Source of the DNA: Acidobacteriota bacterium
GTDB lineage: Bacteria; Acidobacteriota; Blastocatellia; Pyrinomonadales; Pyrinomonadaceae
Reading direction: 5' to 3'
Length of the DNA stretch: 43,861 bases
Assembly: GCA_003223975.1 (NCBI GenBank)
Contig: QHXS01000045.1
Coordinates: 1 to 43,861, forward strand
Program-made: the position numbers and the translations under genes
The notes under the pieces: generated by a model
What the model saw: only the letters and a program-made list of their open reading frames with translations
Database searches by the model: none
What the model was told of the DNA's origin: nothing
In this document: positions 1-43,861 of the stretch, in pieces
Numbering within the stretch: position 1 is the stretch's first letter
Layout of the letters: every line of letters begins with the position of its first letter

Positions 1-1
1 G

Positions 2-2152
2 TTCATTGACCGTTTTGCAGGCACCTTTTCTACGGAAGCTCTGCGGATGAAATTCATCGCGGCGGTTTCGACCGGCAAACTGAAGATCATCGGCGGAAAT
101 AATTTCGAAGAGTACAAGGAAGTCCTGAAGGACGGCGAGATCGCAAAACTGTTCGAAACGATAAAGGTCGGCAACTCTCCCGCAAAGCCGGTCGAGGCAA
201 AGAAGGACGTCGTTTCGAACAGTTTCCGCGGTGACAACATCTCCCCCGATCTTCGCGAAATGATGGCAAAGGATCCGAGCGGCAGCAAACGGATCGACGT
301 CATCATCCAGGCGAAGGACGCTGATAACGCGGCTCTGCGCTCGTTGCTAAACAGCGGCCAAGCAAGGATTTCCGACCGTATCGGCAGTAGCAACGTCCTG
401 GTCGTAAATGTTCGACTCTCGGCACTTCAAACACTTTCAAGCAGCGGATTAGTGAATTATGTTTCGCCCGACCGGCCGACGAGGTCGTCGGGGCACGTCG
501 AAGAAACCACCGGCGCCGAGCAGATGCGGTCCAGTTCGAACGGCGGCTGTGTCAGCACCCAGACGACCTGCGACGGAACGGGCGTAGGCGTAGCGATCGT
601 CGACTCGGGCATCTACAGTTCGCACAACGGATTTAAGAACTCGGCAGGTGATTCGCGGATCGTCGCAAATGTGAACTTTACTTCTTCGTCGAATTCCAAC
701 GACGGGTACGGACACGGCACGCACGTGGCAGGCCTGGCACTCGGCAGCGAAAGCGTCAACGACAATGCTTACCGCGGCATCGCTCCCGGAGCGAACATTA
801 TCAGCGTGAAGGTTCTTGATGATAACGGCGCGGGCCAATCTTCGTGGCTGCTGAACGGTTTGAATTGGATCCTGGCAAATCGGGCAGCCTACAACATTAA
901 GGTCGTAAACCTCAGTCTTGGAACGAAGTCGGTCGACTCCTACACCAATGACCCGCTTTGTCTCAAGGTTAAAGAGCTTGTCAACGCCGGCATCGTCGTC
1001 GTTGCCGCAGCAGGTAATCTGGGTAAGAACTCGACAGGCCAGGAGATCTACGGCGAGATCCATTCGCCCGGTAACAGCCCATACGCAATTACAGTCGGGG
1101 CGAGCAACACGTTCGGCACTGCCTCACGCACGGATGACGTGATGGCAAGCTACAGCTCACACGGCCCGACCCGCAGCTTCTATACCTCGGCCTCTGGCGA
1201 ACCGGTCTATGACAACCTGATCAAGCCCGACCTGGTCGCTCCGGGCAATAAGCTTGTCTCGTATAGTTCGCCTTCTAATCTGGTCGCTCAGCACAACCCC
1301 TCGCTGGCGTTAGATTCGTCGAACGGCGAGGACTCGCTGATGTACATGAGCGGCACCTCGATGGCTGCTCCATTGGTTTCGGGTGCGGCTGCGATGCTGC
1401 TTCAGGTTAATCCGAATCTTACACCCGGAATGATCCGCATGCTGCTGCAGTACAGTGCACAGCCGATCGCCGGTGCCAATACTTTCGAACAAGGCGCGGG
1501 CCAGTTGAATATCGACGGCGCGGTGCGGCTTGCCAGGTCGCTAAGGACAGATGTTGATTTCCAGACGCTTGAAAAAGGTTCTTCCACAGTTTCTTCTGGC
1601 TGGACAATGCCTACGGCTTCTTCGTCGATCGGCGGCAACTCCTTCCCTTGGGCGCAACAAGTCATCGGCAAATACACGACGATCTCGGGTGCAAATCTGG
1701 TTTCGAAGTTCCAGAGCGTGTACAGGACCGAGAATGCGTTCGGCAACGGCATGCTCTATGCCAACGGAAACTTCGTGCCGGATACAACGAGCTTTTATAC
1801 GGCCGGTCTGACCGTTAGCGGGAATGTTACTACGAGTAACGGCAGTGCCCTTGGTGAAGGTTCGGTGTTTCTTTCGTACGGTGTGCTCGTCGGTGACGGT
1901 GTGCTCGTCGGTGACGGTGTGCTCGTCGGTGACGGTGTGCTCGTCGGTGATGGCGTGCTTGTCGGAGACGGCGTTCTCGTGGGCGATGGCGTTCTGGTCG
2001 GCGACGTCGAGCTCTTCTGCAACGGAGTGCTCATCGGCGATGGCGTGTTGATCGGAGACGGCGTCCTTATCGGCGACGGTGTGTTGATCGGAGACGGCGT
2101 GCTCATCGGCGACGGCGTCCTGATCGGAGACGGCGTTCTGATAGGCGACTAG
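2..2152 (+). CDS. S8 subtilisin-like serine peptidase, 5' truncated by the window edge, with C-terminal hexapeptide repeats
   Basis: Catalytic motifs VAIVDSGI (Asp), GHGTHVAG (His) and SGTSMAAP (Ser). The frame stays open upstream of the listed Met at 47 (FIDRFAGTFSTEALR-M), so the start lies outside the window. Confidence 0.93.
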   Translation, partial: FIDRFAGTFSTEALRMKFIAAVSTGKLKIIGGNNFEEYKEVLKDGEIAKLFETIKVGNSPAKPVEAKKDVVSNSFRGDNISPDLREMMAKDPSGSKRIDVIIQAKDADNAALRSLLNSGQARISDRIGSSNVLVVNVRLSALQTLSSSGLVNYVSPDRPTRSSGHVEETTGAEQMRSSSNGGCVSTQTTCDGTGVGVAIVDSGIYSSHNGFKNSAGDSRIVANVNFTSSSNSNDGYGHGTHVAGLALGSESVNDNAYRGIAPGANIISVKVLDDNGAGQSSWLLNGLNWILANRAAYNIKVVNLSLGTKSVDSYTNDPLCLKVKELVNAGIVVVAAAGNLGKNSTGQEIYGEIHSPGNSPYAITVGASNTFGTASRTDDVMASYSSHGPTRSFYTSASGEPVYDNLIKPDLVAPGNKLVSYSSPSNLVAQHNPSLALDSSNGEDSLMYMSGTSMAAPLVSGAAAMLLQVNPNLTPGMIRMLLQYSAQPIAGANTFEQGAGQLNIDGAVRLARSLRTDVDFQTLEKGSSTVSSGWTMPTASSSIGGNSFPWAQQVIGKYTTISGANLVSKFQSVYRTENAFGNGMLYANGNFVPDTTSFYTAGLTVSGNVTTSNGSALGEGSVFLSYGVLVGDGVLVGDGVLVGDGVLVGDGVLVGDGVLVGDGVLVGDVELFCNGVLIGDGVLIGDGVLIGDGVLIGDGVLIGDGVLIGDGVLIGD
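1880..2149 (+). repeat. 18-bp tandem repeat encoding (GVLVGD)x7 - VELFCN - (GVLIGD)x7
   Basis: Direct reading: 126 nt of GVLVGD units, one 18-nt divergent unit (2006-2023), then 126 nt of GVLIGD units up to the stop codon. Confidence 0.97.
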
Positions 2153-2273
2153 CCCCCAGCAGTTCCGGAGGGCATCTTTGAATAAGCGGGTACAGACAAT
2201 TCCGATAAGTGCATTGTGCTGTTTGTTTAACGGCAGAAAACGCTGGACAACACTACGGATATGTTCCATAATT

Positions 2274-2310
2274 AAGGCAGGCCGCAATGCGGCTTGCCTT
2301 TCCGTTTTTT
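2274..2310 (+). terminator. Rho-independent terminator downstream of the S8 peptidase
   Basis: AAGGCAGGCCGC-aat-GCGGCTTGCCTT (12-bp stem, one G-U) followed by TCCGTTTTTT. Confidence 0.85.
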
Positions 2311-2390
2311 GACCCCCGAAGTACCCGATCAGTCCAGCGCAATTCAACCATTTCTCTTGCACTTCAAACTGTGCTCCGAGATTCGTCAAA

Positions 2391-4892
2391 ATGTACAAGC
2401 AACGCTTTGCAAATAGCTATGTGATCGCAGTCATTGTGGCCGGTTCGTTGTGCGTGGCCGCGGCGTTGTTCGGTCTCCCGCGCGAACGGATCAACCTTGA
2501 AATGATCATTTTGGCGACACTGACGGTAGGATTCGGTTCTCGGGTCAGTGTCCCGATCCCTCGATTCAAATCTCACATTTCCGTTTCCGATACGTTTATT
2601 TTTCTCGCCCTACTTCTTTATGGCGGCGAGGTCGCCATACTTCTCTCCGGGGCCGAGGCGATATTTTCCTCCTGGCGTTTTTGCAATCGAAAACTTACCG
2701 TCTTTTTCAACGGCGCTGCCTGTGCGTTTTCCACGACATGCGTCATCGGAGTGCTTTCGCTTACAGGAGTCAATTATTCAGACGCGCACGCGCTCGGCTC
2801 TGGGGCGGATTACCAAAATATAGTCGTCGCGCTCTCGGCAATTGCTTTCACGCAGTATTTCATGAACACGATCCTGGCGTCGATATTCGATTCCCTCACG
2901 AACGAACTCCCGCTTTTCGAGACCTGGAAGAATAAATATCTCTGGACCTTCATCACTTATTCCGTCGGCGCCCTCGGCGCGGGTTTTTTGGTCCAGCTAT
3001 CGGAAAAATTCGGTTTCGCAGTGATCCTCGCGGTGTTTCCGATAGTTGCATTCGTTTACCTGACCTACAGCATGTATCTCCGGACAGTCGAAATGTCGAT
3101 CTCGCAGGCAGAGATCGCAAACGAATATGCAGCCGTCCTCGAAGAGCGGAGTGCCGCGTTGCGCGAATCGGAGCAAAGATTCCGAAGTGCTTTTAATTAC
3201 GCGCCGATCGGTATCGGGCTCGCGTCCGCTGAAGGTTCCTGGCTCAAGGTCAATCAGGCACTTTGCGACATCCTGGGATACGATGCTGACGAACTTTTGG
3301 AGCAGAGCTTTAGGGACATGATCGAGAGGAGCGATTTAGTTACCGCAACGTCCAGGATCAACACACTCCTAAGCGGTCAAATTACGAATTGTCAGTCTGA
3401 GCAACGCTGCCTGCATAAGGACGGCCGGATCGTGTGGACATCGTGGAGCGTTTCGACGGTAGGCGAACCGACTTCTGGAAACGCCAACCTCATCTTTCAG
3501 ATCCAGGACATCACAGACCGCAAACTTACGGAACAAAAGCTGAGGCATGAGGCCACACATGATTCTTTGACCGGCCTGCCCAATCGCGCATATTTCATGG
3601 CGCGCCTTACCGAGGCTCTACAACAAAGGCACCGTGACGCGAACCATGGCGTGAGTGTATTGTTCATCGACCTTGACCGCTTTAAGCACGTAAACGACAG
3701 CCTCGGCCATCTTATCGGTGATGGTCTGCTTATCGCGATCTCGAAGCGGCTGCAGGATTGCGTGAGACCCGCCGATACGGTCGCTCGAATGGGCGGGGAC
3801 GAGTTTACGCTGCTTGTGGAAGGCAAGCGCGATGCCGGCGAGATCGTTCGAATTGCCGAACGCATTCAACAAAAATTCAATGTGCCGTTCGAAATAGAAT
3901 CGAATGAGATATACAGCTCGGCGAGCATTGGCATCTTGCATGCTTCCGAACTGCACAAGACAGCCGAAGAGATGATGCGCGACGCCGATACAGCTATGTA
4001 TAGGGCGAAACGCGCCGGAAAAGCGAGGCATGAGGTTTTTGATCAGGAAATGTACGCCGAAGCGAAGGAAACTCTTATGCTCGAAACCGACCTTCGCCGC
4101 GCGGTCGAGAAAGACGAACTTAAGGTTTATTATCAACCGATCGTTTCGCTTGCGACCGGCGAGATTCGTGGCGTAGAAGCATTGGCGCGCTGGGAACATC
4201 CGGAATTCGGCGATATACCTCCGTCCAAATTTATTCCGCTTGCGGAAGAGATCGGCAGGATCGACGCGCTTGGCGAGAACATACTGCGGCGAGCATGCGT
4301 AGACATCGGTGCTGTCTATCGTGAGGTTCCCGACTGCGAATTCCTGAAGCTTAGCGTTAACCTTTCACCCAGACAATTTGCTAACCCACTGCTCGACAAG
4401 AACGTACTAAATATACTTTTCGATACGGAATTTCCGGTGGCGAGCCTGAGGCTGGAGATCACAGAGTCCGTCTTTTTCGAATATCAGGAACGGGCTCTCG
4501 ACATTCTGAACAAATTCAGGAACGAAGGTATCTCGATCGATATAGACGACTTCGGTACCGGTTACTCAAACATGAGCTATCTTGTTCGGCTGCCCATATC
4601 AACGCTGAAGATCGATCGCTCGTTCGTAGCAGCGATCACAAGTGACGGAGCAAATACCGAGATCGTCCAAATGATCGTGGCTCTGGCAAAAAACCTTGGT
4701 TTGCGAATCACTGCCGAAGGGATCGAAACGGAAGCGCAGCTTGAATCTCTAAAGAAGTTGAAGTGCGATGAGGGGCAAGGTTTTTACTTCGCAACGCCGA
4801 TGACGGCAGATGAATTTCGCGATTACTTATTGGACCGAAAGATCGGTCCTATTCACATAGACAATATCGAAATGATCGACCACGTACAGTAA
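2391..4892 (+). CDS. Membrane-anchored PAS-GGDEF-EAL bifunctional c-di-GMP protein
   Basis: Hydrophobic N-terminal segments, PAS-like region, ARMGGDEFTLL (GGDEF), GVEALARWEHP (EAL), DDFGTGYS. Confidence 0.95.
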   Translation: MYKQRFANSYVIAVIVAGSLCVAAALFGLPRERINLEMIILATLTVGFGSRVSVPIPRFKSHISVSDTFIFLALLLYGGEVAILLSGAEAIFSSWRFCNRKLTVFFNGAACAFSTTCVIGVLSLTGVNYSDAHALGSGADYQNIVVALSAIAFTQYFMNTILASIFDSLTNELPLFETWKNKYLWTFITYSVGALGAGFLVQLSEKFGFAVILAVFPIVAFVYLTYSMYLRTVEMSISQAEIANEYAAVLEERSAALRESEQRFRSAFNYAPIGIGLASAEGSWLKVNQALCDILGYDADELLEQSFRDMIERSDLVTATSRINTLLSGQITNCQSEQRCLHKDGRIVWTSWSVSTVGEPTSGNANLIFQIQDITDRKLTEQKLRHEATHDSLTGLPNRAYFMARLTEALQQRHRDANHGVSVLFIDLDRFKHVNDSLGHLIGDGLLIAISKRLQDCVRPADTVARMGGDEFTLLVEGKRDAGEIVRIAERIQQKFNVPFEIESNEIYSSASIGILHASELHKTAEEMMRDADTAMYRAKRAGKARHEVFDQEMYAEAKETLMLETDLRRAVEKDELKVYYQPIVSLATGEIRGVEALARWEHPEFGDIPPSKFIPLAEEIGRIDALGENILRRACVDIGAVYREVPDCEFLKLSVNLSPRQFANPLLDKNVLNILFDTEFPVASLRLEITESVFFEYQERALDILNKFRNEGISIDIDDFGTGYSNMSYLVRLPISTLKIDRSFVAAITSDGANTEIVQMIVALAKNLGLRITAEGIETEAQLESLKKLKCDEGQGFYFATPMTADEFRDYLLDRKIGPIHIDNIEMIDHVQ

Positions 4893-4905
4893 TAACACTC
4901 CACTT

Positions 4906-5700
4906 TTACTTTTTAAGCCAACCAAATAAAGCGTTCACCGTTACATCGCGATTGGTTTCGTATATCGCCCGTGTAAGCGGAATGTTCATCGGGCAAACCT
5001 GTACGCAGTTTTGCGCATTGCCGCAGTTTCCAATTCCATCCTCGCCGAGTAATCCATTCAACCGTTCGTCGATCTCCATTTGACCGACTGGATGCATGTT
5101 GAACAGACGCGCCTGTGCGATCGCCTGCGGGCCGATGTAATTGTCATCGCCGTATTGCGGACAAGCTTCGAGACAGCAGCCGCAGGTCATACAGCGTGAA
5201 TACGCATAACGCTCCTGCGCCGTATCGTTCGAAATGTGTGGGCCCGGACCGAGATTGTAGCTGCCGTCGAGCTCGATCCACGCATTAACCTGCTTGAGAT
5301 GATCGAACATCTTCGATCGATCGACCTTTAGATCGCGGACGTTCGGAAACTTCGACATCGGCTGCAGTGTCACAGTGTCGCTCGCTGACTCAAGCAGAAG
5401 ATCGTCGATAAGAGCCGAACACGATTGCCGAACTTTGTCGTCGATCACCATCGTGCAGATGCCGCAAACTTGTTCGAGACAGCTCATGTCCCAAACCGGT
5501 GGTGTTGTCGCCTTCCCGTCGATCGTGACCGGATTCTTCCGCACATCCATCAGCGCCGAGATGACATTCAGATTGCGGCGGTAAGTAAGCTCAAAGGTTT
5601 CCCAACTAACCGGCGCACCTTCCTTTTCACGTCGCTGGATCTTCAGCTTGATCGTCGCGGGCGGATTGTCGAGCCTTTTCTTTTCGATGTGTCCGTTCAT
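4906..5700 (-). CDS. sdhB: Succinate dehydrogenase/fumarate reductase iron-sulfur subunit
   Basis: Cys-rich clusters CLEQVCGICTMVID and CMTCGCCLEACPQYG; adjacent to SdhA. Confidence 0.95.
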   Translation of the reverse strand: MNGHIEKKRLDNPPATIKLKIQRREKEGAPVSWETFELTYRRNLNVISALMDVRKNPVTIDGKATTPPVWDMSCLEQVCGICTMVIDDKVRQSCSALIDDLLLESASDTVTLQPMSKFPNVRDLKVDRSKMFDHLKQVNAWIELDGSYNLGPGPHISNDTAQERYAYSRCMTCGCCLEACPQYGDDNYIGPQAIAQARLFNMHPVGQMEIDERLNGLLGEDGIGNCGNAQNCVQVCPMNIPLTRAIYETNRDVTVNALFGWLKK

Positions 5701-5713
5701 CCAATTAATAATG

Positions 5714-5737
5714 AATAATTAGTAATTACTAATTATT
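5714..5737. repeat. Perfect 24-bp AT-rich palindrome in the sdhA-sdhB junction
   Basis: AATAATTAGTAATTACTAATTATT equals its own reverse complement; it overlaps the sdhA stop codon (5733-5735). Confidence 0.95.
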
Positions 5738-7520
5738 TTGCAGCCTTTCCTTTAGAGTAATCGCGTTTTCGCGGTTCGACCAACGAAACATCGACCGGTT
5801 CGTATGACAACACAGGAGCCTCTTCCGCATATTCGGCGATCGTCGTCTTTAGCCAATTCTCGTCGTCACGGTCGGGAAATTCCGGTTTGTAATGCGCACC
5901 GCGCGATTCGTTTCGATTCAAAGCGCCGAGCGTGATCACACGAGCAAGTTGAAGCATGTTCCAAAACTGCCTAGCGTGGGGCACGGCCTGTGTAGCCCAC
6001 AAATTGGAATCGTTGATCGATATTTTTTTGAACCGGTCCTGCAACTCCAGCAGCTTTTCATCGGTCGCTTTCAGGCGGTCGTTGTATCGCACGACGGTCA
6101 CATTATCGGTCATCACCTTACCCATTTCTTCGTGCAATTTGTATTGGTTTTCGCTGCCTTCATTCGTAATTATCGAATCGTTTATTTCCTGCTGCCGTTT
6201 GAGCTCGCCGTCATGAATGCCATTCGTTTCGGTGTTTCCGCGTTCTACATTTTTTGCGTAGTCGATCGCCGACGGTGCGGCGACAAATCCACCGTAAACG
6301 CACGATACAAGCGAATTCGCCCCAAGCCGGTTCGCACCGTGGATCGAATAATCGCACTCGCCTGCTGCGAATAGTCCGGGAATGTTCGTTCTTTGTTCAA
6401 AATCGACCCAAAGGCCGCCCATGGAATAATGAACGCCCGGGAAAATTCGCATCGGCACAAACCGGGGATCGTCACCAACGAACATCTCGTAAATCTCAAG
6501 GATCGCACCAAGTCGCTCGGTCAGAACCTCCGCAGGAATGTGTGTGAGATCAAGATAGACCTGATTTTCACCCGCGACGCCGTGGCCCTCGAGACAAACC
6601 TGAAAGATCTCACGCGTCGCAATGTCACGCGGAACCAGATTTCCGTACGCCGGATATTTTTCTTCGAGGAAGTACCAACGCTCGCTCTCGGGAATATCTT
6701 TCGGGCTGCGTATGTCCCCGTCCGCCTTTGGCACCCAAACCCGTCCGCCTTCGCCGCGTGCTGATTCGCTCATCAGGCGAAGCTTATCTTCACCCGGAAT
6801 CGACGTCGGATGCACCTGAATAAATTCGCCGTTTGCGTAGCGCGCGCCTTGCTGGTAACAAGCCGAAACCGCGCTTCCGGTGCAGGTCATCGAATTGGTT
6901 GATTTTCCGAATATCAGTCCCGGCCCGCCGGTCGCCATGATCACTGCGTCGGCCTTAAAGGTCTTAAGCTGGAGCGACTGCAGGTCCATCGCGATCAAGC
7001 CGCGGCAAACCTGGTGATCGTCCAGCACGAGCGACAGCATCTCCCAGCCCTCGTATTTATTCACTTTCCCAGCGACTTCCCACTTACGAACCTGTTCGTC
7101 CAACGCATAGAGAAGCTGTTGGCCGGTGGATGCGCCGGCGAACGCAGTTCGGTGATGAAGCGTTCCGCCGAAACGTCGAAAATCGAGCAAGCCTTCGCGC
7201 GTTCGAGAAAACGGCACGCCCATTCGATCGAAGAGGTAAATGATCTCGGGCGCCATGTCGGTCATTCGTTTGACGGGCAGTTGGTTCGCCAAAAAATCGC
7301 CGCCGTAAACGGTATCATCAAGGTGCTTCGCCGGCGAATCGCCCTCGCCCTTCGTATTCACAGCGCCGTTAATGCCGCCCTGAGCGCAGACCGAGTGCGA
7401 ACGCTTCACCGGCACGACCGAGATCAGATCGACCTCGTGTCCCGCTTCGGCGATCTTCATCGCCGCAGCAAGGCCCGCAAGCCCGCCGCCGACGATCGCA
7501 ATTTTTAGACCGTTTGCCAT
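5733..7520 (-). CDS. sdhA: Succinate dehydrogenase flavoprotein subunit
   Basis: N-terminal GGGLAGLAAAMKIAEAG FAD motif, HSVCAQGGINGAVN, GANRLGANSLVSCVYGG. Confidence 0.96.
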   Translation of the reverse strand: MANGLKIAIVGGGLAGLAAAMKIAEAGHEVDLISVVPVKRSHSVCAQGGINGAVNTKGEGDSPAKHLDDTVYGGDFLANQLPVKRMTDMAPEIIYLFDRMGVPFSRTREGLLDFRRFGGTLHHRTAFAGASTGQQLLYALDEQVRKWEVAGKVNKYEGWEMLSLVLDDHQVCRGLIAMDLQSLQLKTFKADAVIMATGGPGLIFGKSTNSMTCTGSAVSACYQQGARYANGEFIQVHPTSIPGEDKLRLMSESARGEGGRVWVPKADGDIRSPKDIPESERWYFLEEKYPAYGNLVPRDIATREIFQVCLEGHGVAGENQVYLDLTHIPAEVLTERLGAILEIYEMFVGDDPRFVPMRIFPGVHYSMGGLWVDFEQRTNIPGLFAAGECDYSIHGANRLGANSLVSCVYGGFVAAPSAIDYAKNVERGNTETNGIHDGELKRQQEINDSIITNEGSENQYKLHEEMGKVMTDNVTVVRYNDRLKATDEKLLELQDRFKKISINDSNLWATQAVPHARQFWNMLQLARVITLGALNRNESRGAHYKPEFPDRDDENWLKTTIAEYAEEAPVLSYEPVDVSLVEPRKRDYSKGKAAK

Positions 7521-7529
7521 AACCTATAA

Positions 7530-8246
7530 CTAAACTTTCTTCGGAGGCGTCGGTGTTGTCAGCCTCGGTTCCTCGCATAATGCCTTCGGCAAAAGCCCGC
7601 ACGGCCGGACGAACGCAATAGCCGCGTTGATGCCGATCAGCGAAAGAAAGACCGCCAGGCCAAGAGACGCCTTGAGCAAAATGCTCTGAGCTTTCTCGCC
7701 GATCACGATTCCCCAATCGACGGCAAACAAGAAGAATCCGTACGCGAGGTGCCACGCGGTCGCGATCACGCCGAGGAAATAAAAGATGAGCACCCAAACG
7801 ATCTGAAACTCCCTCGAAACTATCGCATACGCCTGGTCCGCATTTCCCGCGACGGGCGTCATGTTCAATCCCGGTATTAGGCCAAACCTGAAATTCAGGA
7901 TATGAAACAGCAGGAAAACGAATAGAAAAATCCCAGTCGCACGCTGAAAAACGTAAAACCAATTCCTCGCGTACCCGTAACCCAGGACATTTGGCTTTGC
8001 CTCGGCTGAGATCAAAATTCCATAGACCGAATGGAACAGCAGCGGTATGAAAATCCCGAAGATCTCGATGAACAAAAGGTACGCCATGTTGTGAATGTCT
8101 TGAACATGGTCGTTGAAGACCTTTGGGCCGTTCAGCGCTGCGGAGTTGGTGTACAAATGGACGAAATAGAAAAGTCCGAGCGGCACGATACCGGTCAATT
8201 GGTGAAGTTTTCGCAGCAGGAATGTTTTGCTGAATTTTATCGCCAT
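7530..8246 (-). CDS. sdhC: Succinate dehydrogenase cytochrome b558 subunit (single-polypeptide anchor type)
   Basis: Hydrophobic multi-TM protein, KLHQLTGIVPLGLFYFVHL motif, directly upstream of sdhA; no sdhD seen. Confidence 0.9.
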   Translation of the reverse strand: MAIKFSKTFLLRKLHQLTGIVPLGLFYFVHLYTNSAALNGPKVFNDHVQDIHNMAYLLFIEIFGIFIPLLFHSVYGILISAEAKPNVLGYGYARNWFYVFQRATGIFLFVFLLFHILNFRFGLIPGLNMTPVAGNADQAYAIVSREFQIVWVLIFYFLGVIATAWHLAYGFFLFAVDWGIVIGEKAQSILLKASLGLAVFLSLIGINAAIAFVRPCGLLPKALCEEPRLTTPTPPKKV

Positions 8247-8442
8247 AGTTGGTCAGGACCGACGACTGGTTCCGAAAAACGAAAACATGCGAAAGCCGGC
8301 CTGATGAACAACATCTATATTCTAGCGTTTTATTTTTGTTCGTTAAAACGCGTCGCCGGAACAGTTGCGATGCGTTCGGCAAAAAAAATCGTTTCGCAGG
8401 TTCTAAATTATCGATAGAATAGTTGATCGGTCGCATTTTCGT

Positions 8443-8826
8443 ATGGATGACGGGGCAGCCAAACCGTATCAGATCAGTTTTGATCAACGCCCGGAATACC
8501 TTTACGCGTATGTCGGAGGCGAGCATGACAGCTACGCTATTTCGCATGCTTATTGGACCGAAGTCGCTCGCGAGTGCGCGGAAAAACAGGTCAAGCGCGT
8601 GATGATCGACGAAAACCTTACAGAGTCGGTATCGGTCGCCGAGATGTATCAAATAGCATCCGAAATTCCTGGAATGTTTTCCGGTATTCGGATCGCATTC
8701 GTCGACCGTCATGCCGATCAGGCCGAGTTAAATGAATTTGGCGAACTCGTGGCCCAAAACCGCGGCGTGACCGGCAAATTCTTCGTTGACATTCCGTCAG
8801 CGGAGGCTTGGCTGCTATCACTTTGA
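8443..8826 (+). CDS. Small STAS/SpoIIAA-like protein, copy 1
   Basis: Alternating alpha/beta pattern; clear paralogue of the next ORF (PYQISFDQRPEYLYAYVGGEH vs PYKIVFEEYPNYLYALVHGEQ). Confidence 0.6.
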   Translation: MDDGAAKPYQISFDQRPEYLYAYVGGEHDSYAISHAYWTEVARECAEKQVKRVMIDENLTESVSVAEMYQIASEIPGMFSGIRIAFVDRHADQAELNEFGELVAQNRGVTGKFFVDIPSAEAWLLSL

Positions 8827-8848
8827 GAATACAGGAGGATAAACCGTT

Positions 8849-9256
8849 ATGAACGATCTCGCTTCCATTCCGCCGTACAAGATCGTTTTCGAGGAGTATC
8901 CGAATTACCTTTATGCTCTGGTACACGGCGAGCAATATGGCTACGAAGTGCTTGCCGGTTTTCTACGCGAGATAGCAAACGAATGTAAAAAACGAGGTTT
9001 CGACCAGGTTTGCATCGAGGAGAACATATCGGGGACTGCTTCAGAGGACGACGTCGTGCGAATCGCGTCTGAACTCGCAGATCTGGGTTTTCGCGACATT
9101 CGCATGGCCTATATCGATCGCTTTCAGAACGAACAGCAGGAAATGAACGAGATGGGGCAAGAGGTTGCCGTCGAACACGGCGTTCAGGTGCAGATCTTCA
9201 AGAACCAGATCGACGCAGAGAATTGGCTATCGAAACGTGGGTCTGCCTCGGTTTGA
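8849..9256 (+). CDS. Small STAS/SpoIIAA-like protein, copy 2 (tandem paralogue)
   Basis: Aligns over its full length with 8443-8826; 22-nt intergenic gap containing AGGAGG. Confidence 0.6.
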   Translation: MNDLASIPPYKIVFEEYPNYLYALVHGEQYGYEVLAGFLREIANECKKRGFDQVCIEENISGTASEDDVVRIASELADLGFRDIRMAYIDRFQNEQQEMNEMGQEVAVEHGVQVQIFKNQIDAENWLSKRGSASV

Positions 9257-9261
9257 TCGAT

Positions 9262-10557
9262 CTAATGCAGGAAGGTTAGATTTGAGGCCGGCGCAATTCC
9301 GTTCATTGCGTTCGTTAGCATTGGAATTATCCCTTCGGTTTCCATATATTCGCGGCCGAGCAGGCGGCGAAAACGCTTTTCCTTAGATACGCCAGTCAAT
9401 TCGTTATACATACCTTTGAAAAATGCTTGCACGATCTCAGGCGCGAATTGTTTGCCGGAATTTCGCTGAAGGTCTGCAAATACCTCATTCGCGGGCCGAC
9501 GTCGTTTGTACGGACGGTCGGTCGTCATCGCATCGAACGAATCCGCTAAGTTTACTATTTTCGCGATATACGGGATCTCGCGGTCGAATAACCCGTCCGG
9601 ATAACCGCGGCCGTCGAGCCGTTCGTGATGATATTTTGCCGCTAGAGGAACATCCGAATATGGATGGCTGATGGGCATAAGGATCTCGTAACCGACGCCC
9701 GGATGCTTGTTCAGCTCCGACGATTCCTTTGCATTTATACGGTACGGCGCGTTGATGATCTTTCGCTCGACCGTGATCTTGCCGATGTCGTGCAAGTAGC
9801 CCGCAACCGCCGCGCCTTCGACTTCCTGCTCTTTCCAACCGAGCTCTTCCGCGATAATCTCGGAATATTTCCCTACGCGTACGGAATGGCCCTCGGTGTA
9901 TTTGTCCTTACGGTCGATCGCCGCCGCAAACGCTTTTACTGTGTCGTTGTAGGTCATCCGCAGGTTCTCATACAATTTGCGGTTTTCTTCGGCCCGCCGT
10001 TCGAGCTCAGCCATCATGTTGCGCTGCAAAATCGCGACGCCGATATGCCGGGCCATCGCACAGATGATCTCGCGGTCGTAGCTCGTGTAGGGTTCGCCGG
10101 TCGCTTTCTGGCCCAGAAACACGGCTCCGACCGGTTCTTCGTGGACCACCAGCGGGACAAAAAGCTCGAGCCCAGACTGTTCGAAGCTATGATCGTAAAC
10201 CTGGAAAAAAGGCAGCACCTTTGCCTGTGAAACCTCAATTGGGTAAAGGCCGTTCGCTAGAAATTGCCGCTCATCTTCCTGGCAAAGCGAAAGCGCGATC
10301 GGAAAATCGTCGCGAAAACCCCGCATTGCAAGCATGTTCAGCTCGTGACCGAACGGCGAATATCGCGCAACGCCGCCGCGCATTATCGCAAGGCTTCCGA
10401 GCAGCAAATGCAACGACGTTCGCATCGTGTCCTGGAAACTCTGCTTATTCGAGACCTCTTCGCCGAGCTCGGCAAGCGCGCCAAAAGTGTGGATGAGCCT
10501 GTTTCGCTCATCCGCCATCCGCTTAACGTCCGCAATTTTGAAATCCTGTATTCTCAA
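9262..10557 (-). CDS. GAF domain/HD-GYP phosphodiesterase
   Basis: YLHDIGKI, YHHERLDGRGYPDG. The listed start is TTG at 10557; an ATG at 10518 (MADERNRL) may be the true start. Confidence 0.92.
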   Translation of the reverse strand: MRIQDFKIADVKRMADERNRLIHTFGALAELGEEVSNKQSFQDTMRTSLHLLLGSLAIMRGGVARYSPFGHELNMLAMRGFRDDFPIALSLCQEDERQFLANGLYPIEVSQAKVLPFFQVYDHSFEQSGLELFVPLVVHEEPVGAVFLGQKATGEPYTSYDREIICAMARHIGVAILQRNMMAELERRAEENRKLYENLRMTYNDTVKAFAAAIDRKDKYTEGHSVRVGKYSEIIAEELGWKEQEVEGAAVAGYLHDIGKITVERKIINAPYRINAKESSELNKHPGVGYEILMPISHPYSDVPLAAKYHHERLDGRGYPDGLFDREIPYIAKIVNLADSFDAMTTDRPYKRRRPANEVFADLQRNSGKQFAPEIVQAFFKGMYNELTGVSKEKRFRRLLGREYMETEGIIPMLTNAMNGIAPASNLTFLH

Positions 10558-10560
10558 ATT

Positions 10561-10584
10561 CGTAATTCGTAATTCGTGAATCGA
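10561..10584. repeat. Left 24-bp inverted repeat flanking the four-helix-bundle cassette
   Basis: CGTAATTCGTAATTCGTGAATCGA, exact reverse complement of 10961-10984; internal 7-bp period (AATTCGT). Confidence 0.95.
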
Positions 10585-10588
10585 TTCG

Positions 10589-10949
10589 CTACTTGACCTT
10601 TCGACGCAAGTGGTTCGAAAGCCCCGTTATCATTCGTCCGATGTCCTCTAGCTGTTGGTCGAGACGAGCATGTTCTTTTTCATTCAAGTATTTCAAACGA
10701 AGGGAAACAAAAAAATGTGTCTACTTCGCTTGCTGAGCCTTGTGCGTTCGACAAGAAGTACAAAAACTCTTTATCCGAATTTCGCGCCGCACCTTCCGCA
10801 ATATTTGCCGGAATCGAAGCCGCGGCCCGCCGTATTTGCGAGATCAAACCAAATCGCTCTTCGCTGGGAAAACCCTTAGTAACGTTGTAAACATCAACAA
10901 CAAAATCGACTGACTTTTGCCAAAGATCAAGTTTCCTGTGTGCCCGCAT
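10589..10949 (-). pseudogene. Four-helix-bundle protein (S23/23S rRNA intervening-sequence family), frameshifted at a T7 tract
   Basis: MRAHRKLDLWQKSVDFVVDVYNVTKGFPSEERFGLISQIRRAAASIPANIAEGAAR is characteristic. Removing one T from the coding-strand T7 (plus-strand A7, 10709-10715) restores VDTFFVSLRLKYLNEKEHARLDQQLEDIGRMITGLSNHLRRKVK*, ending at 10589-10591. Confidence 0.88.
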
Positions 10950-10960
10950 CCATCCACGCT

Positions 10961-10984
10961 TCGATTCACGAATTACGAATTACG
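10961..10984. repeat. Right 24-bp inverted repeat flanking the four-helix-bundle cassette
   Basis: TCGATTCACGAATTACGAATTACG; contains the STAS gene stop codon (10980-10982). Confidence 0.95.
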
Positions 10985-11306
10985 ATTCACGAAGTGAAAC
11001 GTGCTTCGTCACGCCCAGCATGTCGAAAAGCTCGACCGTATCCTCTTTAACATCGGAAAATACGACCCTCGCCCCGCGCACCGCCGCCGAATCGATAATA
11101 CCGAGCAAAATAGAAACGCCGACACTGTTTACCAGTTCTGTCTGCGAAAAATTGAGAATAAGCTCATCGCAGCCTTCTTGAAGCCTTGTTTTGCATTCGC
11201 GCTCGATCTTTTCGCCCGAAAGCTTGTTCAAATAATCGGTTGCGTAAACGACAGCTTGTTTCGAAGCGCCTTCGCTCGCGGCGTTCATTGGTACGTCACC
11301 GTCCAC
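10980..11306 (-). CDS. STAS-domain anti-sigma factor antagonist
   Basis: LILNFSQTELVNSVGVSILLGIIDSAAVRGARVVFSDV is STAS-like; a Ser sits at the usual phosphorylation region (NSVGVS). Confidence 0.85.
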   Translation of the reverse strand: MDGDVPMNAASEGASKQAVVYATDYLNKLSGEKIERECKTRLQEGCDELILNFSQTELVNSVGVSILLGIIDSAAVRGARVVFSDVKEDTVELFDMLGVTKHVSLRES

Positions 11307-11431
11307 AATTGAAATTCCTTTTGTCTTAGTATTTACGTCGAATAATAAAGAACTTACTTGAGGTTATGTTTAACACATCGACCTCCCGAAAACAACAATA
11401 ATCTGCGGAAGCGAAGTTTCGGACGATTCGG

Positions 11432-12592
11432 CTACTTGCGGAGCTTTCGCCATTCGGAGATCAGTAGATATAGGATCTCGGTCGAGCCGGAGACGATCTT
11501 CACGGTCGGGTGAATGCTCTTTCCTAAAAAGTCGCCGGCGCCGGTTAGTACAATGCCGTCGTCCTGGCGAAGAACCGTTTCGAGCTCGGCCCTGGTGATC
11601 TTGAAATTCAGATCGAGGCGGGATTTGCTTCCAATAATGATCGCATCACGGTCCAGGCCGAATGCGGCATCCGGAAGGTTGGAGCTGCTGCGGACTTTTC
11701 CCGGGAAGTTGACGGTTTCGCCGCCCTCGATCGCCTTGAGGAAATAGGGCACAGAGGAATTCCTGCCGTGCTCAAACTCGATCATGCCGAACAAAAGGTT
11801 AGCCTTGGCATGCGAGCTGTTGAGAATCAAGACGTCTTTTACAAGGTCGGCCGCTGGAATCAGCTCACCCTTAGAGATCAGCTCTTCCGCCTGTGCAAGG
11901 ACAGTATCGATCCGCAGGGGCTGCATCACAGCATAAATGCTTTGTTCTTTGCCGGCGATCGAAAGATCTGCGTGAACCGTTTGCGAAAGGTAGCCGCGCC
12001 GTCGCAGATCTATTCGATACGAACCCGGTTTGATCAGGTATTTCTTGAGCGGCTTGTTAAACCGGCCAACGTTTTCGATCTCGATCTCAGCGTCGGCAAC
12101 GTTCGCTTTGAAATTGAGGATCGCCATTTGAGGCCGCATGTTCACAACGACCTTTCGGCGCGATCCGGCTTCGAGTTCGATCACGCGGGTTTCATCGAAA
12201 TACCCACTTTTCGAAACCCGTAAGTTATAACGGGCCGACGGCAGCGAGCGAGATATCACCGAGGGCGAATGCGAAGTAACTACGATCGGTTGAGTATTCG
12301 CTGCATCTTCGCCGCTCGTGAGATATACGCGGCTTGCGGCTTCGTTAACTACGATCGAAAGCCGGCCGGTTTGCGGAATTACAGGCTTTGATGCGCGAAC
12401 AGGCTTTTGATATTTCGCAGCGGCCGTCCGAAGTCGACTACTCATTACGGCCGGCGTTGGCTTTCGAAAATTGGAGCTCCGGCCGTCACCGCCCTGTGCT
12501 GACGCGGTGATGGCGACGCTTAGAAGGCCGATCGACATCATTGCGATCGATCTGATCAGATCAGTTAATTCCTTGACGGATCTTTGACACAT
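11432..12592 (-). CDS. Secreted/periplasmic protein with PEGA-like repeats and a TPR-like segment
   Basis: N-terminal signal-like segment; two segments of the type LPSARYNLRVSKSGYFDETRVIEL / LIKPGSYRIDLRRRGYLSQTVHADL. Overlaps the upstream gene by 28 nt. Confidence 0.65.
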   Translation of the reverse strand: MCQRSVKELTDLIRSIAMMSIGLLSVAITASAQGGDGRSSNFRKPTPAVMSSRLRTAAAKYQKPVRASKPVIPQTGRLSIVVNEAASRVYLTSGEDAANTQPIVVTSHSPSVISRSLPSARYNLRVSKSGYFDETRVIELEAGSRRKVVVNMRPQMAILNFKANVADAEIEIENVGRFNKPLKKYLIKPGSYRIDLRRRGYLSQTVHADLSIAGKEQSIYAVMQPLRIDTVLAQAEELISKGELIPAADLVKDVLILNSSHAKANLLFGMIEFEHGRNSSVPYFLKAIEGGETVNFPGKVRSSSNLPDAAFGLDRDAIIIGSKSRLDLNFKITRAELETVLRQDDGIVLTGAGDFLGKSIHPTVKIVSGSTEILYLLISEWRKLRK

Positions 12593-13914
12593 CGAAACCC
12601 CGTGCTGTTGTATTCCTTTTCACCAACGGCGCCGTAGAAGCCGCGAAAATATGTCGTCGCCGTTTTGGTATCGCTTTGCCAGTTTCCGCCGCGAATAACT
12701 TTCAGGCGAAGCCGCGACCAGGGAATTTGCTTTCCGCCTGGAATGCTTTTCGCGTCGCTCGCAGTCCATTCCCAAGCGTTGCCGGACATATCGAGTACGC
12801 CGAACGGTGACGTTCCGCCCTGCCCTACCTCACGAATCCCGCCAGCCGTCTTCGCAGCATTTGCCAGACTCTGGTTCCATTCGTTTCCCCACGGATAAAT
12901 GCGGCCATCGGTGCCGCGGGCAGCAAATTCCCATTCGGCCTCGGTGGGCAACCGCATACCTTTCCACGCTGCAAATTCGAGTGCGTCGTACCATGAAACG
13001 CCGGTCACTGGAAATTTACTCAACTCGGGCTGAGGTCGGCTATCGATCCACGATGCAGGGGGTTCGTGGCCTGTCGCATTGACGAATTCGGAGTATGCCG
13101 CATTCGTTACTTCGGTGACATCTATATAGAACGGACGAACTGAAACGAGATGTGCGGGCCGCGAGAATGCATCGCCGCCGTCGCTGCCCATCATAAACTC
13201 CCCGCCCGGTACGAGTACCATTCCGGCCGGAGGGACGTTCGCGGGTTGCGCCGAACCGGCCACCGACACATCAAGCGCGCCGGGAATCGGCTGCGGCATT
13301 TCGAAGATCAACATCGTCGCCAATGCGCCGGCCGCAAACGATATGAGCCCGAATGTAAGAGTGGCTGCAACCCGCATCAGACGGCGCATGCCGTGCACAG
13401 GTCTAGTAATCGCCGAGCTCTGCGGATTGACATTTACTTGTTCGGTATTCTCGGTTTCGGGTGAGCTAATTTCGGCGGGCGATTCCACGACGGGGCTGAT
13501 CTCAGTTTGCGGTTCGACCACCTCATCCAGAAGAATGGGCTTCACGATCTGCGTTTCGACATCGTCGTCTATTTCGTCGAGTCGCAAACCTGAAAGGCTT
13601 TGCTCGAATTCGTCGTCGGCCTCTTCGTCTTCGAAAACAGGATCGGGCATTAGACGGCTGCCCGTTGACACAGGCGCCAAAGGTTCTTCGTCGAAGCTCG
13701 GAACGAAAACCATCTCTGCGGGAAACTCGAGTGGACCGGTCGGCGAAGGTTGCATGCTCAACGTTATTGAACCGAAATCAGGAGAGCGGCCTGCGGCCGC
13801 CGACATCGATCGTGTTGCTTTGTGCTCGGGTCGAACGGACGCAAGTGCCCGGCCACAATTGAAACAAAAGCGGCGGTCATCTTTGCTTTCTAAACCGCAG
13901 TTTGGGCAAAGCAT
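12565..13914 (-). CDS. Zinc-ribbon/TM protein with a C-terminal FGE-sulfatase (SUMF1-like) domain
   Basis: MLCPNCGLESKDDRRFCFNCGRAL zinc ribbon; central TM; VLVPGGEFMMGSDGG...RLPTEAEWEFAARG...GNAWEWTASD...STGFRCVKD. Confidence 0.92.
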   Translation of the reverse strand: MLCPNCGLESKDDRRFCFNCGRALASVRPEHKATRSMSAAAGRSPDFGSITLSMQPSPTGPLEFPAEMVFVPSFDEEPLAPVSTGSRLMPDPVFEDEEADDEFEQSLSGLRLDEIDDDVETQIVKPILLDEVVEPQTEISPVVESPAEISSPETENTEQVNVNPQSSAITRPVHGMRRLMRVAATLTFGLISFAAGALATMLIFEMPQPIPGALDVSVAGSAQPANVPPAGMVLVPGGEFMMGSDGGDAFSRPAHLVSVRPFYIDVTEVTNAAYSEFVNATGHEPPASWIDSRPQPELSKFPVTGVSWYDALEFAAWKGMRLPTEAEWEFAARGTDGRIYPWGNEWNQSLANAAKTAGGIREVGQGGTSPFGVLDMSGNAWEWTASDAKSIPGGKQIPWSRLRLKVIRGGNWQSDTKTATTYFRGFYGAVGEKEYNSTGFRCVKDPSRN

Positions 13915-13995
13915 AGGGCGGGCGCGAGAAATCTAATTTGTAGTTTAGACGGATTTTTTTTCTACGTCGATAAAATACGGCGGGAAATTAAATTT

Positions 13996-16197
13996 TTATG
14001 CGGATGGTTTTATGAGTTTAACCATAGTTATCTGCGTTCCGTCATCGACCGACTCGATACGAACTTCGTCCATGAGCGAGCGGATCAGACCCAAGCCCCA
14101 GCCGCGACGTTTATCGTCGCCCTCGGCTTCCGGGCGGATCGGCATTCGATCCGTCAATCGCATTCCCCGATTCGAAACGATGATCACGACCTTTTCTTCG
14201 TCGACGGAAAACCTTTGTTTTATCTTCCCGTCGGGCGAAAGGCTGTGCTCGGCGGCGTTTATGCAGGCCTCCACGAGAGCGGTCTTGATCTGGTTAACAG
14301 CCTTTGGCGGAAACGCGTATTTTCGCGCTATCTCTTCGAACGCGTGGACGGCGATCAACTCGGTCTCTTCGCCGATCGGGATAACGATCTCGTATTCGTA
14401 TGCTTCGGATTTCGCTGGGGAGCCGCCGTGCAGAAATTCACGCAAAAGTTGCGCTTGTTTCCGGCTGGAGCCAAAACCGCCTTGTTCGGCAAGGAGGTCG
14501 AGGGCTCCGTCGGAAAATCCTTCCGGAGCAATTAGCCAGATCTTATGTTCTGAATAACCGAGTTTGTCTGCAACAGTATCGAGTCGGTCGACCCATTCGC
14601 GGGTTAGCGAATAGTCGGCCTCTAATTTCGAATCGATCTCGGCGGCGAACCACACTATCTCGCTTTCATCGCTGTAACTGCGGTCCGCGAACCCGACGGC
14701 GATCACCGCTCTATCCGGCTCGGTCGGTTCGCCGAATTCAGGCAAATGATCGACGATCGGCGCTGCGTGAGCGACCAGCGGCAACGTCATTTGCTCGCCC
14801 TCTTTTGCGATCTGAGATCGCGCTTCGCTTGCCGACAAGCCTTTGAGATTTTCGCGGAAGAGCCGGTAATCCAGCAACGACCGTGGCACCCGCTGCATGT
14901 CAAAATCGAGTAATAGTTCGGTCATTCCCAAAGCGGCCCCGCGTCGATAATCGCTTGCCACAAGCTTTGGCGCTCGTTTCAAGGCGTTGGTTACAGTTTG
15001 GGCGGCCGTTACGGCTAGCGATCCGATATTGGTGGAAGCACGGTGGCGAGCGATAAGAAAATCCCGAAGGATTTCGTCATCGCTTACTTGTGCGGCACCT
15101 GTATTAACGTCGAGCACTTCGTCGACTGAAAGAATGTCGATCATTCGACCAAAAATATCGGGTCGAACTCCAAGTCTTTCCCTCAAGGTCTCCAGCCTGA
15201 ACCTTTCGTTTCCGTTTCCGATCGTGTGATAAAGGGCTTCGTAAAGTTTTTGCCTCAGAATCGGTTCGGAGGCAGCTCTCGCGAAGTTGTCATCGAAATA
15301 TGTACCGAGGCCACCTTCCAAAAGCTCTTTTGAATAAAGTCGCTCGACCTCGCGATATGACTGAAGTGCGACGCGTTTCGAAGTTGCGGCTTCCAGGAAC
15401 GATTCCAGCAATCTCGGTCTTCCGGCGAATTTAAGAGCGACAAGATCACGGCTTTGTTCGTTCATGTCAACACCACGATCTGCCGCCGCTGTGGCTGCGA
15501 GATCGACAAATGACTTTCTGTCGAGCCGCTCCACATCGATCCGCTGCTCTGCGATAGATTTCATCGAGTACCTCGATCGCGAACCAAGTACGATCTGCGT
15601 TCCCGAACGGCCGGCAATATTGACCATCTCGTCAACGAACACCCGGCCATTTTCGAGATTAACGGATTGATGGAGGTCGTCCACGATCACAAAAGCTCGA
15701 AATCCGCCTGCAAATGATGCTCGAAACGGTGCACTCAATGATGAGCGAATGAACGATCTTTCATCGTTTAACGGCCCCTCATTCTTACAGGCTTTACACA
15801 GTCGACTGATCCAATCTACGTCATTGATCGGCGAAAGCGTTTCAAGTTCGCATATGTCAGGAGCGCTGGCGATCAAACCCGGCTCTTGACGCCGAAAAGC
15901 GATCGCCTGCAAAACGAATTGATAAAGGTAATTCGCAGTTGCCGTGTAAGCCGTTGCATCTCTCGAATTGAGCGAATAGTAAAAAGGAACAACAAACCGC
16001 TGCTCAAAAAACAAACGGTCGTAAAGTTGACGAAGCAATTCCGATGTTCCTGTACCTGCTCGGCCCGAAAGATGGATACTGCCCGATCCCATATCGGACA
16101 CAGCTCGCAAATAGAGCCGGTCGAGCTCGGCGTCGCGGCCAACGAACTTGTCCGGGTGCTTTCGGGCAAGCAAAGGTTTTGCGGTACGCGTGCTCAT
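13996..16197 (-). CDS. NTPase domain fused to a C-terminal RsbW-like anti-sigma HATPase
   Basis: FVGRDAELDRLYLRA...HLSGRAGTGTSELL...FRAFVIVDDLH; C-terminus KTALVEACINAAEHS...RGWGLGLIRSLMDEVRIE typical of HATPase_c_2. Confidence 0.85.
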   Translation of the reverse strand: MSTRTAKPLLARKHPDKFVGRDAELDRLYLRAVSDMGSGSIHLSGRAGTGTSELLRQLYDRLFFEQRFVVPFYYSLNSRDATAYTATANYLYQFVLQAIAFRRQEPGLIASAPDICELETLSPINDVDWISRLCKACKNEGPLNDERSFIRSSLSAPFRASFAGGFRAFVIVDDLHQSVNLENGRVFVDEMVNIAGRSGTQIVLGSRSRYSMKSIAEQRIDVERLDRKSFVDLAATAAADRGVDMNEQSRDLVALKFAGRPRLLESFLEAATSKRVALQSYREVERLYSKELLEGGLGTYFDDNFARAASEPILRQKLYEALYHTIGNGNERFRLETLRERLGVRPDIFGRMIDILSVDEVLDVNTGAAQVSDDEILRDFLIARHRASTNIGSLAVTAAQTVTNALKRAPKLVASDYRRGAALGMTELLLDFDMQRVPRSLLDYRLFRENLKGLSASEARSQIAKEGEQMTLPLVAHAAPIVDHLPEFGEPTEPDRAVIAVGFADRSYSDESEIVWFAAEIDSKLEADYSLTREWVDRLDTVADKLGYSEHKIWLIAPEGFSDGALDLLAEQGGFGSSRKQAQLLREFLHGGSPAKSEAYEYEIVIPIGEETELIAVHAFEEIARKYAFPPKAVNQIKTALVEACINAAEHSLSPDGKIKQRFSVDEEKVVIIVSNRGMRLTDRMPIRPEAEGDDKRRGWGLGLIRSLMDEVRIESVDDGTQITMVKLIKPSA

Positions 16198-18443
16198 CAG
16201 TGAACCTGGTCCCCGGCATCAATCGCGGAATCAAAGATCTGAACGTTGTTCCGCCCTTTTCCCTTTGCAGAATAAAGCGCCTTGTCCGCCGCAGAGATCA
16301 GTTCCTCCGCCGTTCGAATCGTTTCGGATAAAGTTGCAATGCCTATGCTTACTGTAACTTTTCGGTCGGGAAATACTGTCTGTTCGACGCGCGCCCTGAT
16401 GCGTTCCGCTATCACTTTCGCTTCAGTGCTCGAGGTCTCCGGCAAAAGCACCGAGAATTCCTCGCCGCCATATCTCGCTGCAACGTCTGCACCACGGACC
16501 GTTTCTTTAAGGATCGCGCCGACGATTCGAAGAGCCTCGTCGCCCGCCGGATGGCCGAACCTATCGTTGTAAGATTTGAATTCGTCCACATCGAGCATGA
16601 GAAAGCTGAGCGGATCGCTGCTCCGTCCCACTCGGTTGATCTCTTCCGCGAGCCGCTCTTCGATATAACGGCGGTTAAGAAGGCCTGTCAATGGATCGGT
16701 TATTGACAACTGTGCAAATTCGCCGATCTTTTCCTGCAGCGTCATTCGGTCGACCGCGACCGCAATCTGCGGCGAGATCGAATCGAGGACATCAAGATCG
16801 CTTTTGTCGAAAACGTCGCCGGTCGATTTGTCCGTAAAATTCATTACTGCCAACGACTCGCCTCCGAGCTTGATCGGATAGCTTAAGAATGACGGCGAGA
16901 CGTACCTTCTGGAAGCAGGAGCGGGCGAGAGAGAGATCTTTGCGATGTCCGGCACCAATGCCGGTTCGCCGTTTTCAAAGATATGCCTTGCGACACGCGA
17001 ACCTAGTTCCGGATCGAGAGAAATATCTTCGGGTGCTCCGATATAGGCCTTAGCGGTAAGCCGGTCCTCAGGATCGCGCAACAATAGCGACGCTCTTTCC
17101 GACCCAAGAAGCTGAGCGGAAACGTCGGTCAAAGTTTGCCAGAAGTCCTTCCGGTCGATATTTCGGATCTGCTCGCTAAATTCTTTTACGATCCGAGATC
17201 GACGATCTCGAACTGCTACGGCTTCGCGCAATCTAAGGATCTCAAGTCTCGAAGCCACGTACCGGCAGAACTTGATGATACGGCTGCTCAGGTCCGGATC
17301 GATCGATTCGCGTTCGATACCTAGGGCATTTCGGACCTCACCGCCTATGACGACCGGGAATAAGTGGATCGTTCGCTTTTTGCGTGAAGCCTCGCTTTGT
17401 GCTTCTCTCAAAACGATCGGAGAATCGTCGCGAACGGCCGCTCGCATTCGCTTGTCGTCCGCTGAGAGCGCGATACGAACCGGTTTATTTTCAAATGCCC
17501 CGAATGTTGCTGCCATCTCGAATTCGGCACGGTCAAGCTGAAGCCAAAGCGAGGATTCGATGCCGTAATGCCCCGACAGGAACTCAAGTATTCGTCGGCA
17601 AGCCAGCTTGTACGAGACCTTCAAAAGAGAAGGTATGAATGAACGCCACGCTTCGCGGTCCGAAATGTCGGTTGACGCGGAAATCGCCGCCGGCTCGAGC
17701 TTCACGTTCACCATCGATGACTCGAATGGATCAGTGGCCCGCTTTTCGCCCTCGCCGGTTTCGAACTTGTAATTCAAGAGCGACGACTCAAATGGATCGG
17801 CATTTGGGGGCGTATCGTTCTGAGCTTCGGGGGTCCGTATTTCTTTCGCTGCTTCTTCTCGCTCGCGATTCGCGGCAATGTCGTCAAGGAGGGTTTTGTC
17901 CAGATCGCCGATCCGGCGTTGCAGCTCATCGACGCGAGCCGGCGACGTCGATATGATCACGTTCTCGAAGAACGAGTTTGCCTGAAATTGTTTCCAATCG
18001 CCGTCGACGGCTCGTGCCGTCGCCTGCCGATAATTTTCAGAGCTGGAAAATGCTCGCCCGAAGATCGTTACAAGCTCCCGATTTCCCTTTTTCAGCGCAA
18101 TAGCTTTGCAATCAAGGCCGGCATGGCAGCGATATTCAATGACGCCCCCGGCTTCGATCGAGCGACTCATTGCTCTGCCGCAATACTCAGCACAACTCGG
18201 CCCAAATTCTTGCGAGGGATAAAGATCTCTGCAGATCGAATTGTTGTTAGCAGCTGTCCGTTCCGTCCCACTTTTGTCCAAAACGACAATAGCCACGCCG
18301 CTTTCGGCAGCGAGGTTTTCCAGCGGGCTTTCATTCTTCGTTAGTTTCGTCGCCATTTTCCGAAACGCATTCGTCTCGCGCTCCGCATGTTTGCGGATCA
18401 GGATGTCGTTTGATGCAGTTTCGTCATTGCTTGATATGTCCAA
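16197..18443 (-). CDS. PocR-like sensor/GAF/GGDEF diguanylate cyclase
   Basis: CAEYCGRAMSRSIEAGGVIEYRCHAGLDCKAI (PocR-like), SDLDVLDSISPQIAVAVDR (GAF), AARYGGEEFSVLLPE (GGEEF). Its TGA overlaps the downstream ATG (ATGA) at 16195-16199. Confidence 0.88.
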   Translation of the reverse strand: MDISSNDETASNDILIRKHAERETNAFRKMATKLTKNESPLENLAAESGVAIVVLDKSGTERTAANNNSICRDLYPSQEFGPSCAEYCGRAMSRSIEAGGVIEYRCHAGLDCKAIALKKGNRELVTIFGRAFSSSENYRQATARAVDGDWKQFQANSFFENVIISTSPARVDELQRRIGDLDKTLLDDIAANREREEAAKEIRTPEAQNDTPPNADPFESSLLNYKFETGEGEKRATDPFESSMVNVKLEPAAISASTDISDREAWRSFIPSLLKVSYKLACRRILEFLSGHYGIESSLWLQLDRAEFEMAATFGAFENKPVRIALSADDKRMRAAVRDDSPIVLREAQSEASRKKRTIHLFPVVIGGEVRNALGIERESIDPDLSSRIIKFCRYVASRLEILRLREAVAVRDRRSRIVKEFSEQIRNIDRKDFWQTLTDVSAQLLGSERASLLLRDPEDRLTAKAYIGAPEDISLDPELGSRVARHIFENGEPALVPDIAKISLSPAPASRRYVSPSFLSYPIKLGGESLAVMNFTDKSTGDVFDKSDLDVLDSISPQIAVAVDRMTLQEKIGEFAQLSITDPLTGLLNRRYIEERLAEEINRVGRSSDPLSFLMLDVDEFKSYNDRFGHPAGDEALRIVGAILKETVRGADVAARYGGEEFSVLLPETSSTEAKVIAERIRARVEQTVFPDRKVTVSIGIATLSETIRTAEELISAADKALYSAKGKGRNNVQIFDSAIDAGDQVH

Positions 18444-18570
18444 TCGGCCCGGTATTTCAACAAAATTATCCCTTATTAAGATATTTCCGGATGCATCGCT
18501 TCAATGCAAGGTCGTACCAAAGCCGCACAAAACAAAACTCGATAAGTGCCCAATAATCGGTAAATTTCGT

Positions 18571-18586
18571 TGGCACGCCAATTGAA
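18571..18586 (+). promoter_or_regulatory. Candidate sigma-54-like element or inverted-repeat operator
   Basis: TGGCACGCCAATTGAA against TGGCACGNNNNTTGCA; deviates at the C of the -12 GC. Also reads as TTGGC-AC-GCCAA (18570-18581). Confidence 0.35.
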
Positions 18587-18646
18587 GCACGTATCTCCGA
18601 GCAGTCTTATGGCGGCCGAATTCAATGAGTACTGGAGGCAATAAAA

Positions 18647-19189
18647 ATGATAAGAGAACACGAAATCCCAACATCGTACGTGGACAGGCCTGATTTCGAT
18701 CCCAATGAAAAAGAGCTAAATGAGGCCACGATCTCAATGTTGAATGGGCTGATAGAAACCTGTGAAGATGGATTTGAGGGCTTCAAACAGGCCGCTGAGG
18801 GCGTAAAAAGTGAGGATCTCAAACGGACGTTTACGAAATATTCCCAGGAACGCGCCGGCTTCGTCGCCGATCTGCAAAACCTCGTCAGAACTTTGGGAGG
18901 CGACCCCGAGGATTCAGGCAGCACGGCTGGGGCGCTTCATCGAGGTTGGATAAACATAAAGTCGGCTGTCACCGGGCAGGACGATGCGGCGATCCTCAAT
19001 GAGTGCGAGCGAGGTGAGGATTCAGCCAAAAATGAATATCAGGAAGCTCAAAAGCAGGATATGCCTGAGTACGTGCGTTCGAGTGTCGAGGCGCAGTACG
19101 CAGCGGTACTAGCGGCTCACGACAATATTAAGATGCTTCGGAACGCGGCAAAGAACGAGAGTGCCTCGGCGGCGCGTTCAGTGCACTAA
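18647..19189 (+). CDS. PA2169/DUF2383-type four-helix-bundle protein
   Basis: SMLNGLIETCEDGFEGFKQAAEGVKSEDLKRTFTKYSQERAGFVADLQNLVRTLGGDPEDSGSTAGALHRGWINIKSAVTG is typical of the family. Confidence 0.9.
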   Translation: MIREHEIPTSYVDRPDFDPNEKELNEATISMLNGLIETCEDGFEGFKQAAEGVKSEDLKRTFTKYSQERAGFVADLQNLVRTLGGDPEDSGSTAGALHRGWINIKSAVTGQDDAAILNECERGEDSAKNEYQEAQKQDMPEYVRSSVEAQYAAVLAAHDNIKMLRNAAKNESASAARSVH

Positions 19190-19216
19190 AGGTTGACCAC
19201 ATTTGGATAACTTCAT

Positions 19217-19242
19217 GAGGGCAAGAAATTGCCCTCTTTTTT
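19217..19242 (+). terminator. Rho-independent terminator after the DUF2383-like gene
   Basis: GAGGGCAA-gaaa-TTGCCCTC-TTTTTT. Confidence 0.88.
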
Positions 19243-20281
19243 ATTTGCCGATCGCACCCAGACCGGCCGCCTCGTTTGCATTGATATCCGGATGTTCGGG
19301 ATTGATCCGAATGCACGCGGCGGTATGACTTGGCTTGATCTGGGCCAGCTGGGGAACGATCGAGCGGCACTCTTCGATGGCGTAAGAGCAGCGAGTGTGG
19401 AATGCACAACCAGTTGGCGGATTGATCGGCGAGGGAACATCTCCTTTCAGAATAATTCGCTCACGCTTTGCTTCAATGACAGGATCTGGAACCGGTACGG
19501 CGGAGATCAAAGCTCGCGTATATGGCATTAAAGGGTCGGCATAAATGTCTTTTCCGGGCGCGAGTTCTACGATCTTTCCGAGATACATTACGGCTACTCG
19601 GTCTGCAAGATGCCGCACCGCGCGAAGGTCATGAGAAATGAAGAGATATGTGAGGTCCTTCTCGGCCTGAAGCCGCTCCATCAGATTCATGATCTGAGCC
19701 TGGATCGAAACATCCAGTGCAGAGATCGGTTCGTCAGCGACGATAAATTCCGGATCGACCGCAAGTGCACGCGCGATGCCGATACGCTGTCGCTGGCCGC
19801 CGGAAAACTCATGCGGGTAACGTTTGATGAAACGTCGATTCAGGCCCACCGTTTCCATCAGGTCCCCGACCATTTGCTCGACCGAGTTTCCGTTTGCCAA
19901 GCCGAAGGTTCTTATCGGCTCTCCGACTATCTGGCCAACGTTCATACGCGGATTCAAACTCGCGTATGGATCTTGAAAGATCATTTGCAGGTGCTTTCGC
20001 TGCTCGCGCATCGCGGAATTCGGCAAATGTGCAAGGTCTTTTCCGTTATAGAAAACTTTGCCGCCCGTCGGCGCTGTTAATCTCAGGATGGCCTTTCCCA
20101 GGGTCGATTTCCCGCAGCCGGATTCGCCCACAAGGCCAAGCGTCTCGCCTTTTTTAATCTCGAGCGAAACACCGTCGACCGCCTTCACGATCTGCGAGCC
20201 ACGGAAAAGCCCGCCGCCCGTGCTGTAATGCACCTGCAGGTTTTCAATGGTTATTAATTTGTCCCCGTTCGTTTCTGACAT
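19241..20281 (-). CDS. oppF: Peptide ABC transporter ATP-binding protein (OppF/DppF-like)
   Basis: [24 protein letters not shown] (FSGGQRQR), C-terminal oligopeptide-transporter segment [10 protein letters not shown]. Confidence 0.92.
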
Positions 20282-20923
20282 TTAATTGATCGGCGCCTCG
20301 ATGGTCACCGGCGACTCTGTATCATAATTGACCGTCATATTCTTCAAGACACCGTTCGTATACTCAACAAAGACCTTCATTGGGAGGCCCGTATCTTTGC
20401 CGATCCAGATCTTCGACGTGAACGGATAATTCCCCACGATCGTCTGGTTCTTATATGAATAAACCAAGGCCGGTTTTCCATCCACCATGTCGCCGCTCTC
20501 GAATTTGACGTCGGTCAACGTTTTGAGACCTTCTTCCGTAAATGAGTCCCGCAAGTTCGGAATTGCTTTCGCGTCGCCCGGCATCTTGCTCCATTTGCCG
20601 CCGGCGAACTTCATATAAGACTCGCTACCGATGTAGATCAGTTCCATTCCCGCCCCGGTTCCGCCGAGGTACGTCACGTGATATCGGTCTGGTGCAACAT
20701 AATCGACCTGCTGCTTGATCTCTGTTTGCCCAGTGCCTTCCATCTTCGCGGAAAATGATTTTAGATCAATAAACTTTCGCGAGGCGGCGACGATGTCTGC
20801 ACGCGGGTCGCTGCTCGCAACGCCAGACCCGCTGCCACCGCCCACTCCTTTGATAGAGTCGAGCAACTTACAGCTCAGGGCAGCACTTGAGAGAATCAAC
20901 ATTACGATCGCAAGTCGTTTCAT
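20282..20923 (-). CDS. LolA/LppX-like lipoprotein
   Basis: MKRLAIVMLILSSAALSC lipobox start at 20923; start codon overlaps the oppD stop (ATGA). Confidence 0.75.
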   Translation of the reverse strand: MKRLAIVMLILSSAALSCKLLDSIKGVGGGSGSGVASSDPRADIVAASRKFIDLKSFSAKMEGTGQTEIKQQVDYVAPDRYHVTYLGGTGAGMELIYIGSESYMKFAGGKWSKMPGDAKAIPNLRDSFTEEGLKTLTDVKFESGDMVDGKPALVYSYKNQTIVGNYPFTSKIWIGKDTGLPMKVFVEYTNGVLKNMTVNYDTESPVTIEAPIN

Positions 20924-21942
20924 ATCTGCTCCTCCAAAGTCGTTGCATTCGATTCCGCATAAACTTCCTTCGCAAAATGGCACAACGAATGATGGCCTTC
21001 ATTGATCTGCACGAACGGAGGAAACTCGCGCCGGCAAATGTCCTCAACCCGATAACAGCGTTCCTGGAACGGGCATCCGACAGGTAAATGCGCGACGTCG
21101 GGTGGAAGCCCGGGGATCTGATACAGCTCTTTTCCCTGTTCGTGTGCTGGGTCGGGAACGCTTTTCAATAACCCTTTCGTATATGGATTCGCGGGGCTCG
21201 CGAACAGTTCCTTCGTCCGCGCCTGTTCAAAAACTTTACCGGCGTACATCACAATGATCTTTTCCGTCATTCCCGCCACGACGCCAAGGTCATGCGTGAT
21301 GAGTATCACGCTTGTGCCCATCCTCGCTTTCAGATCTTTGATCAGCTCCAGAATCTGCGCCTGGATCGTTACGTCTAGGGCGGTCGTGGGTTCGTCAGCG
21401 ATAAGGAGCTCAGGGTCGCATGACAATGCCATCGCGATCATTACCCGCTGACGCATTCCACCCGAAAACTCGTGCGGGTAATTATTGATGCGCGACTCGG
21501 GATCTGGAATGCCGACGGTTTTTAGCATTTTGATCGCATGCTGATACGCTTGTTCTTTTGTATGGCCAAGATGCAGCCGCGTTACTTCCATCAACTGCGT
21601 TGAGATCTTTAGGAATGGATTGAGCGATGTCATCGGGTCCTGAAAGATCATCGCGATACGGCGTCCGCGAATTTTTCTGACTTCATCGATCGAAAGCTTT
21701 CTTACATCGACACCGTCAAAAATAATTTCACCTCCGACGATCTTTCCCGGTGGTTCGGGGATCAGCCGCATAACGGAAAGATTGGTTACGGATTTTCCTG
21801 AACCCGATTCTCCAACGATCCCGAGCGTTTCCCCTTTTTCAAGCTTGAATGAAATACCGTCGACGGCCTTCACCATTCCGTCTTCGGTTTGGAAATAGGT
21901 TTTCAGGTCGTTTACCGACAAAATTGATCCGTTTTTGTCCAT
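20920..21942 (-). CDS. oppD: Peptide ABC transporter ATP-binding protein (OppD/DppD-like)
   Basis: GESGSGKSV, FSGGMRQRVMIAMAL, PVGCPFQERC. Confidence 0.93.
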   Translation of the reverse strand: MDKNGSILSVNDLKTYFQTEDGMVKAVDGISFKLEKGETLGIVGESGSGKSVTNLSVMRLIPEPPGKIVGGEIIFDGVDVRKLSIDEVRKIRGRRIAMIFQDPMTSLNPFLKISTQLMEVTRLHLGHTKEQAYQHAIKMLKTVGIPDPESRINNYPHEFSGGMRQRVMIAMALSCDPELLIADEPTTALDVTIQAQILELIKDLKARMGTSVILITHDLGVVAGMTEKIIVMYAGKVFEQARTKELFASPANPYTKGLLKSVPDPAHEQGKELYQIPGLPPDVAHLPVGCPFQERCYRVEDICRREFPPFVQINEGHHSLCHFAKEVYAESNATTLEEQI

Positions 21943-21945
21943 CGA

Positions 21946-22917
21946 TCAGAATTTCCGCGTTTGCGGGTCGAGCGCGTCACGCAATCCGTCGCCTAAAAAG
22001 TTAAGTGAGAACAACGTCAACGCCATCGTCACGCTTGGGAAGATAAGTTGCCATGGGAAGATCGAGATATTCTTGATGCCGTCGGCTGCAAGGCTTCCCC
22101 AACTTGCGTACGGTGCCTGCACGCCCAACCCAAGAAACGAAAGAAACGCCTCGGTAAGCATAACGCTCGGGACCGTCAACGTAGCGTAAACGATGACCGG
22201 GCCAAGCACGTTAGGAACGAGGTGGCGAAATATGATGCCGAAAGTCGAAACGCCTGACGCACGCGCCGCTAAGACGAATTCTTCGTTTTTTAAAGAAAGC
22301 ACTTGCCCGCGAACAACGCGCGCCATCGTTAGCCACGAAACCAGTCCTAGCGCAAAGAAAAGTAAAAATATCTGGCTCATCCCCTGATTGCCGGCGCCGC
22401 CGATTCTCTCCGAAAGTGCGGTGATGAAATCCGGTGCATTCGGTCCGCCGAAAACAGAAAGAAGCACGATCACGATCAGGATGTAAGGGATGGCGTAGAA
22501 GACATCAACGATGCGCATCATGATGTTGTCGATCCGTCCACCGAAGTATCCGGCGATCGCGCCGTACGAAACGCCGACGATCAGCGAAACGATCGTTGAA
22601 ATGATGCCGACCAAAAGCGAGATCCGTCCGCCCTGCAGAACACGAGCGAGAAGATCGCGGCCGGCTTCGTCCGTTCCCATGGGGTGCTGAAACGATGGAG
22701 GAAAAGAATTAACGAGGTCGCCTTCATCAACCTGCGATGGAACGTAGTCCGCGGTGAACCCTGTAGTTTTTAGAATAATGAACGGTCCTATCGTAACGGC
22801 AATGATCATGAACACGAGAAGGATCAGCCCGATAACCGAAAGCCGATTTTTCAGCAACCGTTTCCACGCGTCACGCCACAGCGATGTGCCTTTTAATTGT
22901 CGAACTTCTTCTGCCAT
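21946..22917 (-). CDS. oppC: Peptide ABC transporter permease (OppC/DppC-like)
   Basis: HPMGTDEAGRDLLARVLQGGRISLLVG and LTEAFLSFLGLGVQAPYASWG. Confidence 0.94.
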   Translation of the reverse strand: MAEEVRQLKGTSLWRDAWKRLLKNRLSVIGLILLVFMIIAVTIGPFIILKTTGFTADYVPSQVDEGDLVNSFPPSFQHPMGTDEAGRDLLARVLQGGRISLLVGIISTIVSLIVGVSYGAIAGYFGGRIDNIMMRIVDVFYAIPYILIVIVLLSVFGGPNAPDFITALSERIGGAGNQGMSQIFLLFFALGLVSWLTMARVVRGQVLSLKNEEFVLAARASGVSTFGIIFRHLVPNVLGPVIVYATLTVPSVMLTEAFLSFLGLGVQAPYASWGSLAADGIKNISIFPWQLIFPSVTMALTLFSLNFLGDGLRDALDPQTRKF

Positions 22918-22926
22918 TTAAAAAAA

Positions 22927-23844
22927 CTAATCGTAACGAATTCGCGGATCGAGGATCCCGTATGAAATATCCACGATCAAATTGAAGACCATTATCAGGA
23001 TCGAAAGAAACGCAACGATCCCGAGTGTTAGCGGTTCATCTCGGTTCAGCACCGATTGAATAAAAATATTTCCTAAGCCAGGTATCGCGAAAACTTTCTC
23101 GACGACGACCGTTCCCGCAAGTAGTCCAGCCAACGCTGGTCCCGTATACGAAACGACCGGTATCAGGCCGCCGCGAATCCCATGCCGCAAAAGGACCGAA
23201 GTTTCACTCAATCCCTTCGCACGTGCGGTTCTAATGTAATCGGACCGCATCACTTCGAGCATCCCTGCCCGCGTCAGCCTTGCAATGTAAGCCATGTAGA
23301 TCGCGGCAAGGGTTAGGACCGGCAAAATGAGATTTGACATTCCGCCCCAGCGTGCCGGTGGCAGCCAGTAAACTCCTAGAGCGAAAACAAGCACGAGTAT
23401 CGGACCAAGCACAAAATTGGGTACGGACAATCCCAGCATTGCCGTGGCCATCGAACCGTAATCGAAGCCCGAATTTTGCCGGATGGACGCGACAATCCCT
23501 GCAGACAATCCCACCATCAAGGCCACAAGATAGGCGAGCGCGCCGATCGTTGCCGAATACGGCAGATGACGTTTGATAATGTCGTTTACCGACTCGCCTT
23601 GATACTTGAGCGAATCGCCAAAGTCGCCGCGAACGACATTCGAGATCATCAGGAAATATTGCTGATACCACGGCTTGTCGAGCCCGTACTTTCGCTTAAT
23701 ATTCGCTTCGATCGCCGGCGGCAATGTCTTTTCGTTGGAATAAAAGCTTCCGGGAGCAATGCGGATCAGTGCCCAGGTCACCGACACCACAAGAAGTGCC
23801 ATCGGTATGATTATCAAAAGCCTTCGCAGTATGAATCCGAGCAT
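22927..23844 (-). CDS. oppB: Peptide ABC transporter permease (OppB/DppB-like)
   Basis: MLGFILRRLLIIIPMALLVVSVTWALIRIAPG; RTARAKGLSETSVLLRHGIR. Confidence 0.94.
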   Translation of the reverse strand: MLGFILRRLLIIIPMALLVVSVTWALIRIAPGSFYSNEKTLPPAIEANIKRKYGLDKPWYQQYFLMISNVVRGDFGDSLKYQGESVNDIIKRHLPYSATIGALAYLVALMVGLSAGIVASIRQNSGFDYGSMATAMLGLSVPNFVLGPILVLVFALGVYWLPPARWGGMSNLILPVLTLAAIYMAYIARLTRAGMLEVMRSDYIRTARAKGLSETSVLLRHGIRGGLIPVVSYTGPALAGLLAGTVVVEKVFAIPGLGNIFIQSVLNRDEPLTLGIVAFLSILIMVFNLIVDISYGILDPRIRYD

Positions 23845-23846
23845 AC

Positions 23847-25919
23847 TTATTCCGCCACCGTTTTGTGCTGCTCGACTAACGCCTTTTGCGTCGCGGTGAT
23901 CCTGTCAATGTTCTGATAAACCCATGGATCGCGTTCCGCCATTATGTTTTCGACGTTTTGGTCCCATTTTGCGGGGTCGCGCTCGATGTAGACGAATTTC
24001 CATGCGTGCAGTGTACCGGGATTTGGGTACATACCTTTTACGAAGGGTTTCTTGATCCAATTCGTCGCCTGCGTCTGCAGCGGAATGACAGGCTGTTCCT
24101 GCATCACCATAAACTCTGCTCGTGCAAGCATTTCGAATCGCTTCGTCGCGTCGAGTTCGTTATTCGCTGCATCGAGCATTTTGTCGTATTTCGGATCCCA
24201 CCAGCCTGTCGAGCTATCGTTAGTCTCGGAATAAAATAGGTTTAGAAACGTAAATGGGTCCATATAGTCACCGACCCAGCCGGCCCGCGCCATTCCGTTG
24301 TATTCCAGTTTTTTTCGATAGGAAAGGAACGTCTTCCATTCCATGTTCTTTAGCGGAATAGTTATGCCAAGATTTTGCTTCCATTGAGCCTGGACGAATT
24401 CAGCTACCGCTTTGTTGCTTTCCGCTGTGTTGTATGTGAGATCGACTTGATTCACTGGAAAGGTCGGACACGAGAATGTGTTCCCATTCTGTTGAACGGG
24501 AAACCCGGCTTCCATCAAAAGCTTCCGTGCCTGAACAGGATCAAACTCTCTCGCTTTCCATTGCTCTAGAGTTGATCCCTTTTTCTTGAGTTCTTCGGTA
24601 TAGACCTTCGTTCGGGCTTCCTCGTATTTGGGAAAAATACCTTCGGGAGTAAAGTCCACGAGCGGCTTCGTCGTCTTTCGATACTTCGCCATCGCCTCGC
24701 GATCGATCGCAAGTGCGAACGCCTGTCGCACTTTGAGGTTATTCATCGGCGGCTTCTTAACATTCACCGTATAGTATTCGATCGCAACCTCAGGAGCATT
24801 TAAATATTCATCCTTGAATTGTTTAATGACCTCGTTCCACGCAGCCGGTGTCGTGTGGTTATACATCGCGTCGACCGAACCTGCCTTATAAAGGTTCATC
24901 ATCGTCGTGGCTTCGTCGAGCGGATAGAATTCGATCCCGTCGAGTCGCACCATATCGGCGTCCCAATACTTCGGATTTTTGACGGTTACTATGCGGTCAT
25001 ACGGCCTATGTTCTTTTAACAAGAATGCGCCGCTGGTCACGATATTCTCCGGCCGCGTCCATGCCTTGCCGTATTTTTCCACGGTCCCCTGATGAACAAC
25101 GCGGAAAAGTTGATGACCGAGCAGCCCGATAAAATAAGGTGCGGGCTGCCGCAGTTTTATTCGAAAAGTGTAATCGTCGACCGCTTCAACTCCGATGTCC
25201 TCGGCCTTGACCGGCACAAATTCTTTGCCTTGAATTGCGGCCTTGATCTTAGGGTCCAGATCGGCGCGCTCTTTTTCGGTGGACGGCACTGTCAGCCGCT
25301 CAGGGCTGTCGAGAAATTTATGAAATTCTGTTCCGCCGTCGGAGTCCGGCGCCGGCTTTGCCCGATCTGCGGCAGCTTCTTCGAAATCGCTCTTGAGAAG
25401 GAATCGTCCGTTCGCGTCTTTTACAAAAACAAAACCTGAATTGTACGGTTCAGCATATTTTATGTAGTAACCCAAATATCCATTTAGAGCGGCAAGTTCC
25501 GGCGAAACAGCCCGTCGGTACGAGAAGACGAAATCGCCAGCCTTGATCGGGTCGCCGTTCGAGAATTGAGCGTGGCGAAGATGAAAGATATATTCAGTAC
25601 CGCCCTGGCCGATCTCCCAGCTTTCGGCGATACCCGGTATGGGATCCATGGTCTTCGGGTCATATTCGACCAAACCGTCGTAAAGCGCCATCATTATCCG
25701 CGCCTCGGGTTGACCCGTTGCAACGGGCGGATCCAGCGATTCAGGCTCCGATCCCGAAATGTACCGCAAAACATTATCTTTTGGCGCCTCTGTTTTCCCG
25801 TAAAACCTGCTTGTGGCCTCGGTAGCACAACTGGTCGCAAGCATGGCCGTAAGTACCGAAAGCAGGACTGACTTTATGAAATATTTATCTGGAATTCGCA
25901 TATAGCACACCGCGAACAA
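23847..25919 (-). CDS. oppA: Peptide ABC transporter substrate-binding lipoprotein (SBP_bac_5)
   Basis: Lipobox LATSC; LRYISGSEPESLDPPVATGQPEARIMMALYDGLVEYDP. Confidence 0.92.
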   Translation of the reverse strand: MFAVCYMRIPDKYFIKSVLLSVLTAMLATSCATEATSRFYGKTEAPKDNVLRYISGSEPESLDPPVATGQPEARIMMALYDGLVEYDPKTMDPIPGIAESWEIGQGGTEYIFHLRHAQFSNGDPIKAGDFVFSYRRAVSPELAALNGYLGYYIKYAEPYNSGFVFVKDANGRFLLKSDFEEAAADRAKPAPDSDGGTEFHKFLDSPERLTVPSTEKERADLDPKIKAAIQGKEFVPVKAEDIGVEAVDDYTFRIKLRQPAPYFIGLLGHQLFRVVHQGTVEKYGKAWTRPENIVTSGAFLLKEHRPYDRIVTVKNPKYWDADMVRLDGIEFYPLDEATTMMNLYKAGSVDAMYNHTTPAAWNEVIKQFKDEYLNAPEVAIEYYTVNVKKPPMNNLKVRQAFALAIDREAMAKYRKTTKPLVDFTPEGIFPKYEEARTKVYTEELKKKGSTLEQWKAREFDPVQARKLLMEAGFPVQQNGNTFSCPTFPVNQVDLTYNTAESNKAVAEFVQAQWKQNLGITIPLKNMEWKTFLSYRKKLEYNGMARAGWVGDYMDPFTFLNLFYSETNDSSTGWWDPKYDKMLDAANNELDATKRFEMLARAEFMVMQEQPVIPLQTQATNWIKKPFVKGMYPNPGTLHAWKFVYIERDPAKWDQNVENIMAERDPWVYQNIDRITATQKALVEQHKTVAE

Positions 25920-26045
25920 CTTTTATGGGAAAACCGGGAGAATACGCCGCCACTAACGGTAACCTGAAAGATGGCGCGCGACAAATGCATCCATTTGATG
26001 CACTCCATAATGGTTTGAACTGTACGTATTATGTTGTCGTCCGGA

Positions 26046-27845
26046 TTACCTTTGATTTGGCTGCCATTCGCTGTTTATCGAAATTTCACGTAGGTCTACT
26101 ATCTCCATGCTGTTTGTGTCGAATCCCATGACGTAAGGTTTTACAAGTGCGAACGAGGTCGGGAAATAAAGGGGGATCACGCGTAACTGATAGAGTGCGT
26201 CGTCTTCTGTCAACGTAGCCCTCTGGACAGCGTTTTTCTGATCGTTTGAATTAGAATTTGAGTTCGCGAATCGAGCCGACTCTGAAAGACCTACGTTGGA
26301 ATTCGTGTTTGCCTGTGAATTAACAAATGGATCGGCACTGCCCGGTTGCAAACGCGGATCTTCCCCGAGAATAGCTGAAATACATGCGTACTCATCCGGA
26401 ACTGGCAATACTACTCCACGTCGAACAATGTCAAAATCGTGAGCTTCACCCATTGCCGTGATCTCGGCGGTTTCCCTAGCGACCACCTCGGTATCGAGAT
26501 TCAAATTGTCCTTCCACATTTTCGCTATGACGCGGGCGATGCGGAGCTGCATTTCATTCCGGTTTACAGTCAGCTTTATCACCGGGAAACCTCGCCCGTT
26601 TTCAAATCCCGCCTGTTCCAATAGGTCGCGTGCGCGTTCTTTGTCCTGTACAAGTTTTGTTTGCCGTGCAGCGGCAAAGGGCAAAAACGAGAGTGCAGGC
26701 TGCGCTGTCGGCTCTAATTCTGCGCTCATCAAACGCTCGCGTTCGATCGAGATCGCAAGAGCCTCGCGGACGCGACGGTCGTTGAACGGCGTCTTGCGAT
26801 AATTGATCTCGTAGAAATTCAGAGCTGCGAAGGCATTTTTTCGGAAATCGCCGTATGGAGAAAAAAGCTTTTGTACCAATGGTGAAAACTCAGTATTGGT
26901 CACTGCATCGATCGCGCCCGAGCGGTATGCTTCAAGCGCGTCATCGGGTTTCGCGTTCGATATGAACCGCACGACGTCCAGTTTTACGTTCTCGCGGTCC
27001 CAATAAGTTTTCGATCGTTCGAGGGTTATCCCTTCAAGCGTGATCTCTGCGATCCGGAATGCACCATTCGTGACCACTCGATTGGAGAGCTTTTCATTCT
27101 CGAATACGCCGCCGTCGCCGTACACAGGACAAAAGATCGGATGTGCGACCAGTTCTGGAAAATGTGGATCCGGCGCGTTTAATTCGATGACGAGCGTGTG
27201 GACGTCAGGTGCTGAAACTGAAAGCCGGACCTGCCGATCTTCAACCGGCACCTTCAAATCTCCAGGTGGCGGCCGATTATCCGAATCCGGTTGAGGAGAA
27301 GGTTCTTCAAGTTGCGACGGTTCAACAAAGTCCTCCGGCTGTGCGGGTTTCGCCGTCGGCTTCTCTTTTCCGGAAGTAATTGCAAAATTCCGCAGCAGAT
27401 CGCGATGCGCGGCTCGATCCCCCAGATCGTAAAGCCTTTGCAGGGATCGAACGAAATTGCCGGCGGTGATCGTTTTCCCGTTTGACCACCTTGCATCCTC
27501 ACGAAGCTTGAATGTCCAGGTCCGATCATCGTTCGATACTGCCCATTCTTCGGCAACACCCGGTTTTGCCTCAAGGGTTTTCGGATCTAACACCGTAAGG
27601 CCCTCGAAAACTGCCCGTACGACATCGGTTTCAGGAGCAGCCGATGCGCGAGCCGGATCGAACGATTTGGGTAATCCGCCGTTGCTCCAGCGAAATTCCT
27701 GTTTCGGTGGCGGTTGAGTTTCCGCCAGGTACGGAGTTGTTTCAGGGCGTTTCAGTTCGGCACAGGATGATAGGAAGACAATCAGCAGGCCGACAGCGAG
27801 CTCGTACCGGATGAAATACCGATAATTGAAAGATGCGAAGGGCAT
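26046..27845 (-). CDS. Second SBP_bac_5 substrate-binding lipoprotein
   Basis: Lipobox LSSC; FRWSNGGLPKSFDPARASAAPETDVVRAVFEGLTVLDPKTLEAKPGVAEEW. Confidence 0.88.
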   Translation of the reverse strand: MPFASFNYRYFIRYELAVGLLIVFLSSCAELKRPETTPYLAETQPPPKQEFRWSNGGLPKSFDPARASAAPETDVVRAVFEGLTVLDPKTLEAKPGVAEEWAVSNDDRTWTFKLREDARWSNGKTITAGNFVRSLQRLYDLGDRAAHRDLLRNFAITSGKEKPTAKPAQPEDFVEPSQLEEPSPQPDSDNRPPPGDLKVPVEDRQVRLSVSAPDVHTLVIELNAPDPHFPELVAHPIFCPVYGDGGVFENEKLSNRVVTNGAFRIAEITLEGITLERSKTYWDRENVKLDVVRFISNAKPDDALEAYRSGAIDAVTNTEFSPLVQKLFSPYGDFRKNAFAALNFYEINYRKTPFNDRRVREALAISIERERLMSAELEPTAQPALSFLPFAAARQTKLVQDKERARDLLEQAGFENGRGFPVIKLTVNRNEMQLRIARVIAKMWKDNLNLDTEVVARETAEITAMGEAHDFDIVRRGVVLPVPDEYACISAILGEDPRLQPGSADPFVNSQANTNSNVGLSESARFANSNSNSNDQKNAVQRATLTEDDALYQLRVIPLYFPTSFALVKPYVMGFDTNSMEIVDLREISINSEWQPNQR

Positions 27846-27853
27846 TAGGATCT

Positions 27854-28456
27854 TTAAGTAAGATGCCTGAGCCGGCCGAAGGTTTCCACAACCTGCGACC
27901 GGGTATCGTCAATACCCCTTGAAGTGTCGATCAAAAGATCAGCGAACTTTTTCTTTTCTTCCTGCGGCATCTGCGAGTCGATTCGCTTTTGGGCCTCTTC
28001 TGCCGAGATCCCATTACGTGCCATCAGGCGTGCCAATTGTATATCAGGCTCACACCAGACCACAATTAACTTATCAAAGCGCTCGTAGCCGCCGGATTCG
28101 ATCATCAACGCCGCATCAATAATGGCGATTCCGTCAGGGTCGTTCACTTCACATTCGCGAATCCATTCGTTTTGTTTCTCGATCACCAAAGGATGAACGA
28201 TGGAATTCAGCCGCTTTCGCTTTTCTTCATCCGCGAAAACGATCGCGCCCAGTTTCTTGCGATCAAGAGTCCCGCCCGGCTGAACGACGTCGCTGCCGAA
28301 TTCTTCAATTATATTTGCAAGGCCGGCCGTCCCGGGTTCGACAACCTCGCGGGCCGTAAGGTCGGCATCAAGGACATGAGCGCCAAGTTCGCGAAATATC
28401 CCGCAAACGAAAGACTTGCCGACCGCAATCGAACCGGTGAGCCCGACGTTTAACAT
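27854..28456 (-). CDS. coaE: Dephospho-CoA kinase
   Basis: MLNVGLTGSIAVGKSFVCGIFRELGAHVLDADLTAREVVEPG. Confidence 0.96.
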   Translation of the reverse strand: MLNVGLTGSIAVGKSFVCGIFRELGAHVLDADLTAREVVEPGTAGLANIIEEFGSDVVQPGGTLDRKKLGAIVFADEEKRKRLNSIVHPLVIEKQNEWIRECEVNDPDGIAIIDAALMIESGGYERFDKLIVVWCEPDIQLARLMARNGISAEEAQKRIDSQMPQEEKKKFADLLIDTSRGIDDTRSQVVETFGRLRHLT

Positions 28457-28761
28457 CAGGCCGCCCGATTATGTCGTTTCGCTAATTTCTGAACGTTGAA
28501 TTCTGCGACTTCTGCAAGTGTCAATCCGAGCTCATCCGCGCAAGCTGAGATATACCAAAGCACATCTCCTAATTCATCCTTCAATTTCGTTCGGATCTCG
28601 TCGTTTATCACTCCGCCGTGATCTCGCTGGATCTTTTTAACAATGTTCGCCACTTCGCCTGCTTCGCCTGTAAGGCCCAGTGTCGGATACTCGAGATTCG
28701 ACATTCGCCGAGGATAAAGCGCCGTCGCGCTAGCTTCTGTTTGATATTCTTCGAAGTTCAT
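28456..28761 (-). CDS. MazG-like nucleotide pyrophosphohydrolase
   Basis: LGLTGEAGEVANIVKKIQRDHGG...LKDELGDVLWYISACADELGLTL. Confidence 0.92.
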   Translation of the reverse strand: MNFEEYQTEASATALYPRRMSNLEYPTLGLTGEAGEVANIVKKIQRDHGGVINDEIRTKLKDELGDVLWYISACADELGLTLAEVAEFNVQKLAKRHNRAA

Positions 28762-28783
28762 AAAATTTTTATTCCAATTCTAA

Positions 28784-29716
28784 CTAATCGATTCCCCTTC
28801 GCCGTTTCGCAGCATCCACCGTATTCCTCATCAGCATTGCTATCGTGAGCAGGCCGACGCCGCCCGGAACTGGCGTATATGCCCCTGCCTTAGCAATTGC
28901 ATCGCGTTTATTAACGTCGCCAACGAGTGTAAAACCGCGATTCTCAATAACGGCAAGACGCTTTTCAAGTTCTTCGCCATCGTACAATTCCAAGATTTGT
29001 GATGGATCGGACACCTTATTGATCCCGACATCGATTACCGCAGCACCGTCCTTTATATGATCGCTTCTTAAAAAACCCGGCCTGCCGATCGCAGCAACCA
29101 GAATATCAGCTCGAGCGGCGATCGATGGCAAATCACGCGTTCGCGAATGGCATATTGTCACAGTAGCGTTCTCCTGAAGCAACAGCATCGCCATTGGCTT
29201 GCCCACGATATTGCTCCGCCCGACGATAACCGCATTGCTTCCAGCGATCTCGATACCCGAGCGTTTCAGTATTTCGATGACGCCTGCAGGTGTGCACGGC
29301 ACCAGCGACTCTCTGCCTTGAGAAAGCCTGCCGACATTTATAGGGTGAAAGCCGTCAACGTCCTTTTTTGGGTCTATAAGCTCGAGAATAGCGCTTTCGT
29401 CGATCTGTGTCGGCAAAGGCAGCTGCACCAATATCCCATCAACATCGTCGTTCTCATTCAGACTTTGGACAAGTGCTAAAAGCTCCTCGTTTTTTGTTTC
29501 GGCGGGCAAATGATGATGGATCGAGGTTAATCCGAGCTCTTCGGTCGTATTCAACTTATTTCCAACGTAGACCGCCGAGGCAGGGTCGTCACCGACGCGC
29601 ACGACCGCAAGGCAGGGAGCAAACCCGTGGACCTCACGCAAGTCAGCAATTTCCGACTTGATCTCCATTTTGATCGCTTCGGCTATCGGCCTTCCGTTCA
29701 GTATTTTTGCAGTCAT
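28784..29716 (-). CDS. folD: Bifunctional methylenetetrahydrofolate dehydrogenase/cyclohydrolase
   Basis: DDVDGILVQLPLPTQID, VIVGRSNIVGKPMAMLLLQENATVTICHSRT, TPVPGGVGLLTIAMLMRNT. Confidence 0.97.
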   Translation of the reverse strand: MTAKILNGRPIAEAIKMEIKSEIADLREVHGFAPCLAVVRVGDDPASAVYVGNKLNTTEELGLTSIHHHLPAETKNEELLALVQSLNENDDVDGILVQLPLPTQIDESAILELIDPKKDVDGFHPINVGRLSQGRESLVPCTPAGVIEILKRSGIEIAGSNAVIVGRSNIVGKPMAMLLLQENATVTICHSRTRDLPSIAARADILVAAIGRPGFLRSDHIKDGAAVIDVGINKVSDPSQILELYDGEELEKRLAVIENRGFTLVGDVNKRDAIAKAGAYTPVPGGVGLLTIAMLMRNTVDAAKRRRGID

Positions 29717-29843
29717 GAATGAAAAACCCGATTTTACAGGAAGTTGCTGCGGATTGTCAGTTTGGTATGGCAGAAACGAACGAACCTAGAGCCGACAGCT
29801 GTTGATACTCGGAAAAATTACCGTGAATTCTAAAAGCAAAACA

Positions 29844-30812
29844 ATGATCGCTAACTATTATTCAAAGGTCGAACTTCGCATTTTGTTTTTGGCCTTTGCA
29901 GCTCTTTTTGCGGTCCTGTTTGCGGTCTCCGCGGCTAAAGGCGCCACCTCCGGGCGGGCTGATCTGTCGGTTGTTAACCCGAACTCAAACGTCTGGAAAA
30001 TGCAGTCGTCCGACGGCGAGGGTTCATTTTCGGCGGTCGAATGGGGCCTGCCGGGCGATCTTCGGGTGCCTGCAGATTATGACGGTGACGGAATTAAGGA
30101 CATCGCGGTTTGGCGGCCATCGAATGGAAATTGGTACATACTTCGCAGCAGCGACGGCATGATCTGGCAGCTTCGATGGGGGCAGACTACACCGTCGCGT
30201 AGGGGCGGCATCAAAGACGTTCCCGTTCCGGGCGACTACGACGGTGACGGAATTGACGACATCGCGATCTGGCGGCCAACCGAAGGACGCTGGTATGTAC
30301 TGACCTCCAAAACAGGTTTTTATCCGTCGAGTGCATCGATCTCAGAGTGGGGCAAGATCGGCGACGTTCCGGTTCCGGCCGACTACGATGGCGACGGCAA
30401 GACAGATGCAGCGGTTTTCCGTTCGACTCAGAACTGTTGGTACATCGCACAAAGCAAGACCGGCGATCTGGACATGCGCAAATTTGGTATCGCGGGCAAA
30501 GACGTTCTTGTGCCTGCCGACTATACAGGCGACGGACGGGCGGACCTCGCGGTTTTTCGCTCGGGCGTTTGGTACGTGCAGGATTCCGCGTCGCATCAAA
30601 CGGAAAGGTTCGAATTCGGATTCGCAGATTCACAACCGGTTCCCGCCGATTACGATGGCGACGGCACGACCGACTTTGCCACATACCGGCTAGGCACTTG
30701 GTACATCTTTGACAGCGGCGCACCACGGCTGCGGTCACTTCGCTTTGGCCGCGACGGAGAAGTTCCCCTAAACTCGCTCAGCGTAAAGCCGAGCATTGTT
30801 GCGGCCAATTAA
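29844..30812 (+). CDS. Secreted FG-GAP/VCBS-type repeat protein
   Basis: Signal-like N-terminus MIANYYSKVELRILFLAFAALFAVLFAV; five DYDGDGxxDxAxxR...WY repeats. Confidence 0.85.
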   Translation: MIANYYSKVELRILFLAFAALFAVLFAVSAAKGATSGRADLSVVNPNSNVWKMQSSDGEGSFSAVEWGLPGDLRVPADYDGDGIKDIAVWRPSNGNWYILRSSDGMIWQLRWGQTTPSRRGGIKDVPVPGDYDGDGIDDIAIWRPTEGRWYVLTSKTGFYPSSASISEWGKIGDVPVPADYDGDGKTDAAVFRSTQNCWYIAQSKTGDLDMRKFGIAGKDVLVPADYTGDGRADLAVFRSGVWYVQDSASHQTERFEFGFADSQPVPADYDGDGTTDFATYRLGTWYIFDSGAPRLRSLRFGRDGEVPLNSLSVKPSIVAAN

Positions 30813-30837
30813 GTTCTGCAACCTGCCAAAACTTACA

Positions 30838-30868
30838 GGGAAGACGGATACGTCTTCTCTATTTTTTT
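30838..30868 (+). terminator. Rho-independent terminator between the FG-GAP and SCO genes
   Basis: GAAGACG-gata-CGTCTTC followed by TCTATTTTTTT. Confidence 0.8.
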
Positions 30869-30921
30869 CTTTCCACCGCTGCGATTTGATTTACAAAAAC
30901 CCGCAAGAAACAATACTGAAT

Positions 30922-31833
30922 ATGAACAGGTTTGTTTTTTTCGTTCTTGTTTCCATCTTTCTTGCGTGCATCAATAGCGGTTGCGGCGGTCCCTCAGCAA
31001 CGGCGAATTCACCTTCGAACGCGAAACGTTACGACTTTAAGGGCAAGGTCGTCGCTGTCGACAAAGCAAACAAACGCGCAACCATCGACCATGAAGCGAT
31101 TCCCGGTTTTATGGAAGCCATGACGATGGAATTCCCTATCCACGAAGACTGGGTTTGGGACGAGCTACATCCGGGTGCGGAGATCCAGGCGGAATTGGTC
31201 ATCGACAGTTCTGCAAAAGATCCATTTTGGCTGGAAAAGATCGGGATAGTTGCGATCGCCGACCCGAATAAGCCGCAGCCTCCCATCAACGAGAATTTTG
31301 CACAGATCGGAAATCCAGTACCGGGTTTCGTTTTGACGAATCAGGATGGAAAACGTATCTCATTCAAAGATTTTCGCGGAAAGGCCGTTGCAGTTACATT
31401 CATTTACGCTCGGTGCCCACTGCCGGATTTTTGTATCAGGATGTCGACAAATTTCAGCGATGCCGCTCACAAGATAAACGACAGCCCGGAACTCAAAAGT
31501 CAGATGGCGCTGCTTACGATCTCATTCGATCCGGAAAACGACACGCCGGCCAAATTGAGATCGTACGGGCTCGGATACATGGGAAAAGATGCGACCGAAC
31601 TCGGTGTTTGGCAGTTGGCAACAGCAAGCGACACAGAGATCCGAAAGATCGCAGATTTTTTCGGACTCAGATACGAGGTTGATCCAAACGATAAAACGAA
31701 GATCAATCACAGCCTGCGGACCGCAGTTATTGGACCCGACGGAAAAGTGACGAAGATATTTGCAGGAAACAATTGGACAACGGCACAGCTTTTAGACGCG
31801 CTCAAAAAGGCGACCGGCGCCCAAGGAAATTAA
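30922..31833 (+). CDS. Lipoprotein fusing a CusF-like copper-binding domain to a SCO1/SenC domain
   Basis: Lipobox-like region INSGC; YDFKGKVVAVDKANKRATIDHEAIPGFMEAMTMEFPI (CusF-like); VTFIYARCPLPDFCIRMSTNF (SCO-type Cys pair). Confidence 0.88.
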   Translation: MNRFVFFVLVSIFLACINSGCGGPSATANSPSNAKRYDFKGKVVAVDKANKRATIDHEAIPGFMEAMTMEFPIHEDWVWDELHPGAEIQAELVIDSSAKDPFWLEKIGIVAIADPNKPQPPINENFAQIGNPVPGFVLTNQDGKRISFKDFRGKAVAVTFIYARCPLPDFCIRMSTNFSDAAHKINDSPELKSQMALLTISFDPENDTPAKLRSYGLGYMGKDATELGVWQLATASDTEIRKIADFFGLRYEVDPNDKTKINHSLRTAVIGPDGKVTKIFAGNNWTTAQLLDALKKATGAQGN

Positions 31834-31905
31834 GCAGATTTTGAACGGATTAATTTTCCTGCTAGGCTTGCCGTAATTAAACCGGAATCTATTTCAGGAG
31901 CGAAT

Positions 31906-34035
31906 ATGCAAAAGACTTTTGTCCGTCTGTTTGTCCTCGTACTGGTCTTTTCTTTTTCGGTATCGGCGCAAAAGCGCAACATAACTGAGAAAGACCTTTT
32001 CGATTTTGCCTGGGTCGGCGACCCGCAGGTTTCACCTGACGGCTCGACGGTCGCGTTCGTGAAAGTAACGGTGAATACCGCGAAAACGAATTACGACACG
32101 TCTATCTGGTCCGTTTCAACGGGTGGCTCAGACGAGCCGCGTAAGCTTACGAGCGGAACGCGGGATTCCAGCCCGCGCTGGTCGCCGGATGGAAAGTTCC
32201 TCGCTTTTGTCCGATCCGCCGAAACTGCAGGATCATCCGCTCAGATCTATTTGTTGCCGACCTCCGGCGGCGAGGCGTTTCAATTGACGAACGTTGCTCG
32301 TGGAGCCGGCGGACCGGTTTGGTCGCCAGACGGCAAATGGATCGCGTTCGGCAGCAGTGCAAATCCTGAAGATATTGCAAAACAAGGAAAGCCGCCCGTG
32401 CCCGGCGAACGCGATTCGGACGTGCGTGTGATCACGCGTGCAGTTTACCGTTCGGACGGCGGCGGCTACCTTGACCCAACACGGCCGAGTCATCTGTGGA
32501 TAATCGCGATCCCGGGCACACCGGAAGAAAGGCCGGTAGCTAAACAACTCACGACCGGGCAATTTTCCGAGGGAGGTTTCGTATGGCAACGCGACGGCTC
32601 CCGGATCTACTTCACAACGAACCGCGATCCTGAGCCTTATTACAGCAACCCGCGCACCGAAATATACTCGATTCCAGCAGTTGGCGGAGCACCGGAATTG
32701 CTGACAAAGATCGCGATGGGCGTTGGCGGACTTAGCCTTAGCCCTGACGGCAAACGTTTCGCCTTCAGCGCATCGATAAATCACGATCCCGTTCAATCCT
32801 ATACACAGCCCGACCTCTGGGTGCTCGACGCGGCACCTAACTCACAACCTAAGAATCTCACAACTGACTTCGACTTTGACGTTGGCGGTGGCGTGGGCGG
32901 CGACAATGCTTCGCCAAGGGCCGGCGGTGGCGGCGGCCCAATTTGGACCGCAGACGGAAAGGCGATCATCGAGCGATATGCAAAAGAGGGCCAGGCAAAC
33001 CTTGGGATCTTTGACGCTTCGAGCGGAAAAATGACCGACCTAACAAAGGGCGATCAGGCAATAATGTCATATCGCGCGACCCGCGACGCGGGCAAGATCG
33101 TTTACACTCGTTCGACGCCGACCGTTATCACCGATCTTTACGTACTCGACCGCTCAACAGGCACGTCGCGGCAACTCTCGCACATTAATGATCAGCTATT
33201 TGCAAAACTAAATCTTACCGAGCCGGAAGCGATCTGGTATAAGAGCTTCGACGGAAAGCGCATCCAAACCTGGGTACAGAAACCGCCCGATTTCGACCCG
33301 AACAAAAAATATCCGCTTATTCTGAACATACACGGCGGACCGCACGCTGCTTACGGCTATGTATTCGATCATGAATTTCAATGGATGGCGGCCAAAGGAT
33401 ATGTCGTCGTGTATCCGAACCCACGCGGTTCTACGAGTTACGGCCAGGAGTACGGCAACATTATTCAATATAATTATCCCGGCGACGATTATCAGGACCT
33501 GATGTATGGAGTGGACGAGGTCATCAAGCGCGGTTACATCGATGAAAAGAAATTAGGGATCACCGGCGGCTCCGGCGGCGGCGTTTTGACGGACTGGTCC
33601 GTCACAAAGACGAACCGTTTTGCAGCGGCGGTTTCGCAGCGGGATATTTCGGATTGGTCGGCATGGTGGTACTCGGCAGACTTTTCACAGTTTCAACCCA
33701 GTTGGTTCAAGGGCTCGCCATTCGAAGACAGAGAGGGTTTTCGAAACCGGTCGGCGATCACTTTTGTCGACAAGATCAAAACCCCAATGATGTTCATACT
33801 TGGCGAAGCGGACTATCGTACGCCGCCAGGAGCCGGCGGCGAGCAGCTTTTCCGTGAGTTGAAATATCGACGAGTTCCAACCGTGATGGTTCGGTTTCCA
33901 AACGAAGGGCACGAGCTTTCGCGTTCGGGCCAACCCTGGCATCGCATCGAGCGGCTCCAGCACATCGTCGGCTGGTTTGATAAATGGCTGCTGGGAGCGG
34001 CGAAGCCCGAATATGAAATTTCAGCCGCCCCTTAG
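31906..34035 (+). CDS. S9 prolyl oligopeptidase family peptidase with WD40-like beta-propeller
   Basis: [18 protein letters not shown] propeller repeats; [14 protein letters not shown] nucleophile region; [10 protein letters not shown]. Confidence 0.95.
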
Positions 34036-35309
34036 TCGGAAGAATATATCTTTTGTCCGGCAATGAATGTCGCCATGACGTCCCGCGCGTTAGATGAAAA
34101 CACTAGGGCAGCGTAGATGTCGCTGATCGGTCGTTGTGCCAGGCTGGAAAGCGATACAACTGCGATGTCGGCCTGTTTGCCGGCTTCAAGTGAACCTATT
34201 GAAAGATCCAACCCGAGCGCTTTTGCGCCGCCAAGAGTCGCGGATTCGAGGACTTCTTTCGCAGAAATAAATCGTTTCGAGCCTTCGCGGTTTCTCGCCG
34301 CGAGTGCCGCAAATCGTGATTCCTCGAGCAGATCGCAAACGTTATTGCTCGCAACCGAGTCGCTGCCCAGGCCGACGGAGATGCCTTCATCAAGAAATGC
34401 CTCGAAGGGCGCGTATCCGTGGCCAAATTTCGCGTTTGACTTAGGACAGTGGGCGATCTTCGCTCCATTAGCGGCGATCTTTGCAATGTCGCTGTCCGAC
34501 ACCGTTACGCAATGTGCCAGCAGCGGTTGTGTCGACAGAACTCCGAGGCGTTCGAGATACTCGATCGGCGTACAATGCGGGCTTTGCCATTCGAGCCCGA
34601 ATCGTTCATAAACCTCGGTGAAGAACCCCTCGCCTTCTGTCAACAACTTGAACTCGTCTTGTGCCTCCGCCGCATGGATCGTCAGCGAAATTCGGTTCAG
34701 GATCGCGTACTGCGCGATCAGTTCGAAAAGACGAGAGCTGACTGTGTACGTTGAGTGCGGTGACAGGCCAACACGCACGAGTTCGGTTTCTTCCTTCTTA
34801 AGTGCTTCGAAAGCTGCTCCGAGCTTTGCAAAATCCTCATCCGCGGTCCGATCGTCCGGGGAAAACTCCGTTTCCTGAAAAAGAACTCCTCGTAAGCCGA
34901 CTGTTTTGAGCGCGTTCAACCCGGTCTTGCCGTACCGTCCGATATCACCGAAACAAGTCACTCCTCCAGCGGCACCTTCTCGAGCCCCGGCGATGGCGGC
35001 GACCTCAATGTCAGCTTCTGTCATTGACGACCGCAGACTCTGTATTTTTAGAAGCCAGGACCGGAAATCGTGCTCAACATCGTCGAGAGCTCCGCGCATT
35101 GCGGTGAGTTCGAGATGCGAATGGCAATTCACGAGGCCGGGCAAGATCGCCGCGTCACCAAAATCTTCACATTTGGCGGATGGGAACTTGCTCTCAAGCT
35201 CGGTACAAGGCCCGACAGCTACGATCTCGCCGTTTTCGATGACCACGGCGCCATCCATTATCGGCGAGGAAGTTATTGGGACGACATATTTGGCGGTTAG
35301 TAGTCGCAC
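34032..35309 (-). CDS. Metal-dependent amidohydrolase (MtaD/chlorohydrolase-like)
   Basis: [54 protein letters not shown]. Confidence 0.92.
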
Positions 35310-35884
35310 TATTTTCGGATGGCGGGTTTCGAGCGGTACCGTTTCAGGATCGAACTTACGTACGCACGGGTCGACTCGAACCCTATCCGTTCAATGAATT
35401 GGCTTTCCGCGAGCGATGCAGTGTTTGTCCCCTGCGTCCATTCGTCAACACGGCTTGCGCCAGCATTGTAAGCAGCAAGAGTCATCGCGGTCTCCGCGGG
35501 CCGGCCGCGAAACTGTGACCGCAGCTTTTCGAAGTACCAGCAGCCGATCTGGATATTTCTTTCCGGATTTTGAAGTAACTCCTTCACATTCTCGTTCGCT
35601 TGCCGTTCGAATTCGCTCAGCCCTGTTTCCTTCGCCCACTCGCGCGCGACAAGCGGCGTAACCTGCATCAAACCGATCTCTCCGTCCTGTCCGTTCGCGG
35701 TCCTTCGAAAATAAGTTTCTTCATAGATCACGCTCCAGATAAGTGCCTCGTCAATATTGAAAACCCGAGCCTGGCGCGCAACAAGCTCGTCAAAGCGATG
35801 CTCCCAGTAATCGGTAAAAAAGTAATATCCCGAAAAGCAGATCACAGCGAGGATGAAGCTTATCGAGATAATGTATCTACGCAT
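35309..35884 (-). CDS. Lytic transglycosylase (SLT domain)
   Basis: ALIWSVIYEETYFRRTANGQDGEIGLMQVTPLVAREW; NIQIGCWYFEKLRSQF; AAYNAG. Confidence 0.93.
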   Translation of the reverse strand: MRRYIISISFILAVICFSGYYFFTDYWEHRFDELVARQARVFNIDEALIWSVIYEETYFRRTANGQDGEIGLMQVTPLVAREWAKETGLSEFERQANENVKELLQNPERNIQIGCWYFEKLRSQFRGRPAETAMTLAAYNAGASRVDEWTQGTNTASLAESQFIERIGFESTRAYVSSILKRYRSKPAIRK

Positions 35885-35973
35885 TTGCTAATGAACAGAC
35901 TGAAGTTGGATGACGGCCGTCGATAGAAATCTTAAAGCTAAAACTAAATGGTGTCTAACGAATGCGGAAATTG

Positions 35974-36177
35974 TTATTTCGATCTGGAACGTTTTTGCGG
36001 CTGTGATGTTTTTCTTTTTGGCTCTTCAGTTGTCATCGAGTATTTGCCGGCAAGGCGCGAACTTCGACGGCCGGTACGAACATTTTCAACGAAAAGATCA
36101 ACGTCGAAATCCGCTTCGCGCGCCATATCCTCACGTATCCTTATCAGGATCTCAAGAAATCGAGGTCTTCGGTACAT
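35974..36177 (-). CDS. Putative antitoxin of the adjacent PIN-domain toxin
   Basis: 67 aa, begins 4 nt downstream of the PIN gene, basic C-terminus; FLEILIRIREDMAREADFDVDLFVENVR resembles short antitoxins paired with this PIN subgroup. Confidence 0.6.
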   Translation of the reverse strand: MYRRPRFLEILIRIREDMAREADFDVDLFVENVRTGRRSSRLAGKYSMTTEEPKRKTSQPQKRSRSK

Positions 36178-36181
36178 AGCG

Positions 36182-36640
36182 TTAACTATGCACCAGGAAC
36201 TCCGGCGTTACTATGGTCGGCGAGAAAAAACCTGCGGCGGTGTTGAAGATGCGAATCCGTGCCTGTTTGCGAACGTTGGCAATGTGCCCGAAATTCCAGG
36301 TTACGAGATAATCGATCTTATTGAAGGACGCCAAGGCGACATGAAGCGCGTCAGCAATATACTTGCGGTAAAAGATCCCGCGAGCGATGTATCCATCGGC
36401 CAGCATTGCGGCCTCGTCGGAAAGCTCCAGCGAGTCGAACGGCTCGATAAGTTTCAGATAACCGGTGCGGTGCGGCTCGTCGATGCGTTCGAGTTCGCGC
36501 GTCACGAGAGGCGAGACAAAGACGCGGTACTCCGCCAGTTCGTGCTCGAACCAACGGATCGTCAGGTCGCGTCTTAGGGCATCGTCGTTGTCGAGATAAG
36601 CACCAATAACTGAGGTTTCAAGGTAGAGACTCAATTTCAT
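36182..36640 (-). CDS. PIN-domain (VapC-like) toxin
   Basis: MKLSLYLETSVIGAYLDND...RGIFYRKYIADALHVALASFNKIDYLVTWNFGHIANV. Start taken at 36640. Confidence 0.85.
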   Translation of the reverse strand: MKLSLYLETSVIGAYLDNDDALRRDLTIRWFEHELAEYRVFVSPLVTRELERIDEPHRTGYLKLIEPFDSLELSDEAAMLADGYIARGIFYRKYIADALHVALASFNKIDYLVTWNFGHIANVRKQARIRIFNTAAGFFSPTIVTPEFLVHS

Positions 36641-38252
36641 TCTGTTGCGAGGCGTCTGTAGCGGAATTAGGCTTTGTCGGGGCAAATATCAGCCGTGAGT
36701 TTTTGAAATCGAAGGTCATTCGGTAGTCGAGAAAAAAATTGCCGCCAAGGATCCCGGATTGTTCAAAACCGGAGGCGTCATTGATGATCTCAAGGTCAAG
36801 CGCGATCGCAGTGATGCTCAGTCGCGAATGGTCGCCAAAACTGATCTTTGGCAAGGTAAACGACTCTACATTCTCGGTCACGCCTGCCGAACCGATCACC
36901 CTAAGAAGATCACGCCGCGGCAAGGAAATGAAAGGTTCGCGGCGCGCAACGATATCGGACAACACCGAAACGCTTGCACCCGTATCCACAATGAAATTCA
37001 GCGGGGCGTCAACACCGTCCATCTTTACTTCACCGCTTAAGAATCCGCTAGAGGTCAACCGCAACGGCAGCGATATATTGTTGGACATCGTGCTCGTCGC
37101 AACCTCAGTGTTCAAACGATTTAGCGTAAAGGTCTTTTCGCCGTAATCGACCGTCGTCAGGAATTTCGAAATAAGAGAAATGCCGATATAACCGTCGATC
37201 TCATGAATATTATGATGAAACTCCCTGATGTAGACCGGTACGTTCTTTACCCTTACGGTTCCAAGCTGCACTTCCTTTAAAAAGCCGTACACGATCTCGA
37301 ATTTGCCGGTTCCGCCTATCCCTTTCGCAAAGCCACCGCGGGCGATCTCTTTGATCTTGAGACGTTTTGCGGTTTGATTCGAAATAACGGAAATACCGGA
37401 CCCCGTATCGAGCACAAAACGCAACGGATCCTTGCCATTATTTACCTTCAATAGAACTACCGGGCGATTTCCTTTGAGATCGAAACTGACCGTTGAAGAA
37501 TCCGTTCCGCTAACCGCATACAGGGAAGTACGTAGGCCGAGATACTCGAGAAAGTTGATCAACCCTTTTATCCGCTCCCTTCGATCGTCGTCCGTGATCT
37601 TCGAGAAGATCAGGAATTGCCGGTAGGCAGCGGCCGCTTCCTGATATCTTTCGGCTCTAGCGGCCACCTGAGCGTATGCGAAAATGTAATCTGCGTTGCT
37701 CGGATCGATGAATTTTGCTTCGAAAAGATAATCCAGACTGGAATCCAATCTGTTCTCGTAAAACTCCAGCAGTCCAAAGCTCGCCAGAGCCAAGGATTCT
37801 TTCCGGTTCAATGTCAATGCCCTCAAAAGGATCGCGCGTGAATCATCCAGTCGGCCACCCGTGAGGAGCACAGTTCCCAGGACAGCAAAAGCATGTGCGT
37901 TGGTCGGCTCATTTTGTGCGACACTAAAACCTAAGTTGTACGCCTCGGTAAAAACGCGCATTTTCATGAGCGTGAACGCAAGCTCTAATTTTAGGGTAGA
38001 ATCCGTTGGATAATCGGCGATCGCACCGCGGAGGATCTGTTCAGCCTGCTCAAAATTGCCCTTTTGGATCAACTTCTCGGCCGAACGGACAACCTGCTTT
38101 GGATCGACTTGCTTGCTGCCATCCGATCCGACGGACGCAGGCGTTGCAGTTGCAAAGAACGTCAGCACCAAAAAGCAGGTAAAAAACAGTCTTACAGCTT
38201 TCAGCGGATCGGTCGGGAAATTGTGGCCCGTTGAAAACAAAACGCGTGTCAT
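36618..38252 (-). CDS. TPR-containing protein with two retropepsin-like aspartic protease domains
   Basis: Signal-like N-terminus, TPR-like array, LRFVLDTGSGISVIS and LNFIVDTGASVSVLS. Confidence 0.85.
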   Translation of the reverse strand: MTRVLFSTGHNFPTDPLKAVRLFFTCFLVLTFFATATPASVGSDGSKQVDPKQVVRSAEKLIQKGNFEQAEQILRGAIADYPTDSTLKLELAFTLMKMRVFTEAYNLGFSVAQNEPTNAHAFAVLGTVLLTGGRLDDSRAILLRALTLNRKESLALASFGLLEFYENRLDSSLDYLFEAKFIDPSNADYIFAYAQVAARAERYQEAAAAYRQFLIFSKITDDDRRERIKGLINFLEYLGLRTSLYAVSGTDSSTVSFDLKGNRPVVLLKVNNGKDPLRFVLDTGSGISVISNQTAKRLKIKEIARGGFAKGIGGTGKFEIVYGFLKEVQLGTVRVKNVPVYIREFHHNIHEIDGYIGISLISKFLTTVDYGEKTFTLNRLNTEVATSTMSNNISLPLRLTSSGFLSGEVKMDGVDAPLNFIVDTGASVSVLSDIVARREPFISLPRRDLLRVIGSAGVTENVESFTLPKISFGDHSRLSITAIALDLEIINDASGFEQSGILGGNFFLDYRMTFDFKNSRLIFAPTKPNSATDASQQNEIESLP

Positions 38253-38253
38253 C

Positions 38254-38916
38254 CTATTTCAAGATCTCGCCGGTCTTGATCGACCAGAGGACGAGATCCA
38301 TTTCATCGAAATCGATCTTCGCGGCCAGAGCAAATTGTCGAAGCTTTTCTTCGACCATTAGATACCTCGACCGCGTCGATGGTGGCTTTGGGTCGTCAAT
38401 TATTTTTAGCTCAGCGAGGCAGTTTAATACATGTTTGTCGAGGATCGCGTATCCGCGAAACCCTATGTTTCTTAAGAAATGGCTGGCCTCCTTGTACCCG
38501 AGACCCTTTATGCCCTTTTCCCGGACGAGCCAATCTCGGCGCTCAAAGCTGCAATCGAACGATTTGAGCCGTGCTTTGATCTGCAAATTACAGTCCTTTT
38601 CGAGGAAATCGCGGCTGTGAGTTATGTAATGCGACCGTGCGTTTGGATAGCGGTGCACGCCGCTTAATGCGTTCGCTAGTTCGGGTTGCGTGCCGTTCTT
38701 GAGCAGCGGCCGTACCGATTCCACCGAACGCAGGCCCATTTTCGCTGAACATCCGCCCGTAAAGAAACAAAACACCATTTCTTCCCAGATCCGATCGTCA
38801 CCCTCGTCGGCCCAAATCTCAGCGAATTCGACAAGACGCTGCCTTATCTGATCACGACGCTTGCTGTGTTCCGACCTTATTCTGGCGACCGTTACGGGCT
38901 CTTTGATTCTTTTCAC
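38254..38916 (-). CDS. N-glycosylase/DNA lyase, Ogg2-type (8-oxoguanine)
   Basis: HhH-GPD signature KGIKGLGYKEASHFLRNIGFRGYAILDKHVL; ends in ...WSIKTGEILK with a C-terminal Lys. Confidence 0.85.
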   Translation of the reverse strand: MKRIKEPVTVARIRSEHSKRRDQIRQRLVEFAEIWADEGDDRIWEEMVFCFFTGGCSAKMGLRSVESVRPLLKNGTQPELANALSGVHRYPNARSHYITHSRDFLEKDCNLQIKARLKSFDCSFERRDWLVREKGIKGLGYKEASHFLRNIGFRGYAILDKHVLNCLAELKIIDDPKPPSTRSRYLMVEEKLRQFALAAKIDFDEMDLVLWSIKTGEILK

Positions 38917-39219
38917 GCTGTGTACTACAAAAAATTCTATTCCCCTGAATATTTGGTGTCAATGAATTTCCGTGAAGGAAAGGCGGTTGATCCCGCTTCT
39001 CTGGGTTATAATGATCCGCTATAACAGCAATAACGAATGCTTACGAATGTGTGCATCAATCAATGCAAAAAGGACATCTAATTTCGCGTCATGCCTATGG
39101 TTCGTTCGCCAAAAACGGAGGTTGAAAACGGAGGCGGACGATGTGGTATACTGTTGGGTGGTCAGTCTTTTACCCCGAAGACCGCACGCCGAACGACACC
39201 ACCCGAAGCAGGAATATCA

Positions 39220-40608
39220 ATGAACCATCGTGGATCGAAATTACGGTTTTTGATGATCTTGGCTTCTGCGTTCGTTTTTGCGAGCGCTGCCGCGGGTCAA
39301 GTTCCGCCGCTTTTACAACCAATAACCGTTTATTCCGAGCCGAAAGCGTCACCAACGCCGCTGCTCATACAGAAGACCGGCAGCACGAATGCGACCGGCG
39401 AACCGTTTGTACCTTCGACAATCAAGACTTCGATCCCGGTACTCGCCGAAATGCCAATTCCGGGTTATTCCGGTGTGCTGGTCGAATCGCTTGAGGGCTC
39501 CGTGATCGTAGAGAGCCAGGCGACACAGACATTTAATCCCGCGTCGAACGTCAAGATCGCTACGTCATATGCGGTGCTCAAATCATTTGGGCCTGGTTAT
39601 CGCTTTCCGACGAACGTTTGGACGGACGGCAGCTTCGATGCGAGCACCGGCACGCTTGTCGGAAACCTTTACATCTCAGGCCGCGACCCGGTTTTCGGAT
39701 ACGAACACGCTGTTGAGATCGCTCATGAGTTGAATCGAATGGGCATTCGAAGCGTCCAGGGCGACCTGGTCGTGACCGACAACTTTACGATGAATTATTC
39801 GACGTCGGTTCAACGATCTGCGGATTCGCTGTTTGCGACGCTCGACAATATGAAGCGTTCGACAGCCGCCGTCAAAGTATGGACGTCATTCGTCGCCAAC
39901 TCGGGCCGCGTCGGTTATTACGGGTCGGTCCCCAGCGTATCATTCACGGGCGCTGTCTATGTTCAGCCGATGCCGAGCACATTGAACTTGCTGTTCACAC
40001 ACGAATCGGCGCCGATGCGCGACATCGTAAAAACGATGATGTGCTATTCGAATAATTTTCTCTCCGACAGGCTCGGCGACATGATCGGCGGCCCTTACGC
40101 GATCGCTCGCATTGTTCAGCAGGATACAGGGTCGTTACCGACAGAGTTTTATATTCAGACTGCCAGCGGGCTTGGTATCAATAGAGTAACGCCTGCTGCG
40201 ATGATGAAATTGCTGCGAGCTTTTCGAAACGAGCTGGCAAAAAACCGAATGACGTTCACCGACATCATGCCGGTTGCCGGACTCGATGACGGCACGCTCG
40301 AAGGCAGATTTGCAAACGACTATTCACGCGGCAGTGTTGTCGGCAAAACCGGAACTCTCGGCCGCACCGACAGCGGCGTGAGCGCCCTTGCAGGGGAGAT
40401 CAGCACTCACGACGGCCGCTTCCTTTTCGTGATCTTCAATATGCACGGCGGCGTATCAAAGTTTCGCGGATTTCAGAACAACTATATTTCGCTTATTCAA
40501 GGCCAATTCGGCGGGCCGCTTTCGCTCGGCTATGTACCCGTATCGCTCGAAGGCAGGCTTGCAAAGACGAAGATCTCTTATCCGACGGCAGCAGCGGTCG
40601 GAAATTGA
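39220..40608 (+). CDS. dacB: D-alanyl-D-alanine carboxypeptidase/PBP4-like (S13 family)
   Basis: SNVK (SxxK) in NPASNVKIATSYAVLK, SNN in CYSNNFLSDRLGD, KTG in VVGKTGTLGRT. Start placed at MNHRGSK, which gives a signal peptide. Confidence 0.88.
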   Translation: MNHRGSKLRFLMILASAFVFASAAAGQVPPLLQPITVYSEPKASPTPLLIQKTGSTNATGEPFVPSTIKTSIPVLAEMPIPGYSGVLVESLEGSVIVESQATQTFNPASNVKIATSYAVLKSFGPGYRFPTNVWTDGSFDASTGTLVGNLYISGRDPVFGYEHAVEIAHELNRMGIRSVQGDLVVTDNFTMNYSTSVQRSADSLFATLDNMKRSTAAVKVWTSFVANSGRVGYYGSVPSVSFTGAVYVQPMPSTLNLLFTHESAPMRDIVKTMMCYSNNFLSDRLGDMIGGPYAIARIVQQDTGSLPTEFYIQTASGLGINRVTPAAMMKLLRAFRNELAKNRMTFTDIMPVAGLDDGTLEGRFANDYSRGSVVGKTGTLGRTDSGVSALAGEISTHDGRFLFVIFNMHGGVSKFRGFQNNYISLIQGQFGGPLSLGYVPVSLEGRLAKTKISYPTAAAVGN

Positions 40609-40657
40609 ACAGTTCAAAATGAGTTCGGATTACCGAGCATCAGCGATCAAACGAAAG

Positions 40658-40694
40658 AAGGCGGACTCGAAATAAATTCGAGTCCGCCTTTTGA
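40658..40694. terminator. Bidirectional intrinsic terminator between convergent genes
   Basis: AAGGCGGACTCGAA-ataaa-TTCGAGTCCGCCTT, perfect 14-bp stem with flanking A- and T-rich runs. Confidence 0.85.
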
Positions 40695-40716
40695 GCACGA
40701 TTCGTTCATGAAAAGG

Positions 40717-41001
40717 TCAACTCACCGTCGAACCACCGCCACCGGTCCAATACCATACCCAGGTCTCCCATGTCCAGTAACCCGACCAATAACCGGTGGA
40801 ATTTGAGAACCCGTTGCCCTCGATAGCATTGACCTTCGCTTCCACGCCGGCGACGAGCGGAGAAAAAGCCTCTTCTTGCGCACCCGATCCGACCGGAATG
40901 ACGGTATTCTCTTTATTACCCCCAGTCGGTGCTGCATACGCATGCGAGCTGGTGAGCGCTGCGACAGCAAGAAGCAGAATCAATAAGTGTTTACGGTACA
41001 T
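40717..41001 (-). CDS. Small secreted Trp/Tyr/Gly-rich peptide
   Basis: MYRKHLLILLLAVAALTSSHAYA signal peptide; C-terminus STGYWSGYWTWETWVWYWTGGGGSTVS. Confidence 0.7.
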   Translation of the reverse strand: MYRKHLLILLLAVAALTSSHAYAAPTGGNKENTVIPVGSGAQEEAFSPLVAGVEAKVNAIEGNGFSNSTGYWSGYWTWETWVWYWTGGGGSTVS

Positions 41002-41165
41002 AAGTATCCCTCCACCCGCGCAACGAACCGCTTGCGATTCATACGATTCAAAAATACGGCTGAACGTAACATACACCTATTTTTGAGTCAAGGACAATCT
41101 CGTTTGTGGGAGTTTGTTCGGCAAATCGTTATAGTGCAGAATTCTCGTTTGTGCGCTTCTAAACG

Positions 41166-42889
41166 TTGATGAGCAATATCGAACAAGAACCCGCCGAATC
41201 CGAACTCGCAGAAGAATTAGCTGAACCTGTTAATTCAAAGGAAGCGGTCGAGGCTGGATCCGAAGCCCCGCAGCGGAGCGTCGCACGGTCCGCCGGGATC
41301 GTCTCGATCGCGGTGATGTTTTCCCGGTTGCTTGGTCTAGTGCGCGAAATGGTTTTCGCGCGATATTTCGGGGCGGGATTCCTTTACGACGCCTATGTCG
41401 TGGCGTTCCGCATTCCGAACGTGCTTCGCGATCTTTTTGCCGAAGGGGCGCTGTCAGTCGCGTTCGTTAAGGTTTTCACTGACTATCAGATCAATAAGAG
41501 CGAAAAGGAAGCCTGGCGGCTCGCAAGCCTCGTGCTCAACTTGCTCGCCGTTATTCTGAGCGTGATCTGTATCGTCGGGGTAATTTTTTCCCGACAATTC
41601 GTCGATCTGATAGCAGACGGCTTCTCGCCTGAAAAGGCCGCGCTCGCAACGACACTCACGCAGATAATGTTCCCATTCATTCTGCTTGTGGCCCTCGCGG
41701 CCGTTGCGATGGGCGTGCTTAATACGAAGGGCATCTTCGGCATTCCGGCCTCGGCATCGACCGTCTTTAACATAACCTCGTTACTATTTGGTTTAGCTAT
41801 CGCTTATTGGTTGAGCGGCGGTGGATGGCTGTCCTCCTCCGACAAGAACGCGGTTCCAGGCGCGGCGTCGCAGTGGGCCATTATCGGGATGGCGATCGGC
41901 ACTCTCATCGGGGGAGCAGCCCAGTTTCTGATCCAGGTGCCTTCGCTTTATAAGGTCGGGTTTCGATTTTCACCGGTCGTCAGCATCGCAGACGAGGGCG
42001 TCAGAAAGGTAATTGCGCTGATGACGCCCGCGATCCTCGGCACGTCTGCCGTGCAGATCAACGTGATGATCAACACATATTTCGTCTCGGGCATCGAGGG
42101 GGCAAATAGCTGGCTCAATTACTCTTTCCGCCTTATGCAGTTCCCGATCGGACTGTTTGGCGTTGCGGTCGGTACGGCGGCGATTCCGGTCCTTTCAAGG
42201 CTTGCAAGTCAGAATAAGACAAAGGATTTTCGCGACACGATCTCGTCGTCGATGAATCTAGTTTTTCTCATGACCCTTCCTTCGGCTTGCGGATTGATCG
42301 TTCTTGGCGAACCGATCATCAGGCTGATCTACGCGCGGGGAGCGTTCAAAGAGTCGGACGTGCCGATGACGGCGTGGGCGCTTGCGGGATATTCGATCGG
42401 GCTGACCGGCTATGCGGCGATCAAGATACTTTCGCCTGCATTCTACGCGATCAACGATGCCAAGACGCCGATGATGATCGCTCTTGCTTCGATCGTCGTC
42501 AATCTGATCGGGAGCTACGGCCTACGAGAGAGAACCCGCACGGCTACGGGCACGTTGGCGTCGCTCTTGCTACGTCGCTCGTTGCTCTAGTCAACTTCTT
42601 TGCCCTCGCACTGCTCATGCGAAAACGAATAAAGCGGCTGAACGGCAGGGACATCATCCTCTCGTTCCTAAAGATCGCGGGAGCGTCCGCAGCGCTGTCG
42701 GCAGTATGCTACGGTTCGTATCATTTCCTGCTTGGCCGCTATGGTTCGGCCGGATTGGCGTTGAGATTGGTAGAGGCGTTCGTGCCGATCGCGCTTGGAG
42801 GGATCGCGTTCGTCGTTACTGCCAAACTGCTTGGCGTGCGCGAATTACAGCAGCTTATTGGGGCCCTTCGTCGCAAATTCGCAAGCTAA
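41166..42889 (+). CDS. murJ: Lipid II flippase MurJ, interrupted by an apparent frameshift near 42527-42532
   Basis: GIVSIAVMFSRLLGLVREMVFARYFG...; frame 1 ends at 42590 in a nonsense tail, while the 42287-42889 frame continues with PHGYGHVGVALATSLVALVNFFALALLMRKRI. Confidence 0.88.
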
Positions 42890-43393
42890 ATGATCAGAGA
42901 ATTCGAAGGCAAATTTCCTCATATCCATCCAAGCGTCTACGTGGCAGACAACGCAACTATCATCGGGGACGTTGAGGTCGGCGAGGACTCGAGCGTTTGG
43001 TTTGGTTCCGTTGTTCGCGGCGACGTAAATTACATTCGCATTGGCGCGCGGACCAACATCCAGGATATGACGATGGTACACGTCAGCTCGAAGACGCACG
43101 CGACCGTTCTCGAGGACGAAATCACGGTCGGCCATCGCGTCACACTGCATGGATGCCACGTCGAGAGCAGATGTTTGATCGGCATCGGTGCGATCTTGCT
43201 CGACGGCGTCCGTGTCGGTGCAGAATCGCTTGTTGCGGCTGGTTCGCTTCTAACTCCAGGAACGCAAATTCCTCCAAGATCGTTTGTAATGGGTTCGCCT
43301 GCAAAAGTAAAACGCGAACTAACTGAGGACGAACTCGCATACCTTAACCGCTCATGGCGAAATTATGTTGAATTAAAAAAACATTATCTGTAA
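42890..43393 (+). CDS. Gamma-carbonic anhydrase family protein (left-handed beta-helix)
   Basis: NATIIGDVEVGEDSSVWFGSVVRGDVNYIRIGARTNIQDMTMVHV; C-terminal RSWRNYVELKKHYL. Confidence 0.94.
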   Translation: MIREFEGKFPHIHPSVYVADNATIIGDVEVGEDSSVWFGSVVRGDVNYIRIGARTNIQDMTMVHVSSKTHATVLEDEITVGHRVTLHGCHVESRCLIGIGAILLDGVRVGAESLVAAGSLLTPGTQIPPRSFVMGSPAKVKRELTEDELAYLNRSWRNYVELKKHYL

Positions 43394-43450
43394 GCGCACC
43401 CGTTACATCAGGACTGAAGGAATATACGGGGTCGATTCCCAAACAACCGT

Positions 43451-43861
43451 ATGAAAGTAAAAATTATCGCCATCGGGGCGGCTTTCCTGTTAGCTTCGCT
43501 CTTGGCAGTCGCTCAAAACGATAGCGACGGGAACGAGCTCAGCGTCTGGGGCGGGTATTCGCCCGATTCGACAACAATTCTCGGTCAGACGCCCGATGCA
43601 AAGTTCGGCCTCGTAGCATTCAGATACGCCAGGCGGCTCGTTCAAAACGACACGATAAAGATACGCTATACGATCGATGTCATTCCGATGTCATTTTTGA
43701 GCTACCCTGATTTCGACGTCACCGGGACGCCCCCGATCGTGCGAACTATTCGACCCATTCGATACGCCTGGGGCGCTTCCCCGATAGGTCTGCAGTTTAG
43801 CATTAGGCCAAGCAAAAAGGTGCAGCCTTACGTTGATGGTTCCGGAGGAATGCTCATTTAC
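43451..43861 (+). CDS. Acyloxyacyl hydrolase/PagL-like protein, 3' truncated by the window edge
   Basis: Manual translation MKVKIIAIGAAFLLASLLAVAQNDSDGNELSVWGGYSPDSTTILGQTPDAKFGLVAFRYARRL...; absent from the ORF track because it is open at the edge. Confidence 0.7.
   Translation, partial: MKVKIIAIGAAFLLASLLAVAQNDSDGNELSVWGGYSPDSTTILGQTPDAKFGLVAFRYARRLVQNDTIKIRYTIDVIPMSFLSYPDFDVTGTPPIVRTIRPIRYAWGASPIGLQFSIRPSKKVQPYVDGSGGMLIY

Follow-up and report, generated by a model that had tools for sequence, protein, structure and literature searches.

Subtilases of Acidobacteriota carry tails with many copies of a protein-specific hexapeptide

Polyubiquitin-type repeats are identical at the protein level, while their synonymous sites are divergent. 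The hexapeptide tail of the Acidobacteriota subtilase that is described here resembles them in both respects. However, ubiquitin is the same everywhere, whereas the unit of the tail is uniform within one protein but different between proteins. Further likeness exists to the left-handed beta-helix proteins (PF00132; LpxA, LpxD, QdtC), whose six-residue period and aliphatic-Gly-Asp pattern are also present in the tail. Unlike these helices, the tail has no predicted helix and no three-unit periodicity, only about half of its relatives match the profile, and in its family the core position may be occupied by Trp, Thr, Phe or Ala. In addition, the hexapeptides are joined to a protease and not to an acyltransferase. 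Bacterial pheromone propeptides that contain several identical copies and are processed by extracellular proteases are also known (PMC11343458). The tandem propeptides of Bacillota (Rap-Phr; PMC11343458) share with the tail the presence of several identical short peptides within a single exported protein, and Rap-Phr-type systems (PMC11343458) also share a neighbouring signalling gene and a private sequence for each system. In contrast to the Bacillota propeptides, the tail copies are fused to a subtilase, lie on a hexad lattice, and number about 5 to 30; the neighbour of the tailed subtilase encodes a membrane sensor, unlike in Rap-Phr, and a release of peptides is putative here. Literature searches yielded no account of such subtilase tails.

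The window, i.e. the whole stretch of 43,861 nucleotides that was analysed, begins with the gene of the tailed subtilase, which is followed by the gene of a sensor protein. The features are as follows.

2..2152, + strand: S8 subtilase ORF with hexapeptide tail (ORF list, contig position, Pfam Peptidase_S8 with E 8e-50)
575..1501, + strand: catalytic domain Peptidase_S8, residues 192-500 of the 716-aa ORF (Pfam, triad columns, AlphaFold2 with high confidence)
1502..1879, + strand: C-terminal domain between the catalytic domain and the array, strands predicted in its later part (AlphaFold2)
1880..2005, + strand: seven GVLVGD units; the DNA of units 1-3 is identical, unit 4 has one synonymous change
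2006..2023, + strand: divergent unit VELFCN, the one unit of the array that contains Cys (cf. RSLFSN of L008 and WFITN of L023)
2024..2149, + strand: seven GVLIGD units, followed by the stop codon TAG at 2150-2152
2391..4892, + strand: next gene, encoding an N-terminal membrane domain (about 240 aa), PAS, GGDEF and EAL (Pfam)

The Peptidase_S8 profile matched the first ORF with 170 bits, compared with a curated cut-off of 21.8 (Pfam), and the columns of the Asp-His-Ser triad (D35, H72, S287) were invariant in an alignment of 87 relatives. The N-terminus of the protein is missing because the contig (G000:C154) starts at base 1 of the window. In the AlphaFold2 model of 550 aa, the pLDDT was mostly about 90 up to residue 460, which covers the catalytic domain and the C-terminal beta domain, and subtilisins and other subtilases were the sole kinds of proteins among the best Foldseek matches of this model. 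None of the NCBIfam models reached its cut-off on the tailed subtilase. The catalytic domain and the triad columns are common to the window protein and the S8 class, and it is the C-terminal repeat tail and the operon with a sensor gene that set this protein apart from usual S8 subtilases.

A previous reading of the sequence alone (the sequence-only reading) had described the tail as an exact 7+1+7 array with a Val half followed by an Ile half, and the translation of 1880-2149 (+ strand), which yields precisely (GVLVGD)7-VELFCN-(GVLIGD)7 as the last residues of the S8 subtilase, agrees with this. Its statement that the only Cys of the tail lies in the divergent unit was likewise correct. The array is far beyond chance; Tandem Repeats Finder reported an 18-bp unit with 14.4 copies and a score of 231. 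As had also been noted, the first DNA units are nearly identical and the later ones vary synonymously. For the 14 regular units, pS was 0.61 and pN was 0.06, and the latter resulted from the Val/Ile difference alone. This comparison of the unit DNA supports the proposal that the first units expanded recently and that selection acts at the protein level. Open frames were also present opposite the array (window 1795-2106 and 1541-2398, - strand), one of which is rich in Ser, Thr and Pro. They found no support as genes and are regarded as a by-product of the repeat.

Relatives were collected from related genomes and from GTDB contigs, and the resulting set comprised 137 distinct ORFs, nearly all of which had hexad tails. 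Of the 147 genomes that were sampled from the class, 102 had a tail match, and a single genome had as many as 17. The unit number varied from about 5 to 30, and the family contained 43 different majority unit types. The arrangement 7+1+7 is one of many, others including 17, 9, 10, 11, 3+RSLFSN+5, 3+WFITN+8 and 7+3. The symmetry was therefore not kept among relatives, and the idea that it is a meaningful design found no support. The order of Val before Ile, in contrast, turned out to be real and to extend further than had been claimed: in all 19 arrays with both residues Ile came on average after Val, and 12 of them had a single switch. As the species with mixed arrays are related, this order is probably an inherited polarity. 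A motif of the GDxTxxM type is located at or near the end in most relatives, but it is absent from the window protein. Tailed subtilases also occur in other families of the Acidobacteriota, where the units contain Trp, e.g. 20 copies of GALWGD (L160) or of GILWAD (L156). The tail belongs to a family of such subtilase tails that extends across the Acidobacteriota; they carry many copies of a protein-specific hexapeptide on a six-residue lattice. Several individual loci should be mentioned. The cultured member Pyrinomonas methylaliphatogenes K22 (L082) has the unit GVLVSD. L166:647-2927 (offsets on the - strand) encodes a further subtilase of the family, whose tail repeats GIMLSD 30 times; these copies are encoded by 12 distinct DNA units with a synonymous ratio of 0.49. 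Contig JAEUQN010000007.1 (L098, L101, L071) carries tandem genes for tailed subtilases with GIALAD, GIILGD, GVILGD and other units. In L051, L054 and L063, a domain that by eye looks like fibronectin type III trails the tail, and thus the tail is not always C-terminal.

The units of one protein were found to be alike, whereas those of different proteins were not. The median pairwise identity of units within arrays was 0.93, while the majority units of different proteins had an identity of 0.63. At the same time, the synonymous differences between units amounted to 0.89 of the random expectation and are thus close to saturated, and uniformity was not correlated with synonymous recency (rho -0.04). 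Units that are dispersed, with other hexads between them, were still alike (median 0.92, synonymous ratio 0.90). For 53 disjoint pairs, the identity was 0.905 within and 0.799 between proteins (p 6e-8). Over all 53 pairs, codon sharing was slightly higher within proteins (0.468 vs 0.411), but the result was similar for the 30 disjoint pairs without excess within-protein codon sharing (0.894 vs 0.774, p 7e-5). In the closest relatives, the units are orthologous by position, and such pairs keep their codons at orthologous units, for example 0.80 for L106/L079 compared with 0.24 at non-orthologous units. Whole sets of units were exchanged between proteins: L077 and L084 both have six units with exactly equal spacing, which are all GVVTGD in the former and all GVITGD in the latter, and eight copies of GVLIGD in L066 are replaced by seven copies of GVIFGD in L088. 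The uniformity is not universal, as 15 of 124 arrays were heterogeneous and lacked any majority unit, and a minority of arrays had low synonymous ratios, which indicate recent homogenisation of the DNA. Because the synonymous sites are near saturation and the identity holds without excess codon sharing, the sameness of the units appears to be kept by selection at the protein level and not by recent DNA copying. Slippage alone was rejected on the basis of the synonymous saturation and the codon retention. Older homogenisation of the DNA followed by strong purifying selection could still be an alternative source of the sameness. A genome-wide mutational bias is argued against by the two paralogues of the source genome, which have different units; those of its second tailed subtilase are GLLISD. 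Together, these findings show that the tail is real and is under protein-level selection.

The sequence-only reading had interpreted the tail as a left-handed beta-helix of 15 units in five three-unit coils. The local fit to the hexapeptide rule was retained: the Pfam profile Hexapep matched the window with 43-44 bits, which is above the curated cut-off of 27, and a sequence search of the PDB gave significant matches of the window tail to left-handed helix proteins. Furthermore, of the 184 gaps between blocks of units, 105 had a length divisible by six, and spacers of six residues conform to the hexad pattern, so that the spacing of the sequences supports a real hexad lattice. The claim of the helix itself was weakened. 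In the AlphaFold2 model (window 500-2149, 87 sequences), the array had a pLDDT of about 41-60 and no strands, although a misalignment of the repeats is possible, and a similar strandless array was predicted for a second member, L081. As AlphaFold2 is reported to over-predict solenoids for perfect repeats (PMC11795689), the absence of a solenoid is noteworthy here, though not decisive. A similarity at lag 3 was not detected along the arrays (z -0.2 for contiguous units and -3.5 with spacers), and therefore nothing points to the coupled stacked coils of a triangular helix. The unit numbers in relatives were not regularly multiples of three, and Hexapep matched just 46 of 87 relatives (E up to 0.01). 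At the core position, T, F or A was found in 10 of 124 majority units of the class, and Trp in the other Acidobacteriota families. A left-handed helix of five coils found no support in AlphaFold2, the lag test or the unit counts. Disorder, random unit counts and the lack of a central break, which the sequence-only reading had itself named as speaking against its proposal, were all checked, with the outcome that the helix had lost support.

The gene downstream of the tailed subtilase encodes the sensor protein listed above, the membrane nature of which was read from its hydrophobic sequence. In relatives, the same N-terminal sensor domain is combined with GGDEF/EAL, with a histidine kinase plus receiver, or with HD outputs. 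The domain is similar to MASE9 in L095, with an E of 0.02 only. The sensor domain matches four places of the source genome, the two best of which lie directly 3' of its two tailed subtilases. Outside the class, 7 of the 20 loci from other families had the sensor domain, and a subtilase was located just upstream in six of them. In addition, a gene for a two-domain GNAT is often inserted between the subtilase and sensor genes of relatives; this gene (about 305-345 aa) is directly 3' of or overlaps the tailed subtilase gene in 53 loci, for example L006:542-1477 (-) and L036:4608-5543 (+). The window does not contain a GNAT gene, and the sensor gene follows the subtilase directly. Among the 64 loci with at least 2 kb of downstream sequence, 39 had a GNAT and/or a sensor, while 25 had neither, and several of the latter had another tailed subtilase instead. 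In the subfamily of L067, L085 and L097, the subtilase is followed by a long ORF, still open at 863-909 aa, the sequence of which looks like a sigma-54 activator. A 27-bp repeat with two copies is located within the sensor gene of the window (2605-2658).

Covariation of the units with these neighbours was quantified as well. Plain partial Mantel tests yielded an r of about 0.5 for GNAT and of about 0.2 for the sensor (p 0.001-0.002), and a control with the two halves of the catalytic domain gave an r of 0.14. With clade-restricted permutations, the value for GNAT was 0.553 compared with a null range of 0.45-0.51 (p 0.002-0.003), i.e. a small residual, and nothing robust was left for the sensor. 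The restricted permutations and the control with the catalytic halves show that the apparent coevolution of the units with GNAT or sensor is mostly clade structure.

Several explanations of the tail were weighed. It could simply be a structural beta-solenoid, i.e. a left-handed beta-helix or a related hexad solenoid, that serves as a stalk or stabiliser and is shaped by constraint on each hexad and occasional old homogenisation, with no specific partner. This is conceivable, albeit on the unlikely side. The Hexapep score, the matches to solved helix proteins, the multiples of six in the gaps together with the on-pattern spacers, and the recent homogenisation of some arrays are in accord with it, whereas the strandless model, the missing lag-3 similarity and the Trp in the core of units from other families are not. 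Moreover, structure alone leaves the match within proteins and the difference between proteins at all positions unexplained, and it does not account for private uniform units because other hexads are tolerated as spacers. Even less can be said for a neutral origin, in which recent slippage or gene conversion would have produced the units of a tail of low complexity. The identical DNA of units 1-3 in the window and the minority of arrays with low synonymous ratios would fit, but the excess of pS over pN in the window contradicts it, the near-saturated synonymous sites, together with the codons retained at orthologous units, refute it for most arrays, and dispersed units are alike as well. We consider this origin highly improbable.

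Two further explanations invoke recognition between molecules. The tail might be a multi-copy precursor of a peptide signal, from which the hexapeptides would be excised and then perceived by the membrane sensor encoded next to it, while the GNAT would modify or regulate the peptide. Such a precursor would explain why identical copies are kept by selection within a protein and why paralogues have private codes; the sensor and GNAT genes adjoin, homologues have N-termini with a signal-like hydrophobic character, and multi-copy pheromone propeptides offer a possible precedent by analogy (PMC11343458). Yet the six-residue lattice that runs through the spacers points to a fold and not to loose peptides, heterogeneous arrays exist, unit-sensor covariation does not exceed the clade level, and the peptide release is putative. 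We regard this explanation as unlikely, and the same degree of doubt applies to its wider form, a private peptide signalling of Acidobacteriota with about 5 to 30 copies of an own hexapeptide, a membrane sensor, often a GNAT, and a separate code for each paralogue. Alternatively, the units could stack with those of further molecules of their own protein, which would require a uniform unit in each protein and, to avoid mixing, different units in paralogues. Such a homotypic assembly accounts for the sameness without an external partner and for hydrophobic and Trp-rich units; however, the link to the sensor and GNAT genes is not explained by itself, and the model of a monomer is uninformative here. 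It appears quite improbable.

The explanation that we favour, tentatively, is that the tail presents many copies of a recognition motif that is specific to the protein and sits on a hexad scaffold; this motif would be read by a cognate partner, possibly within a sensory operon. In its favour are the private uniform units with near-saturated synonymous sites, the exchange of whole sets and the sensor and GNAT neighbours, whereas the heterogeneous arrays, the recently homogenised ones, the mostly clade-level covariation, the 25 loci with neither neighbour and the lack of a GNAT gene in the window speak against it. The uniform units suggest that every unit must fit one putative common partner. 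Selection would then act on sameness itself, each unit being recognised by one and the same partner, and, because every unit would meet this partner, all copies would have to change together when its specificity shifts. As a part of the secreted protease, the tail would serve as a multivalent array for recognition, and the likeliest partners would be products of the same operon, i.e. the membrane sensor and perhaps the GNAT. The operon might thus form a sensory cassette, in which the sensor reads the tail of the protease, either in its displayed form or after its release.

Repeats that are identical within a protein in spite of scrambled codons, and that are replaced by another set in relatives, represent evidence for selection on sameness. 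This pattern points to one partner for all units, the specificity of which changes. Should the adjacent sensor be this partner, the tailed subtilases would belong to a cassette for sensing or communication that is widespread in this common soil phylum and apparently undescribed so far.
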